Source: Nitratireductor sp. (GTDB lineage: Bacteria > Pseudomonadota > Alphaproteobacteria > Rhizobiales > Rhizobiaceae). Taken from it: a stretch of DNA of 54,361 nt. The stretch's first letter is position 1, and each line of letters starts with the position of its first letter. This document shows positions 1 through 54,361 of the stretch, piece by piece. Position numbers and translations under genes: made by a program. Location: positions 1 to 54,361 of the forward strand of contig JAGRLT010000013.1 in assembly GCA_020441665.1 (NCBI GenBank), in the 5' to 3' direction. Below the pieces are notes generated by a model, which was given only the letters and a program-made list of their open reading frames with translations, searched no databases and had not been told where the DNA came from.

Positions 1-737
1 CCTCTAGCCTCGCAGCGGCGCCCGCCGGCGCCGAGACGCGCTACACGCCGCCGCCGGCGACGGTGCTGTCCGGCGATCTTGCCTCGCCCTGGCTGCTGCA
101 ACTGAAAAACCGCGAGCAATACCAGAAACGGATGCAGCGCAACCAGCAGGCGCTGCTGCGCTGGCAGGCACAGGAACAGAAGCGGCAGACGGCCCGGGTG
201 GCGTTCCGGCCGAAGCCGGCGCAACCATCGCCGCAGCCGCAAACCGCCCGGAGCAAGCAGGCAAACGATCCCAACCGGCTCGATCCGCAATTCCTGCCGC
301 AACGGGTGGAATATGCCTCCGGCGAGAGGCCCGGAACGATCATCATCGATACCGAGCGGCGCTATCTCTATCTGGTCGAAGCCAACGGCGTGGCGACGCG
401 CTACGGCGTCGGGGTCGGGCGCGCCGGCTTCGAATGGTCGGGCACCGAGAAGATCTCGCGCAAGTCGGAATGGCCCGAATGGCGGCCGCCCGAGGAAATG
501 CGCGAACGCGAACGCGCGCGCGGCCGCGAGTTGCCGGTCGTCATGGCGGGGGGACCGGAAAACCCGCTCGGCGCGCGCGCCATGTATCTCGGTGGAACGC
601 TTTACCGCATTCACGGAACCAACCAGCCCTGGACCATCGGCAAGGCGATGTCGTCGGGCTGCATCCGCATGCGCAATGAGGACGTGACCGAGCTTTACGA
701 GCGAGTCGGCGTCGGCACCAAGGTGGTGGTGCTTTAG
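1..737 (+). CDS. L,D-transpeptidase (YkuD/ErfK family), 5' end outside window
   Basis: The protein is a periplasmic peptidoglycan L,D-transpeptidase that forms 3-3 crosslinks or anchors proteins through a catalytic cysteine. The frame is open from base 3 with no convincing start, so the signal sequence lies outside the window; the GTG at 63 is only an internal codon. After a Gln/Arg/Pro-rich linker the YkuD domain starts near base 330 (GTIIIDTERRYLYL). It ends with the HGTNQPW and SSGCIRM motifs, whose His and Cys are the expected catalytic residues. It is followed 225 bp later by a paralogue with the same motifs. Domain identity is clear from the motifs; substrate specificity is unknown. Confidence 0.85.
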   Translation, partial: SSLAAAPAGAETRYTPPPATVLSGDLASPWLLQLKNREQYQKRMQRNQQALLRWQAQEQKRQTARVAFRPKPAQPSPQPQTARSKQANDPNRLDPQFLPQRVEYASGERPGTIIIDTERRYLYLVEANGVATRYGVGVGRAGFEWSGTEKISRKSEWPEWRPPEEMRERERARGRELPVVMAGGPENPLGARAMYLGGTLYRIHGTNQPWTIGKAMSSGCIRMRNEDVTELYERVGVGTKVVVL

Positions 738-961
738 GTTATGTACTCATGACAGATCGGTGACGGTCGGCCGGTTTCTGGCGAAACCAGCCGCCGGAAT
801 TGTTGCGATTTTTCAACACACGATCAGCAAATCGCCCATTTGGGCCCTGTTGGCGCCAAGCTTGGCGGCATGGCCCTTGAACTCTCCCCGTCCACTCCCC
901 TACATTTCCGGCAGAAGGCGGCAACACCGCGTTGCGGCCAGGAAATTGACTGGGAATACCG

Positions 962-1663
962 ATGCTGACGAGGAGAAAAGTCGTCACGGCGCTGGCTGCG
1001 GGGGCAGTAGTTGGCACCGGTGCGTTCAGGGGCACTGTCGCGCAGGCGCGCTACTTCGACCCGCAGAAGAAGCAATGGGTCGATGGCGAGCCGGTCAAGC
1101 GCCGGCTGGACCAGCGCAAGACGCCCTCGAAGTTCAAGCGCCGCAATGTGCGCGTTCAGACTTCCCAGGCGCCGGGAACCGTGATCATCCACACCGATGA
1201 GAAGTTTCTCTATCTCATCACCGGGCCGAACAAGGCGACGCGCTATGGCGTCGGCGTCGGGCGCGAGGGCTTCGGCTGGAACGGCGAGGTGACCATTCGC
1301 CGCAAATCGGAATGGCCGGTCTGGATTCCGCCGAAAGAGATGATCGCCCGCGAACGTGAGCAGGGCCACATCCTGCCCGCCCGCATGGAAGGCGGACCGG
1401 AAAACCCGCTCGGCGCGCGCGCCATGTATCTCTATCAGGGCGGCCACGACACGATGTACCGCATCCATGGCACCAATCAGCCCTGGTCGATCGGTCTCAA
1501 CCTTTCTTCCGGCTGCATCCGGATGATGAACGAGGATGTCGAGCATCTCTATGACCGGGTCGAAATCGGCACCAAGGTGGTGGTGATCGGCCCGGGACAG
1601 GATCCCGGCCCTTATCTCAACGCGCCCAGGAACCCATTCCTGTCGATCTTCAACGGCGGCTGA
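962..1663 (+). CDS. L,D-transpeptidase (YkuD/ErfK family) with Tat-like signal
   Basis: This 233-residue protein is a predicted exported cell-wall L,D-transpeptidase. The N-terminus reads LTRRKVVTALAAGAVVG and then a hydrophobic stretch ending near AQA. The twin arginine before a short hydrophobic core suggests Tat or lipid-independent export. The YkuD core begins near residue 63 (GTVIIHTDEKFLYLI). The catalytic motifs HGTNQPWS and SSGCIRM are intact. The core closely parallels the upstream gene (for example RKSEWP and GGPENPLGARAMYL are shared), so the pair looks like a tandem duplication that has diverged at the N-terminus. A GGGA ribosome site sits 7 bases before the ATG. A rho-independent terminator follows the gene. 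Confidence 0.88.
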   Translation: MLTRRKVVTALAAGAVVGTGAFRGTVAQARYFDPQKKQWVDGEPVKRRLDQRKTPSKFKRRNVRVQTSQAPGTVIIHTDEKFLYLITGPNKATRYGVGVGREGFGWNGEVTIRRKSEWPVWIPPKEMIAREREQGHILPARMEGGPENPLGARAMYLYQGGHDTMYRIHGTNQPWSIGLNLSSGCIRMMNEDVEHLYDRVEIGTKVVVIGPGQDPGPYLNAPRNPFLSIFNGG

Positions 1664-1687
1664 GCCGTCCGGAAGATCGAACAGAGT

Positions 1688-1722
1688 AAGGCCCGCTTTC
1701 CTCCCGGCGGGCCTTTTCTTTT
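1688..1722 (+). terminator. Rho-independent terminator after the L,D-transpeptidase
   Basis: The 9-bp arms AAGGCCCGC (1688-1696) and GCGGGCCTT (1707-1715) enclose a 10-base loop and are followed by TTTTCTTTT. It ends the plus-strand transcript just before the convergent glcF. On the minus strand the T-run is weak. Confidence 0.85.
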
Positions 1723-1752
1723 GTCCGCAAGCCTGGTGAAGGCGGCAATCGC

Positions 1753-3060
1753 TTATCGCGGCAGCCGGGCCGGCCGCTTGCCGCCATGGGCCCAGTTGAG
1801 CAGTTCGACCGTGTGCAGCACGGGCACCTTGCTGCCGCTGGCGATCTGGGTGATGCAGCCGATATTGCCGGCGGCAATGGCGTCGGGACGGGTCGCCGCG
1901 ATGTTGGCGAGCTTGCGCGCCTTCAGCTTTTCGGAAATTTCCGACTGCAGCATGTTGTAGGTGCCGGCCGAGCCGCAGCACAAATGGCCTTCCGGCACGT
2001 CGAGCACGGTAAAGCCCGCCTGGCGCAGCAGGGCCTTGGGCGCATCGGTCACCTTCTGGCCATGCTGCAGCGAGCAGGCGGAATGGTAGGCAAGCCGGAT
2101 GCCCTCGCCGACCCTGCTTTGCGGCAGGTCGATGGCGGCGAGAAATTCGGTGATGTCCTTCGCCAGCGCCGAGACCCGCGCCGCCTTCTGCTGATAGGCG
2201 GCATCGTTGCGCAGCATGTGGCCGTAATCCTTCACCGTCGTGCCGCAGCCCGATGTGGTGATGAGGATGGCATCGAGCCCATCCTCGCCGGCGGCGTCGA
2301 GCCAGGTGTCGATGGTGTGCCTGACCGAGGCATGGGCGTCGTCCTCGCGGCCCATGTGATGGGTGAGCGAGCCGCAGCAGGCTTCCCTTTGCGGCGTCAG
2401 CACCTCATAGCCGAGGCGGGTGAGCAGTTCGATCGTGGCCAGATTGATCGCCGGATCGAGTACGCGCTGGGCGCAGCCCTGCATGAGGATGACGCGTCCC
2501 CTGGCTTTTGTCGCATCGGCGGCGTGGCGCTCGCGGGCAAGCTTCGCATCCGGCCTGGGCAGCGCGGAAGGCGCCAGCGCCAGCATGGAGACGAGCGGTC
2601 TTGCCGCCGGGATTTTCTCGATCAGCCCGGCGAAGGGCTTGCCGGGCCGGGCCGCCATCAGCGCCAGGCGAAACCGGCCTGGATAGGGCAATACCGCCGC
2701 CAGCAGGGCGCGGTAGAAACGGTCGGCGAGCGGGCGCCGGTAGGTTTTTTGAATGTGCGCCCGGGCATGATCGACCAGATGCATGTAATGCACGCCCGAG
2801 GGACAGGTGGTCATGCAGGCAAGGCAGGAAAGGCAGCGGTCGATGTGCTTGACCGTGCGGCCGTCCGCCGGCCGGTCATTTTCCAGCATGTCCTTGATGA
2901 GATAGATGCGGCCGCGCGGGCTGTCCAACTCGTCGCCAAGCGTCAGGTAGGTCGGGCAGGTGGCGGTGCAGAAGCCGCAATGGACGCATTTGCGCAGGAT
3001 TTCCTCGGCGCGGGCGACGCCGGGATCGGCCAGTTGTTCGGGGGTAAAGGAGGTCTGCAC
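1753..3060 (-). CDS. glcF: Glycolate oxidase iron-sulfur subunit GlcF
   Basis: GlcF is the electron-transfer subunit of the membrane-associated glycolate oxidase GlcDEF (glycolate to glyoxylate, electrons to the quinone pool). The 435-residue protein shows two 4Fe-4S motifs near the N-terminus (CVHCGFCTATCP and CLSCLACMTTCP). Two C-terminal CCG domains carry ACCGSLTHHMG and LCCGSAGTYN. Length and order fit the family. It is the last gene of glcD-glcE-yjbR-glcF, 3 bases after the yjbR stop, so translation is probably coupled. A D-lactate or other 2-hydroxyacid substrate cannot be excluded from sequence. Confidence 0.93.
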   Translation of the reverse strand: MQTSFTPEQLADPGVARAEEILRKCVHCGFCTATCPTYLTLGDELDSPRGRIYLIKDMLENDRPADGRTVKHIDRCLSCLACMTTCPSGVHYMHLVDHARAHIQKTYRRPLADRFYRALLAAVLPYPGRFRLALMAARPGKPFAGLIEKIPAARPLVSMLALAPSALPRPDAKLARERHAADATKARGRVILMQGCAQRVLDPAINLATIELLTRLGYEVLTPQREACCGSLTHHMGREDDAHASVRHTIDTWLDAAGEDGLDAILITTSGCGTTVKDYGHMLRNDAAYQQKAARVSALAKDITEFLAAIDLPQSRVGEGIRLAYHSACSLQHGQKVTDAPKALLRQAGFTVLDVPEGHLCCGSAGTYNMLQSEISEKLKARKLANIAATRPDAIAAGNIGCITQIASGSKVPVLHTVELLNWAHGGKRPARLPR

Positions 3061-3063
3061 CGT

Positions 3064-3411
3064 TCAGGCTCCTTCCACCAGGGCGGCGAGCTTCTTCGGT
3101 GCGATCAGGGCGTAGCTGCGGCGGATGACCGTCGCGACCTCGTCCCAGTCGGGCGTGCCGTCGATGCGGACACCGACCCAGCCCCTGTGACCGACATAGG
3201 GCGGCACGAAAAAGGTTTCCGGATCGGCGCCGACAAGGATTTCCTGGCTGCCGGGAGGCGCCTTGCACCACACCGAGATGCGACCGTCGCCGCGTTTTTC
3301 CATGGCGAATATCCTGTCCTTCACCCGGAAGGTCGCGTCACCCCAGGCCTCCTTCTCGGTCGCCTGCGGCAGTGAAAGGCAAATCCTGCGAAGATGATCG
3401 GTCGGTGTCAT
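3064..3411 (-). CDS. MmcQ/YjbR family protein within the glc operon
   Basis: This is a 115-residue MmcQ/YjbR-type protein, recognised from LSLPQATEKEAWGD at the start, the RIFA and VWCK strands, and the final WVGVRID / YALIAPKKL region. Members have a double-wing/CyaY-like fold and have been described as DNA-binding, but no firm function is known. Its ATG overlaps the glcE stop (ATGA), and glcF starts 3 bases after its own stop. It is therefore a true cistron of the glycolate oxidase operon rather than a neighbour. That position suggests a role linked to GlcDEF (assembly, regulation or cofactor handling), which is inference only. Confidence 0.82.
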   Translation of the reverse strand: MTPTDHLRRICLSLPQATEKEAWGDATFRVKDRIFAMEKRGDGRISVWCKAPPGSQEILVGADPETFFVPPYVGHRGWVGVRIDGTPDWDEVATVIRRSYALIAPKKLAALVEGA

Positions 3412-4598
3412 CGGCCCATCAGCCCGGGATTGAGAATGCCGGCGGGATCGAATTTCCGCCTGAGCGCCTGCGAGAGGGCGGCGATCCGCGCGGCTTCGGG
3501 ATGAAAGGCGGGCACGGCGGGATCGCTCGCCGCGCCGCGGCGCATCAAGGTCGCGTGGCCGCCGCGGGCATTGACCGCGCCGCGGATGACGGGAGCTGCC
3601 TCGGCATCCGGCGCCGGCGTCAACAGCCAGATCAGCCCGCCGCCCCAGTCATAGAGCGCACGGCAATCGACCGCCCTGGCAATATCCGCGACCACGCCCG
3701 GCCCGTCGGTGGGCTTTACCGACAGTTTCCAGACCGAGCCGGGCTTGCCGGCAAAGCCTTCCACATCACGCACCCATTGCCAGCCGGCGGCGGTCTTTGC
3801 CGCATCGCTCTCGATGGCGATATCCGCGCCGGCAGGCAGGACCGGCGCCAGCCATTCCCGCAACCGTTCCGTGCGGTAGGCGACCGATTCGGGCAGGCCC
3901 TCGACGCGGATCAGGGTGAGCGGCCGGCCCTCGGGTCTCGTCTGGGCGTGGGCGGCACCGCTGACGTCGAAGGGCGAGCCGAGCGCCCGTGTCAGCGCTG
4001 TGATCGCCGTCGCATCATCAAGCCCCTCGATGCGCAGCATGCCGGTTGTCGATGGCTTCGGCAGCAGTTTGAAGGAAACCTCAGTCAGGATGCCGAGCGT
4101 GCCGTGGCTGCCGCAGAGCAGCTTGACGAGGTCGTAGCCGGTGACGTTCTTCATCACCCGGCCGCCATTCTTGATGATTTCGCCCTCGCCCGAAACGAAG
4201 CGCAGGCCGATCAGGCTGTCGCGCGTGCTGCCTGCCTGAATGCGGCGCGGGCCGGAGATGCCGGCCGCCGCCACGCCACCGATCGTCGAGCTGCCGTCGG
4301 TGCCGAGAAGTGCGCGATGGTCGGCCGGTTCGAAAGGCAGATGCTGGCCTTCCGCCGCCAGGGCCGTTTCGATCGCCGCAAGCGGCGTGCCCGCCTTCGC
4401 CACCAGGGTCAGCGCGTCGGGCTCGTACAGGGTGATGCCCGACAGGCCGCAAGCGCTGACAGCGGCAGCGATCTCCGGGACATCGCCAACGGGCCTTGTG
4501 CCGCCGCCGAAGATGCGCATCGGCGCGCGCCGCGCGGCGTGATCGCGCACGACATCGGCAAGTTCTTCTTCCGATGCTGGCCTGGCGGTGACCGGCAT
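3408..4598 (-). CDS. glcE: Glycolate oxidase FAD-binding subunit GlcE
   Basis: GlcE is the second flavoprotein subunit of glycolate oxidase. The 396-residue product has a PCMH-type FAD-binding region. GGGTRPVG, LGTDGSSTIGGVAAAGISG and the MKNVTGYDLVKLLCGSHGTLG block are diagnostic for GlcE rather than GlcD. The C-terminus ends FDPAGILNPGLMGR. I chose the ATG at 4598, one base after the glcD stop (TGACATG); an in-frame ATG at 4634 would add 12 residues and overlap glcD by 35 bases. The stop overlaps the yjbR start. Confidence 0.92.
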   Translation of the reverse strand: MPVTARPASEEELADVVRDHAARRAPMRIFGGGTRPVGDVPEIAAAVSACGLSGITLYEPDALTLVAKAGTPLAAIETALAAEGQHLPFEPADHRALLGTDGSSTIGGVAAAGISGPRRIQAGSTRDSLIGLRFVSGEGEIIKNGGRVMKNVTGYDLVKLLCGSHGTLGILTEVSFKLLPKPSTTGMLRIEGLDDATAITALTRALGSPFDVSGAAHAQTRPEGRPLTLIRVEGLPESVAYRTERLREWLAPVLPAGADIAIESDAAKTAAGWQWVRDVEGFAGKPGSVWKLSVKPTDGPGVVADIARAVDCRALYDWGGGLIWLLTPAPDAEAAPVIRGAVNARGGHATLMRRGAASDPAVPAFHPEAARIAALSQALRRKFDPAGILNPGLMGR

Positions 4599-4599
4599 G

Positions 4600-6093
4600 T
4601 CAGGCCGCCTTTTCGTGGTTGCCGGCGGGGCCATTGCCGGCGGGGCGGTTCGCGGTGCGGCGGCTGTGGCTTGCCGCCATCGGGAAGACCTTGGCCGGAT
4701 TGAGCAGCCATTTGGGGTCGAAGACGTCCTTCACCCGCATCTGCATTTCGAGATCGGCCTCGTTGAACTGATGCACCATCAGGTCGCGCTTCTCGACGCC
4801 GACGCCGTGCTCGCCGGTCAGGCAGCCGCCGACTTCGACGCAGAGTTTCAGGATGGCGGCGCCGAATTCCTCGCATTTTTCCTGATCGCCCGGCTTGTTG
4901 GCATCGTAGAGGATGAGCGGGTGCAGATTGCCGTCGCCGGCATGGAAGACATTGGCGACGCCGAGCCCGTACTGCGCCGACATCTCGCCCATGCGCTTCA
5001 GGACGAAGGGCAGTTGGGATGTCGGGATCGTGCCGTCCATGCACATATAGTCGGCGATCTGGCCCATGGCGCCGAAGGCCGCCTTGCGGCCCTTCCAGAT
5101 CAGGTCGGACTGGACGGCGGAATGGCTTTCGCGCATCACCTTCGGCGCGTGCCGGGCGGCGATCTCGCGGATCTTGGCGAGCTGTTCGGCGATTTCGGCG
5201 TCCGAGCCCTCGACCTCGACGATCAGCAGCGCCTCGACATCGGTCGGGTAGCCGGCCTTGGCGAAATTCTCGCAGGCGATGATGGCCGGCTTGTCCATGA
5301 ATTCCATGGCGACCGGCAGCACGCCCGAACGGATGATGTCGGCGACACAGGCGCCGGCGATCTCATTGGCGTCGAAGCCGAGCAGGATCGGCCGCGCGCC
5401 TTCCGGTTTGGGAAGGATTTTCAGCACCGCCTCGGTGACGATGCCGAACTGGCCTTCCGAGCCGCAGATCACGCCGAGCAGGTCATAGCCGGCGGGATCG
5501 AGATGCGGTCCGCCGACCTCGACGATCTCGCCCTCCAGGGTGACGAGGGTGACGCCGAGCAGGTTGTTGGTGGTGACGCCGTATTTGAGGCAATGGGCGC
5601 CGCCCGAATTCATCGCCACATTGCCGGCGATGGCGCAGGCGAGCTGGCTCGAGGGATCGGGCGCGTAGAAGAAGCCATGGGCCGCCACCGCGCCGCTGAC
5701 GGCAAGATTGGTCATGCCCGCCTCGACGCGCATGAAGCGGTTCTCGAAATCGGTCTCGAGCACGCGGTTGAGCCGCGCCACGCCGATGACGATGGAATCG
5801 GCGGTCGGCAGGGCGCCGCCGGCAAGCGAGGTGCCCGAGCCGCGCGGGATCACCGGCAGGTTCAGGTCGTTGCAGATGCGCAGGAGCTTCGCCACCTCAC
5901 CGGTCGAGGCCGGCAGGCAGACGGCGAGCGGCGGGCAGCGATAGGCGACCAGCGCATCGCATTCATAGGCCAGCGTCTCTTCCGGGTCGTGGATCACCGC
6001 ATCGACACCGATCGCATCGATGAGCCGGGCGACGATCTCGTCCTTGCGGGCAAGGATGGCGCTGCTGGCCTCGGGCATGGCGATGGCGGTCAT
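4600..6093 (-). CDS. glcD: Glycolate oxidase catalytic FAD subunit GlcD
   Basis: GlcD is the 497-residue FAD-linked oxidase that oxidises glycolate (or D-lactate) to the 2-oxoacid. The FAD domain shows PVIPRGSGTSLAGGALP near residue 95 and the GNVAMNSGGAHCLKYG motif. The C-terminal domain carries the conserved GCLTGEHGVGVEKRDLM. It is the first gene of the four-gene operon. Its 5' region (6094-6202) carries an inverted repeat that matches one in front of the neighbouring GntR regulator gene, so hydroxyacid-responsive control is likely. Confidence 0.94.
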   Translation of the reverse strand: MTAIAMPEASSAILARKDEIVARLIDAIGVDAVIHDPEETLAYECDALVAYRCPPLAVCLPASTGEVAKLLRICNDLNLPVIPRGSGTSLAGGALPTADSIVIGVARLNRVLETDFENRFMRVEAGMTNLAVSGAVAAHGFFYAPDPSSQLACAIAGNVAMNSGGAHCLKYGVTTNNLLGVTLVTLEGEIVEVGGPHLDPAGYDLLGVICGSEGQFGIVTEAVLKILPKPEGARPILLGFDANEIAGACVADIIRSGVLPVAMEFMDKPAIIACENFAKAGYPTDVEALLIVEVEGSDAEIAEQLAKIREIAARHAPKVMRESHSAVQSDLIWKGRKAAFGAMGQIADYMCMDGTIPTSQLPFVLKRMGEMSAQYGLGVANVFHAGDGNLHPLILYDANKPGDQEKCEEFGAAILKLCVEVGGCLTGEHGVGVEKRDLMVHQFNEADLEMQMRVKDVFDPKWLLNPAKVFPMAASHSRRTANRPAGNGPAGNHEKAA

Positions 6094-6168
6094 GGTGCAT
6101 CCTCCGGCGGGGCGCGCGAAAACGCGTAACGGCGCATGCCGCGCGGCACACGCCTTCCTATGGCCATG

Positions 6169-6187
6169 TGGTAAGTAATTATTACCA
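6169..6187. promoter_or_regulatory. Candidate GntR-family operator upstream of glcD
   Basis: A near-perfect inverted repeat TGGTAA-N7-TTACCA lies 76 bases upstream of the glcD start. Reduced to its outer bases it is GGT-N11-ACC, the same half-sites and spacing as the repeat at 7611-7627 before the GntR regulator. FadR-subfamily regulators classically use TGGT/ACCA half-sites but with shorter spacing, so the assignment is by pairing of sites and context. Confidence 0.6.
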
Positions 6188-6202
6188 ATTAGGCAAGCGG
6201 TG

Positions 6203-7498
6203 TTATTCCGAATGGTGCCTGCGGATCTGGCGCACGATCAGCCAGACCAGGCCGATCGCCACCGGCACGAACAGGCCGGCGGCGACCTTGGGCGAAACGG
6301 GAAAGGGCATCACCGGCTCGATCGCCTGGATGAGATAGTAGAAAAGCCCGACCACATAATAGGAAACGGCGGCAACCGAGAGGCCCTCGACCGTCTGCTG
6401 CAGGCGCAATTGCAGCCGGGCGCGCCTGTCCATCGAGGCGAGCACGTTGCGGTTCTGGTTCTCGATCTCGACCTCGACCCGGGTTCTGAGCAGGTTGGCA
6501 ATGCGGGCGAGCTTGCGCGACAGGTTGGCCTGGCGGTTCTCGATCGATTCGCAAGTCCTGAGCGCCGGCAACAGGCTGCGGTTGACGAAGCGGCTGATGC
6601 GCATATAGCCGGGATAGCTGACATCGCCGAGGCTTTCGAGGCGGTCCTGGACGATCGAGCCATAGGCGCGGCTGGCGCCGAAACGGAACAGGCTGGCAGC
6701 CGAATCGACCTCGATATCGGCGGCCAGATCGTTGATCTCCGACAGCAGCTTCTCATTGTCCTCCTGCGGCCCTTCGCGCACCGCGCGGGTGAGCCGCTCC
6801 AATTCGTGCTCGGAGCGGCTGAGATGCGCCGACAGGGTGCGGGCGAGCGGCAGGCCGAGCAGGGCCAGCGTGCGGTAGGTCTCGATCTCGATCGCCAGCT
6901 TGGTGTAGTAGCCGATCCGGTTTTCGATCAGCCCGGCATCGAGCAGCAGGTACTGGGTGAAGCCTTCCGCATTCTGGCGGAAATCGGTCACCAGCAGGCT
7001 CTTGCCGTCTTCGAGCACGGAAGCGCAGGTGGCATGGGGATCGAACTGGCCGACGAGCTTGCGGGTCGTCGGGGTCAGCTTGCGGATGTCGACGGTGCAG
7101 GCGGCGATGATGCTGCCGGGCTGCGAAAAGTCGCTGCCGAAGGGATGGCGGGCCGGCAGGGTCGCGGCCTTGCGCGGCGCCTTGGCGGTAAAGGTGAAGG
7201 TCGAAAATTCGCTGTGGCTTTCCCAGCTCAACTGGCCGCCGGAAACCGGCACGGTGCAGAAGCGGGCATTGGCATCGGGCGCCGGGGCGCCCGACAGGCG
7301 GCAGATCTCGGCCAGGACCGCCTTGGAGACCGAACTGCCGCCCTCCGCCATGAAGGCGTAGTGGATGACGGTGGAATCGGCGGGAACGCGCAACAGCGGG
7401 CGGGAATGGATCTCGCCCACCGCATCGCGATACTGGTGGTGATACCGTTTGCCGGCTCCGGCGGAAGTCGCCTCGCGCAATGCCTCGCCCTCGCCCAT
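6203..7498 (-). CDS. DUF3422 family membrane protein
   Basis: This is a conserved alphaproteobacterial protein of unknown function. The 431-residue form has a soluble N-terminal region (HSRPLLRVPA near residue 30) and a long helical, charged middle section with likely coiled-coil. Two hydrophobic segments lie near the C-terminus, SVAAVSYYVVGLFYYLI and VAAGLFVPVAIGLVWLIV, followed by a basic tail. The longest frame starts at 7609, but that would place the start against the operator at 7611; the ATG at 7498 (MGEGEALRE) is a better fit. It is divergent from the GntR gene and lies just upstream of the glc operon on the same strand. No enzymatic motif is seen. Confidence 0.8.
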   Translation of the reverse strand: MGEGEALREATSAGAGKRYHHQYRDAVGEIHSRPLLRVPADSTVIHYAFMAEGGSSVSKAVLAEICRLSGAPAPDANARFCTVPVSGGQLSWESHSEFSTFTFTAKAPRKAATLPARHPFGSDFSQPGSIIAACTVDIRKLTPTTRKLVGQFDPHATCASVLEDGKSLLVTDFRQNAEGFTQYLLLDAGLIENRIGYYTKLAIEIETYRTLALLGLPLARTLSAHLSRSEHELERLTRAVREGPQEDNEKLLSEINDLAADIEVDSAASLFRFGASRAYGSIVQDRLESLGDVSYPGYMRISRFVNRSLLPALRTCESIENRQANLSRKLARIANLLRTRVEVEIENQNRNVLASMDRRARLQLRLQQTVEGLSVAAVSYYVVGLFYYLIQAIEPVMPFPVSPKVAAGLFVPVAIGLVWLIVRQIRRHHSE

Positions 7499-7610
7499 CT
7501 TTCCCAACCTCGTGCTGTATCGGCTGGCGGTGTCTTGCCCCACTACGGCGCACAAATACAAGGGTATTTTGAGGGATCGCCGGAACGAAAAAACCGACAT
7601 CGCCGCCATC

Positions 7611-7627
7611 GGTCAATTTTCTTGACC
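7611..7627. promoter_or_regulatory. Candidate GntR-family operator in the regulator/DUF3422 gap
   Basis: A perfect inverted repeat GGTCAA-N5-TTGACC lies 30 bases before the gntR start and between two divergent genes. Its GGT-N11-ACC skeleton equals that of the site upstream of glcD. Autoregulation plus control of DUF3422 is the simplest reading. Confidence 0.62.
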
Positions 7628-7657
7628 ACTAACCCGTTTCGCCTTAGACGATGCTTC

Positions 7658-8425
7658 ATGACCGTTTTCAGCCAGATCCGCCAGGACCGTTCCGCCGACG
7701 AGGTGGCCCATCAGATCGAGGGGCTGATCCTGGAAGGCGTGCTGCGCTCGGGCGACCAATTGCCGGGCGAACGCGAGCTTGCCGTCGAGACGGGCGTGTC
7801 GCGGCCGGTGGTGCGCGAGGCGATCGAACTGATGGAGGCGCGCGGCCTGCTGCAAAAGCGTCATGGCGAGGGAACCTTCGTCTGCGACATCATCGGCCAG
7901 GTGTTTTCCGAACCGATCGCCGCGCTGCTGCCGCATCATCACAAGGCGACCCGCGACTATCTGGAATACCGCCGCGAGATCGAGGCCATCGCCGCCGGCA
8001 TGGCCGCCGAACGGGCAACCCATTACGATCGGGAAATGCTGATGCGCTGCGTCGAGCGGATGAAGCGGGCGCATGAGCGCCAGGATTTCGCCGAGGAGGC
8101 GCGCGCCGATCTCGAACTGCATTCGCTGCTCGGCGAGATGACGCACAATCTGGTTCTGCTGCACACGCTGCGCGCCTGCTACAGATTGCTGTCGGAAGGC
8201 ATTTTCCAGAACCGCAGCCGGTTCTACGAAAAAACCGGCGCGCGCCAATCGCTGCTCGACCAGCATCTGGCGATCGCCAATGCGGTGCTTGCCGGCGACC
8301 GCGCCGGCGCCATGCAGGCGGCGCGCGATCATGTCAGCTACGTGATGGAAAAGAGCCTGGAACTCGATGGCGATCTGGAGCGCGAGCGCATTGCCGCACT
8401 GCGCTATCGCAAGCGGGCAGGCTGA
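7658..8425 (+). CDS. FadR/GlcC-type GntR transcriptional regulator
   Basis: The 255-residue protein has a GntR winged helix at residues 10-75 (GDQLPGERELAVETGVSRPVVREAIELMEARGL) and an all-helical FCD effector domain behind it, as in GlcC, LldR and PdhR. The open frame extends far upstream, but the ATG at 7658 begins a normal GntR N-terminus. It lies between the glc operon and lutABC, with candidate operators at 7611 and 6169, so it is the probable glycolate/lactate-responsive regulator of both. The ligand is not predictable from sequence. lutA follows after 56 bases and may be co-transcribed. Confidence 0.88.
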   Translation: MTVFSQIRQDRSADEVAHQIEGLILEGVLRSGDQLPGERELAVETGVSRPVVREAIELMEARGLLQKRHGEGTFVCDIIGQVFSEPIAALLPHHHKATRDYLEYRREIEAIAAGMAAERATHYDREMLMRCVERMKRAHERQDFAEEARADLELHSLLGEMTHNLVLLHTLRACYRLLSEGIFQNRSRFYEKTGARQSLLDQHLAIANAVLAGDRAGAMQAARDHVSYVMEKSLELDGDLERERIAALRYRKRAG

Positions 8426-8481
8426 TCGGCAAAGATGGACCGGTTCGGGAGAAAGCGGGTGAACATGTCTGGAGTGACCTC

Positions 8482-9243
8482 ATGAGCGAACCGGTACGGA
8501 TCGGTCTTTTCGTGACCTGCCTGGTCGATCTGTTCCGGCCAACCGTCGGCTTTGCCGCCGTCAAGCTGCTGGAGGAGGCAGGCTGCGAGGTGCATGTGCC
8601 GGTAAGCCAGACCTGTTGCGGCCAGCCGGCCTGGAACTCCGGCGATCGGGCCGATACCGCCGACATCGCCCGGCAGGTGATCGCGGCCTTTGAGGGCTTC
8701 GACCATATCGTCGCGCCGTCGGGCTCCTGCGCCGGCATGCTGTCGAAGCATTATCCCGAGCTTTTCGCCGGCGATGCGCAATGGGAGGCGCGGGCGGTGG
8801 CCTTTGCCGGCAAGGTACATGAACTGGTCAGTTTCCTCACCGACGTGATGGGCCTCGAGCGGGTCGCCGCACGGCTTGACGCCAGGGTCACCTATCACGA
8901 TTCCTGCTCGGGGCTGCGCGAGCTCGGCATCGCCGAGCAGCCGCGCAAGCTGCTCGCGACGGTCGAGGGGCTCGAACTTGCCGAGATGAAGAACAGCAAT
9001 GTGTGCTGCGGCTTCGGCGGAACCTTCGCGGTCAAATACAGCGATGTCTCCAACGCCATCGTCAGCGAGAAGGCGGCGACGATCGACGCCACCGAGGCCG
9101 ATCTTCTGCTTGCCGGCGATCTCGGCTGCCTGCTCAACATGGCGGGCAAACTGCGCCGCAACGGTTCGAAGACGGAAGTCAGGCATGTCGCCGAGGTGCT
9201 GGCCGGCATGACCGATGCGCCGCCCATCGGCGGAAAGGCATAA
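8482..9243 (+). CDS. lutA: L-lactate utilisation iron-sulfur protein LutA
   Basis: LutA is one of three proteins of the cytoplasmic L-lactate dehydrogenase LutABC (L-lactate to pyruvate). The 253-residue protein has two CCG-type cysteine domains: SQTCCGQPAWNSGD near residue 45 and the C-terminal NVCCGFGGTFAVKYSDVS. An intervening SCSGLRELG also carries cysteine. A GGAG ribosome site precedes the ATG. It opens lutA-lutB-lutC, with lutB 6 bases downstream. Confidence 0.93.
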   Translation: MSEPVRIGLFVTCLVDLFRPTVGFAAVKLLEEAGCEVHVPVSQTCCGQPAWNSGDRADTADIARQVIAAFEGFDHIVAPSGSCAGMLSKHYPELFAGDAQWEARAVAFAGKVHELVSFLTDVMGLERVAARLDARVTYHDSCSGLRELGIAEQPRKLLATVEGLELAEMKNSNVCCGFGGTFAVKYSDVSNAIVSEKAATIDATEADLLLAGDLGCLLNMAGKLRRNGSKTEVRHVAEVLAGMTDAPPIGGKA

Positions 9244-9249
9244 GCAGCC

Positions 9250-10695
9250 ATGGAAATCACCACGCCGCAATTCAAGCAAAACGTGACCGGGGCACTCGCC
9301 GACCGGCAATTGCAGCGCGCGCTGTCCCATGTGCGCGGCAATTTCGTCGGCAAGCGCGCGGCAGCCGCCGCCGCCCTGCCGGAATTCGAGGCGCTGCGCG
9401 ACGAAGCGCGCAACATTAAGAACCACGTTCTGGAAAATCTCGACATCTATCTCGAGACCTTCGAGAAGAACGTCACCCGACAGGGCGGCAAGGTGCACTG
9501 GGCGGCGACGGCATCGGAGGCGCGCGGACACATTCTCGATATCTGCCGGAAGGTCGGCGCCCGGTCGGCGACCAAGGGCAAGTCGATGATCTCCGAAGAG
9601 ATCGGGCTTAACGCATTCCTGGAGGAATCCGGCATCCGGCCGGTGGAAACCGATCTCGGCGAATACATCATCCAGCTTCGCGGCGAGCGCCCGTCGCACA
9701 TCATCGCGCCGGCGGTGCATGTCAATGCCGATCAGGTGCGCGAGGATTTTCGCCGGGTGCACACCCATTTGCCGCCCGAGCGGCCGCTGGAGGAGCCGGA
9801 AAGCCTGCTCGCGGAGGCACGCGCCATCCTGCGCGACCAGTTTCTCAGCTCCGATGTCGGCATCACCGGGGCGAATTTCCTGGTCGCCGAGACCGGCACC
9901 TCGGTGATCGTCACCAATGAGGGCAATGGCGATCTGACGCAGATATTGCCGCGGGTTCACATCGTCATCGCATCGCTCGAGAAGATCGTGCCGACGCTCG
10001 AGGACATGAGCCAGATCCTGCGGGTGCTGGCGCGCTCGGCGACGGGGCAGGAAATGTCGGTCTATACGACGCTGTCGAGCGGGCCGAAACGCAAGGGCGA
10101 TCCCGACGGGCCCGACGAGTTCCACGTCGTGCTGCTCGACAATGGCCGTTCGGACATGATCGGCACCGAGTTTCAGGACATGCTTCGCTGCATACGCTGC
10201 GGCGCCTGCATGAACCATTGCCCGGTCTATCAGGCGGTCGGCGGCCATGCCTATGGCTGGGTCTATCCCGGACCGATGGGCTCGGTGCTGACGCCGCAGT
10301 TCATCGGCGTCGAAAAAGGCGGCAACCTGCCCAATGCCTCGACCTTCTGCGGCCGCTGCGAGGAAGTGTGCCCGATGCGCATTCCCCTGCCGAAGATGAT
10401 GCGGCACTGGCGCGAGAAGGAATTCGAACGCCATCTTTCGCCGCCCGCCCATCGCCGCAATCTCAAGGCCTGGGCCTGGCTCGCCAAGCGGCCCGGCCTC
10501 TACCGGCTGTTCACCCGGCTCGCGGCGCGCGGGCTGTGGGTTCTGGGCGGCGCGAAACGGCGCACCGGCTTCCTGCCGATGGCCGGCGCCTGGACCCGCC
10601 ACCGCGACATGCCGACGCCCGAGGGCGGCACCTTCCTGGCGCAATGGAAGGCCGGAAGGCACAGAACTGGACAGGGGACAGGGGGCGCTTCATGA
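9250..10695 (+). CDS. lutB: L-lactate utilisation iron-sulfur protein LutB
   Basis: LutB (481 residues) combines an N-terminal LUD domain (SMISEEIGLNAFLEESGI, VAETGTSVIVTNEGNGDL) with a C-terminal ferredoxin-like domain. The latter holds two 4Fe-4S motifs, CIRCGACMNHCP and CGRCEEVCPM. This is the canonical LutB/YkgF layout. It passes electrons from L-lactate in the LutABC complex. The stop overlaps the lutC start by four bases (ATGA). Confidence 0.94.
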   Translation: MEITTPQFKQNVTGALADRQLQRALSHVRGNFVGKRAAAAAALPEFEALRDEARNIKNHVLENLDIYLETFEKNVTRQGGKVHWAATASEARGHILDICRKVGARSATKGKSMISEEIGLNAFLEESGIRPVETDLGEYIIQLRGERPSHIIAPAVHVNADQVREDFRRVHTHLPPERPLEEPESLLAEARAILRDQFLSSDVGITGANFLVAETGTSVIVTNEGNGDLTQILPRVHIVIASLEKIVPTLEDMSQILRVLARSATGQEMSVYTTLSSGPKRKGDPDGPDEFHVVLLDNGRSDMIGTEFQDMLRCIRCGACMNHCPVYQAVGGHAYGWVYPGPMGSVLTPQFIGVEKGGNLPNASTFCGRCEEVCPMRIPLPKMMRHWREKEFERHLSPPAHRRNLKAWAWLAKRPGLYRLFTRLAARGLWVLGGAKRRTGFLPMAGAWTRHRDMPTPEGGTFLAQWKAGRHRTGQGTGGAS

Positions 10696-11357
10696 GCCGG
10701 GATCTCATCCTCGACAAATTGCGCCGGAACGCTGCCGGCGGGCAAAGCCGGGCGGAGCGCGAAAAGGCCGTCGCCAAGCGGATCCGGTCGGCGAGCAGGG
10801 GCGTCCTTCCCGCGCAGCCCCGGGCGGCGACGGCGCGCGTCACCCAATTCATGGAAAAGGCGGAAGCAGCCCAGGCAACCACGGTCATGACAACCCGGAC
10901 AGGGGTCGCGGAGGCGATTGCCGACTGGCTGCGCGCGCACAACCTGCCGGCGGAAATCCGCACCGGCAAGGATGAGCGGCTCAAGGCGCTTCTCGGTGGC
11001 AAGGCCGGCAACCTCATCCTCCGGCAGGGACCGAGCGACGGCACCGACACCACCGGCGTCAGCCATGCCGAATGCGGCGTCTGCGAAACGGGGACGCTGA
11101 TCGTGCTGTCGGGCGCCGACAATCCCACGACGCTCAACTTCCTGCCGCAGAACCATATCGTGGTGCTGCGGCGTTCCGACATCCTCGCCCATTACGAGGA
11201 TATCTGGCCGCGACTGCGGACGGCTTACGGCAAGGGTCAGATGCCGCGCACGGTCAACATGATCACTGGGCCGTCGCGGTCGGCCGATATCGAGCAGACC
11301 CTGCTGCTCGGCGCGCACGGGCCGGTGCGGCTGCACATCGTCATCGTGCGGGATTGA
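10692..11357 (+). CDS. lutC: LutC/YkgG family LUD-domain protein
   Basis: LutC is the third LutABC component, needed for L-lactate oxidation. The 221-residue product has a basic N-terminal helix region (RDLILDKLRRN) and a LUD domain with SHAECGVCETGTLIVLSG and a final GPSRSADIEQTLLLGAHGP motif characteristic of the family. It starts inside the lutB stop codon. Its own stop overlaps a TTG start for the next gene, so the operon probably has four cistrons. Confidence 0.92.
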   Translation: MSRDLILDKLRRNAAGGQSRAEREKAVAKRIRSASRGVLPAQPRAATARVTQFMEKAEAAQATTVMTTRTGVAEAIADWLRAHNLPAEIRTGKDERLKALLGGKAGNLILRQGPSDGTDTTGVSHAECGVCETGTLIVLSGADNPTTLNFLPQNHIVVLRRSDILAHYEDIWPRLRTAYGKGQMPRTVNMITGPSRSADIEQTLLLGAHGPVRLHIVIVRD

Positions 11358-12004
11358 GCGGGCCGCTGCAAAACCGGGTTCGGCCCGACGGTACGCTTGA
11401 CGCCGATGGGGCGCGCGGCCTGTTCACCGGCAATCGCGGCATTGTCCACAACCCCGATACGAAGCGGCTTGCGGGCAGGCGCTGGACGACACCCGCCTGG
11501 ATATGCTGCGCGCTTCGATACCGCGACCAGCATCGCGATGTCTGGGGGCGCAACGGACCCGATGGCGGGACGGGCTGGACCGAACTGTTCTTTCTCGATG
11601 AAATTACCGCGCTGGCGGCCGGCCACCGACCCTGTCATGCCTGTCGCCGGGAAGCGGCGCGCCGGTTCGGTGCGCTGTTTCACGCCGCACACGGCACGGC
11701 CAGCACTCCGCAGATCGACCGGATACTGCATGGCGAGCGCCAGCTCTCCTCGAAGCAGGAGCGGCAGGCGCTGAGCGCCATCGACCTGCCGGACCTGCCG
11801 GAGGGAACCATGGTCGAGGCGGATGGGCGGTTTCATGCGCTCAGGGGCCGGCGGGCATTGCCCTGGTCGCATTCGGGCTATGGCGGGGCCGAGACCTTCG
11901 GCGATCTCGGCCGGCACGCGCTGCGGCTCGTCACGCCCAAATCCATCCTGCCCGTGCTGCGCGCCGGCTATTCGCCCCATTGGCATCGAAGCGCAGAAGT
12001 GTAA
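11354..12004 (+). CDS. Conserved hypothetical protein coupled to lutC (TTG start)
   Basis: I know of no named family for this 216-residue protein, though similar proteins are common in alphaproteobacteria. No ATG lies near the start of the conserved region. A TTG at 11354 overlaps the lutC stop (TTGA) and gives an N-terminus SGPLQNRVRPDGT, which argues for a coupled start. Conserved-looking blocks include GLFTGNRG, RWTTPAWICCALRYRD, WTELFFLDEITALAAGHRPC and HACRREAARRF. The CC pair plus CHAC could bind a metal. The C-terminus has LPWSHSGYGGAETFG. There is no signal peptide or membrane segment. Function unknown; position suggests involvement in hydroxyacid metabolism or in the rsmE that follows 9 bases later. 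Confidence 0.7.
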   Translation: MSGPLQNRVRPDGTLDADGARGLFTGNRGIVHNPDTKRLAGRRWTTPAWICCALRYRDQHRDVWGRNGPDGGTGWTELFFLDEITALAAGHRPCHACRREAARRFGALFHAAHGTASTPQIDRILHGERQLSSKQERQALSAIDLPDLPEGTMVEADGRFHALRGRRALPWSHSGYGGAETFGDLGRHALRLVTPKSILPVLRAGYSPHWHRSAEV

Positions 12005-12013
12005 GTTGCCGCC

Positions 12014-12751
12014 ATGCCGGTTCACGATTTCAAAAGCCAGCGCCTGTTCGTCGATGCGCCCATGGCCTCAGGCGCCGCGGTCGAGCTCGATCGCGGCCAG
12101 GCGCATTATCTGATTTCCGTCCTGCGCATGAAGGACGGCGCGGGCATTCGCGTCTTCAACGGCCGCGACGGCGAATGGCAGGCCGTGCTTTCCATGACCG
12201 GGCGCAAATCCGGCGCGCTGCAACTTGTCGAACAGACCCGGCCACAGCCGCCGGCGGCCGATCTCGTCTATTGTTTCGCGCCGCTTAAACAGGCCCGGCT
12301 CGACTATATGGTGCAGAAGGCCGTCGAGATGGGTGCCGGCGCGCTTCAGCCCGTCCTCACCCAGTACACGCAGAACCAGCGGATCAACCTGGAACGCATG
12401 CGGGCCAATGCGATCGAGGCCGCCGAACAATGCAGCATTCTGAGCGTGCCCGAATGCCGCGAGGCGGTGCCGCTCGACGCGCTGCTCTCGGGCTGGGAAA
12501 AAGATCGAGCCCTGATCGTCGCCGATGAGGCGGCGGAGGAGAACAATCCGCTGGCGCCGCTCGCCCGCCTGCGCGGCCGGCCGCTGGGCCTGCTGATCGG
12601 GCCGGAGGGCGGTTTTTCCGGCTCCGAGCGCGAAACGATCGCCGCGATGGCGCAGGCCGTGACGATCAGCCTCGGGCCGCGCATCCTGCGCGCCGATACG
12701 GCGGCCGTCGCCGCGCTGACCGTCCTCCAGGCGGCCTGCGGCGACTGGTAG
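12014..12751 (+). CDS. rsmE: 16S rRNA (uracil1498-N3)-methyltransferase RsmE
   Basis: RsmE is a SAM-dependent SPOUT methyltransferase that modifies U1498 of 16S rRNA. At 245 residues it has normal length. The N-terminal PUA-like part contains HYLISVLRMKDGAGIRVFNG. The SPOUT knot region is marked by FAPLKQARLDYMVQKAVEMG, LLIGPEGGFSGSERE and SLGPRILRADTAAVAAL. It starts 9 bases after the preceding hypothetical gene. Confidence 0.94.
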   Translation: MPVHDFKSQRLFVDAPMASGAAVELDRGQAHYLISVLRMKDGAGIRVFNGRDGEWQAVLSMTGRKSGALQLVEQTRPQPPAADLVYCFAPLKQARLDYMVQKAVEMGAGALQPVLTQYTQNQRINLERMRANAIEAAEQCSILSVPECREAVPLDALLSGWEKDRALIVADEAAEENNPLAPLARLRGRPLGLLIGPEGGFSGSERETIAAMAQAVTISLGPRILRADTAAVAALTVLQAACGDW

Positions 12752-12818
12752 CCGGCCTGCTGCCGAAATTGCCCGCTGTTCAGAAAGATTCACTTGCGAA
12801 CCGGGATTTGGCTCCATA

Positions 12819-12851
12819 GAGCGTGTCATGTTTAGCTGAAAGCAGTTTGTG
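12819..12851 (+). repeat. Solo terminal repeat of the 46.8-kb MITE-like element
   Basis: GAGCGTGTCATGTTTAGC and the following bases match the terminal inverted repeats of the element at 46809-47115 over about 31 positions with few changes. As in the full element it is preceded by TA (12817-12818). No opposite end is visible nearby. It lies 20-52 bases before the gshA start and probably forms part of its leader or promoter. Confidence 0.7.
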
Positions 12852-12870
12852 CAAGTGAAAGGTCGCGCCG

Positions 12871-14244
12871 ATGGCCCGCGATACGGTTGACGAAAGACCG
12901 CTCGAATCCGTTGATGAAATGATCCAGTGGTTCGCCCAGGGCTGCAAGCCGAAGGAAGACTGGCGGATCGGTACCGAGCACGAGAAATTCGCCTTCTATA
13001 CGGACAGCCACGGGCCCGTTCCCTACGACGGCGATCGCGGCATCGAGGCCCTGCTCAAGGGCATGCAGGCCGAACTCGGCTGGGAGGCGATCACCGATGA
13101 CGGCCGGATCATCGGGCTTGCCGGCGGCGATGGCGAAGGGGCGATCTCGATCGAGCCCGGCGGTCAGTTCGAACTTTCCGGCGCGCCGCTCGAGACGATC
13201 CACCAGACCTGTGCGGAATCGAACCGCCATCTGCGCGCCGTCAAGGCGGTGGGCAAGGCGCTGGGCATGGGGTTTCTGGGCCTCGGCTCAAGCCCGGTAT
13301 GGACCGAGGCGCAAACGCCGCGCATGCCGAAAAGCCGCTACAAGATCATGGCCAACTACATGCCCAAGGTCGGCACGCGCGGCCTCGACATGATGTTTCG
13401 CACGGCAACGATCCAGGCCAATCTCGACTTTTCCGACGAAGCCGACATGAAGCGCAAATTGCAGGTCTCGCTGCGATTGCAGCCTCTCGTTACCGCGCTG
13501 TTCGCCAATTCGCCGTTTACCGACGGCAGGCCCAATGGCGAACTCTCCTGGCGCGCCGGCGTGTGGCGTGACGTGGACAATCAGCGCGGCGGCTATCAGC
13601 CGCAAATGCTCGATCCGGATTTCGGCTTCGAAGCCTATGCGCAGTGGTGTCTCGACATCCCGATGTATTTCATCATCCGCGACGGCAAGTACATCGACAT
13701 GACCCACATCACCTTCCGCGACTTCTTCAAGGGCGGTGCGGCAAAGGACATGCCGGGCGTGGTGCCGACCATAGGCGACTGGTCGAACCATGTCAGCACG
13801 CTGTTTCCCGATGTCCGGCTGAAACGGTTTCTGGAAATGCGCGGCGCCGATGGCGGGCCGTGGCGACGCATCTGCGCGCTACCGGCGCTGTGGGCGGGCC
13901 TGCTCTATGACGACCAGGCGCTGGGCGAGGCGGAGGAATATGTCGCCGGCTGGTCGGCGGAGGCCGTCGGCGCATTGCGCGAAAGCGTGCCGCAGAGGGG
14001 ACTGCTCGCCGAGATCAACGGCCAGTCCATGCAGCAGGCCGGCAAGGATATCCTGAAAATCGCCGGCAGCGGTCTCGAGCGGCGCAACCACCGCAACAGC
14101 GAGGGACTGGACGAGCGGCTGTTTCTCGTGCCGCTCGAAGAGGTCGTCTACGCCAAGCGCACATCGGCGGACAATCTTCTGTGGATGTATAGCGGACCCT
14201 GGCAGCAGGACATCGACCGGATTTTCGCCGAAATGGCCTATTGA
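12871..14244 (+). CDS. gshA: Glutamate-cysteine ligase (alphaproteobacterial/plant type)
   Basis: GshA makes gamma-glutamylcysteine from glutamate and cysteine using ATP, the first step of glutathione synthesis. The 457-residue protein belongs to the plant/alphaproteobacterial class: WRIGTEHEKFAFY near residue 31, GAISIEPGGQFELSGAPLETIHQTC, and NYMPKVGTRGLDMMFRTATIQANLDF. An AAGG ribosome site lies 8 bases ahead of the ATG. The upstream region carries a solo repeat end, so its promoter may have been altered by an insertion or deletion. Confidence 0.95.
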   Translation: MARDTVDERPLESVDEMIQWFAQGCKPKEDWRIGTEHEKFAFYTDSHGPVPYDGDRGIEALLKGMQAELGWEAITDDGRIIGLAGGDGEGAISIEPGGQFELSGAPLETIHQTCAESNRHLRAVKAVGKALGMGFLGLGSSPVWTEAQTPRMPKSRYKIMANYMPKVGTRGLDMMFRTATIQANLDFSDEADMKRKLQVSLRLQPLVTALFANSPFTDGRPNGELSWRAGVWRDVDNQRGGYQPQMLDPDFGFEAYAQWCLDIPMYFIIRDGKYIDMTHITFRDFFKGGAAKDMPGVVPTIGDWSNHVSTLFPDVRLKRFLEMRGADGGPWRRICALPALWAGLLYDDQALGEAEEYVAGWSAEAVGALRESVPQRGLLAEINGQSMQQAGKDILKIAGSGLERRNHRNSEGLDERLFLVPLEEVVYAKRTSADNLLWMYSGPWQQDIDRIFAEMAY

Positions 14245-14259
14245 GGACCGGCAAGCCGG

Positions 14260-14625
14260 TTAACGGTGGTCGTCGCGGAAGCGCACATTGTCGGTGCTTG
14301 AAAGGAAGCGCACCGATACCGTGTTGCCGCGCCTTTCGCGGACGCTGCAGCGATAGCGGATGGCATCGGGCTCGACATAGAGCAGGAACGTATCGGGAAT
14401 GCCCATCAGGCCCGATATGGTCAGCGTTGCGCCGGCTGCATCGTATTCCCGCATCGAAGCATGAAAGCGCTGGCTCTGGCCCTCGACCACCAGCCAGGCG
14501 AGGCGGTTGAGGCGGCGCATTTCCCTGCGGCTCTGCTCCGTGGCAGCGCTGCCCAACCCACGGCCAGCGGCTTTCGGAACTTCCCTTGTCGAATTTGCGG
14601 TTCTTGTTAAAGACGTATTGAGCAA
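14260..14625 (-). CDS. Small PilZ-like domain protein
   Basis: This 121-residue protein resembles the short stand-alone PilZ proteins of rhizobia: an Arg-rich lead (RREMRRLNR), then SMREYDAAGATLTISGLMGIPDTFLLYVE in the place of the PilZ D/NxSxxG strand region, and SVRFLSS at the end. The DxSxxG motif is only partly kept (DAAGA), so cyclic-di-GMP binding is doubtful. No ATG exists before residue 36. The frame opens with a TTG at 14625 immediately after a stop, so the true start is uncertain. It converges on gshA with 15 bases between them. Confidence 0.6.
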   Translation of the reverse strand: MLNTSLTRTANSTREVPKAAGRGLGSAATEQSRREMRRLNRLAWLVVEGQSQRFHASMREYDAAGATLTISGLMGIPDTFLLYVEPDAIRYRCSVRERRGNTVSVRFLSSTDNVRFRDDHR

Positions 14626-14745
14626 CTACTTTATCCGTGAAAGTGACGCACCTGCGCTCAGGCTAGTGAAACATGGTTAATGCCGGCTTAAGCGGGCATG
14701 GCAAACTTTGTCGCCTGAAACCGTAATGCCAAAGGGAGAAACGCC

Positions 14746-15714
14746 GTGAATCCATTGTTCGACATGCTGACCGCGATGCAGGGGCAAGGACTGGGCCAGC
14801 GGCGGCAGGCCTCGATACCCGAGCAGATGGCGCAGCAGTTCGGCGTTCAGGCCGAACAGGCGCAGAAGGCCATCGAAGCGCTGATGCCGGCCTTCAGCGA
14901 GGGTTTGAAGCGCAACATGGCCTCGCCGCAGGGGTTGATGGAGACCCTGCAGGCGCTCGCCAGCGGCAACCATGCCCGCTACATGCAAAATCCGATGGAA
15001 GCCTTCTCCGCCGGCGGCATGCAGGAGGGCAATGCCATTCTCGGCCATCTGTTCGGCAGCAAGGAACTGAGCCGCGCGGTCGCCCAGCAGGCGGAAGCCG
15101 CCAGCGGCCTTTCCCAGAACATCCTCAAACAGATGCTGCCGGCGCTGGCGCCGATGATCATGGGCGGCCTGTTCCAGCAGATGACGGGGCAGAACCGGCA
15201 ACCGCAGCAGCAGCAGCATGCCGCCAGCGGTCTGGGCGGTAATATTTTCGGCGAAATCCTCGAACAGATGATGCGCAACGGCATGCCCGGAGGGAATTCG
15301 GGCGGTGGCAGGCAGCAGGCGCCGCGCGGCGGCAATCCGTTCGAGGACTTCCTGAAGCAGATGACGGGCGGCGGGCGCTCCGGCGGCTCGACCACCCGCG
15401 GCAAGGATGCCAGCGAGACGCTGGGCGAGGTTTTCCAGGATATGCTGCGGGGCGGCCTGAAGGGCGGCTATCGGCAGGACGAACCGGAACCGGCGCCCGA
15501 TCCCTATGCCCGCGCGCCGCGCGATCCCTATGAGGAGCCGCGCCGCAAGGACCCCTATTCCGACGACGCGCCGGAAACCGGGCGGCACGGCTATCCGCGC
15601 GGCACGGGGCTCGACGACCTGTTCGGCGATCTCTTCAAGCCGCCATCGGGCACCGCACCGAAGTATGAAAAGGACATCGAGTCGATCTTCGACCAGTTCC
15701 TCGGCAAGCGCTGA
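14746..15714 (+). CDS. DUF937 domain protein
   Basis: The 322-residue protein starts with GTG behind a GGGAG site 7 bases upstream. The N-terminal 150 residues are helical and of DUF937 type (MNPLFDMLTAMQGQ, ILGHLFGSKELSRAVAQQAEAASGLSQ, ILKQMLPALAPMIMGGLFQQM). The rest is low-complexity: Gln-rich, Gly-rich and then a Pro/Asp/Tyr/Arg-rich tail with repeated DPY, ending DIESIFDQFLGKR. Family members are uncharacterised. There is no signal peptide. It may be a scaffold-like protein, but that is inference. Confidence 0.82.
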   Translation: MNPLFDMLTAMQGQGLGQRRQASIPEQMAQQFGVQAEQAQKAIEALMPAFSEGLKRNMASPQGLMETLQALASGNHARYMQNPMEAFSAGGMQEGNAILGHLFGSKELSRAVAQQAEAASGLSQNILKQMLPALAPMIMGGLFQQMTGQNRQPQQQQHAASGLGGNIFGEILEQMMRNGMPGGNSGGGRQQAPRGGNPFEDFLKQMTGGGRSGGSTTRGKDASETLGEVFQDMLRGGLKGGYRQDEPEPAPDPYARAPRDPYEEPRRKDPYSDDAPETGRHGYPRGTGLDDLFGDLFKPPSGTAPKYEKDIESIFDQFLGKR

Positions 15715-15717
15715 CCG

Positions 15718-15760
15718 CTCCGGCAGGCCTCTCTTACGGACTTCTCCGGCAGGCCTCTCT
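15718..15760. repeat. 17-bp direct repeat, two copies
   Basis: CTCCGGCAGGCCTCTCT occurs at 15718-15734 and 15744-15760, a period of 26 bases, just after the DUF937 stop. A third copy of CCGGCAGGCCTCTCT(TA) lies at 46792-46808, where it is interrupted by the MITE-like element. Confidence 0.75.
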
Positions 15761-15877
15761 GGCGGAGCAACCGCCGCAGCGGCTTTACCCCGATCGTTTA
15801 CCGGACTGAAACCCGCCTTTCCTAAGGTGGCGCCGGCAATTCATGCCCTTTGCAGGCAAACGGGGAAGGACCGGCGC

Positions 15878-16677
<800 letters not shown>

Positions 16678-16681
<4 letters not shown>

Positions 16682-18252
16682 TCACCGCCAGTTCCTTCGC
16701 CTGGTTCGCCCGGCACGAATTGCGCCTTTCCTGGCGCGATCTCTATGCCATGCTGTCGGCCAACCGGCCCGGCCGGGGAAGGCGCATTCTGATTGCCGCC
16801 GCGACCATCCTCGCCACGCTGCACCTGCTCGCCTGGGCGGCGCTGAAGCAGGCGACCGATCACGGCATTGCCGCCGATCTGCCGACCCTGGTGATGGTCA
16901 GCGGCTTCCTGCTGCTGCCGATATCGCTGATGGCCTCGCAGGCGATGGAATCGATCACCCGGGCCTTCTATACCCGCTCCGATCTCGAACTGATCCTGGC
17001 CTCGCCCGCGCCGGCGCGCAAGCTGTTCGCCGTGCGCATGCTGGCGATCGCCATCGCGACCAGCGGACTGACCCTGATCGTCTCGGCGCCGGCGATCGAC
17101 GTGCTGGCGGTAACCGTAGGCCCCCGCTTCCTGCTCGCCTATCCGGTGATCCTCGCCTTCGGCCTGTTCGCGGCGGCGACGGCGATCCTCTTCACCATGG
17201 GCATGTTCGTGCTGATCGGACCGGCCCGTACGCGGCTCTTCGCCCAGATCGCGGCGGCGATCGTCGGCGCCGGCTTCGTCATCGGCGTACAATTGCTGGC
17301 GATCGCCTCGATCGGCTCGATCTCGCGGTTCGAATTCCTGCGCTCCGACTATCTGCTGTCGGTCGCGCCGGCTATCGACCACTGGATCTATCTGCCGGCG
17401 CGGGGCGCTATGGGCGACGCGGCTTCGGCGCTGAGCGTGCTGGTTTTCTCGCTCGTCTTGTTTGCCGCGACCCTGCTCGCCACCGCCGGGCAATATGCCG
17501 GCATCGTGCTGAAGGCGGGCTCGATCGATATCGATCCGGGACGGCGGCGGCACACCAAGGTGTCGTTCGCACCGCGCTCGCCGGCGGCCATGCTGCGCGG
17601 CAAGGAGTGGAAACTGCTGCTGCGCGACAAATGGTTGATGTCGCAGACGCTGATGCAATTGCTCTATCTCATCCCCCCGGCCTTCATGCTGTGGCACAGT
17701 TTCGGCGCCGGCAATACGATGATGATCGTGGCGGTACCCGTCATCGTCATGGCGGCGGGCCAGCTTGCGGGCGGGCTCGCCTGGCTCGCGATCTCGGGCG
17801 AGGACGCGCCGGAACTGGTGACGACGGCACCGGTCAGCCCCGGCCAGGTGCTGCGCGCCAAGGTCGAGGCCGTGCTGTCGGCCGTCGCCATCGTGGTGGC
17901 GCCGCTGCTGATCGCCACCGCGTTCGCTTCGCCCGTGGCCGCCCTGATCGGGGCAGCCGGAGCTTGCGCCGCCGTCCTCTCCTCGACGCTGATCCAGCTG
18001 TGGTTTCGCAGCCAGGCCAAACGCAGCAATTTCCGCCGCCGGCAAACCTCCTCGCGGATCGCAACCCTCGCCGAAGCCTTTTCGTCGATCCTGTGGGCGG
18101 GCGCCACCGGCCTGTGGGTGGCAGGCTCCTTCGTGGCGCTGGCGGTCGCCTTCGCCGTGCTCACCGGACTTGCGATCACCTGGGCGATCAGCCCGGCGCG
18201 GATCGATTTCGCCGCCAGGCGCGCCCTGCGCCACCGGCCGGCACCCGCATAG
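16678..18252 (+). CDS. ABC exporter permease, multi-spanning
   Basis: The 524-residue membrane protein has roughly 11-12 hydrophobic segments, among them LIAAATILATLHLLAWAAL, TLVMVSGFLLLPISLMA, FLLAYPVILAFGLFAAATAI and GATGLWVAGSFVALAVAF. A soluble loop in the middle holds RGKEWKLLLRDKWLM. It is translationally coupled to the ATPase. No residues reveal the substrate. Orthologues sit in the same pair in other rhizobia as far as I know, but none is characterised. Confidence 0.82.
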
Positions 18253-18366
18253 GCCGCGCAAACCGCAGGTAGCGATATTTTCGCTGCCAATTTTCGCCCG
18301 ATCTGTTAGGCAGGGACAGGCGGCGCCAATCCCGCGCCCCGTTCTCAAACACGTCAGATCCGTCCC

Positions 18367-19575
18367 ATGTCGCTCAATTTCGGCCGTCAGCAGCTTGCCA
18401 TTCCCGGCCCGTCGGTGATCCCCGACCGGGTACTTTCCGCCATGCACCGTCCCTCGCCGGATATCTATGAGGGCGAACTGGTGGAGATTTCCACTCGGGT
18501 GTTTGCAGATCTCAAGGCGGTGGCGCGCACGAAAGAGAACTGCGCGGTCTACATCTCCAACGGCCATGGCGCCTGGGAGGCGGCGCTGCGCAACACCTTT
18601 GCCGAGGGCGACGAGGTTCTGGTGCTGGCGACCGGGCGGTTTGCCGCCGGATGGGCCGAGCTTGCCCGCTCGCTCGGCCTCAAGACCGAGGTAATCGATT
18701 TCGGCATGACGGCGGATGCCGACCCGAACCGGCTGGAAGAAATCCTGCGGGCCGATACCGGGCGCCGGTTCAAGGCGGTGATGGTGGTGCAGACCGATAC
18801 CGCCTCCTCGGTGCGCAACGACATTCCGGCGTTGCGCAAGGCGATCGACGATGCCGGGCATGACGCGCTGTTCGCGGTGGACTGCATCGCCTCGCTCGGC
18901 TGCGAACCCTTCGAAATGGATCGATGGGGCGTCGACCTGATGGTTACCGCCTGCCAGAAGGGGCTGATGACGCCGGCCGGGATGTCCTTCGTCTTTTTCG
19001 GCGACCGCTGCGTCGAAGCGCGCAAGCGGGCGCGGCCGGGCGGCTATTGGGACTGGGTGCCGCGAGCCGATCCGCAGGTCTTTTACCAGTATTTCGGCGG
19101 AACGCCGCCGACCCACCACCTGTTCGGCCTGCATGAGGCGCTGACCATGCTGGTGCATGAGGAAGGCATCGAGCAGGCATGGCGGCGACATGAAACCCTC
19201 GCGCAGGCCTATTGGGCGGCGATCGATGCCTGGGGCGAGGGCGATGCCATGACGCACAATATCCGCGACCGCGCCAAGCGCAGCCGCGCGGTATCGGCGG
19301 TGGTGACGCCGGCTGGCTGCGCCCGGCGCATCCGGGCATGGACCAAGCAGGAAGCCGGCGTCACGCTCGGTGTCGCGCTGGGGTTCGGCCAGGAGGGCGA
19401 TCTCGAATACGATCGCCGCTTCCGCATCGGCCATATGGGACACCAGAACCTGCCGATGACCTTCGGCGTCATCGGCGCGATCGACGCAGCGATGAAGGCA
19501 CTCGGCATCGGCCACGGCCGGGGGGCGCTGGAGGCCGCCTCCGCCGTGCTTGCAGCCCATGGCCAGGGCGCCTAA
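18367..19575 (+). CDS. Class V PLP aminotransferase (serine/alanine-glyoxylate type)
   Basis: This 402-residue fold-type I PLP enzyme resembles serine-glyoxylate and alanine-glyoxylate aminotransferases. Visible family features are IPGPSVIPDRVL at the N-terminus, NGHGAWEAAL, AVDCIASLG and the PLP lysine K198 in TACQKGLMTPAG. HMGHQNLPMTFGVIGAIDAAM is typical of the C-terminal domain. Such an enzyme would turn glyoxylate, a product of the glycolate oxidase encoded earlier, into glycine. That link is metabolic inference, not operonic. xseA follows 9 bases downstream. Confidence 0.85.
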   Translation: MSLNFGRQQLAIPGPSVIPDRVLSAMHRPSPDIYEGELVEISTRVFADLKAVARTKENCAVYISNGHGAWEAALRNTFAEGDEVLVLATGRFAAGWAELARSLGLKTEVIDFGMTADADPNRLEEILRADTGRRFKAVMVVQTDTASSVRNDIPALRKAIDDAGHDALFAVDCIASLGCEPFEMDRWGVDLMVTACQKGLMTPAGMSFVFFGDRCVEARKRARPGGYWDWVPRADPQVFYQYFGGTPPTHHLFGLHEALTMLVHEEGIEQAWRRHETLAQAYWAAIDAWGEGDAMTHNIRDRAKRSRAVSAVVTPAGCARRIRAWTKQEAGVTLGVALGFGQEGDLEYDRRFRIGHMGHQNLPMTFGVIGAIDAAMKALGIGHGRGALEAASAVLAAHGQGA

Positions 19576-19584
19576 CCTTTGGCC

Positions 19585-21204
19585 ATGGCTGACAGCTTCA
19601 TCGATCCCGAAACCGGCGAATTCCTTTCCGAGGCGCCGCCCGCGCCCAGGTCGAACGTGAGCGAGTTTTCCGTTTCGGAAATCTCCGGCCAGCTGAAGCG
19701 CATGGTCGAGGACACGTTCGGGCGGGTGCGGGTGCGCGGCGAGATCGCCGGCTATCGGGGGCCGCATTCCTCCGGCCACATGTATTTCGCGCTCAAGGAC
19801 GACAAGGCGCGGATCGAGGCGGTGATCTGGCGCGGGGTTGCCGGCAGGCTCAAACACCGGCCGGAAGAGGGCATGGAAGTGGTGGCGACCGGCAAGCTGA
19901 CCACCTATCCAGGCTCGTCGAAATACCAGATCGTCATCGAGGCGCTGGAACCCGCCGGCGCCGGCGCGCTGATGGCGCTGCTCGAAGAACGCAAGAAACG
20001 GCTCGAGGCGGAAGGCCTGTTCGCGCCGGAGCGCAAGCGGCCCCTGCCCTATCTGCCGCGCAGCGTCGGGGTCATCACCTCGCCGACGGGCGCGGTGATC
20101 CGCGACATCCTGCATCGCATCATGGACCGCTATCCGCTGCGGGTCATCGTCTGGCCGGTACGGGTGCAGGGCGAGACGACCGGCGCGGAGGTCGCCCGCG
20201 CGATCCACGGGTTCAACGCGCTTGGCGATACCGGCCCGGTCGTGCGGCCCGACGTGCTGATCGTCGCGCGGGGCGGCGGGTCGGTCGAGGATCTGTGGGG
20301 CTTCAACGACGAGGCCGTGGTGCGGGCCGCCGCCGGCTCGGCCATTCCGCTGGTCTCGGCCGTCGGCCACGAGACCGACTGGACGCTGATCGACCTTGCC
20401 GCCGACATGCGCGCGCCGACGCCGACAGGCGCGGCCGAATTCGTCGTGCCGGTCAAGGGCGAACTCGATGCCCATCTGGCGACGCTTGCAACGCGCCTTG
20501 GCTCGGCGAACACGCGGGAAATGGAGAACCGCCGCACGCAGTTGCGCGCCGCGAGCCGCGGCCTGCCCTCGCCCGACAGCCTGTTTGCGATCCAGAATCA
20601 GCAGCTCGACGCGGTTTCGGCACGGCTCGGACGCGGGCTGGTCTCGGCCATTCAGGCGAAATCGATCGACTTCGGCAGGGTTTCGGGCCGGCTCGGCCTG
20701 TCGCTGCTCAGGGCACCGGTGGAGCGCAAGGGCCAGCAGCTCGACTATGCGACGTCGCGGCTGGCGCGGGCGATCGGCTCCAGCATCGATCTCCAGCGCA
20801 ACCGGATGGAACGGCCAAGGCTGACGGCCGCCATGCTGGAAATTCCGATCCGCGAGGCAAGGCGCAAGCTCGATTACGCATCCCGGATGCTGGCAGACCG
20901 CCGCGGTTCCGGTTTCGAACGCGCCGCGGCGAGGCTCGAACAGGCCAGCCGCCTGCTCACCTCCTTCAGCCATGAGGGAACGCTCGCGCGTGGCTTCGCG
21001 CTGCTGCGCGATGCCGGTGGCAATGTCATAACCCGCGCCTCGCAGACGGCGGCAGGCGCGGCCTACGGGCTGAGCTTTGCCGACGGCACCATCGACGTGG
21101 TGCGGGTGGATGGCGCCGCGGCGAAACCGGCACCGCGCAAAGCGGGCGCCAAGCCAAAGCCCGTAGCGGCGACCGGCGGCGGCGATCAGGGCGATCTTTT
21201 CTGA
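19585..21204 (+). CDS. xseA: Exodeoxyribonuclease VII large subunit
   Basis: XseA with XseB degrades single-stranded DNA. The 539-residue protein has an N-terminal OB fold (VRGEIAGYRGPHSSGHMYF), the catalytic region with VGVITSPTGAVIRDILHR, LIVARGGGSVEDLWGFNDE and SAVGHETDWTLIDLAADMRAPTPTGAAE, then a long helical coiled-coil. A Lys/Pro/Ala tail exceeds the E. coli protein, as is common in rhizobia. An in-frame TTG lies at 19579; the ATG at 19585 is the more likely start. Confidence 0.95.
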   Translation: MADSFIDPETGEFLSEAPPAPRSNVSEFSVSEISGQLKRMVEDTFGRVRVRGEIAGYRGPHSSGHMYFALKDDKARIEAVIWRGVAGRLKHRPEEGMEVVATGKLTTYPGSSKYQIVIEALEPAGAGALMALLEERKKRLEAEGLFAPERKRPLPYLPRSVGVITSPTGAVIRDILHRIMDRYPLRVIVWPVRVQGETTGAEVARAIHGFNALGDTGPVVRPDVLIVARGGGSVEDLWGFNDEAVVRAAAGSAIPLVSAVGHETDWTLIDLAADMRAPTPTGAAEFVVPVKGELDAHLATLATRLGSANTREMENRRTQLRAASRGLPSPDSLFAIQNQQLDAVSARLGRGLVSAIQAKSIDFGRVSGRLGLSLLRAPVERKGQQLDYATSRLARAIGSSIDLQRNRMERPRLTAAMLEIPIREARRKLDYASRMLADRRGSGFERAAARLEQASRLLTSFSHEGTLARGFALLRDAGGNVITRASQTAAGAAYGLSFADGTIDVVRVDGAAAKPAPRKAGAKPKPVAATGGGDQGDLF

Positions 21205-21352
21205 TCGATACCGCGCCCGCCGGCCATCCCCCTGCCCTGTTTTGCCGATACCTGAACCGGCCCTGCGCGGGAAGGAAGCGCGCCGTTTTCGCGTTAACCC
21301 TTTATTAACCCTTGCAAATAGACTATCTCAGCGTGCTCCGACTGATTTGCCC

Positions 21353-21850
21353 ATGAACCTGATCACACTCTCCCACTCGCCCCTTGGCCGGCTGACATCG
21401 ATCTTCGGCCTGATGCTGCGGCGCCCGCCGCGCCGGCAGGTAGCCGCGCTTTGCTATCGGCGGCGCGGCAGCGAACTCGAAGTGCTGCTGATCACCAGCC
21501 GCGACACGCGGCGCTGGATCATTCCCAAGGGGTGGCCGGGCGCGAGACGGTCCGCCCGCAAGCAGGCGGCGCGCGAAGCCTTCGAGGAAGCCGGCATTCG
21601 CGGCGCCGTGGCGCGTCATCCGCTGGGCGAATACCGCTCCCACAAAGGGCTCGGGCGCGGCTTCAAGGTGCGCACCAGCGTGACGGTCTTTCCGCTCCGG
21701 GCCGAGGATCAGGCACGCGATTTTCCCGAACGGGGCGAACGCGACCTTGCCTGGATGCCGCTGCGGGAAGCCGCCAGTCGCTGCGGCGAGCCGGGGCTTG
21801 CCGCCATTCTGGGCTCGCGGGAGATCGAATCCCTGTTGATGGCCGGCTGA
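21353..21850 (+). CDS. Nudix hydrolase (DIPP-like)
   Basis: The 165-residue protein has the PKGWP entry and REAFEEAGI of a Nudix box and resembles diphosphoinositol-polyphosphate phosphohydrolase-like bacterial Nudix enzymes. Aligned to the GX5EX7REUXEEXGU consensus, the first glutamate position is arginine; the later metal-binding EExxG glutamates are kept. The frame could start at 21242, adding 37 residues of poor quality; ATG at 21353 (NLITLSHSPLG) is preferred. The A/T-rich TTAACCCTTTATTAACCC just upstream may hold its promoter. Confidence 0.8.
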   Translation: MNLITLSHSPLGRLTSIFGLMLRRPPRRQVAALCYRRRGSELEVLLITSRDTRRWIIPKGWPGARRSARKQAAREAFEEAGIRGAVARHPLGEYRSHKGLGRGFKVRTSVTVFPLRAEDQARDFPERGERDLAWMPLREAASRCGEPGLAAILGSREIESLLMAG

Positions 21851-21977
21851 CCGCGCCCGCCGCGCCGGCATTTTCCTTGCCTTCATGAAAGACCCGTCAT
21901 AGGCAGTGCGAGCACTCCTGAAGCGCCCGGAAGCGCCCTGGGGCACAGCGCGAACAGCCGACCAGCGGGATTTTCCA

Positions 21978-23468
21978 ATGGAAACCAAAAAAATCACCCT
22001 CGACAAGGACCTCGACAAGATCAGCTATGTCGAGGAAGCGGCCGGCAATCTGGCGCGCTCCTATGTGCCGCTCGGGCTGGCGCTGCTGTTCCTCGTCGTG
22101 GTGACGATGGCGGCAGCCGTCTTCGTCGCCGGCGAGGCCGGGGCCTGGATCATCGTCGCGGCGGCGGCGATCGGCGGCTATATGGCGCTCAACATCGGCG
22201 CCAACGACGTTGCCAACAATGTTGGGCCGGCGGTCGGCTCGAACGCCATGACGATGGGAGCAGCGCTGATCATCGCCGCGATCTTCGAAAGCGCCGGGGC
22301 GCTGATCGCCGGCGGCGACGTGGTCGGCACGATCTCCAAGGGCATCATCGATGTCGATGCGGTGTCCAACAAGGAAATCTTCATTTCGGCGATGATGGCC
22401 GCGCTGATCTCCTCGGCGCTGTGGGTCAACCTCGCCACCTGGCTCGGCGCGCCGGTCTCGACCACCCATTCGATCGTCGGCGGCGTGATGGGCGCGGGCA
22501 TTGCGGCGGCCGGATTTTCCGCCGTCGACTGGGGCACGATGGGCAGCATCGCGGCAAGCTGGGTGATCTCGCCCCTGCTGGGCGGCATCATCGCGGCGGG
22601 CTTCCTGTTCCTGATCAAGGAAACGATCATCTATCAGGAAGACAAGATCGCCGCTGCCAGGAAATGGGTGCCGATACTGATCGCCATCATGGCGGGCGCC
22701 TTTGCCGCCTATCTGGCGCTCAAGGGCGTCAAGCAACTGATCAGACTGAGCCTTTTGAGCGCCGTCGTGATCGGTGTGGCGGTCGGCCTCGTGAGCTGGG
22801 TGGCGGCGCGGCCGTTGATCGCAAGACAGGCCATGGGCCTTGAAAACCGCAACCAGTCGCTGCGCAAGCTGTTCGGCCTGCCGCTGGTGTGTTCCGCCGC
22901 GCTGCTGTCGTTTGCCCATGGCGCCAATGACGTTGCCAATGCGGTCGGGCCGCTGGCGGCCATCGTGCACACCGTGGCGCTGGGCGATGTCGCCGCCAAG
23001 GTCAGCATCCCGCTCTGGGTGATGTTCGTCGGCGCGCTCGGCATCTCGCTCGGCCTGCTGCTGTTCGGGCCGAAGCTCATCCACATGGTGGGCGAACAGA
23101 TCACGCGGCTCAATCCGATGCGCGCCTATTGCGTCGCGCTGTCGGCGGCGATCACCGTCATCGTCGCATCCTGGCTCGGCCTGCCGGTTTCCTCGACCCA
23201 TATCGCCGTCGGCGCGGTGTTCGGGGTCGGCTTCTTCCGTGAATGGTATACGGAAAAATCGAAGAGGCGGCAGGCATGGGTCACGAGCCATGAGCAACGG
23301 CACCCGCCGAAGGACGACACGCCCGGCGACCGGCAGGAAATCGCCCGGCGCAAGCTGGTGCGGCGGTCGCACTTCATGACCATCGTGTCGGCCTGGATCA
23401 TCACCGTGCCGGCGGCGGCAGTGCTTGCCGGGGTGCTGTTCCACGTTCTGTCGGCGATGCTTGCGTAA
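21978..23468 (+). CDS. pit: Low-affinity inorganic phosphate transporter, PiT family
   Basis: This 496-residue inner-membrane symporter has about ten hydrophobic segments and two copies of the PiT signature: GANDVANNVGPAVGSNAMT near residue 75 and GANDVANAVGPLAA near residue 315. LGAPVSTTHSIVGG and LGLPVSSTHIAVGAVFG also repeat. The ATG at 21978 has GGGA upstream; a GTG at 21906 would add 24 unlikely residues. Unlike many rhizobial pit genes there is no DUF47/PhoU-like gene immediately before it. The window also has the high-affinity Pst system. Confidence 0.93.
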   Translation: METKKITLDKDLDKISYVEEAAGNLARSYVPLGLALLFLVVVTMAAAVFVAGEAGAWIIVAAAAIGGYMALNIGANDVANNVGPAVGSNAMTMGAALIIAAIFESAGALIAGGDVVGTISKGIIDVDAVSNKEIFISAMMAALISSALWVNLATWLGAPVSTTHSIVGGVMGAGIAAAGFSAVDWGTMGSIAASWVISPLLGGIIAAGFLFLIKETIIYQEDKIAAARKWVPILIAIMAGAFAAYLALKGVKQLIRLSLLSAVVIGVAVGLVSWVAARPLIARQAMGLENRNQSLRKLFGLPLVCSAALLSFAHGANDVANAVGPLAAIVHTVALGDVAAKVSIPLWVMFVGALGISLGLLLFGPKLIHMVGEQITRLNPMRAYCVALSAAITVIVASWLGLPVSSTHIAVGAVFGVGFFREWYTEKSKRRQAWVTSHEQRHPPKDDTPGDRQEIARRKLVRRSHFMTIVSAWIITVPAAAVLAGVLFHVLSAMLA

Positions 23469-23476
23469 GACGGAAG

Positions 23477-24352
23477 CTATTTTCCGACCGCGTTGAGGCG
23501 GGCCAGCAGGCTCGACGTATCCCAGCGGTTGCCGCCGAGTTTCTGGACGTCCTTGTAGAACTGATCGACCAGAGCGGTTACCGGCAGGCTCGACCCGTTG
23601 CGATCGGCTTCCGCAAGGCAGATGCCCAGATCCTTGCGCATCCAGTCGACGGCAAAACCGTGCTCGTAATGGCCTTGATCCATGGTCTTGTGGCGGTTTT
23701 CCATCTGCCAGGAGCCGGCTGCGCCCTTGCAAAGGACCGCGATCAGCCTTTCCACATCAAGCCCGGCGTTCTGGGCGAAGTGAATGCCTTCCGACAGGCC
23801 CTGCACCAGGCCGGCAATGCAGATCTGGTTGACCATTTTCGACAATTGCCCGCTGCCGGCGGGCCCCATCAGGCCGACCATGCGGGCATAGCACTCGATC
23901 ACCGGCCTGGCCTTTTCGAAGGTCGCCGCGTCACCGCCCGCCATGACGGTGAGGACGCCGTTCTCGGCACCCGCCTGGCCGCCCGAAACCGGGGCATCGA
24001 GAAAGCCGAACCCGCCCCTGGCGGCGGCCTTCGACAGTTCGCGCGCGACTTCCGCCGAGGCGGTCGTATTGTCGATGAAAACGGCTCCCGGCTTCATCGA
24101 GCCGAAGGCGCCATCTTCGCCGGTGGTCACCGCGCGCAGGTCATCATCATTGCCGACACAGCAGAAGACGAAATCGCAGTCCCTCGCCGCTTCGGCCGGT
24201 GTCGGCGCGTGGCCGCCGCCATGCTCCCTGGCCCATTTTTCCGCCTTGGCGGCGGTGCGGTTGTAGACCGTGACGTCATGGCCGCCTCTGGCGATGTGAC
24301 CGGCCATGGGATAGCCCATGACGCCGAGACCGATGAATGCAACCCTTGCCAT
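23477..24352 (-). CDS. NAD(P)-dependent beta-hydroxyacid dehydrogenase (HIBADH-like)
   Basis: The 291-residue enzyme belongs to the 3-hydroxyisobutyrate / tartronate-semialdehyde reductase family. Features are the Rossmann GLGVMGYPMAGHIARGGHDV, DAPVSGGQAGAENGVLTVMAGG for substrate binding, and GSGQLSKMVNQICIAGLVQGLSEG with the catalytic lysine. An excellent GAGGG site precedes the ATG at 24352; the longer frame to 24475 is not needed. It is the last gene of the crotonase-fcs-amidohydrolase operon, 91 bases after the amidohydrolase. The substrate is unknown. Confidence 0.87.
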   Translation of the reverse strand: MARVAFIGLGVMGYPMAGHIARGGHDVTVYNRTAAKAEKWAREHGGGHAPTPAEAARDCDFVFCCVGNDDDLRAVTTGEDGAFGSMKPGAVFIDNTTASAEVARELSKAAARGGFGFLDAPVSGGQAGAENGVLTVMAGGDAATFEKARPVIECYARMVGLMGPAGSGQLSKMVNQICIAGLVQGLSEGIHFAQNAGLDVERLIAVLCKGAAGSWQMENRHKTMDQGHYEHGFAVDWMRKDLGICLAEADRNGSSLPVTALVDQFYKDVQKLGGNRWDTSSLLARLNAVGK

Positions 24353-24443
24353 CAAACCCTCCGGTGAACGTGTTGTTGTCCCGGGTTTAGCGCCTTTGGG
24401 CGGAATGGCAATGGCGGACGCGGAAGATGGGCAACCGCCTGCC

Positions 24444-25319
24444 CTATGCCGCCAGCCCGAGCAGCCGGGCCGCATTGTCCTTCAGGATGCCGGGGCGCAC
24501 CTCGTCGCGGAAATCGGCCTTGTCGAAAGCGTCGAGCCATTTTTCCGGCGCGATCATCGGCCAGTCGGAGCCGAACAGCATCTTCTTCCTCAACAGCGTG
24601 TTGGCGTAGCGCACCAGGATCGGCGGAAAATATTTCGGCGACCAGCCCGACAGGTCGATATAGACATTGGGCTTGTGGGTGGCGACCGACAGCGCCTCCT
24701 CCTGCCAGGGGAAGGAGGGATGGGCGAGGATGATCTTCAGGTCCGGGAAATCGACCGCCACATCGTCGACGAACATCGGGTTGGAATATTTGAGCCGCAT
24801 GCCATTGCCGCCCGGCATGCCGGAGCCGACACCGGTCTGGCCGGTGTGGAACAGCGCGATGCCGCCCTCCGCCTCGATCGCCTCATAGAGGTCGTAGGCC
24901 ATGCGGTCATTGGGGTAGAAACCCTGCATGGTGGGATGAAACTTGAAGCCCTTGATGGCGAAATCGCGCATCAGCCTTTTCGCCTCGCGCACGCCGATCT
25001 TGCCCTTCCAGGGATCGATCGAGGCGAAGGGGATCAGGATGTCGCTGTTTTCAGCGGCCAGTTCCGCCACTTCCTCGTTCCGGTAGCGCCGGTATCCGGT
25101 CTCGCGCTCGGCATCGACGGGGAAGATCACGGCGGCAATGTTCTGTTCACGGTAATGGGCGGCGGTCTGCGGCACGGTGGGCGGATGGCTCCAGGGCGCA
25201 CCGAAATATTTCGCCATCGTCGTCTGCAATTCGTCATAGCCGTCATCGGCATGGCAGCCGCAGGGCTCCTCGGCATGGGTGTGGATGTCGATGGCGCGGA
25301 CCTTGGCTATGTCGATCAT
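24444..25319 (-). CDS. Amidohydrolase-2 family TIM-barrel protein
   Basis: This 291-residue metal-dependent barrel protein is of the amidohydrolase 2 / ACMSD-like group that includes 2-hydroxyaromatic decarboxylases. It shows AIDIHTHAEEP (HxH metal site) near the N-terminus, GFKFHPTMQGFYPND, ILAHPSFPWQEEAL and GSDWPMIAPEKW with the final Asp. An AGGAG site precedes the ATG at 25319. It lies directly downstream of feruloyl-CoA synthase, so an aromatic or acyl substrate from hydroxycinnamate breakdown is likely but unproven. Confidence 0.82.
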   Translation of the reverse strand: MIDIAKVRAIDIHTHAEEPCGCHADDGYDELQTTMAKYFGAPWSHPPTVPQTAAHYREQNIAAVIFPVDAERETGYRRYRNEEVAELAAENSDILIPFASIDPWKGKIGVREAKRLMRDFAIKGFKFHPTMQGFYPNDRMAYDLYEAIEAEGGIALFHTGQTGVGSGMPGGNGMRLKYSNPMFVDDVAVDFPDLKIILAHPSFPWQEEALSVATHKPNVYIDLSGWSPKYFPPILVRYANTLLRKKMLFGSDWPMIAPEKWLDAFDKADFRDEVRPGILKDNAARLLGLAA

Positions 25320-25366
25320 GCTTTCTCCTGTCAAAGCCGGTTTCAGGGCCGATTTCAGCGTCGGTT

Positions 25367-27247
25367 TCAGGGCCGGATCACTGCCGGATCGTCGTCGCTG
25401 TACAGCCGTTCCAGCAGGCCGGCGCGACGCGCAAGAATGCGGTTGATGTTAAGCGACCCCTTGTCGGTGATTTCCTGGCCCTCGACGGAGGGCGGCTCGG
25501 CAAGCACCAGCGCCCGGGCGATGCGCCGGGCGGAACCCGTGGCGCCGACATTCGCGGCGCGCAGGCCTTCGGCGATGTCGCGGCCAAGCGCCGGATCGAT
25601 CCGCGCACCGTCCTCCACATCGCCCTCCAAGGCACGGGCCGGTGCCGGAAAGATCAGCACTCCGATCTCGTCGCGGTCACGGCCACAGACGACCAGATCC
25701 TGGGCGAGGCCGGCGAGATGGCGGAGCAGATCGACACGCAGCGTTCCCGCCTGGACCCAGGTACCGGTCGCCAGCTTGAAATCCTCCGACACGCGGCCGT
25801 CGTAGACGAGGCCGAGCGCCGCGTTCCGCGGATCGACGAAGCGCACCGCATCGCCGGTAATCAGAAAACCCTCCGTGTCGAAAGCCTGGGCCGTCTTCTC
25901 AGCATCCTTGTAATAGCCGGGCATGATGTTGGGACCGCGCACGCGCAATTCGAAGCGGCCCGCATCGTTGGGCACCAGCTTCGCCTCGACCCCCGGCATC
26001 GGCACGCCGATGACGCCGGAACGGCCGATCGGCTGGTGGACGATGAGGCAGGCCGGTGCCGTCTCGGTCATGCCCCAGCTCGAAATCATCAGCGGCAGGC
26101 CGCCGCGTGTTTCGAGGGCATATTCTTCCAGCCGGTCCCAGACGTTCTGCGGCAGGGAGGCGCCGGCGTAGAAGATCAGGTCGAGATCGCCGAACAGCGT
26201 CCTGCGCAGTTCTCCGTCCCCGGCGACGGCGGCGACCGTCATGGCAAAGCCCGCCGGCACGTTGAAACTGAGCGTGCCGGGGCGTTCGGTGCGATTCTTC
26301 AGGGTCGTCGCAAAGCCGGGACCGGCCGGCTTGCCGAGATCGATGTTGAGCGTGCCGCCATTGGCGAGGATCATGTTGACGTTGTGGCTGCCGCCGAAGA
26401 CGTGGTTCCAGGGCAACCAGTCGGTGACCACCGGCGGGCGGGAACCGAGGAAAGGCAGCGCGCCGCGCAATTGCGCCTGGTTGACGCACAGCATGCGCTG
26501 GGTGGTGAGAACCCCCTTGGGATCGGCGCTCGACCCGGACGTGAACATGATCTTGGCGAGCGTATCCGGCCCGACGCGCGAATGCGCGGCATCGATCGCG
26601 GCGCCGGCATCGCCGGCACAATCATGCCCGAGCAGGTCGGCAAAGGGCGTCACAGCGCCCGGCACACCACCGGTCTTCGAGGCGACGATCTCGACGCCGG
26701 AAAGACAGGGGAGCGACAGGGCTTGCGCATAGCGCCCGGCATCCTCGGCAAAGGCGAGCTTCGGTCGCACCTTGTCGATGATGTAGGTGAGCCGCGGATG
26801 GGCGCCGGAGATCAGTGAATACTGCTCGGCCAATGGGACGATCGGAATGCCGACATATTGCGCGGCGAGCGACAGCAGCAAATGGTCGATGCCATTGCCT
26901 GAAAGGATGGCGATGGCATCCCTGCCGTCCAGCCCGCGCGCCAGCAGGCCGGCGGCGACCGCGCGAACCTGTTCGAGCAATTCGCCATAGGTCAGTTCGC
27001 GCCAGGCATCGCCATCGCGCTCGGCAACCGCGACGCGGCCCGGCGCCTCGTCCGCCCAGCGATGCAACCACCGGCCGGTACTGTCGACGACCTCCCCCAG
27101 GGGATAGCCCGAGCGCAGCAGAATGGTGCCGTCTTGGCGGTCGTCGCGCTCGATGCGGTGCGGCAGGTATTCGACGACGGTGTTCTGCCGCGCCCACAAG
27201 GATCTGTCGGTGGCTCTGTCGACAGCTCCGTCGGTGCTTTCCGTCAT
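25367..27247 (-). CDS. fcs: Feruloyl-CoA synthase-like AMP-dependent acyl-CoA ligase
   Basis: The 626-residue ANL-family ligase activates an aromatic acid through an acyl-AMP to the CoA thioester. The P-loop-type motif is MFTSGSSADPKGVLTTQ. SSWGMTETAPACL and GRVSEDFKLATGTWV mark the adenylation and hinge motifs, and the region DWLPWNHVFGGSHNVNMIL is typical of feruloyl-CoA synthases. The frame opens to 28075 but the first 276 codons shadow the crotonase gene; the ATG at 27247 has a GGGAGGAG site. It sits between a crotonase and an amidohydrolase. The exact aromatic acid is uncertain. Confidence 0.88.
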   Translation of the reverse strand: MTESTDGAVDRATDRSLWARQNTVVEYLPHRIERDDRQDGTILLRSGYPLGEVVDSTGRWLHRWADEAPGRVAVAERDGDAWRELTYGELLEQVRAVAAGLLARGLDGRDAIAILSGNGIDHLLLSLAAQYVGIPIVPLAEQYSLISGAHPRLTYIIDKVRPKLAFAEDAGRYAQALSLPCLSGVEIVASKTGGVPGAVTPFADLLGHDCAGDAGAAIDAAHSRVGPDTLAKIMFTSGSSADPKGVLTTQRMLCVNQAQLRGALPFLGSRPPVVTDWLPWNHVFGGSHNVNMILANGGTLNIDLGKPAGPGFATTLKNRTERPGTLSFNVPAGFAMTVAAVAGDGELRRTLFGDLDLIFYAGASLPQNVWDRLEEYALETRGGLPLMISSWGMTETAPACLIVHQPIGRSGVIGVPMPGVEAKLVPNDAGRFELRVRGPNIMPGYYKDAEKTAQAFDTEGFLITGDAVRFVDPRNAALGLVYDGRVSEDFKLATGTWVQAGTLRVDLLRHLAGLAQDLVVCGRDRDEIGVLIFPAPARALEGDVEDGARIDPALGRDIAEGLRAANVGATGSARRIARALVLAEPPSVEGQEITDKGSLNINRILARRAGLLERLYSDDDPAVIRP

Positions 27248-27282
27248 CTCTCCTCCCTTGCGCGCATTGCTTGATGCGCGCA

Positions 27283-28050
27283 TCACCTGAACTTTGGCGG
27301 CCGCTTTTCGAGAAACGCCTTCAACCCCTCCTCGGCATCGGGCGTGGTCTGCACCAGCGCTGCCGCCAGGCTTTCGGTAAACAATCCCTCGCCGCGCGGC
27401 ATGTCGCCGATGCGGGCCAGGGCCTGGACCATGAAATAGTTCGACATCGGGGCGTTGTCGGCGATCCTGGCGGCGAGTTGCCGCGCCAGCGGCAATGCCT
27501 CGCCCTCGCCCACGGCATAATGGACAAGGCCGAGGCGCAGGCCCTCCTCGGCATCGTATCGGCGGCCGGTGAGCATCATCTCGGTCATCCGGTCGGGGCC
27601 GAGGATGCGGCCGACCCGCACGGTCGCGCCGCCACCGACGAAAATCCCCCGGCGGCCCTCGGGCAGTTGGAAAATGACCGAGGGTTCGGCAATGCGCACA
27701 TGGGTGGCCGTGGCAAGCTCCAGCCCGCCGCCGATCACCGCCCCGGTCATGGCGCTGACGGTGATCGTGCCGCCGAACTGAATCTGGTCGAGCACACGGT
27801 GCCAGTTGCGCGAGTGATAGACGCCCTCCTCGGCGGTGCGCGAAACGTGTTCGGAAAGATCGAGGCCGGAGCAATAATGCCCGCCGCGGCCATGCAGGAT
27901 GACCACGCGGACCGTATCGGGCAGGCCCGAGTAAAAGGCTTCGATCTCGGCCAGCAGGCTGTCGGACATGGCGTTGCGCTTGTCGGGGCGCGCCAGTTCC
28001 AGTTCGGCGACCGCGCCGTCGATCGTATGGCTCGTATCGGTGGCGGCCAT
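27283..28050 (-). CDS. Crotonase / enoyl-CoA hydratase family protein
   Basis: The 255-residue protein has the crotonase fold: ELARPDKRNAMSDSL, oxyanion-hole regions HGRGGHYCSGLDLSEH and SAMTGAVIGGGLELATATHVRIAE, and FQLPEGRRGIFVGGGATVRVGRILG. A GGGAGGAG site precedes the ATG at 28050. As first gene before feruloyl-CoA synthase it probably hydrates or cleaves the CoA thioester made by that enzyme. Its sequence is not close to the well-known hydroxycinnamoyl-CoA hydratase-lyase, so a different chain-shortening chemistry is possible. Confidence 0.85.
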   Translation of the reverse strand: MAATDTSHTIDGAVAELELARPDKRNAMSDSLLAEIEAFYSGLPDTVRVVILHGRGGHYCSGLDLSEHVSRTAEEGVYHSRNWHRVLDQIQFGGTITVSAMTGAVIGGGLELATATHVRIAEPSVIFQLPEGRRGIFVGGGATVRVGRILGPDRMTEMMLTGRRYDAEEGLRLGLVHYAVGEGEALPLARQLAARIADNAPMSNYFMVQALARIGDMPRGEGLFTESLAAALVQTTPDAEEGLKAFLEKRPPKFR

Positions 28051-28227
28051 GCCGGCTCCTCCCTTGTTTCGGCAATCGTTATACGCTGTGTCCGGCCGGG
28101 GCAAGTCGGCCGGGCGTCGCTGCCGCACATGAAAGCCGCGCGGCAACGGCGTTGATTGCCGCCGAAATTTCTGCAAACTCAATGGCGACCCCCGTCCTCC
28201 GTCCGCCAACGCAGCCAGGCCATTTCC

Positions 28228-29277
28228 ATGAAAATTTTCTATTCGCAAGAGCATCGCAAACGTCAGCCGAAAACCGAACTCCATGGCGGCACGTTGCGGC
28301 CGCCCTTCGAATGCGCCGAGCGGCTCGATTTCATTCTCGCCGAGCTCGACAAGCGGCGGTTCGGCGAGATCGTGGCGCCCGGCTCCTTCGGCATCGAACC
28401 GGTAACCGCCATCCACGATTCCGGGTTCGTCGCCTTTCTGGAGACCGCCTGGCAGGAATGGTCGGCGCTCGGCTATGAGGGGGAAGCCATTCCCACCATC
28501 TGGCCGACGCGAACCATGCGCTCCGACATCATCCCCGAGCATTTCGAGGCGAAACTCGGCTACTACTGCCTGGCAAACGAAACCTCGATTTCAGACGGTA
28601 CCTGGGAGGCTGCCTGCGCCTCCAAGGATGTCGCCCTGTCGGCGACACAAGACGTGCTGGGCGGTGCCCGCTCGGCATTCGGCCTGTGCCGCCCGCCGGG
28701 CCATCACGCCGCCATCGACCAGTATGGCGGCTACTGCTTTTTCAACAATGCCGCGATCGCCGCCCAACATGCCCGCGACCACGGCGTCGAGCGCGCCGCC
28801 ATTCTCGATGTCGACTTCCACCACGGCAATGGAACGCAGAACATCTTCTACGAACGCGGCGACGTGCTGTTCGTTTCGCTGCATGGCGATCCCGACCAGG
28901 CCTTTCCGCATTTTCTCGGCTTTGCCGACGAGTGCGGCGCCGGCGCCGGCAAGGGCTGCAACCTCAATTTTCCGATGCCGCCGGGAACCGGGTTCGATGC
29001 CTGGCGCGCCAGGCTGAAGAGCGCCTTCGACCCTATCCGCCGCTTCGAGCCGGGCCTTGTGATCGTATCGCTCGGGGTCGATACGTTCGAGAAGGATCCG
29101 ATCAGCTTCTTCAAGCTTGCGAGCGGCGACTTCACCACGATGGGGGCCGATATCGCCTCTCTCGGCCTGCCGACGGTGTTCCTGATGGAAGGCGGCTACG
29201 CGGTCGAGGAAGTGGGCATCAACACCGTCAACACCCTGCAGGGGTTTGCCGAGGCAAAACAGGTTCCGTACTCATAA
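28228..29277 (+). CDS. Acetylpolyamine amidohydrolase / histone deacetylase family
   Basis: The 349-residue zinc deacetylase matches bacterial acetylpolyamine amidohydrolases. H159-H160 lie in LCRPPGHHAA. Zinc ligands D196 and H198 lie in ILDVDFHHGNGTQ, the third zinc Asp in VSLGVDTFEKDP, and the transition-state Tyr in MEGGYAVEEVG. Residues 95-125 form the extended loop typical of this subgroup. It is divergent from the crotonase operon with 177 bases between starts, so the two may share control. Deacetylation of acetylated polyamines is the family function. Confidence 0.88.
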   Translation: MKIFYSQEHRKRQPKTELHGGTLRPPFECAERLDFILAELDKRRFGEIVAPGSFGIEPVTAIHDSGFVAFLETAWQEWSALGYEGEAIPTIWPTRTMRSDIIPEHFEAKLGYYCLANETSISDGTWEAACASKDVALSATQDVLGGARSAFGLCRPPGHHAAIDQYGGYCFFNNAAIAAQHARDHGVERAAILDVDFHHGNGTQNIFYERGDVLFVSLHGDPDQAFPHFLGFADECGAGAGKGCNLNFPMPPGTGFDAWRARLKSAFDPIRRFEPGLVIVSLGVDTFEKDPISFFKLASGDFTTMGADIASLGLPTVFLMEGGYAVEEVGINTVNTLQGFAEAKQVPYS

Positions 29278-29281
29278 ACGG

Positions 29282-29328
29282 GCTTCCCCATCGGCACTGT
29301 TCGTGCTTCGAGTTTCTCCTGGGGAAGC
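29282..29328. repeat. Inverted repeat, 9-bp arms
   Basis: GCTTCCCCA (29282-29290) and TGGGGAAGC (29320-29328) flank 29 bases just after the deacetylase stop. There is no T-run, so it is not a classic terminator. Confidence 0.5.
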
Positions 29329-29405
29329 TTGATGGTACGCTTTAATTTGGCCGATGGAGAATGGCCGCTGATAGCGCCGCCTTTGCCCGACAGATCGCGT
29401 GGTGC

Positions 29406-29451
29406 GGCCAGTGCAGATGCCTGCTACACTGCAGCCACATCTGCACTGGCC
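29406..29451. repeat. Strong inverted repeat, 14-bp perfect arms
   Basis: GGCCAGTGCAGATG (29406-29419) and CATCTGCACTGGCC (29438-29451) enclose an 18-base loop in the gap between the deacetylase and the convergent hydrolase. No U-run follows on either side. It could be an mRNA end structure or the remnant of an inserted element. Confidence 0.6.
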
Positions 29452-29506
29452 ATGAGCGGCGGTTCCCTTCGAACCGGACGAGCCGGAAGAAGAACAGGCC
29501 GATGCT

Positions 29507-30421
29507 TCAGGAGAGGGATGCATCGGTATGGCCCTTGATGAACCTGGCCACATTCGTCGTGACTTCATCGATCAGAGCCGGCTTGTCGTAATAGTCGAAA
29601 TGCGCTTCGGTGCCCCAGACCAGTTCCTTCTCCCCACCCAGATTGTCGTAGAATTTTCTTGAAGCCGCCGATGCGATGCAGTTGTCCGAGTGCAGAACGA
29701 TGGCGGGAATCGTGATGTCTCCAGCCTTGCTCATCGGGTCGAACGGAAGCAAGGTCTCCAGACCGATGATGGCATACTCGTTCAAAAACTCTTGGACATT
29801 CCCTCTTTTCGGATTTTCGTAATAATCCACGTCGCCGAAATAGAAGGCTGTCGGATCGGTGCTGCTATACGCCGTCAGTCTCTGTGCTTCGCCCGTTTGC
29901 TCGTAGTGCTGTTTTGCCGCCCGTATCGTGCTCATCAGCGCGGCCACTTCCTCGTCGCTGGTATTTCTTTCCGCCGCGAGTTCGGCGGGGCCGCCAACCA
30001 TGCCAGCCACGAATGCAACCGAACCCAATCTTTTGTCGGTGGCTGCGAGATGGGCGACATTGCCACCCGAAGCGCAAACCCCCAAGGCGCTTACCGAGGT
30101 CACGTAAGGAAGCGAGAGAAGGTAGCTGACGGCCGCCTCGAGGTCGTTTCTCTTCGCTTCGGGATTCTCGTATTGCCTTGGCGCCCCTTCGCTTTCGCCG
30201 TAGGTCCGGTAATCGAACGCAAGCGCGATGAAGCCGTTTTCCGCCATCTTTCCGGCGTAGGTGCCCGACATCTGCTCCTTCACGGAAAACGCGGAACCCT
30301 GGCAGATGATCGCCGGATATTTTCCGCCTTCATCGAAATTTCCGGGCTTGTACAGATGCCCGCACAGTTTCAGGCCGTCTGCCGGGAAGTGGATTTTCTG
30401 TCGTGATATTCCAGTATCCAT
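29507..30421 (-). CDS. Alpha/beta hydrolase with Cys nucleophile (dienelactone hydrolase-like)
   Basis: The 304-residue alpha/beta hydrolase has ALGVCASGG around residue 116, which places Cys at the nucleophile position as in dienelactone hydrolase rather than Ser. A His in GTEAHFDYYD near the C-terminus is the expected general base. ALAFDYRTYGESEG is the usual fold marker. A GGAG site lies 7 bases before the ATG at 30421; ATG at 30433 and 30463 are weaker. By eye the gene is clearly less GC-rich than its neighbours (more A/T at third positions), and it sits next to a tRNA 3' duplication, so acquisition by transfer is plausible. Substrate unknown. Confidence 0.82.
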   Translation of the reverse strand: MDTGISRQKIHFPADGLKLCGHLYKPGNFDEGGKYPAIICQGSAFSVKEQMSGTYAGKMAENGFIALAFDYRTYGESEGAPRQYENPEAKRNDLEAAVSYLLSLPYVTSVSALGVCASGGNVAHLAATDKRLGSVAFVAGMVGGPAELAAERNTSDEEVAALMSTIRAAKQHYEQTGEAQRLTAYSSTDPTAFYFGDVDYYENPKRGNVQEFLNEYAIIGLETLLPFDPMSKAGDITIPAIVLHSDNCIASAASRKFYDNLGGEKELVWGTEAHFDYYDKPALIDEVTTNVARFIKGHTDASLS

Positions 30422-30668
30422 TTTGCACTCCATGCGCCGGCCTGTTCGCGCCGGCATATCCAATCTGGATTGATCCGCCGGGCAACTTTGTCAACCCTTG
30501 CGCAAAAGGGCCGCGACGGGCAATGCGCGTCAGCCGGGCTACCTGCCTCGACGACCGGCCCATCTTCTCACAACATCGGATAGCGGAGGGGGCGAACTCC
30601 GACCAAGCAGCCGGCCGGCCGCGCCCGCACGAGCGTTGAGCGTGGCAAAACTGTCGTGCGCGAAATTA

Positions 30669-30691
30669 TGGCGGAGAGGGAGGGATTCGAA
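30669..30691 (-). repeat. Displaced tRNA-Ser 3' fragment (att-like)
   Basis: Twenty-three bases (T-loop to CCA) are identical to the 3' end of the intact tRNA-Ser at 30789-30878, in the same orientation. The rest of the tRNA is absent. Such direct duplication of a tRNA 3' end is the usual scar of site-specific integration; only 97 bases remain between the copies. Confidence 0.7.
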
Positions 30692-30788
30692 TCCACCCGT
30701 TTTGCGCCGCAAAACAGGCGCTAATTCCCGAGAGTTCGACCGCGATATCCGGCCGAGGATCGCGCAACGCTGCCAAACCGTTCAGAAG

Positions 30789-30878
<90 letters not shown>

Positions 30879-30988
30879 GCAGATCTCAAGCTGAAGCTCG
30901 ATCGAACGGCGCTTCCCATATCGGGAGTGGCCGAACCAATCCCGTAAGACCGGCGCAGTCTTGTTGCGCAGCGCCGTGTCAGGCTCGG

Positions 30989-31018
30989 TTGACTTTGAGG
31001 GCCATTTCGACCTATATG
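30989..31018 (+). promoter_or_regulatory. Candidate sigma-70 promoter for rplU-rpmA
   Basis: TTGACT (30989-30994), an 18-base spacer and TATATG (31013-31018) lie about 170 bases before rplU in the gap after tRNA-Ser. The long leader could hold regulation of L21 synthesis, but I see no clear structure in it. Confidence 0.45.
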
Positions 31019-31187
31019 CGCGCCATCGGCGGCGCGGGAGATTTCCGCGCCCTGTTTTTTGGCGACCGTACAGCCGCTTCGGGCGTGCGGCGCGCCAACC
31101 AGACCGGAAACCGACTGACAAAAAGACAGGCTGGCTGCCTGACAGGGGCGGCCGAGACCTCGTGCGGGAACATTGAAAGGAAACAAA

Positions 31188-31826
31188 ATGTTCGCAGTCA
31201 TCAAAACCGGCGGCAAACAGTATCGGGTTGCCGCTGAAGATGTTCTGAAGATCGAGAAGGTCGCAGGTGACGCCGGCGACATGGTTGAATTCAGCGAAGT
31301 GCTGGCCGTTGGCGGCGAAATCGGTGCGCCGCTCGTCGCGGGCGCGCTGGTGACCGCCGAAATCCTCGAGCAGGGCCGCGCCCGCAAGGTGATCTCGTTC
31401 AAGAAGCGCCGGCGGCAGAATTCGCAGCGCACCAAGGGCCATCGCCAGCACCTGACCACGGTGAAAATCGCCGAAATCCTGACCGGCGGCGCCAAGCCGT
31501 CGAAGAAGGCCGCCGCAAAACCGGCCGCCAAGGAAGAAAAACCGGCTGCAAAGGCCGAAGAGAAAAAGGCCGCGCCGAAGAAGGAAGCAAAGACCGAGGC
31601 GAAAGCCGCCACGCTTTTCAGCGCGCCGGAAGGCGAAGCGGACGACCTGACCAAGATCAAGGGCATCGGTCCGGTTGCCGCCAAACAGCTCAACGAACAG
31701 GGCATCACCACCTTTGCCCAGATCGCCAAACTGTCCGACGCGGACATCGCCCGCATCGACGAAGCCATGCCATTCAGCGCCGACCAGATCTCCGACTGGC
31801 GCGATCAGGCCAAGGCAATGAAATAA
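31188..31826 (+). CDS. rplU: 50S ribosomal protein L21 with C-terminal helix-hairpin-helix extension
   Basis: L21 binds 23S rRNA. Residues 1-103 are the normal protein ([36 protein letters not shown]). They are followed by a Lys/Ala/Glu linker of about 45 residues and then a domain beginning [21 protein letters not shown], a helix-hairpin-helix-like fold with the GIGP turn. At 212 residues it is twice the usual length; a tail of this kind is known in Rhizobiales. ATG at 31188 has an AAAGGA site, and an upstream in-frame ATG is less suitable. rpmA follows after 26 bases. Confidence 0.95.
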
Positions 31827-31852
31827 GCGCAGACTGAGGAAGGAATACACCC

Positions 31853-32119
31853 ATGGCACACAAGAAAGCTGGCGGTTCTTCGCGTAACGGTCGCGATTCG
31901 GAATCCAAACGCCTCGGCGTCAAGAAATTCGGCAATGAAATGGTCGTTGCCGGCAACATCCTGGTGCGCCAGCGCGGCACCAAGTTCCACCCCGGCAGCA
32001 ATGTCGGCATCGGCAGGGACCATACGCTTTTCGCCCTTTCCGACGGCAAGGTGGCGTTCAGCGAAAAGGCCAATGGCCGCAGCTATGTCAGCGTGGAAGC
32101 GCCGGCAAGCGGCAAGTAA
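31853..32119 (+). CDS. rpmA: 50S ribosomal protein L27
   Basis: The 88-residue L27 lies at the peptidyl-transferase centre through its N-terminus. [23 protein letters not shown] and [25 protein letters not shown] are canonical. The Met is directly followed by AHKKAGG, so no cleaved extension is present. An AGGAAT site precedes the ATG. A terminator follows at 32179. Confidence 0.97.
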
Positions 32120-32178
32120 CCGGCCGGACAGGCCGGCAGTTCCGGCTCGCTCTACTGGTTCTTGCGCAGTGGTTTTTC

Positions 32179-32204
32179 AGGAGCCGGTCAGCCGGCTCCT
32201 TTTT
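32179..32204 (+). terminator. Rho-independent terminator after rpmA
   Basis: AGGAGCCGG (32179-32187) pairs with CCGGCTCCT (32192-32200) around a 4-base loop, followed by TTTTC. It closes the rplU-rpmA transcript. Confidence 0.85.
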
Positions 32205-32251
32205 CGTTGTGCACAGGCTCGCGCATAGGTTTGACCGGCCTGTCACCCAAA

Positions 32252-32294
32252 TGCCCCATCATGTGCTACAATCAGAATCGGACATGACGGGGCA
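32252..32294. promoter_or_regulatory. Inverted repeat around a -10-like TACAAT upstream of a GNAT gene
   Basis: TGCCCCATCATGT (32252-32264) and ACATGACGGGGCA (32282-32294) are complementary except for one position. The loop contains TACAAT (32267-32272), a good -10 hexamer, though no convincing -35 is seen. It could be an operator or a 5'-leader hairpin for the gene at 32334. Confidence 0.4.
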
Positions 32295-32333
32295 CATTAC
32301 CAATCAAGCTACGGAACGCATTTCGCGTACGAA

Positions 32334-32930
32334 ATGACCATGACCGATCCAAAAGCAGACTATACGGAATCAGCCCTGTTCCTGGACACGCCGCTGCTGA
32401 CCACCGAGCGGCTCATCCTGCGCCCGCCGCATGACGAGGATGCGGAAGAACTGGCGCTGCTGGCAAACAACATCAACATTGCCCGCATGCTCGCCCATAT
32501 GCCGCATCCCTATCGGCGCAAGGATGCCCGCGACTTCATCGCGCGCGCCAAGCGCAATGAGGGACGGGCCTGCGTCTATTCGATCACCGAGGCCGAAAGC
32601 GGCCGGCTGATCGGCGTCGGCAGCCTGCACGAAATCAGCGAGGAGCCGGAACCGCATCTGGGCTACTGGATCGGCGAACCCTATTGGGGCAAGGGCTTTG
32701 CGACAGAAGCGGCCCGCGCGCTGGTCGATCTCTATTTCAAGGTGACGCCGCGGCCGATCCTGCTGGTTTCGGCCCGCATCAACAACGAAGCGTCGAAGAA
32801 GATCATCCGCAAATGCGGCGGGCGGTATACCCATTCCAGCGAGGAAGTGCATCCGCTGCTTGAAGAAAGACAGCGGCTCGATCATTTCGAAATCACGCGC
32901 GCCAGCTGGATGGGTGAAATCGCGGCCTGA
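32334..32930 (+). CDS. GNAT family N-acetyltransferase (RimJ/RimL type)
   Basis: The 198-residue acetyltransferase begins [23 protein letters not shown], typical of the RimJ/RimL group. The acetyl-CoA loop region reads [26 protein letters not shown]. It lies 29 bases before obgE, as in many rhizobia. The substrate (protein N-terminus or small amine) is unknown. A start at the second ATG (32340) is also possible. Confidence 0.87.
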
Positions 32931-32959
32931 CCCGCCCCGAAAAGAAGCGGGTCGCCGCA

Positions 32960-34006
32960 ATGAAATTTCTCGATCAGGCCAAGATCTACATCCGTTCGGG
33001 AAATGGCGGGGCGGGCAGCATTTCCTTTCACCGGGCGAAGTTCCAGGAATTCGGCGGGCCGGATGGCGGCAATGGCGGCCGCGGCGGCGATGTCTGGGTC
33101 GAGGCCGTCGACGGGCTCAACACCCTGATCGACTACCGCTATCAGCAGCATTTCAAGGCCGAGACCGGCGTCCATGGCATGGGCCGCAACCGCGACGGCA
33201 AGAAGGGCCAGGATGTCGTCCTCAAGGTGCCGGCGGGAACCCAGGTCTATGAAGAAGACAATGAGACGCTGATCTGCGACCTCACCGAGACCGGCGACCG
33301 CCATCTGATCGCCAGGGGCGGCAATGGCGGCTTCGGCAATGCCCATTTCAAGACCTCGACCAATCAGGCGCCGCGCCGCGCCAATCCCGGCCAGGACGGC
33401 ATCGAGAAAACCCTCTGGCTGCGACTGAAGCTGATCGCCGATGCCGGCCTGCTGGGCCTTCCCAATGCGGGGAAATCGACCTTCCTCGCAACCGTGACGC
33501 GCGCCAAGCCGAAGATCGCCGACTATCCCTTCACCACGCTGCATCCCAATCTGGGCGTCGCCTCGATCGATGGCCGGGAATTCGTCATCGCCGACATTCC
33601 GGGGCTGATCGAAGGGGCGCATGAGGGCAGCGGCATCGGCGACCGTTTCCTCGGCCATATCGAGCGCACCAATGTGCTGCTGCATCTGGTTTCGGCGCGC
33701 AACGAGGATGTGGCGGAAGCCTATCGCACGGTGCGCCACGAGGTCGAAGCCTATGGCCACGGGCTGGCCGGAAAGCCCGAAGTGGTGGCGCTGTCGCAGG
33801 CCGATCTGCTCACCGAAGAGGAACGCTGGGAAAAGCTCGCCGAACTCAAGACGGCCTGCGGCAGGTCTCCCCTGCTGCTGTCGTCGGCCACCGGCGAGGG
33901 GGTCGACGTCACGCTCAGGGCGCTGGCCGGCCGGATCGACGCGCTGCGCCAGGCCGAAACAGCGGATGCGGTCGACGAGGCCGGGCGCTGGAGGCCGATC
34001 GAATGA
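32960..34006 (+). CDS. obgE: GTPase ObgE/CgtA
   Basis: ObgE is an essential ribosome-assembly and stress GTPase. The 348-residue protein has the Gly-rich Obg fold ([17 protein letters not shown]), G1 [12 protein letters not shown], switch region [13 protein letters not shown]3 [12 protein letters not shown], and a late [10 protein letters not shown] in the NKxD position. The Asn/Lys of the NKxD motif read SQAD, which is common in alphaproteobacterial Obg. The C-terminal extension is short. Its stop overlaps the proB start. Confidence 0.96.
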
Positions 34007-35187
34007 CCATCTCGGCCGAAAAGCGCCTTGCAGCGCACAAGCGCATCGTCTTCAAGATCGGATCGGCGCTGCTGGTCGACCGCAAGTCGGGCCTCAAATC
34101 CGACTGGCTGAACTCGATCGCCGACGATGTCGCCATGCTGCGCGCTGCGGGCCATGAAGTGCTGATCGTTTCTTCCGGTGCCATCGCGCTGGGACGCGGT
34201 CTGCTGGGGCTCAAATCCGGGGCGCTGAAGCTAGAGGAAAGCCAGGCGGCGGCGGCGGCCGGACAGATCGGCCTGTCGCGGGCCTATCACGACGCGCTTG
34301 GCGGCCATGGCATACGGGCGGCGCAGATCCTGCTGACCCTCGGCGATACCGAGGAGCGGCGGCGCTATCTCAATGCGCGCGCCACGATCGAGACCCTGCT
34401 CAAGCTCGGCGCGGTGCCGATCATCAATGAAAACGACACGGTCGCCACCAGTGAGATTCGCTATGGCGACAACGACCGGCTGGCGGCCCGCGTCGCGACC
34501 ATGATGACCTGCGACCTGCTGATCCTGCTGTCGGATATCGACGGGCTCTATACCGCGCCGCCGGCGCTGGACCCCGATGCCACCTTCATTGCCGAGGTGG
34601 AGGCGATCACGCCGGAAATCGAGGCGATGGCGGGCGATGCCGGCACCGAATTGTCGCGTGGCGGCATGGTGACCAAGATCGAGGCGGGCAAGATCGCCAC
34701 CGCCGGCGGCACCACGATGGTGATCACTTCCGGCAAGCGGCTCCATCCGGTACGGGCGATCGCCGAGGGCGGCCGCGCCACCTGGTTCAAGGCGAGTGGC
34801 AGTCCGGTCACCTCGCGCAAGAAGTGGATCGCCGGACAATTGTCGACCAGCGGCAGGCTGCATCTTGACGCCGGCGCGGAACGGGCGCTGCTTTCGGGCA
34901 AGAGCCTGCTGCCGGCCGGCATCCGCCAGGTGTCGGGCATGTTCAATCGCGGCGACGTCGTCTCCCTCGTCAATGCGGCCGGAATTGAAATCGGCCGCGG
35001 TCTCGTGGCATATGACAGCAATCAGGCGCAGGCGATCTGCGGGCTCAAGAGCGCGGAGATCGAAGCAAGGCTGGGATTTGCCGGACGCAGCGAGATGGTG
35101 CACCGCGACGATCTGGCGCTGCGGCCGGGTGAAGGCCATGGCGATGGACCCGGCGATAATACCGGCGGCGAAACGGACAAGAGATGA
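34003..35187 (+). CDS. proB: Glutamate 5-kinase
   Basis: ProB phosphorylates glutamate in the first step of proline synthesis. The 394-residue protein has an amino-acid kinase domain ([52 protein letters not shown]) and a C-terminal PUA domain from about residue 280 ([24 protein letters not shown]). A Gly/Asp-rich tail follows. Overlaps of four bases link it to obgE and proA. Confidence 0.96.
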
Positions 35188-36473
35188 ACACGGTTGCCCA
35201 GACGGTCGAACAGGACGATATCGCCGCCAGCATGGCGGCGATCGGCAAGGCTGCGCGCGAGGCCGCTTCGGTTCTTGCCACGGCGACGGCGGAGCGCAAG
35301 CACGCCGCCCTGATCGCCATGGCGGATCGTATCTGGCAGAACCGGGACGCGATCCTCAACGCCAATGCGATTGATGTTTCGACGGCGAGGGAAAACGGCA
35401 TTTCCGGCGCCTTTCTCGACCGGCTCGAACTCGATGAAGCACGCGTGCGCGCCATGTGCGACGGCATTCGCGCGATTGCCGATCTTGCCGATCCCGTCGG
35501 CACGGTCATCGCCGAATGGGACCGGCCGAACGGCTTGCATATCGAGCGGGTGCGCACGCCGCTCGGCGTCATCGGCGTGATCTTCGAGAGCCGGCCCAAT
35601 GTGACGGCCGATGCCGGCGCGCTGTGCATGAAGGCCGGCAATGCGGTGATCCTGCGCGGCGGATCGGATTCGTTCCATTCCTCGCGCGCCATTCACCAAT
35701 GCCTGGCCGAGGGGCTCAGGGCAGCCAGCCTGCCGCAGGCGGCGATCCAGATCGTGCCGACGACCGACCGCGCCGCCGTCGGCGAAATGCTGAGGGGGCT
35801 TGGCGGCACTGTCGATGTCATTGTCCCGCGCGGCGGGCGCGGCCTGGTCGAGCGGGTGCAGGCAGAGGCGCGCGTACCGGTCTTCGCCCATCTCGAAGGC
35901 CTCTGTCACGTCTATATCGACAAGAGCGCGAAACCCGACATGGCGGTCGAAATCGCGGTCAACGCCAAGATGCGGCGGACCGGCATTTGCGGTGCTGCCG
36001 AAACCCTGCTGGTCGACAGGGCGGTGACGGACACGCAGCTCGTGCCGGTGCTCGATGCGCTGTCGGCGGCAGGCTGCGAAATTCGCGGCGATGAAACGGT
36101 CTGCAAACTCTGGCCGAAGGCGAAGCCCGCCAGCGAACAAGACTGGCGCACGGAATATCTGGCGCCGATCCTGTCGGTGCGGGTGGTCGACGGCGTTTCC
36201 GGCGCGATCGATCACATCAATAGCTGGTCGTCGCACCATACCGAGGCGATCGTCGCGGAGGACGGCGACGCGGTGGCGCGCTTCTTCAACGAAATCGATT
36301 CGGCGATCCTGCTGCACAATGCCTCGACGCAGTTTGCCGATGGCGGCGAATTCGGCATGGGAGCGGAGATCGGCATCGCCACCGGCAAGATGCATGCGCG
36401 CGGGCCGGTCGGTCTCGAACAGCTTACCTCGTTCAAATACCGGGTTCGCGGCAGCGGCCAGGTGCGGCCATAG
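35184..36473 (+). CDS. proA: Gamma-glutamyl phosphate reductase
   Basis: ProA reduces gamma-glutamyl phosphate with NADPH to glutamate semialdehyde. At 429 residues it has normal length. Landmarks are [43 protein letters not shown], and the catalytic Cys region [15 protein letters not shown]. The [18 protein letters not shown] motif is also present. It is co-translated with proB. Confidence 0.96.
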
Positions 36474-36534
36474 CAGCTCGCGCGTGGCACAGCGCCCCTC
36501 CCCCGCTCGCGACGCCTTGCTGCTCAGCGCGGCC

Positions 36535-37152
36535 ATGCGCTTTCCCCATGCCGAACCGGGCATGCGGATCGGGCTGTTCGGCGGTTCGTTCAATCCACCG
36601 CATGCGGGCCATGTTCATGTCAGCGAGACGGCGCTCATTCGCGGCCGGCTGGACCGGGTCTGGTGGCTGGTGACGCCCGGCAATCCGCTGAAGGACCATT
36701 CGGACCTCGCCCCGCTTGCCGAGCGGCTGCGCCTGTCGCGCGCACTCATCCGCCATCCGCGCATCGAAGTCACCGCCTTCGAGGCCCGTTTCAAGGTCAA
36801 CTATACCGAGCAGGCGCTGTCGATCGTCAGGCGCTATCATCCCGGCGTCGACTTTGTCTGGCTGATGGGCGCCGACAATCTGGCTGGCTTTCACCGCTGG
36901 CAGAACTGGCGGCGGATCGCCGACATGATGCCGATCATGGTGATCGACCGGCCGGGCTCGACGCTCTCCTACCGTTCGGCCCAGGCGGCGATAGCGCTGT
37001 CGCGCTACCGCATCGATGAGAGCGACGCCGAATTGCTGGCGGACCTCAAGCCGCCGGCATGGACCTTCATCCACGCGCCGCGCAATCCGCTCTCCTCCTC
37101 GGCGCTCCGCAGGGCGCATCGGGAGGCAAGCGTGCCGGAAAACGCCCGCTGA
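36535..37152 (+). CDS. nadD: Nicotinate-nucleotide adenylyltransferase
   Basis: NadD transfers AMP from ATP to nicotinate mononucleotide in NAD synthesis. The nucleotidyltransferase motif GLFGGSFNPPHAGH is near the N-terminus, with WLMGADNLAGFHRWQNW and the ISSSALR-like NPLSSSALRRA at the end. The ATG at 36535 gives 205 residues; a GTG at 36484 would add 17 and close the gap to proA to 10 bases, and I cannot decide between them. Confidence 0.93.
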   Translation: MRFPHAEPGMRIGLFGGSFNPPHAGHVHVSETALIRGRLDRVWWLVTPGNPLKDHSDLAPLAERLRLSRALIRHPRIEVTAFEARFKVNYTEQALSIVRRYHPGVDFVWLMGADNLAGFHRWQNWRRIADMMPIMVIDRPGSTLSYRSAQAAIALSRYRIDESDAELLADLKPPAWTFIHAPRNPLSSSALRRAHREASVPENAR

Positions 37153-37177
37153 ACAAAAAAGTCACAATGGGATGAAA

Positions 37178-37206
37178 TTGCCGGAAAGTGTTTAAATTAC
37201 CGGCAA
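37178..37206. repeat. Inverted repeat upstream of rsfS
   Basis: TTGCCGG (37178-37184) and CCGGCAA (37200-37206) flank 15 A/T-rich bases between nadD and rsfS. There is no T-run. It may be an mRNA structure or a protein site. Confidence 0.35.
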
Positions 37207-37255
37207 ATCATACTAAATTGGCACCGTCCGGCCATGAGGCCGGGTACGAGGAAAC

Positions 37256-37768
37256 GTGCAGTCAACTACCGAAAGGGAACTGAAACTGGTCACGACCATG
37301 CACGCGGACACTGCCATGGCAGGCAGACGTCCTACAGCATCCAAAACCGTAGACTACTCGGCAGAGGATGTTCTCAACGCCGTCACGGCAAGCCTGGAAG
37401 ACTCCAAGGCGGAAGATCTCACCACCATCGATATCCGCGGCAAGTCGGCGCTTGGCGATTACATGATCGTCGCCTCGGGCCGGTCGCATCGCCACGTTGC
37501 GGCGATCAGCGACCATCTGCTGCGGGCGCTCAAGGACCATGGCTACGGCCCGGTCCGGGTCGAAGGCCAGCAGGCCGCCGACTGGGTGCTGATCGATACC
37601 GGTGACATCATCGTGCACATTTTCCGGCCGGAAGTCCGCGACTTCTACGCCATCGAAAAGATGTGGACGATGCCGGATGCGGGGCCGGATGCCAGGCCCG
37701 GTGCCAAGCCAGGTGCCAGGCTGGACAGCCTGCCCCGTCCGGGCGGTGTGAGCAGCGGACGCCACTAA
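37256..37768 (+). CDS. rsfS: Ribosome silencing factor RsfS
   Basis: RsfS binds L14 and blocks subunit joining under nutrient stress. The 170-residue form has the RsfS core at about residues 33-140 (VTASLEDSKAEDLTTIDIRGKSALGDYMIVASGRS, GQQAADWVLIDTGDIIVHIFRPEVRDFYAIEKMW) and a Pro/Gly/Lys tail. The GTG at 37256 has a GAGGA site 5 bases away; ATG at 37298 is an alternative. Confidence 0.93.
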   Translation: MQSTTERELKLVTTMHADTAMAGRRPTASKTVDYSAEDVLNAVTASLEDSKAEDLTTIDIRGKSALGDYMIVASGRSHRHVAAISDHLLRALKDHGYGPVRVEGQQAADWVLIDTGDIIVHIFRPEVRDFYAIEKMWTMPDAGPDARPGAKPGARLDSLPRPGGVSSGRH

Positions 37769-37849
37769 TCGTCCATCGGCCCGCCGGGCTGCGGCACTGG
37801 CGGTCGGCGAAGGGACGACGGACATGAGAAAGGACAAGGGCGATCCCTT

Positions 37850-38344
37850 GTGCAGTGTCGTTTGCGCCTTTCCATCCTTTCCATCGGGAAAATGAAATCG
37901 GGGCCCGAGCGGGAACTGCTCGAACGCTATCTCGTACGCTCGGAAAAGGCCGGCCGGCAGATCGGCATTCAGGGCGTTACCGCGCAGGATTGGCCGGAAA
38001 GCCGCGAGGCGCGCGCCGGCGAACGCATGGCGTCGGAGGCCGGCCAGCTGATCGCGGCGCTGAGGCCGGGCGGCTATGCCATCACGCTCGACGAGACGGG
38101 CAGGGACATGACCTCGCGCGATTTCGCCGAACTTCTGAAAGCCGCGCTGGAGGCCGGGCGGCCGGAAGTGTCGCTGATGATCGGCGGACCGGACGGCCAT
38201 GGCGAAGCGGTGCGGCAGCGCGCCGATGCGATGATCCGTTTCGGCCGGCTGACCTGGCCGCACCAATTGGTGCGGATGCTTGCCGCCGAACAGCTTTACC
38301 GCGCCATCACCATTCTGACCGGCCACCCCTATCATCGCGATTGA
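37850..38344 (+). CDS. rlmH: 23S rRNA (pseudouridine1915-N3)-methyltransferase RlmH
   Basis: RlmH is a SPOUT methyltransferase acting on helix 69 of 23S rRNA. Typical motifs are LSIGKMKSGPERELLERY at the start, ALDETGRDMTSRDFAELL-like ITLDETGRDMTSRDFA, and LMIGGPDGHGEAVRQRAD; the C-terminus HQLVRMLAAEQLYRAITI and GHPYHRD is canonical. Start is GTG 37850 or TTG 37862; the latter matches the usual family N-terminus but lacks a ribosome site. Confidence 0.93.
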   Translation: MQCRLRLSILSIGKMKSGPERELLERYLVRSEKAGRQIGIQGVTAQDWPESREARAGERMASEAGQLIAALRPGGYAITLDETGRDMTSRDFAELLKAALEAGRPEVSLMIGGPDGHGEAVRQRADAMIRFGRLTWPHQLVRMLAAEQLYRAITILTGHPYHRD

Positions 38345-38518
38345 CCGTCCGGCGCAGCGCCCGGATTACCAATCGGTAACCCTGCCGCCTTTCCCTTGCC
38401 ATGGTTTTGCGGTGAGAGGCGGGATTGCTGGTGCGGATCGATTCATCTCGGCGGTAATTCATACTAAGAAAAGCAACAGCGATTCGGGCAAAGCCGAGGG
38501 CGGGGAGCGACCAGCCGA

Positions 38519-39913
38519 ATGGAAGGTAGGGCCAGAAGATCGGAACGGAAGGCGCGGCTTGGCACCGCGCTTTCGCTCCTGCTCGGCCTGGCGGTTTTGC
38601 CGGCGGGGCCTGCCGCGGCCCAGACGATTGCGACAAAACCGGGTGAAACCGAAACCGGCGAACTCGGCACACTCGACAAGCGGCGGCTCGACACCGAGGC
38701 CGAGCTTGCAAGCCTCAAGGACACGATCAGCCTGACAGGCGAGAAGAAGGCGGCGCTCGAATCGGAAGTCTCGACGCTCGAAGACGATGCAGCGGCGATC
38801 AATCGCCAGTTGATCGATACCTCGGCCCGTTCGAGAACCATCGAGGAGCGGATCGAACGGGCGGCCAAGCGGCTTGAGGAACTGCGCGGCGACGAGGCGG
38901 TCGCGCGCCAGTCGCTGCTCGGCCGGCGGGCGCTGCTGATCGAGGTGATCGCCGCGCTGCAGCGCATCGGATACCGACCGCCCCCTGCCCTGCTGGTGAC
39001 GCCTGAAAATGCGCTCAAATCAGTGCGATCGGCGATCCTGCTGGGCGCCGTCCTGCCCGAGGTGCGGGCCGAGACCGAAGTCCTGGCAACGGAACTGCGC
39101 GATCTCGTGCGCATCCGCGAGGACATCGCGGCAAGCCGGGAAGGTCTGCTGGCCGACATGGCGTCGCTTGCCGAAGAGGAGCAGCGGCTCAACCTGCTGT
39201 TTGAGGAGAAGAAAAAGCTCGGCAGCGCCAAGCGCGCCGAACTTGTCCGCCAGACGGCGCTTGCCGCCGAGCTTGCCGGCAGGGCGACCAGCCTGCAATC
39301 GCTGATCGACCAGTTGAACCAGGACATCGGAGCGGTGCGCGAGGCACAGGCGGCGGCAAGCCGGGCGGAGGCCGAGCGCCGCGAGAAAGAGGAACAGCGG
39401 ATCAGCAGAGCCAAGGAAGCGGCGGGCGACGACAGCTTTGCCGATACCAGCCGGATTGCGCCGGCGCTGCCCTTCGAGGAGGCCAGGGGCCTGCTGCCGC
39501 GGCCGGTGGCGGGTGTCGTGCTTGCCGCCTTCGATCAGCGAAACCGGCTGGGCGAGACCTCGCGCGGCCAGTCGATCGCCACACGCAGCGGCAGCCGCGT
39601 GGTCTCGCCGAGCGATGGCTGGGTCATCTATGCCGGCCCGTTCCGCTCCTATGGCCAGTTGCTGATCGTCAATGCCGGCGACGGCTTTCACGTCGTCATG
39701 TCGGGCATGGAGCGCATCGATGCGGTGCTGGGCCAGTTCGTGCTGGCCGGCGAGCCGGTCGGCGTGATGGGCAGCACAAGGCTGGCAAGTAACGCGAATG
39801 TTGATGTTGGAACCGGGCGCCCGGTGCTATATGTAGAGTTCAGGAAAGACGGCGTTCCGGTCGATCCGGAACCCTGGTGGGCGCAAGCCAAGCTGGAAGA
39901 GAGAAGCGGATAA
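38519..39913 (+). CDS. envC: EnvC-like murein hydrolase activator (M23 domain)
   Basis: The 464-residue periplasmic protein has a signal peptide (LGTALSLLLGLAVLPAGPAAA-Q). A long coiled-coil follows (residues 40-290, rich in Glu/Arg/Ala), then a C-terminal M23/LytM domain near residues 320-460 (GSRVVSPSDGWVIYAGPFRSYGQLLIVNAGDG). The zinc-binding His residues are largely absent, as in EnvC-type activators of amidases, so it is likely non-catalytic. ctpA overlaps its stop (TAATG). Confidence 0.9.
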   Translation: MEGRARRSERKARLGTALSLLLGLAVLPAGPAAAQTIATKPGETETGELGTLDKRRLDTEAELASLKDTISLTGEKKAALESEVSTLEDDAAAINRQLIDTSARSRTIEERIERAAKRLEELRGDEAVARQSLLGRRALLIEVIAALQRIGYRPPPALLVTPENALKSVRSAILLGAVLPEVRAETEVLATELRDLVRIREDIAASREGLLADMASLAEEEQRLNLLFEEKKKLGSAKRAELVRQTALAAELAGRATSLQSLIDQLNQDIGAVREAQAAASRAEAERREKEEQRISRAKEAAGDDSFADTSRIAPALPFEEARGLLPRPVAGVVLAAFDQRNRLGETSRGQSIATRSGSRVVSPSDGWVIYAGPFRSYGQLLIVNAGDGFHVVMSGMERIDAVLGQFVLAGEPVGVMGSTRLASNANVDVGTGRPVLYVEFRKDGVPVDPEPWWAQAKLEERSG

Positions 39914-41244
39914 TGAAAAAAACCGGACTGTTCGTCGTCGGCCTGCTGGTCGGCACCTCGATAGGGCTGGGCGTGACCACCATGGTGACGGAAATGACAT
40001 CGGCACGGGCCGCCGGTGCGGATACCTATCGTCAACTGGCGCTTTTCGGTGATGTCTTCGAGCGGGTGCGCTCCAGCTATGTGACCGAGCCCAATGAGGA
40101 AGAACTGGTCGAAAACGCCATCAACGGCATGCTGACCTCGCTCGATCCGCATTCGAGCTATCTCAATCCGAAGGACTTTTCCGACATGCGGGTGCAGACC
40201 CGCGGCGAGTTCGGCGGACTCGGCATCGAAGTGACGATGGAAAACGAGCTGGTGAAGGTGATCTCGCCGATCGACGGCACGCCGGCGGCCGAAGCCGGCG
40301 TCCTTGCCGGCGACCTGATCTTCCAGATCGATGGCGAGAACGTGCGCGGCCTGTCGCTGCAGGAAGCCGTCGAGAAGATGCGCGGGCCGGTCAACACGCC
40401 GATCGAACTGAAAATCCAGCGCGAGGGCGCCGACGGTCCGATCGAGATCACGATCATTCGCGACGTCATCAAGGTGCGCAGCGTGCGCTGGCGCGTCGAG
40501 CGCGACGAGGTCGGCTTCATCGACATCAACTCGTTCACCGAACAGACCGATAGCGGACTTGAGGATGCCATCGCCAAGATCAAGGAGCAGGTCGGCGAAG
40601 ACAAGATCAAGGGCTATATCATCGATCTGAGGCTCAATCCGGGCGGCCTGCTCGATCAGGCGGTGAACGTTTCCGACGCCTTCCTCGACCGCGGCGAGAT
40701 CGTTTCGACGCGCGGCCGCGACGAGAACGACGTGACGCGCTACCAGGCGCGGCCGGGCGACCTGGCCGGCGGCAAGCCGGTGATCGTGCTCGTCAATGGC
40801 GGATCGGCCAGTGCCTCCGAAATCGTCGCCGGCGCGCTGCAGGACCACAAGCGGGCAACCATTCTGGGCACCCGCAGCTTCGGCAAGGGTTCGGTCCAGA
40901 CAATCATCCAGCTCGGCTCGGCGGGCGCGCTGCGGCTGACCACGGCGCTCTACTACACGCCGTCCAACACCTCGATCCAGGCCAAGGGCATCACGCCCGA
41001 CATCAAGGTGGTGCAGCCGCTGCCGGACGAGCTCAAGGGCCGGGTCGAGAACGCCGGTGAATCGAACCTGCGCGGCCACATCGCGGGCGAGCTGGAAGAC
41101 GATGAGGGCTCGGGTTCCTCGGCCTATGTGCCGCCGGATCCGAAGGACGATATTCAGCTCAATTATGCGCTCGATCTGATCCAGGGCCTGAAAACCGCCG
41201 AGGGCGTCTTCCCGCCCGATCCCAACAAGGCGCTGCCGAACTGA
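39913..41244 (+). CDS. ctpA: Carboxy-terminal processing protease CtpA (S41)
   Basis: CtpA is an exported S41 serine protease that trims periplasmic proteins. The 443-residue protein has an N-terminal hydrophobic segment (LFVVGLLVGTSIGLGVTTMV) and a PDZ domain around residues 95-170 (SPIDGTPAAEAGVLAGDLIFQIDG). The catalytic core has LRLNPGGLLDQAV, VNGGSASASEIVAGALQDHKRA and GTRSFGKGSVQT, which supply the Ser-Lys dyad. It is coupled to envC, whose activator role fits cell-wall turnover. A terminator follows. Confidence 0.95.
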   Translation: MKKTGLFVVGLLVGTSIGLGVTTMVTEMTSARAAGADTYRQLALFGDVFERVRSSYVTEPNEEELVENAINGMLTSLDPHSSYLNPKDFSDMRVQTRGEFGGLGIEVTMENELVKVISPIDGTPAAEAGVLAGDLIFQIDGENVRGLSLQEAVEKMRGPVNTPIELKIQREGADGPIEITIIRDVIKVRSVRWRVERDEVGFIDINSFTEQTDSGLEDAIAKIKEQVGEDKIKGYIIDLRLNPGGLLDQAVNVSDAFLDRGEIVSTRGRDENDVTRYQARPGDLAGGKPVIVLVNGGSASASEIVAGALQDHKRATILGTRSFGKGSVQTIIQLGSAGALRLTTALYYTPSNTSIQAKGITPDIKVVQPLPDELKGRVENAGESNLRGHIAGELEDDEGSGSSAYVPPDPKDDIQLNYALDLIQGLKTAEGVFPPDPNKALPN

Positions 41245-41268
41245 CGGCCGCCATCCGGCAATCGCTTG

Positions 41269-41297
41269 AGGCCCGGCATCCCTGCCGGGCCTTTTCC
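41269..41297 (+). terminator. Rho-independent terminator after ctpA
   Basis: AGGCCCGGCA (41269-41278) and TGCCGGGCCT (41283-41292) form a 10-bp stem with a 4-base loop followed by TTTTCC. Confidence 0.85.
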
Positions 41298-41384
41298 TTG
41301 TGCTGCGATGCGGGCTCGCCAATTGCGGATCGCGCCGGCTTGGCACACACTGGCCCTTGATAGACCCTTTGCGAATCACCCTTC

Positions 41385-41412
41385 GACAGGCAGGGCGGGA
41401 CAGGCAGGGCGG
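41385..41412. repeat. 14-bp tandem repeat before yibQ
   Basis: GACAGGCAGGGCGG is repeated head to tail at 41385-41398 and 41399-41412, about 40 bases before the TTG start of the deacetylase gene. Confidence 0.6.
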
Positions 41413-41450
41413 GTTTGCGCGGCGGGGCGGCACAGAAACGAGGATAGCGG

Positions 41451-42644
41451 TTGGCAGACGATCTGAACCGGCCTCTCGGGGTTCGGCCGGAACCCGGTCC
41501 CAGACGGAAGAGACGCGGCGGCAATGTCCTCGGCATTGCGGCGATCGCGCTTGCCGCGATCGCGATCGGCCTCACGGCCTATCTGGCGGCGCGGGAGCCG
41601 CAGACCCTCACCCTTGCCGGCAATCCGGCGGCGACAGCCGGCGATCCGGCGGGCCAGGGCGGCACGGCCGCCGGCCCGGTGAACCAGGGTAACGAAGAAC
41701 CCGCCATGACGGGCGCGGAGGATCGGGGAAATGAAGAGGGCGCGACAGACGGGCTGACCGTGCTGCAACCCGACGGCAACATTGCCGTGCCGAGGCCGAG
41801 GCCACCCGACGCGGAACCGCAGGAAGCGGGGCTGGCCCATCTGCCGGACCCCGACCTTGCCGAGCAGGGTGCCACCGGCGTTGTCCCCAAGCGCGGGCCG
41901 GACGGGCGCAGGCCGATGGATGTCTATGCCCGCGAACCCGACACGACGGGCAATTTCGGCGTTGCCCGGGTGGTGCTGATCGTCGGCGGGATCGGCATCA
42001 GCCAGACGAGTTCGCACCAGGCGATCCGCGATCTGCCGCCGACCGTCAACCTTGCCTTCGCCGCATCCGGCAACTCTCTCGCGCGCTGGATGCAGGAGGC
42101 GCGGCGCAAGGGCCATGAACTGCTGCTGCAAGTGCCGATGGAACCCTTCGGCGCCGGCGGCGGCGCGCCGGGCTCGCACATGCTCAGCAGCGAGGTGAGC
42201 GCGGAGGAGAACATCGCCAATCTGCATTGGGCGATGAGCCGGGTCACCAATTACGTCGGCATCATGAACTACCAGGGCGCGCGGTTTCTCGCCGATGCGA
42301 TCGCCGCAAAGCCGGTGTTCGACGAGATCGCCGAGCGCGGCCTGCTGTTCGTCGACGATGGCAGTTCCGGCGCCAATCAGAGCGAAGCGATGGCCAAGGC
42401 CTCGATCCTGCCCTATGGGCGCGCCTTTCTGGTGCTCGACCAGCGGCGCACCCGGCAGGACATCGCCCACCAGCTCGAAGCGCTGGTCAAGGAGGCCAAG
42501 CGCACCGGGATCGCCATCGGCGTATCGAACGGCTTTCCCGAGACGATCGAAATGCTGGCGGAATTTGCCCGCAAGGCGGGCGAACTCGGCGTCGAGATCA
42601 CACCGGTCTCGGCCATTGTGAACGATCCGGAACGGGACGGATAA
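41451..42644 (+). CDS. Divergent polysaccharide deacetylase family protein (YibQ)
   Basis: This 397-residue envelope protein starts with TTG behind a GAGGAT site; no ATG fits. ADDLNRPLGVRP precedes a basic patch and one membrane segment (GIAAIALAAIAIGLTAYLAA). A Gly/Ala/Pro-rich linker follows, then from about residue 160 a divergent polysaccharide deacetylase domain (VVLIVGGIGISQTSSHQAIRDLPPTVNLAFA, NYQGARFLADAIA, LFVDDGSSGANQSEAMAK). The family is poorly characterised and is probably involved in the periplasmic envelope. It is followed directly by rppH, whose ATG comes right after its stop. Confidence 0.9.
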   Translation: MADDLNRPLGVRPEPGPRRKRRGGNVLGIAAIALAAIAIGLTAYLAAREPQTLTLAGNPAATAGDPAGQGGTAAGPVNQGNEEPAMTGAEDRGNEEGATDGLTVLQPDGNIAVPRPRPPDAEPQEAGLAHLPDPDLAEQGATGVVPKRGPDGRRPMDVYAREPDTTGNFGVARVVLIVGGIGISQTSSHQAIRDLPPTVNLAFAASGNSLARWMQEARRKGHELLLQVPMEPFGAGGGAPGSHMLSSEVSAEENIANLHWAMSRVTNYVGIMNYQGARFLADAIAAKPVFDEIAERGLLFVDDGSSGANQSEAMAKASILPYGRAFLVLDQRRTRQDIAHQLEALVKEAKRTGIAIGVSNGFPETIEMLAEFARKAGELGVEITPVSAIVNDPERDG

Positions 42645-43151
42645 ATGTCAAAGAGTATGCAACTGCCCTACCGGCCCTGCGCCGGAATCATGGTTCTCAA
42701 CGATGCCGGCAAGGTGTGGGCCGGGCACCGCCACAGCGACGATCCGGACGAATTGTCGATGACCGACAAGCGCTGGCAGATGCCGCAAGGCGGGATCGAC
42801 AAGGGCGAGGACCCGCTCGAGGCGGCCAGGCGCGAATTGTGGGAGGAGACGGGGATCACCTCCGTCTCGCTGCTTGCGCGGGCGCCGCGCCTCATCCGCT
42901 ACGATCTGCCGGAGGAACTGGTCGGGACCGCGCTCAAGGGCAAATATCGCGGCCAGGAGATGGCCTGGTTCGCCTTCCGCTTTACCGGCGCGGAAAGCGA
43001 GATCCAGATCGATCCACCGCCCGGCGATGCGGCGGCCGAGTTCGATGCCTGGGACTGGCTCGACATGGAGCAACTGCCGGAACTGATCGTGCCGTTCAAG
43101 CGCAAGCTCTATGAGGAGGTGGTCGCCGCCTTCCGGCATCTGGTGGCGTAG
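42645..43151 (+). CDS. rppH: RNA pyrophosphohydrolase
   Basis: RppH removes pyrophosphate from mRNA 5' ends to trigger decay. The 168-residue protein has a complete Nudix box [22 protein letters not shown] and the [23 protein letters not shown] start and [10 protein letters not shown]-like [18 protein letters not shown] region of RppH. It begins directly after the yibQ stop. Confidence 0.94.
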
Positions 43152-43233
43152 CGCAATCACCGTTCTTGAATGTGTCGGGACGGAACGCTATTTCTTCGTG
43201 ACCTTCTCCAACCGCAACAAGTCTTTCACACCC

Positions 43234-43731
43234 ATGCTTTGCAACAAACTGACTGTCCGCCGCGCCGTCGAATCGGATCATGCCGAAGTCCTGCGGGTCG
43301 AGCGCGAGGCGTTCGGGCGCGAGGACGAGGCGACGCTGGTCGATCGGCTCGTTCCGGCACCGGAATTCACGCTTTCGCTGATTGCCGAATGCGACGGCCG
43401 GGCGGTCGGGCATGTGCTGCTGACGGAAATCGCCGCGCCGTTGAGGGCGCTGGCGCTGGCGCCGCTGGCGGTGATCCCGGCCTATCGCGAGATGCAGATC
43501 GGCACGCAGCTGGTCCACCAGGCGATCAGCGATGCGAGGAACGCCGGCTACGAGGCGATGTTCGTTCTCGGCGACACGCTGTATTACGAGCGCTTCGGCT
43601 TTTCTAGCACGCTGGCCGATCCCTTCGAGATCGCCTGGCAGGGACCGCATTTCATGGCGCTGGAACTTGCCGGCGGCGCCCTGGCGGGCAAGAGCGGCAG
43701 GCTCGACTATCCCGTCGCATTCTTCGGTTGA
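43234..43731 (+). CDS. GNAT family N-acetyltransferase
   Basis: The 165-residue protein has the GNAT fold: LTVRRAVESDHAEVLRVEREAFG, LAPLAVIPAYREMQIGTQLVHQAI for the acetyl-CoA loop, and LGDTLYYERFGF, as in YhbS-type acetyltransferases. ATG at 43234 is preferred to an upstream GTG. Substrate unknown. A terminator follows. Confidence 0.85.
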   Translation: MLCNKLTVRRAVESDHAEVLRVEREAFGREDEATLVDRLVPAPEFTLSLIAECDGRAVGHVLLTEIAAPLRALALAPLAVIPAYREMQIGTQLVHQAISDARNAGYEAMFVLGDTLYYERFGFSSTLADPFEIAWQGPHFMALELAGGALAGKSGRLDYPVAFFG

Positions 43732-43753
43732 GGCCGGCGGGCGTTCAAACGGC

Positions 43754-43781
43754 AAAAGCCGGCATCGCTGCCGGCTTTTTT
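43754..43781. terminator. Bidirectional rho-independent terminator
   Basis: AAAAGCCGGCA (43754-43764) and TGCCGGCTTTT (43769-43779) with a 4-base loop lie between convergent genes, with A and T runs on both sides. Confidence 0.88.
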
Positions 43782-43815
43782 CATGGCACTCCATGGGTGC
43801 CGCTTCGCGCAGGCC

Positions 43816-44544
43816 CTACTGGATCGATGCGGTGGTGAGGGGATCGATGCCCGGCGCGTCGCCATAGGCGGGAACGGTCTCGATCGGATGGCCGGCGACC
43901 AGCATGGGATAGGCGGTGAGCTGGCCGATAATGCGGTTATGCACCTTGGCGAAATCGCCGAGCCCCACATGGGTGGTGGTATATTTGAACTCGGTGTGCA
44001 GGGTGACGTTGTTGCCCTTGGTCAGCCGCACTTTCGAGCCGATGCAACCGGGGATGCGGCAGATGAAATTGTCGACGCGATGGACGTTGGGCGGAATGGC
44101 GGCGAGCACCGGACCGTCGAGCACACCGAGATAATTGACCGGAATGCCCTCGCTGTAGAGTTCCGCGGCAAGCGAGGTCACGATATTGCCGCCATAGCTG
44201 ATGCCGACCAGATTGATCTGGACGCTGGGATCGCGGGCGAATTCACGGCGGATCTCCGACAGAACCAGCGGCTGGACGACCAGACGCCCCTCGACCGGTG
44301 TCGCGTAGCTGTAGTGTTTCGCATCCCCCAGTTTCGCCTTGAGATTGGCAAAGCCGTAGCCGATGAAGGGCATGACGCTGGCCAGTCCATTGACCAGATA
44401 GGTGCGGTGGTTCTGCGGAACCGGATGGGTTCCCTGTCCGAAATAGGCCTGCTGGCTCATGGCCGGAGTGGCTGACACGGCCATCAGTACCGCAAGAGCG
44501 GCGCCGACAAGGCCATCGCGAAGCGCTGTGCGTAGGGTCATCAT
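43816..44544 (-). CDS. Secreted lipase-like alpha/beta-fold protein
   Basis: The 242-residue protein has a clear signal peptide (LVGAALAVLMAVSATPAMS-Q). A GISYGG motif with the presumed nucleophile Ser follows INLVG. GVLDGPV, RVDNFICRIPGCIGSKV with a Cys pair, and HTEFKYTTTHVGL containing a possible catalytic His come later. It looks like an exported lipase or esterase, but the family is not one I can name. The ATG at 44544 has GGGGACG ahead of it; ATG at 44541 or 44568 are alternatives. Confidence 0.7.
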   Translation of the reverse strand: MMTLRTALRDGLVGAALAVLMAVSATPAMSQQAYFGQGTHPVPQNHRTYLVNGLASVMPFIGYGFANLKAKLGDAKHYSYATPVEGRLVVQPLVLSEIRREFARDPSVQINLVGISYGGNIVTSLAAELYSEGIPVNYLGVLDGPVLAAIPPNVHRVDNFICRIPGCIGSKVRLTKGNNVTLHTEFKYTTTHVGLGDFAKVHNRIIGQLTAYPMLVAGHPIETVPAYGDAPGIDPLTTASIQ

Positions 44545-44749
44545 TACTCGTCCCCGTTTCCGTAACATGCTTAAGGAACCGCAAATTGGTTAAGGCGCTG
44601 CTCAGGAAGATGGTAAATTACCGGTAAATGACGGGGACTATTCGGGGCAGGTCGAGGAGCACGGCGATCCGACCACGCCGGGGGCACGGCAATTTGACTT
44701 GCACTTGACGGCAAAGCACCCCACATTCACGGGGTAACCGCAACAATCG

Positions 44750-44763
44750 AAAGGAGGTGATCC
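44750..44763 (+). promoter_or_regulatory. Extended Shine-Dalgarno AAAGGAGGTGATCC
   Basis: All 14 bases are complementary to the 3' end of 16S rRNA (GGAUCACCUCCUUU). The GGAGG core is 7 bases from a GTG at 44765, the ideal spacing. A full-length match of this kind is rare in front of bacterial genes. Confidence 0.75.
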
Positions 44764-44764
44764 A

Positions 44765-44842
44765 GTGTCGAGTGAAATCAGGTTTGCGCATGGATCGGTG
44801 CAACAGGATGATCGTCGGAGCAGCCTCCGGGAAGAATCGTAA
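44765..44842 (+). CDS. Candidate 25-residue peptide ORF
   Basis: A GTG-started ORF of 25 codons plus TAA lies exactly 7 bases after the extended Shine-Dalgarno. The product begins MSSEIRFAHGSVQQDD and ends RRSSLREES; it is hydrophilic with no membrane segment. Past the stop, two competing hairpins (GTTGC-GCAAC at 44843-44857; CCATCCG-CGGATGG at 44847-44877) are followed by a strong terminator at 44906. No plus-strand gene lies downstream within reach, so this is not an obvious leader. It is either a small-protein mRNA or a dual-function small RNA. The ribosome site is strong evidence; the peptide is unrecognised. Confidence 0.5.
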   Translation: MSSEIRFAHGSVQQDDRRSSLREES

Positions 44843-44905
44843 GTTGCCATCCGCAACGGAAGATCCCTAACGGATGGGTCCGATCCAGCGGAAAATGAAT
44901 TCACG

Positions 44906-44933
44906 AGGCCGCCTGTTCTGCAGGCGGCCTTTT
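44906..44933 (+). terminator. Rho-independent terminator of the small transcript
   Basis: AGGCCGCCTG (44906-44915) and CAGGCGGCCT (44921-44930) form a 10-bp stem with a 5-base loop followed by TTTG. It defines the 3' end of the sORF transcript. Confidence 0.8.
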
Positions 44934-44996
44934 GCATGCCTGGCCCGGGCTGTCTCGACATTCAGCGCTGGATGAGGGAAATTTGACCGGCCCCCG

Positions 44997-45150
44997 AAAG
45001 CAACAATGCCTGCCGGGGGAGGAGGTCCGGCAGGCATCGTTAGGTCAGGAGCATCATGGGAGGAGGAATGCTGCTCCCTGATCAATCGCGGCATGGGAGG
45101 AGGATATGCCTGCAATTGTCACGAACGTAACGCAAAACAGTTAACGTTTC
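44997..45150 (-). ncRNA. Cuckoo/alpha-r14-type sRNA with three CCUCCUCCC loops
   Basis: Read on the minus strand, three successive hairpins each show CCTCCTCCC in the loop. H1 45090-45110 has stem GGCAT/ATGCC, H2 45048-45077 has a 10-bp stem with one mismatch, and H3 45006-45037 has an 11-bp stem ATGCCTGCCGG/CCGGCAGGCAT followed by TTGTTGCTTT and acts as terminator. Exposed anti-Shine-Dalgarno CCUCCUCCC loops define the alphaproteobacterial cuckoo RNAs (alpha-r14 in Sinorhizobium, CcsR in Rhodobacter). A CTATAT -10-like box at about 45159-45164 (minus) suggests a 5' end near 45150; the exact start is a guess. Confidence 0.8.
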
Positions 45151-45226
45151 GTTGACTTCTATATAGGTAGGCGACCCACATTGAAGCAGCGCCTTTTCGG
45201 AATAGTAGTCATGCATCTACTGCATG

Positions 45227-45276
45227 GCTGTGAAACCTGCGGGCCATAGAAGCTGTGAAACCTGCGGGCCATAGAA
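45227..45276. repeat. 25-bp perfect tandem duplication
   Basis: The unit starting GCTGTGAAACCTGCGGGCC occurs at 45227-45251 and immediately again at 45252-45276. It lies between the tadG-like stop and the sRNA promoter region. No coding frame uses it. Confidence 0.85.
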
Positions 45277-45285
45277 AATGCAGAC

Positions 45286-45310
45286 GGGGAGGCCTGCATG
45301 CAGCCTCCCC
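45286..45310 (-). terminator. Probable terminator downstream of the TadG-like gene
   Basis: GGGGAGGC (45286-45293) and GCCTCCCC (45303-45310) form an 8-bp stem with a 9-base loop. On the minus strand a TTTT follows after 6 bases. It is 36 bases past the stop at 45347. Confidence 0.5.
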
Positions 45311-45346
45311 TGCGATCCAGCCTGAAGTCACGCCAGTGGGGATTGT

Positions 45347-46627
45347 CTACCGTGTCAGGTGGAGCGATTTGATATCGACGGCGATGCTCTGGAAGATCAT
45401 CGCCAGTTCCTCCGCATTGCTGGCTTCGAAGTAGAAGTTGTGACCATCCTTTGCCGGCGTCGCACATTCCTTGAGGGTAGCCTGCGCCGATCTGGGCGCA
45501 TCGAAGGCGATCGTATAGATGGTGATGCCGTCGCGGCCGCGCTTTTCCTTCTTCATGTCCTTGCACAGGTTGAGCGCGAGCTGGTTCGAGCGCTTGGCCT
45601 GGCCACCCTGGGGGTCGTCGCGAACGCCCTGGAAATAGGTATTGAACTCGCCATCGGTCATCAGGATGACGATCTTGCGCGTGTTGGAATCGTAGTCTTC
45701 CGGCTCCGAGCCCGTCGGCCAGAACTTTTTCCACTTGTCCGACAGCATGTAATAGCCCCAGGCAATGCCCGAATGGCCGGCGGTGAAGCCGTTCGCCCGC
45801 AGGTCGGCGATGTCGGACAGCAGGTTGTCGCGATTGCCGGTGAGCGGTTCGATTTCACTGTTGGAACAATCGGCGCGGCGGTCGGCGCCAACGGGTTCGC
45901 TCTGGAACGACAGATCGGCGGCCGGGTTGAGCTTGCGCTCCGTCATGCAGGTGCGGTTTGCCTTTCCGCTCGCCTTCTCGGCCAGGTCGTCCGGCAGGCG
46001 GACGCCTTCCGAATAGGGGACGAGCCCGACGCGGACGTTCGAATGGTTCCTGTTTTCGGGCAGCAGCACGTCGATGGCACCAGCGGCGGCCTGTTTGAGG
46101 GAATCGAGCTTGCCGTTCGAGTTCATCGAGCCGGTAACGTCGAGCACCATGGAGATTTCCACCGGTGCGCTGGAAAAGGTCGCGGCGGAAGCGACGCCGA
46201 GATTAAGCGACGGAATGCCGGCAAGGCCGAGAAAGGCGGTTTCCATATCAGCCTTCAGCGAGGCTTCGACATCGCCGGTCAGGGGGTCGATCTCGAGCGA
46301 GTCGATCTGCGTCGCTGCGGCGAGTTGAGGATGGCTGGTCAGATTGGCGAAGAGGTGATCCTCGAAAATCTTGCGCAGTTTCTGCTGCCGGTTTTCGCCG
46401 TCCGCCAATTCGTGGCCGGCTGCCAGAATGGCCGAATCGAGCGAAGCCGCCATCAGCGATCGCGCCCGGCTCGCCTGGCTGTAGTCGAAGGCCGCGCCGG
46501 CCGAAAGCATCAGGGTGATTGCCGTCACGCCGAAGATCGGTGCAAAGGCACCGCTCCGATTGTTGGCGAACCGGATCGTGTTCCGGGCGAGGCCGTCTTT
46601 CAGTTTGCGGGCGAATTGGCTGAGCAT
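45347..46627 (-). CDS. TadG-like pilus/vWA domain protein
   Basis: The 426-residue protein has an N-terminal TadE/TadG-like part: NRSGAFAPIFGVTAITLMLSAGAAFDYSQA, one membrane segment preceded by basic residues. A von Willebrand factor A domain from about residue 155 has the MIDAS-like VLDVTGSMNSNGKL and later IVILMTDGEFNTY. It is probably membrane-anchored with the vWA domain outside the cytoplasm. A GGAG site fixes the ATG at 46627. No tad/flp cluster is next to it, so it is an orphan copy; several such orphans are usual in rhizobia. Confidence 0.86.
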   Translation of the reverse strand: MLSQFARKLKDGLARNTIRFANNRSGAFAPIFGVTAITLMLSAGAAFDYSQASRARSLMAASLDSAILAAGHELADGENRQQKLRKIFEDHLFANLTSHPQLAAATQIDSLEIDPLTGDVEASLKADMETAFLGLAGIPSLNLGVASAATFSSAPVEISMVLDVTGSMNSNGKLDSLKQAAAGAIDVLLPENRNHSNVRVGLVPYSEGVRLPDDLAEKASGKANRTCMTERKLNPAADLSFQSEPVGADRRADCSNSEIEPLTGNRDNLLSDIADLRANGFTAGHSGIAWGYYMLSDKWKKFWPTGSEPEDYDSNTRKIVILMTDGEFNTYFQGVRDDPQGGQAKRSNQLALNLCKDMKKEKRGRDGITIYTIAFDAPRSAQATLKECATPAKDGHNFYFEASNAEELAMIFQSIAVDIKSLHLTR

Positions 46628-46791
46628 TGGGGTCTCCTTGGTCCGTCTCGAACCGTTCTGCCCAGTCCCATGCATGTGCCTTGCCAATTACCGGCGCGGT
46701 GGTTCCACGTCGCGCGAAAATCTCCTAAGCTATTGTTTTTATTGAACTAAGTGTTCTCTATGTCGTTAATGAACGGTAAATGAAAGCGAGC

Positions 46792-46808
46792 CCGGCAGGC
46801 CTCTCTTA
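46792..46808. repeat. Third copy of the 15.7-kb repeat, at the insertion site
   Basis: CCGGCAGGCCTCTCTTA equals the first copy near 15720-15736. The MITE-like element starts exactly after its TA. Confidence 0.7.
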
Positions 46809-47115
46809 GAGCGTGTCTTGTTTAGATGGAATCGTTTGAACGCAGGGAGTTTGGTCTTCGGCTAGGAGGAAAAAGCGACGCAGTGCGAGCACTGTTAGCT
46901 TTTTCCGACAACGTTCGAAGGCCAAAGAACCAAGTTCAGACGATTGCAGAAAAGACAAGGTTTTCAAACGCTTGAACTCCCTGCTGTGGTGTCTTTTCCG
47001 CCCTGACTTTGTCGAAATCCTCGCAGGATGGATAAACATCCTGCTGCGGTATTCTCCTTGTCAGATGCGAAAAATCCAGCCATTCAAACTGCTTCCAGCT
47101 AAACAAGACACGCTC
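46809..47115. mobile_element. MITE-like element, 307 bp, TA target duplication
   Basis: Terminal inverted repeats of about 33 bases begin GAGCGTGTCTTGTTTAG at both ends and differ at about four positions inward. TA flanks the element on both sides (46807-46808 and 47116-47117), as for IS630/mariner-type elements. The interior has no credible gene. It contains nested complementarity: CAGGGAGTT near the left end with AACTCCCTG near 46980, and GGAAAAAGC with GCTTTTTCC. It lies between the tadG-like gene and the TIGR02302 gene. The mobilising transposase is not in this window. Confidence 0.72.
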
Positions 47116-47285
47116 TAACCGAGCGTTTACCACGCGACGCGAGCGGTTTCCCGAAATCGGACGGCGCCGGCCGGCCTGTGCCGAACCGGCACAATGGAGC
47201 GGCACACAACAGGGACCGCGCCAAAACGGGACGCGGATGGGTCTGGAAAAAATCGGCTGTCGTCGGGCAGAAAATACGGACCTGG

Positions 47286-49964
47286 CTAGCGGCTTTGCAG
47301 CAGCCGCTCCAGATAGTCGCGCTCGATCAGCGGACGCAGCGGGTCGGCAAGCCGGCGGCGGATCGCCTCCATGATCTCGCGGGCCTTCTGGGCGTCGATC
47401 TCGCCGGGAATGCGGGTATCGCCGTCATCGATGCGGCCGCGGGCATCGTTTCGGCGGCCAAGCGGGTCGGTGCGGCTCGGATCCTGGCCGGAATTGCCGG
47501 CCTGGCCCTGTTGCTGGCCGCCCTGGCTGCGGTCGCCGGCCATCTGCTCCATCATCGACTGGGCGCCGCGGCGCAGGGCATCGAGCGCCTGGCCCTGATC
47601 GCCGGCAGCACTTCCCGCATCGCCCTGAGCCAGCCTGTCTCCGGCCTGACCCATTTCATCGCCCGCCTCGCCAAACTGCTCCGACGGATCGAGACCCAGA
47701 TCCTCAAGCTGCTGGCCCAGTTCGCCGAGCTGCTGGCGCAATTCCTCCTGCTGGCGGCGCAATGCTTCCAGCGCCTCGGCAAATTCGTCCGGGGTCATCT
47801 CCCCCTCGCTGCCTTCCTGTTCATCGCCCTGCCGGTTCTGGCCCTGCTGTTCGCCCTGCTCTCTTTCACCCTGCTGATTCTGACCTTGCTGATTCTGGCC
47901 TTGCTGATTCTGGCCCTGGGGCATGTTGCGGGGCTGACGGCGCTGCATGGAGAAGGTCTCTTCCATGAGTTCCTGCTGGCGCTGCATGAGTTCGGACAAT
48001 TTGTCGAGCGCCTGATTGAGCTCGTTTCCCTCGGCCCGGCGCTGCTGCTGATGGCGACCGGCCATCAGATTGTCCATCATGCGCTGCATTTCGCTCAGCA
48101 ATTCGCGCGCCGCATCCTTCGAGCCCGACCGGGCGAGATCCTCGATGCGCTGCATCATGCGCTCCAGATCGCGCTCGCTCAGCATCTGCATGTTGTCGAA
48201 ATTGGTGAGCGGATTGCCGTCGATCGGATTTTGCGCCATTTCGCGTTCGAGCTGTTCGAGGAAATCGCGCATCGCCTGGCGCAGTTCCTCCATCAGCTTT
48301 TCGACTTCCTCGTCGCCGGCATCGTTTTCCAGCGCCTTGGAAAGTTTTTCCTGGGCTTCGCGCAGGCGGCGCTCGACTTCGGACAAATCGCCCAGTTCCA
48401 GCGCCAGGGCGGTTTCCCACAGAATGTCCATCGCCTCGCGCAACCGGTCGTCGCTTCGCACATCGGCCACCATGCGATAGGCGGTGCGCAGCGCCAGATA
48501 CGCGCCCTTCGGGATGTCGAAGGCGTCGGGACGGGCGAGCACCGCGTCGAGCATGCTGGCGACCAGCGGGGCATCGTTGGCATCAGACGCCAGGATGCGG
48601 CGCTGCTCGACCAGAGCCCGGGCAAGGCCGTCGGTAACGCTGCGGCCGGGAAGCGTCACCCTGACCGGCGCCGAACGGCCGACCTGGCCGGGATCGTCGG
48701 TCGCTTCCAGCACGATCTCCACCTCGCTGCCGGCCCAGGGATGGCTGGAGAGGTCGCGGTTGACCTTGGTGGACCCGCTTTTCGCCCTTGCGCGCGGCAG
48801 GGGAAGCGGCAATTCCGGCGCCTCGACCAGCGGCCGGGCATCGGGCCGTCGCACCGCTTCCGGCTGCGAGACAAGCGCGCGGGCGGAGACGACCCCATAA
48901 TCGTCGGCGACCGAATAGTTGAGCTCCAGCGCGCCGGAAAGGGCCGCCGCGGGCGGTTCGTCCAGGTCGATCACCGGCGGGCGATCGGCCGTGACGGCGA
49001 TCTGCCAACGGGCGATCGGCGTATCGCCCGAGGCGATTTCGAGCGTTACGCTGCGTTCCAGCCGCGTTTCGAAACTGACGGCGCCTTCGCTATCCCCGGG
49101 GGCGGCTTGCAGCGACACGGCCTTGCCGCCCTCGCCTTCGAGGAGGCGCACGGCAAGGGCGTTCCGGTCACGGTCACTGCGCACCTGGCGGATGGCAAGC
49201 GCACTGCCCATCAGCGTCGAGATGGAAGGAACGGGCGCCGCCGCCTCGTCGGCAAGGCCGGCGAGCGTCCGCGTGTCGAGATAGAGCGGCGGCTTGCCGG
49301 CATAGGCCGGCGGGGTGATCCAGACATCGAGGCGCGACAGGATCGCCGCCCGGTCGATGCGCGGGGCGAAGGCATCGGTGATACGGCCGCCATGGACACC
49401 GTAGGAAAATCCCAGTGCCGCGAAGGCGGCGATCGGCAACATGGCGCGCAGGGCGAAGCGGTCGAAGCGGTTGCCGTCGGGCCGCGCCATGCCCGAGGAC
49501 AGATCCCCGAGCTGCTCGGCCATGCGGCGGCGGTGTTCGCGCCACAGGGCTTCGGCAAAGGGATCGTCCCGTGTCGCGACCCGATCGACCTGGGCGGTGA
49601 CCGGCTTGTGGGCAAGACCGGTCGCCTTTTCGATGCGGGACAGAACCTCGTAGCGGCGCGGCATCCGCCATTGCCGCAGCGGCAGGAGTGCTGCAAGCGC
49701 CGCAAGCCCGAACAGGCCGACCGCCGAAAGGCGCAGCCAGTCCGGCGCAGCATTCCAGATGCCGAGCCAGGACAGGCACAGGAAGGCGCAGGCGATCAGG
49801 AAGAGCGGCACCAGCAGCGGCCAGAGCCGCTCCCAGGCGATGGCGGTCCAGGCCAATGCGCGAACGAACGGTCCCGGCATTCCCGTCACCCCGCCGGGAA
49901 GGCTTTCCTCGGTCCGGTCCACCGTCTGCCGGCCGCCGGATGCGTGGTTTTGCTCAATCGCCAA
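47286..49964 (-). CDS. TIGR02302 family protein (DUF4175)
   Basis: This 892-residue alphaproteobacterial protein is of unknown function. Two membrane segments lie at about residues 45-95 (LLVPLFLIACAFLCLSWLGIW and LSAVGLFGLAALAALLPL) and a third near 170-190. A beta-rich region follows (VWITPPAYAGKPPLYLDT; PPVIDLDEPPAAALSGALELNYSVADDYGV). A long charged helical section (EVEKLMEELRQAMRDFLEQLE) leads to a Gln-rich stretch with tandem QNQQG repeats and a conserved C-terminal EIMEAIRRRLADPLRPLIERDYLERLL. Start is TTG 49964 with a GGAG site; the first ATG would be residue 29. Confidence 0.88.
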   Translation of the reverse strand: MAIEQNHASGGRQTVDRTEESLPGGVTGMPGPFVRALAWTAIAWERLWPLLVPLFLIACAFLCLSWLGIWNAAPDWLRLSAVGLFGLAALAALLPLRQWRMPRRYEVLSRIEKATGLAHKPVTAQVDRVATRDDPFAEALWREHRRRMAEQLGDLSSGMARPDGNRFDRFALRAMLPIAAFAALGFSYGVHGGRITDAFAPRIDRAAILSRLDVWITPPAYAGKPPLYLDTRTLAGLADEAAAPVPSISTLMGSALAIRQVRSDRDRNALAVRLLEGEGGKAVSLQAAPGDSEGAVSFETRLERSVTLEIASGDTPIARWQIAVTADRPPVIDLDEPPAAALSGALELNYSVADDYGVVSARALVSQPEAVRRPDARPLVEAPELPLPLPRARAKSGSTKVNRDLSSHPWAGSEVEIVLEATDDPGQVGRSAPVRVTLPGRSVTDGLARALVEQRRILASDANDAPLVASMLDAVLARPDAFDIPKGAYLALRTAYRMVADVRSDDRLREAMDILWETALALELGDLSEVERRLREAQEKLSKALENDAGDEEVEKLMEELRQAMRDFLEQLEREMAQNPIDGNPLTNFDNMQMLSERDLERMMQRIEDLARSGSKDAARELLSEMQRMMDNLMAGRHQQQRRAEGNELNQALDKLSELMQRQQELMEETFSMQRRQPRNMPQGQNQQGQNQQGQNQQGEREQGEQQGQNRQGDEQEGSEGEMTPDEFAEALEALRRQQEELRQQLGELGQQLEDLGLDPSEQFGEAGDEMGQAGDRLAQGDAGSAAGDQGQALDALRRGAQSMMEQMAGDRSQGGQQQGQAGNSGQDPSRTDPLGRRNDARGRIDDGDTRIPGEIDAQKAREIMEAIRRRLADPLRPLIERDYLERLLQSR
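47871..47915. repeat. 15-bp tandem repeat, three copies, coding QNQQG
   Basis: Three near-identical 15-base units (CTGCTGATTCTGACC and two TTGCTGATTCTGGCC) lie in frame inside the TIGR02302 gene. Copy number could vary between strains without breaking the frame. Confidence 0.75.
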
Positions 49965-50087
49965 TCAGGCTCCACTTCGCGCGTGTTTCGGCGAAGAAAC
50001 TAACACAAAATCCGGCGATATCGAGGACAAAGGGCGGCCGCCAGCCATCACGTTGCCGCGACCGCCCTGGACCCGAGCGTATGCCGA

Positions 50088-50999
50088 TCAGGCCGATTTG
50101 CGAATGAACGTGCCCTGGTTGAGCTCGCGGAAGGCCTGATGCAGCTCCTCCCGCGTGTTCATCACGATCGGGCCGTGCCAGGCGACGGGTTCCTCGATCG
50201 GGGCGCCCGAGACGAGCAGGAAACGGACGCCCGCCTCACCCGCCTGGACAACGATCTCGTCGCCGGTGCCGAACAGGACCAGCGAGCGGTCGCCCGCCGG
50301 CTCGCGGAAGTGGACTTCCCTGCCGTCGACTTCCTTTTCGAGCAGCACGCCGAAGGGTGCCGACGCATCGGCAAACATGGCCGAGCCTTCGAAGACATAG
50401 GCAAAGGTCTTTGCCCAGGTATCGACCGGCAGAACCTTGCGCACGCCGGCCGGCACATGGATATCGAGGTAGCGCGGATTGGCCGCGATCCCGTCGACCG
50501 GGCCCTTCCGGCCCCAGAACTCGCCGCAGATCACCTTCACCCGCGTACCGTCATCCTCGACGATCTCGGGAATTTCGTTCGACGGCACGTCCTGATAGCG
50601 CGGATCGGTCATCTTGAGGTTGGACGGCAGGTTGGCCCAGAGCTGGAAGCCGTGCATGCGGCCGGCAACGTCGCCCTGGGGCATTTCCTGATGCAGGATG
50701 CCGGAACCGGCGGTCATCCACTGGATGTCGCCGGCGCCCAGCGAACCGGCATTGCCGAGCGAATCGGCGTGGTCGACGGAGCCGCTCAACACATAGGTGA
50801 TGGTCTCGATGCCGCGATGGGGATGCCAGGGAAAGCCCTGGACATAGTCCTGCGGACGGTCGTTGCGAAAATCGTCGAACAGCAGGAAGGGATCGGCGAG
50901 CGCGGGATCGCCGAAACCGAAGGCACGGTGCAGCTTTACGCCCGCGCCTTCGAGCGTGGGCTGCGCTTTGGAAATTTGGGTAACGGGCCGAAGGGACAT
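50088..50999 (-). CDS. Pirin family protein
   Basis: The 303-residue bicupin has the pirin motifs FPWHPHRGIETITYVLSG (metal-binding HxH), HADSLGNAGSLGAGDIQWMTAGSGILHQEM and GFQLWANLP. All four metal ligands appear present. Some bacterial pirins are quercetin dioxygenases; others regulate metabolism. The specific role here is unknown. It stands alone between TIGR02302 and phoB on the same strand. Confidence 0.92.
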   Translation of the reverse strand: MSLRPVTQISKAQPTLEGAGVKLHRAFGFGDPALADPFLLFDDFRNDRPQDYVQGFPWHPHRGIETITYVLSGSVDHADSLGNAGSLGAGDIQWMTAGSGILHQEMPQGDVAGRMHGFQLWANLPSNLKMTDPRYQDVPSNEIPEIVEDDGTRVKVICGEFWGRKGPVDGIAANPRYLDIHVPAGVRKVLPVDTWAKTFAYVFEGSAMFADASAPFGVLLEKEVDGREVHFREPAGDRSLVLFGTGDEIVVQAGEAGVRFLLVSGAPIEEPVAWHGPIVMNTREELHQAFRELNQGTFIRKSA

Positions 51000-51148
51000 G
51001 GTTTGCTCTCCGCTAATGTCTCCGTTGGAGTGTCACGGCGAGATGTAAGCCAGCCGGCGCGGCCTTCAAGTTTCGGCTGGTCTACGCTGCGTTCATTTTT
51101 GGCGAACATGTTCCCGTCACCCTTCATGCGACCGCAGCCCTCCCATCA

Positions 51149-51850
51149 TCAACCGTCATAATCCAGCGAGTAGCCGGCGGCCCGCACGGTCCGGATCGGG
51201 TCGGGCAGACCATCGAGCCGCAGCGCCTTGCGCAACCGGCCGACATGGACGTCGACCGTGCGATAGTCGATTTCCATCTCCTGGCCCCAGACCAGATCGA
51301 GCAGTTGCTCCCGGCTCCAGACCCGGCCGGGCCTTTCCATGAACACGGAAAGAAGGCGAAACTCGGTCGGCCCCAGTTTCACGTTCTTGCCGTTGCGCAA
51401 AACCTTGTGCTGTTCGGGATCGAGCGTCAGGTCGCCATGGATGAGCGTTTCGCCCATGCCGACGGGGCTGGTGCGGCGCAGCAGCGCCCGGGCGCGGGCC
51501 AGCAGTTCGTTGACCGAATAGGGTTTGACGACATAGTCGTCGGCGCCGGTATCAAGGCCCCTGATCTTGTCGGTCTCCTCGCCGCGGGCGGTCAGCATGA
51601 TGACCGGGATCCGGCGGGTCTCGCCGCCGCGCTTCAGCTGGCGGCAGACCTCGATGCCGGAAAGCTCGGGCAGCATCCAGTCGAGGACGACGAGATCGGG
51701 GCCCTCCTCGCGGGCGAGCAGCATGCCCTCCTCGCCATCGCTTGCCGAAATCGTGCGGAAGCCGGCCTTCTCGAAGTTGTAGCGCAGCAATTCCATCTGT
51801 GCCGGTTCATCCTCGACCAGCAGGATCAGCGGATTTCCTATGGCGTTCAT
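51149..51850 (-). CDS. phoB: Phosphate regulon response regulator PhoB
   Basis: PhoB activates the Pho regulon when phosphorylated by PhoR. The 233-residue protein has a receiver domain with LVEDEPAQMELL, the phospho-acceptor Asp in VVLDWMLPELSG, and Lys in VKPYSVNELLARA. A winged-helix effector domain ends WGQEMEIDYRTVDVHVGRLRKAL. Its place after pstB-phoU is the standard rhizobial order. phoR is not in the window. Confidence 0.95.
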   Translation of the reverse strand: MNAIGNPLILLVEDEPAQMELLRYNFEKAGFRTISASDGEEGMLLAREEGPDLVVLDWMLPELSGIEVCRQLKRGGETRRIPVIMLTARGEETDKIRGLDTGADDYVVKPYSVNELLARARALLRRTSPVGMGETLIHGDLTLDPEQHKVLRNGKNVKLGPTEFRLLSVFMERPGRVWSREQLLDLVWGQEMEIDYRTVDVHVGRLRKALRLDGLPDPIRTVRAAGYSLDYDG

Positions 51851-51867
51851 CGGTGGCTTTCCGTCCG

Positions 51868-52593
51868 TTACTTGACAGGCATGATCGGGTTCCTGGCGAT
51901 GGTCTCCACCAGGTCGCTTTTCGGCCGGTCGTCAACCGGCATGACGCCGTTGACCAGATAGCTGATCTGTTCGGCGATGCCGGTGACATGATCGCCCATG
52001 CGCTCGAGATTCTTGGCGATGAAGAGCAGGTGCATGCAGGGCGTGATGTTGCGCGGATCCTCCATCATATGGGTGAGCAGTTCGCGAAACAGCGTGTTGT
52101 GCATGTGATCGACTTCCTCGTCGCGCAGACGCAGTTCATCGGCCATGGCGGTGTCGCGGGCGACGAAGGCATCGAGCACGTCGCCGACCATTGCGCGCAC
52201 CATCTTCGCCATGCGTTTCAACGTGTTGACGGAGGAACCCACACGCGCCTGCCCACCCAGCACCTTGCCGCGCTTGGCGATGTTCTTGGCATAGTCGCCG
52301 ATCCGTTCGAGGTTGGAGGAGATGCGCAGCGCGCAGACCACGGTGCGCAGGTCGTCGGCCATGGGCTGGCGGCGGGCGAGCAGTTGCACCGCCATCTGGT
52401 CGATGCGCATTTCCAGCGCGTCGACCTTCTTGTCCTCGCGGATCACCTTCTCGCAAAGCTCCGCATCGGCATTGGTCAGGGCCTCGACGCTTTCGGCGAT
52501 GCCGGTCTCGACCAGGCCGCCCATTTCCAGCAGCAGGCTCTCGATCTGGCCGAGTTCCTCATCGAAGGAACGCACGATGTGTGAAGGCTCCAT
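51868..52593 (-). CDS. phoU: Phosphate transport regulator PhoU
   Basis: PhoU links Pst transporter activity to PhoR signalling. The 241-residue all-helical protein has two PhoU repeats, with SNLERIGDYAKNIAKR near residue 95 and KNLERMGDHVTGIAEQ near 200, the metal-binding E/DxxxD motifs. phoB starts 17 bases beyond its stop. Confidence 0.95.
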   Translation of the reverse strand: MEPSHIVRSFDEELGQIESLLLEMGGLVETGIAESVEALTNADAELCEKVIREDKKVDALEMRIDQMAVQLLARRQPMADDLRTVVCALRISSNLERIGDYAKNIAKRGKVLGGQARVGSSVNTLKRMAKMVRAMVGDVLDAFVARDTAMADELRLRDEEVDHMHNTLFRELLTHMMEDPRNITPCMHLLFIAKNLERMGDHVTGIAEQISYLVNGVMPVDDRPKSDLVETIARNPIMPVK

Positions 52594-52635
52594 GGGTCTC
52601 TCTCCAGCAGTTCATGGGCTTGTCGTCGACCGATA

Positions 52636-53460
52636 TCAGCCGATACGGCCCGTTATGTAGTTCTTGGTGCGCTCTTCGCGCGGATTGTGAAAGATCGCAT
52701 CGGTCTCGCCCTGCTCGACCAGATGGCCGAGATGGAAGAAGGCGGTGCGCTGGGAAACGCGGGCGGCCTGCTGCATCGAGTGGGTGACGATGACGATGGT
52801 GAAGTTTTCGCGCAATTCGTCGATCAGTTCCTCGACCTTGGCGGTGGCGATCGGATCGAGCGCCGAGCAGGGTTCGTCCATGAGAATGACCGAAGGCTGA
52901 ACGGCAATGGCGCGGGCGATGCAAAGGCGTTGCTGCTGGCCACCGGAAAGGCCGGTACCCGGTGCGTCGAGCCGGTCCTTCACCTCCTCGAACAGGCCTG
53001 CCTTTTGAAGGCTGGTCACGACGATCTCTTCCAGATCGGTCTTTGAGCGGGTCAGACCGTGGATGCGCGGGCCATATTCGATGTTCTCGCGGATCGACTT
53101 GGGAAACGGGTTCGGCTTCTGGAACACCATGCCGACCCTGGCACGCAATTCGACCACATCGACGCCGGGATCGTAGATGTCCTCATCGTCCAGCGTGATC
53201 TTGCCGGTAACCCGACAGATGTCGATGGTGTCGTTCATCCGGTTGAGGCAGCGCAGGAAGGTGGACTTGCCGCAGCCCGACGGGCCGATCATCGCAGTGA
53301 CCTGATTTTCAAGAATGTCGAGATTGACGTCGAAAAGCGCCTGCTTCTCACCGTAATGCACGCAGACATTTTCACCGCGCATCTTCACGGCATTGGTGTT
53401 GTCCGCCATTGCCCTCTCCCCGATCTTCTCTGCAATTGAGGTGTTTGCTTTCATATCCAT
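52636..53460 (-). CDS. pstB: Phosphate ABC transporter ATP-binding protein PstB
   Basis: PstB powers high-affinity phosphate uptake. The 274-residue ATPase has Walker [13 protein letters not shown], signature [14 protein letters not shown], Walker [14 protein letters not shown] and [16 protein letters not shown]. An N-terminal stretch of about 25 residues precedes the core; the second Met (53454) could also be the start. It is 16 bases after pstA. Confidence 0.96.
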
Positions 53461-53476
53461 CGATACTGTTCCTAAA

Positions 53477-54361
53477 TTACCAGCGGCGTTCGAAGCGGCG
53501 GCGCAACAGGATTGCCAGGCCGTTCATGATCACAAGGAAGATCAGCAGGACAATGATTGCACCTGATGCTCTTTCGACAAAGGCCGGATCGCCGCGTTGT
53601 GTCCAGTTATACACCTGAACCGGCAAGGCGGATGCAGGATCGAAGAAACCTTCCGGCGGCGCGGAAGGATATTCGCGCACGAAGGCTACCATGCCGATCA
53701 GCAGCAGCGGTGCCGTTTCACCGAGCGCCTGGGCAAGACCAATGATCGTACCGGTCAGGATGCCGGGTGCGGCAAGCGGCAGCACGTGGTGGAAGATGGT
53801 CTGCATCTTGGACGCGCCGATGCCCAATGCCGCCTCGCGAATGGACGGCGGCACGGCCTTCAACGCCGCGCGGGTCGCAATGATGATGGTCGGCAGCGTC
53901 ATCAGCATCAGCACCAGCCCGCCAACAATCGGCGCGGATTGGGGAAGACCGGCATAGTTGATGAAGACCGCCAGGCCGAGAATACCGAAGACGATGGAAG
54001 GTACGGCGGCCAGATTGGCGATGTTGACCTCGATGGTGTCGGTGATCCGGTTGCTCGGCGCAAACTCCTCCAGATAGATGGAGGCAGCAACACCGATCGG
54101 CAGCGACAGGGCCAGAACGATCAGCATCATGTAGGCCGAACCGAGGATGGCAACACCGAGGCCGGCGGCTTCAGGACGTGTGTCGGATGCATCAGGCGCC
54201 GTCAGGAAGTCCCAGTTGAACCGGGTTTGCAGGCTGCCCGCTTCCTTCAACTTATCGGCCAGTGTCAACTGCGCGGGTGATACGTTTCGGTCGAGCTGCG
54301 CTGATTCCATGGTAACGCGGCCCTTGTAGTAGCCGTCGATGCGGCCATCCGTCAGGACATC
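53477..54361 (-). CDS. pstA: Phosphate ABC transporter permease PstA, 5' end outside window
   Basis: PstA is one of the two membrane subunits of the Pst transporter. The visible part (294 residues) is open to the window edge: 17 codons upstream of the Met at 54310 have no stop. Rhizobial PstA proteins are long with an N-terminal extension, so that Met is internal. The permease core has [66 protein letters not shown] and [19 protein letters not shown]. The C-terminus is RRRFERRW. Confidence 0.95.

Follow-up and report, generated by a model that had tools for sequence, protein, structure and literature searches.

The minus strand of the analysed stretch of DNA (54,361 bases in length, called the window in the following) very probably carries a stand-alone gene for an NfeR1-type ar14 RNA, which has its own sigma-70-type promoter, is probably activated by LsrB, presents redundant loops able to block Shine-Dalgarno sequences, and has ntrB as a plausible target. 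The element has the appearance of a genuine small regulatory RNA. Its family is a known one, detected by a routine Rfam scan, and the RNA is mostly ordinary, except for an unusual, conserved control element at its start.

Fold and family of the element

An earlier note on this DNA had described three consecutive minus-strand hairpins, each with CCTCCTCCC in the loop and the last one serving as terminator. Exact matches and the predicted fold confirm this description. In the window, with both strands counted, CCTCCTCCC occurs exactly three times, always inside the ar14 element; shuffled windows contain on average 0.64 copies. The region 45170-44980 folds with -77.4 kcal/mol in comparison to -50.5 +/- 4.1 kcal/mol for shuffled sequences (z -6.6), and none of 200 shuffles is as good. 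In the predicted 154-nt transcript the bases of the motif are unpaired with a probability of at least 0.99 in hairpins 1 and 3 and of at least 0.91 in hairpin 2. The parts of the element are:

45001..45154, minus strand: predicted ar14 transcript, its start (about 45154) placed by the -10 box and its end by the terminator hairpin
45083..45118, minus strand: hairpin 1, loop CCTCCTCCC at 45095-45103 (fold; Rfam alignment)
45045..45081, minus strand: hairpin 2, loop CCTCCTCCC at 45058-45066 (fold, with an alternative; Rfam alignment; stem covariation in relatives)
45001..45042, minus strand: hairpin 3 and terminator, loop CCTCCTCCC at 45017-45025 (fold; covariation; weak U-tract)

Hairpin 2 is less secure than the others, because a GGGAG in its own 5' arm can pair with its own loop. 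The form in which motif 2 is hidden is the minimum-energy form in 45170-44980, a stretch which runs beyond the terminator, and in the isolated 37-nt fragment of hairpin 2 the two forms are about equal (-11.1 vs -11.0). The 11-bp terminator stem reported earlier is present, and comprises 16 bp in the fold, but the U-tract (TTGTTGCTTT) is weak. A simple terminator scan, which considers only loops of 3-8 nt, does not list hairpin 3.

A scan with 4227 Rfam families assigns positions 45001-45123 of the minus strand to ar14 (RF02344), from model position 1 to 123 and with 87.1 bits (gathering score 58.8). This covariance-model scan had been proposed as a check of the earlier assignment to the ar14/cuckoo RNAs, and with an end-to-end match above the gathering score and with covarying stems 2 and 3 the assignment is supported. 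As expected for ar14, there are three hairpins with CCUCCUCCC loops, the last of them a terminator, and in hairpins 2 and 3 compensated stems are combined with a fixed loop motif. In an alignment of 57 copies with at least 80 bits (A4, the window copy among them), 19 of the 21 predicted pairs are changed on both sides with pairing kept in at least one sequence, which means that stem changes in relatives are compensated. All 19 doubly changed pairs fall in hairpins 2 and 3; hairpin 1 is absent from the consensus structure because its columns are misaligned.

When copies are folded singly, 93 out of 105 leave three or more CUCC[U/C] groups accessible. This set comprises the window copy and 104 rows of the ar14 search, and omits all rows below 48 bits as well as G021:C1:3462764 (51.8 bits); the fetched loci L117, L120 and L121 were left unused. 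Three redundant CCUCCUCCC motifs are described as a feature of NfeR1, and identical loops three times in one transcript as the hallmark of ar14 (PMC10746234, excerpt). Because three identical loops define ar14, the window copy is a routine member of this family and not a surprise.

Promoter elements and predicted action

The following elements lie around and upstream of the predicted start:

45161..45166, minus strand: CTATAT, -10 box of a sigma-70-type promoter in which no -35 can be recognised
45211..45224, minus strand: LsrB/VtlR-like activator box TGCA-N6-GCAT, an exact match to the reported NfeR1 promoter motif
45124..45160, minus strand: conserved start region and 5' leader (identity among genus copies)
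45140..45155, minus strand: TCAA-N7-TTAAC, a putative CtrA-like motif which covers the predicted start of transcription (motif search)

As in NfeR1-type genes, an LsrB-like box (45224-45211) is found upstream of a CTATAT -10 box (45166-45161); TGCA-N6-GCAT is given as the LsrB motif of NfeR1 promoters (PMC10746234, excerpt). Exact copies of the box are present in three out of seven stand-alone genus copies, and a related palindrome (at least 10 of 14 positions) lies 104-107 nt upstream in six of the seven. The stand-alone copy of G003 has neither such a palindrome nor a TATAT box. Over all genomes, seven copies combine a palindrome of at least 10 positions with a perfect CTATAT downstream. The distance between the two is 60-61 nt in six of these copies, which come from five genera, and 166 in the seventh. 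Unlike this spacing, the distance from the -10 box to hairpin 1 varies among the six. Palindromes of at least 12 of 14 positions occur in 8 of 105 copies, in comparison to none of 104 reversed sequences and a single one of 2080 shuffles (the palindrome listing gives the best 32 of the 105 copies). The palindrome of the window copy has 11 of 14 positions. At least as many are seen in two of the 104 reversed sequences and in nine of the 2080 shuffles.

A sigma-70 consensus scan of 44500-45400 finds no promoter, and in place of the NfeR1-type -35 hexamer (CTTAGAC, N17) the best candidate is CGCTGC with a spacing of 19. The poor -35 and the empty scan fit a dependence on an activator, but do not prove it. 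The NtrC motif TGC-N11-GCA is absent from 45346-45100; for NfeR1 promoters the authors suggest that this motif is restricted to plant symbionts (PMC10746234, excerpt). Judged by its sequence, the window copy resembles NfeR1 in the LsrB-like box, the CTATAT -10 box at near-constant spacing and the conserved synteny. Just 5' of the LsrB-like box, at 45227-45276, we observed two 25-nt units, perfectly identical and arranged head to tail.

From the sequence, predicted structure, family, synteny, promoter-like elements and a suitable site before a putative ntrB, we infer transcription, activation by LsrB and repression of targets in the following way. The RNA would be transcribed from its own sigma-70-type promoter without a good -35, and the LysR-type activator LsrB/VtlR, acting at 45211-45224, would probably be needed. 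Each of the three hairpins would keep CCUCCUCCC single-stranded, and each loop could base-pair with Shine-Dalgarno sequences rich in purines, of the length of GGGAGG or more. Such pairing would silence many mRNAs at the level of translation, the three loops being redundant, and ntrB would be a plausible target, as it is in Sinorhizobium meliloti. NfeR1 is reported to be activated by LsrB and to silence ntrBC, and in the NfeR1 model any of the three redundant anti-Shine-Dalgarno loops pairs at the ribosome-binding site of a target, ntrB included (PMC10746234, excerpt).

The ntrC gene is recognised with 676.7 bits to TIGR01818 (cut-off 558.6). The ORF directly upstream, which is ntrB by position only, has the start region ATCGGGAGGGCGGC-ATG with a GGGAGGG site. 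For a 15-nt loop oligo a short match to this start with -16.2 kcal/mol is calculated. The ATCGGGAGGGCGGC site before the putative ntrB is consistent with an NfeR1 target. A strict search of the same genome for GGGAGGAGG-N3-9-ATG gives four sites vs none in the control: they precede an ORF of 143 aa that begins like a signal peptide, a hydrophobic ORF of 219 aa, which we take to be CcmB-like, an ORF of two codons and a doubtful one of 159 aa. Four sites are not sufficient to outline a regulon.

Copy types and the start region

At E <= 0.01 ar14 is found in 46 of the 61 genomes and above the cut-off in 37 (the genome of the window is counted in both). All seven genomes of the genus harbour ar14, six of them in two copies; the copy G006:C26 is below the cut-off (54.6 bits). 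The two ar14 copies in the genome of the window are the stand-alone gene described above and a gene linked to DUF1127.

The start region of the stand-alone copies is well kept. Positions 45160-45124 are identical to G001, G004 and G005 in 30 of 37 positions, the upstream spacer in 14-18 of 41. For the same three relatives the values are 23/42 for hairpin 1, 16-17/37 for hairpin 2 and 38-39/44 for hairpin 3, which is the only part better kept than the start region. In the other genus copies the start region is identical in 26/37 (G002), 23/37 (G006) and 16/37 (G003) positions. The conserved start region with its CtrA-like motif is possibly new: in a literature search, outside of which some key papers on the ar14 family fell, neither this start-site element nor the convergent mini-ORF treated below was found described.

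It is possible, although we consider it doubtful, that the stand-alone copy of this genus has a second layer of control, namely a CtrA-like operator placed over the start, through which the RNA would be tied to the cell cycle. Within the last 60 nt upstream, TNAA-N7-TTAA is present in all seven stand-alone genus copies and in none of the 98 others (0/6 DUF1127-linked genus copies and 0/92 other copies). The 16-nt core is identical in 13-15 of 16 positions in five relatives, and for a stalked budding bacterium ChIP-seq gave the CtrA consensus TTAA-N7-TTAAC (PMC7200025, excerpt). However, we use the CtrA name as a hypothesis, because the first half-site is imperfect in six of the seven copies (TCAA or TAAA, with TTAA in G006 only), because the seven genomes are related and the counts therefore not independent, and because the match in G003 is weak (7/16 core positions identical). 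Moreover, in a 120-nt search an AT-rich copy from outside the genus (G032:C1:1670537) has two TTAA-N7-TTAA, 76 and 80 nt upstream. Another regulator, or a role at the RNA level, would fit equally well.

We also considered the leader as a fourth RNA hairpin. It folds as a hairpin from the window sequence alone, and in an alignment of six of the seven stand-alone genus copies (A2, G003 omitted) its covariation term is unfavourable (+0.86), with a double change in 2 of 13 pairs. We rejected this candidate, and because of the unfavourable covariation a DNA element is likelier than an RNA hairpin. The leader motif as a genome-wide box was rejected as well. The 14-mer AACGAAACGTTAAC is found in four of seven genus genomes, in each only at the ar14 locus, and with one mismatch it has 9 hits in total vs 24 for the reversed pattern.

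The earlier note had also named CcsR as a match, and that part of its assignment does not hold. It is very unlikely that the RNA in the window is of the CcsR/CIN1 type, that is, a product of RNase E cleavage in the 3' UTR of a preceding mRNA, made together with a DUF1127 RNA-binding protein as in Rhodobacter. The arrangement of a DUF1127 gene plus RNA is called CIN1 and is known from ccaF1-CcsR of Rhodobacter (PMC10253847, excerpt). The CCUCCUCCC motif is shared, and the second ar14 copy of the genome (G000:C109:2847-2971, 84.9 bits; L048:2638-2971) begins 44 nt after a DUF1127 ORF of 54 residues (61.3 bits, Pfam). The five other genus members that have two copies show the same linkage for the second one, in four by pattern and in G002:C70, which the pattern missed, by translation and Pfam (46.5 bits). 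This CIN1-type placement is found for G000:C109, but not for the window copy: the 800 nt 5' of it gave no DUF1127-like ORF, and its locus no tandem ar14 copy. The CcsR1 model (RF02791) gives only 20.1 bits against a cut-off of 65.3. The window copy further has its own -10 and activator-like boxes, and behind the VWA gene upstream there is a terminator-like hairpin (45299-45278), a type of site of which shuffles contain 0.8 on average. We therefore rejected membership in RF02791 and keep the reading of a stand-alone ar14 gene.

The stand-alone copy of G001 (L151:3448-3529) has a CcsR1 match of 41.5 bits, below the cut-off of 65.3; the sequence spaces of the two models, ar14 and CcsR1, thus overlap. 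Tandem arrays were seen elsewhere: G026:C23 and G033:C45 each have four ar14 matches behind one DUF1127-like ORF, and G029:C12 has five listed matches in tandem, two of them overlapping and some below the cut-off.

The stand-alone gene lies between two genes which served as synteny anchors:

45347..46627, minus strand: upstream neighbour, TadE/G-like protein with VWA domain (Pfam)
43816..44568, minus strand: downstream neighbour, conserved protein, no Pfam match

Beyond the downstream neighbour a GNAT acetyltransferase gene and then a NUDIX gene follow, the latter presumably RppH-like. The gene order is kept in the six other genus members, with the exception that G003 has no match to the VWA gene. 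When genome contigs were scanned with the VWA protein, no relatives came up. For the downstream gene, relatives are encoded at eight loci, of which five, all from the same genus, have ar14; the loci L155, L156 and L157 have none at E <= 0.001. That the three motifs are chance pyrimidine repeats in non-functional intergenic DNA, or that the upstream gene simply has its terminator here, is a reading of negligible probability. In its favour, 5 of 100 shuffled windows reach three or more motifs, anywhere in the window. The full-length covariance match, the fold, the compensated stems and the genus-wide synteny speak against it, and the covariation by itself already contradicts it.

The convergent mini-ORF and comparison with known systems

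On the opposite strand, a separate gene is convergent to ar14:

44741..44930, plus strand: CC2171-like transcript (RF01867, 34.6 bits, below the gathering score of 75)
44749-44764, plus strand: extended Shine-Dalgarno sequence GAAAGGAGGTGATCCA, 5' of the 25-codon ORF
44765-44842, plus strand: 25-codon ORF within the CC2171-like transcript

We take GAAAGGAGGTGATCCA to be the complement of the 16S 3' tail. The only copy of the pattern in the genome is the site in the window. With at most one mismatch, GAAAGGAGGTGATCCAGTGTC is found in 19 of the 61 genomes, once per genome, and in 10 of the 11 one-mismatch cases the difference is a start codon changed from GTG to ATG. The ORF behind GAAAGGAGGTGATCCAGTGTC has 23-30 codons in 19 of 19 cases vs 11.3% of 3800 shuffles. 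CC2171 is recognised at E <= 0.01 in seven out of 10 such loci, above the cut-off only at L163 (93.6 bits). For the peptide of the window and two relatives there is no Pfam or NCBIfam match. A further alignment, A3, comprises four of seven homologues. A literature search on CC2171 gave no result. The conserved ORFs of 23-30 codons and the alternation of ATG and GTG suggest that CC2171, which Rfam lists as an "sRNA" family, is in part a small mRNA and not solely non-coding RNA.

According to the coordinates, the mini-ORF is convergent with ar14 in six of the seven genus genomes. In the other 13 genomes with the pattern no listed ar14 is nearby: in 12 it is on another contig or there is no match, and in G028 the two are 2.5 Mb apart. 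We also considered the convergent transcript as a sponge. Inspection shows pairing only between AGGAGG and CCUCCU (6 nt), and because this is far below the match to the 16S tail the idea is not favoured.

Taken together with the start region, this would describe an NfeR1-type RNA which in this genus is under a second, genus-specific regulator, perhaps CtrA, acting via an operator over the start, and which is also convergent with a tiny ORF whose Shine-Dalgarno sequence nearly mirrors the 16S tail. We regard this combined proposal as unlikely. If it were true, nutrient sensing (LsrB) and the state of the cell cycle would be joined in one global translation-silencing RNA.

As we read the stand-alone NfeR1-type gene, the range of a known global riboregulator includes a little-studied genus of the Hyphomicrobiales. 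The gene also allows two coexisting ar14 types to be separated, the stand-alone gene with an LsrB box and the DUF1127-linked gene. The start region with its CtrA-like motif leads to a concrete hypothesis on the rewiring of anti-Shine-Dalgarno RNAs.

Three known systems can be compared. AbcR1 and AbcR2 (ar15) are likewise trans-acting RNAs of the anti-Shine-Dalgarno type, and AbcR1 is likewise activated by LsrB (PMC8844928, excerpt). Unlike the RNA in the window, they carry two distinct anti-Shine-Dalgarno motifs, and at the gathering threshold the window contains no match to the AbcR-type Rfam families. The RNAs CcsR1-4 of Rhodobacter sphaeroides (RF02791), which share the CIN1 locus with ccaF1, have the CCUCCUCCC loop and the anti-Shine-Dalgarno logic in common with the window RNA. 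These RNAs are processed from a DUF1127 operon under RpoHI/RpoHII (PMC10253847, excerpt); the window copy differs from them in having no DUF1127 partner, whereas the G000:C109 copy has the CcsR arrangement.

The closest comparison is NfeR1 of Sinorhizobium meliloti, a trans-acting, Hfq-independent RNA and the founding member of ar14 (PMC10746234, excerpt). Unlike NfeR1, the window copy has a CtrA-like motif over its predicted start, lacks TGC-N11-GCA and has no recognisable -35; its predicted 5' leader is about 31 nt longer than the ar14 family model. In common with NfeR1 are the three hairpins with identical CCUCCUCCC loops, the stand-alone gene, the CTATAT -10 box, the LsrB-type box TGCA-N6-GCAT at a similar distance from the start, and ntrB as a candidate target.
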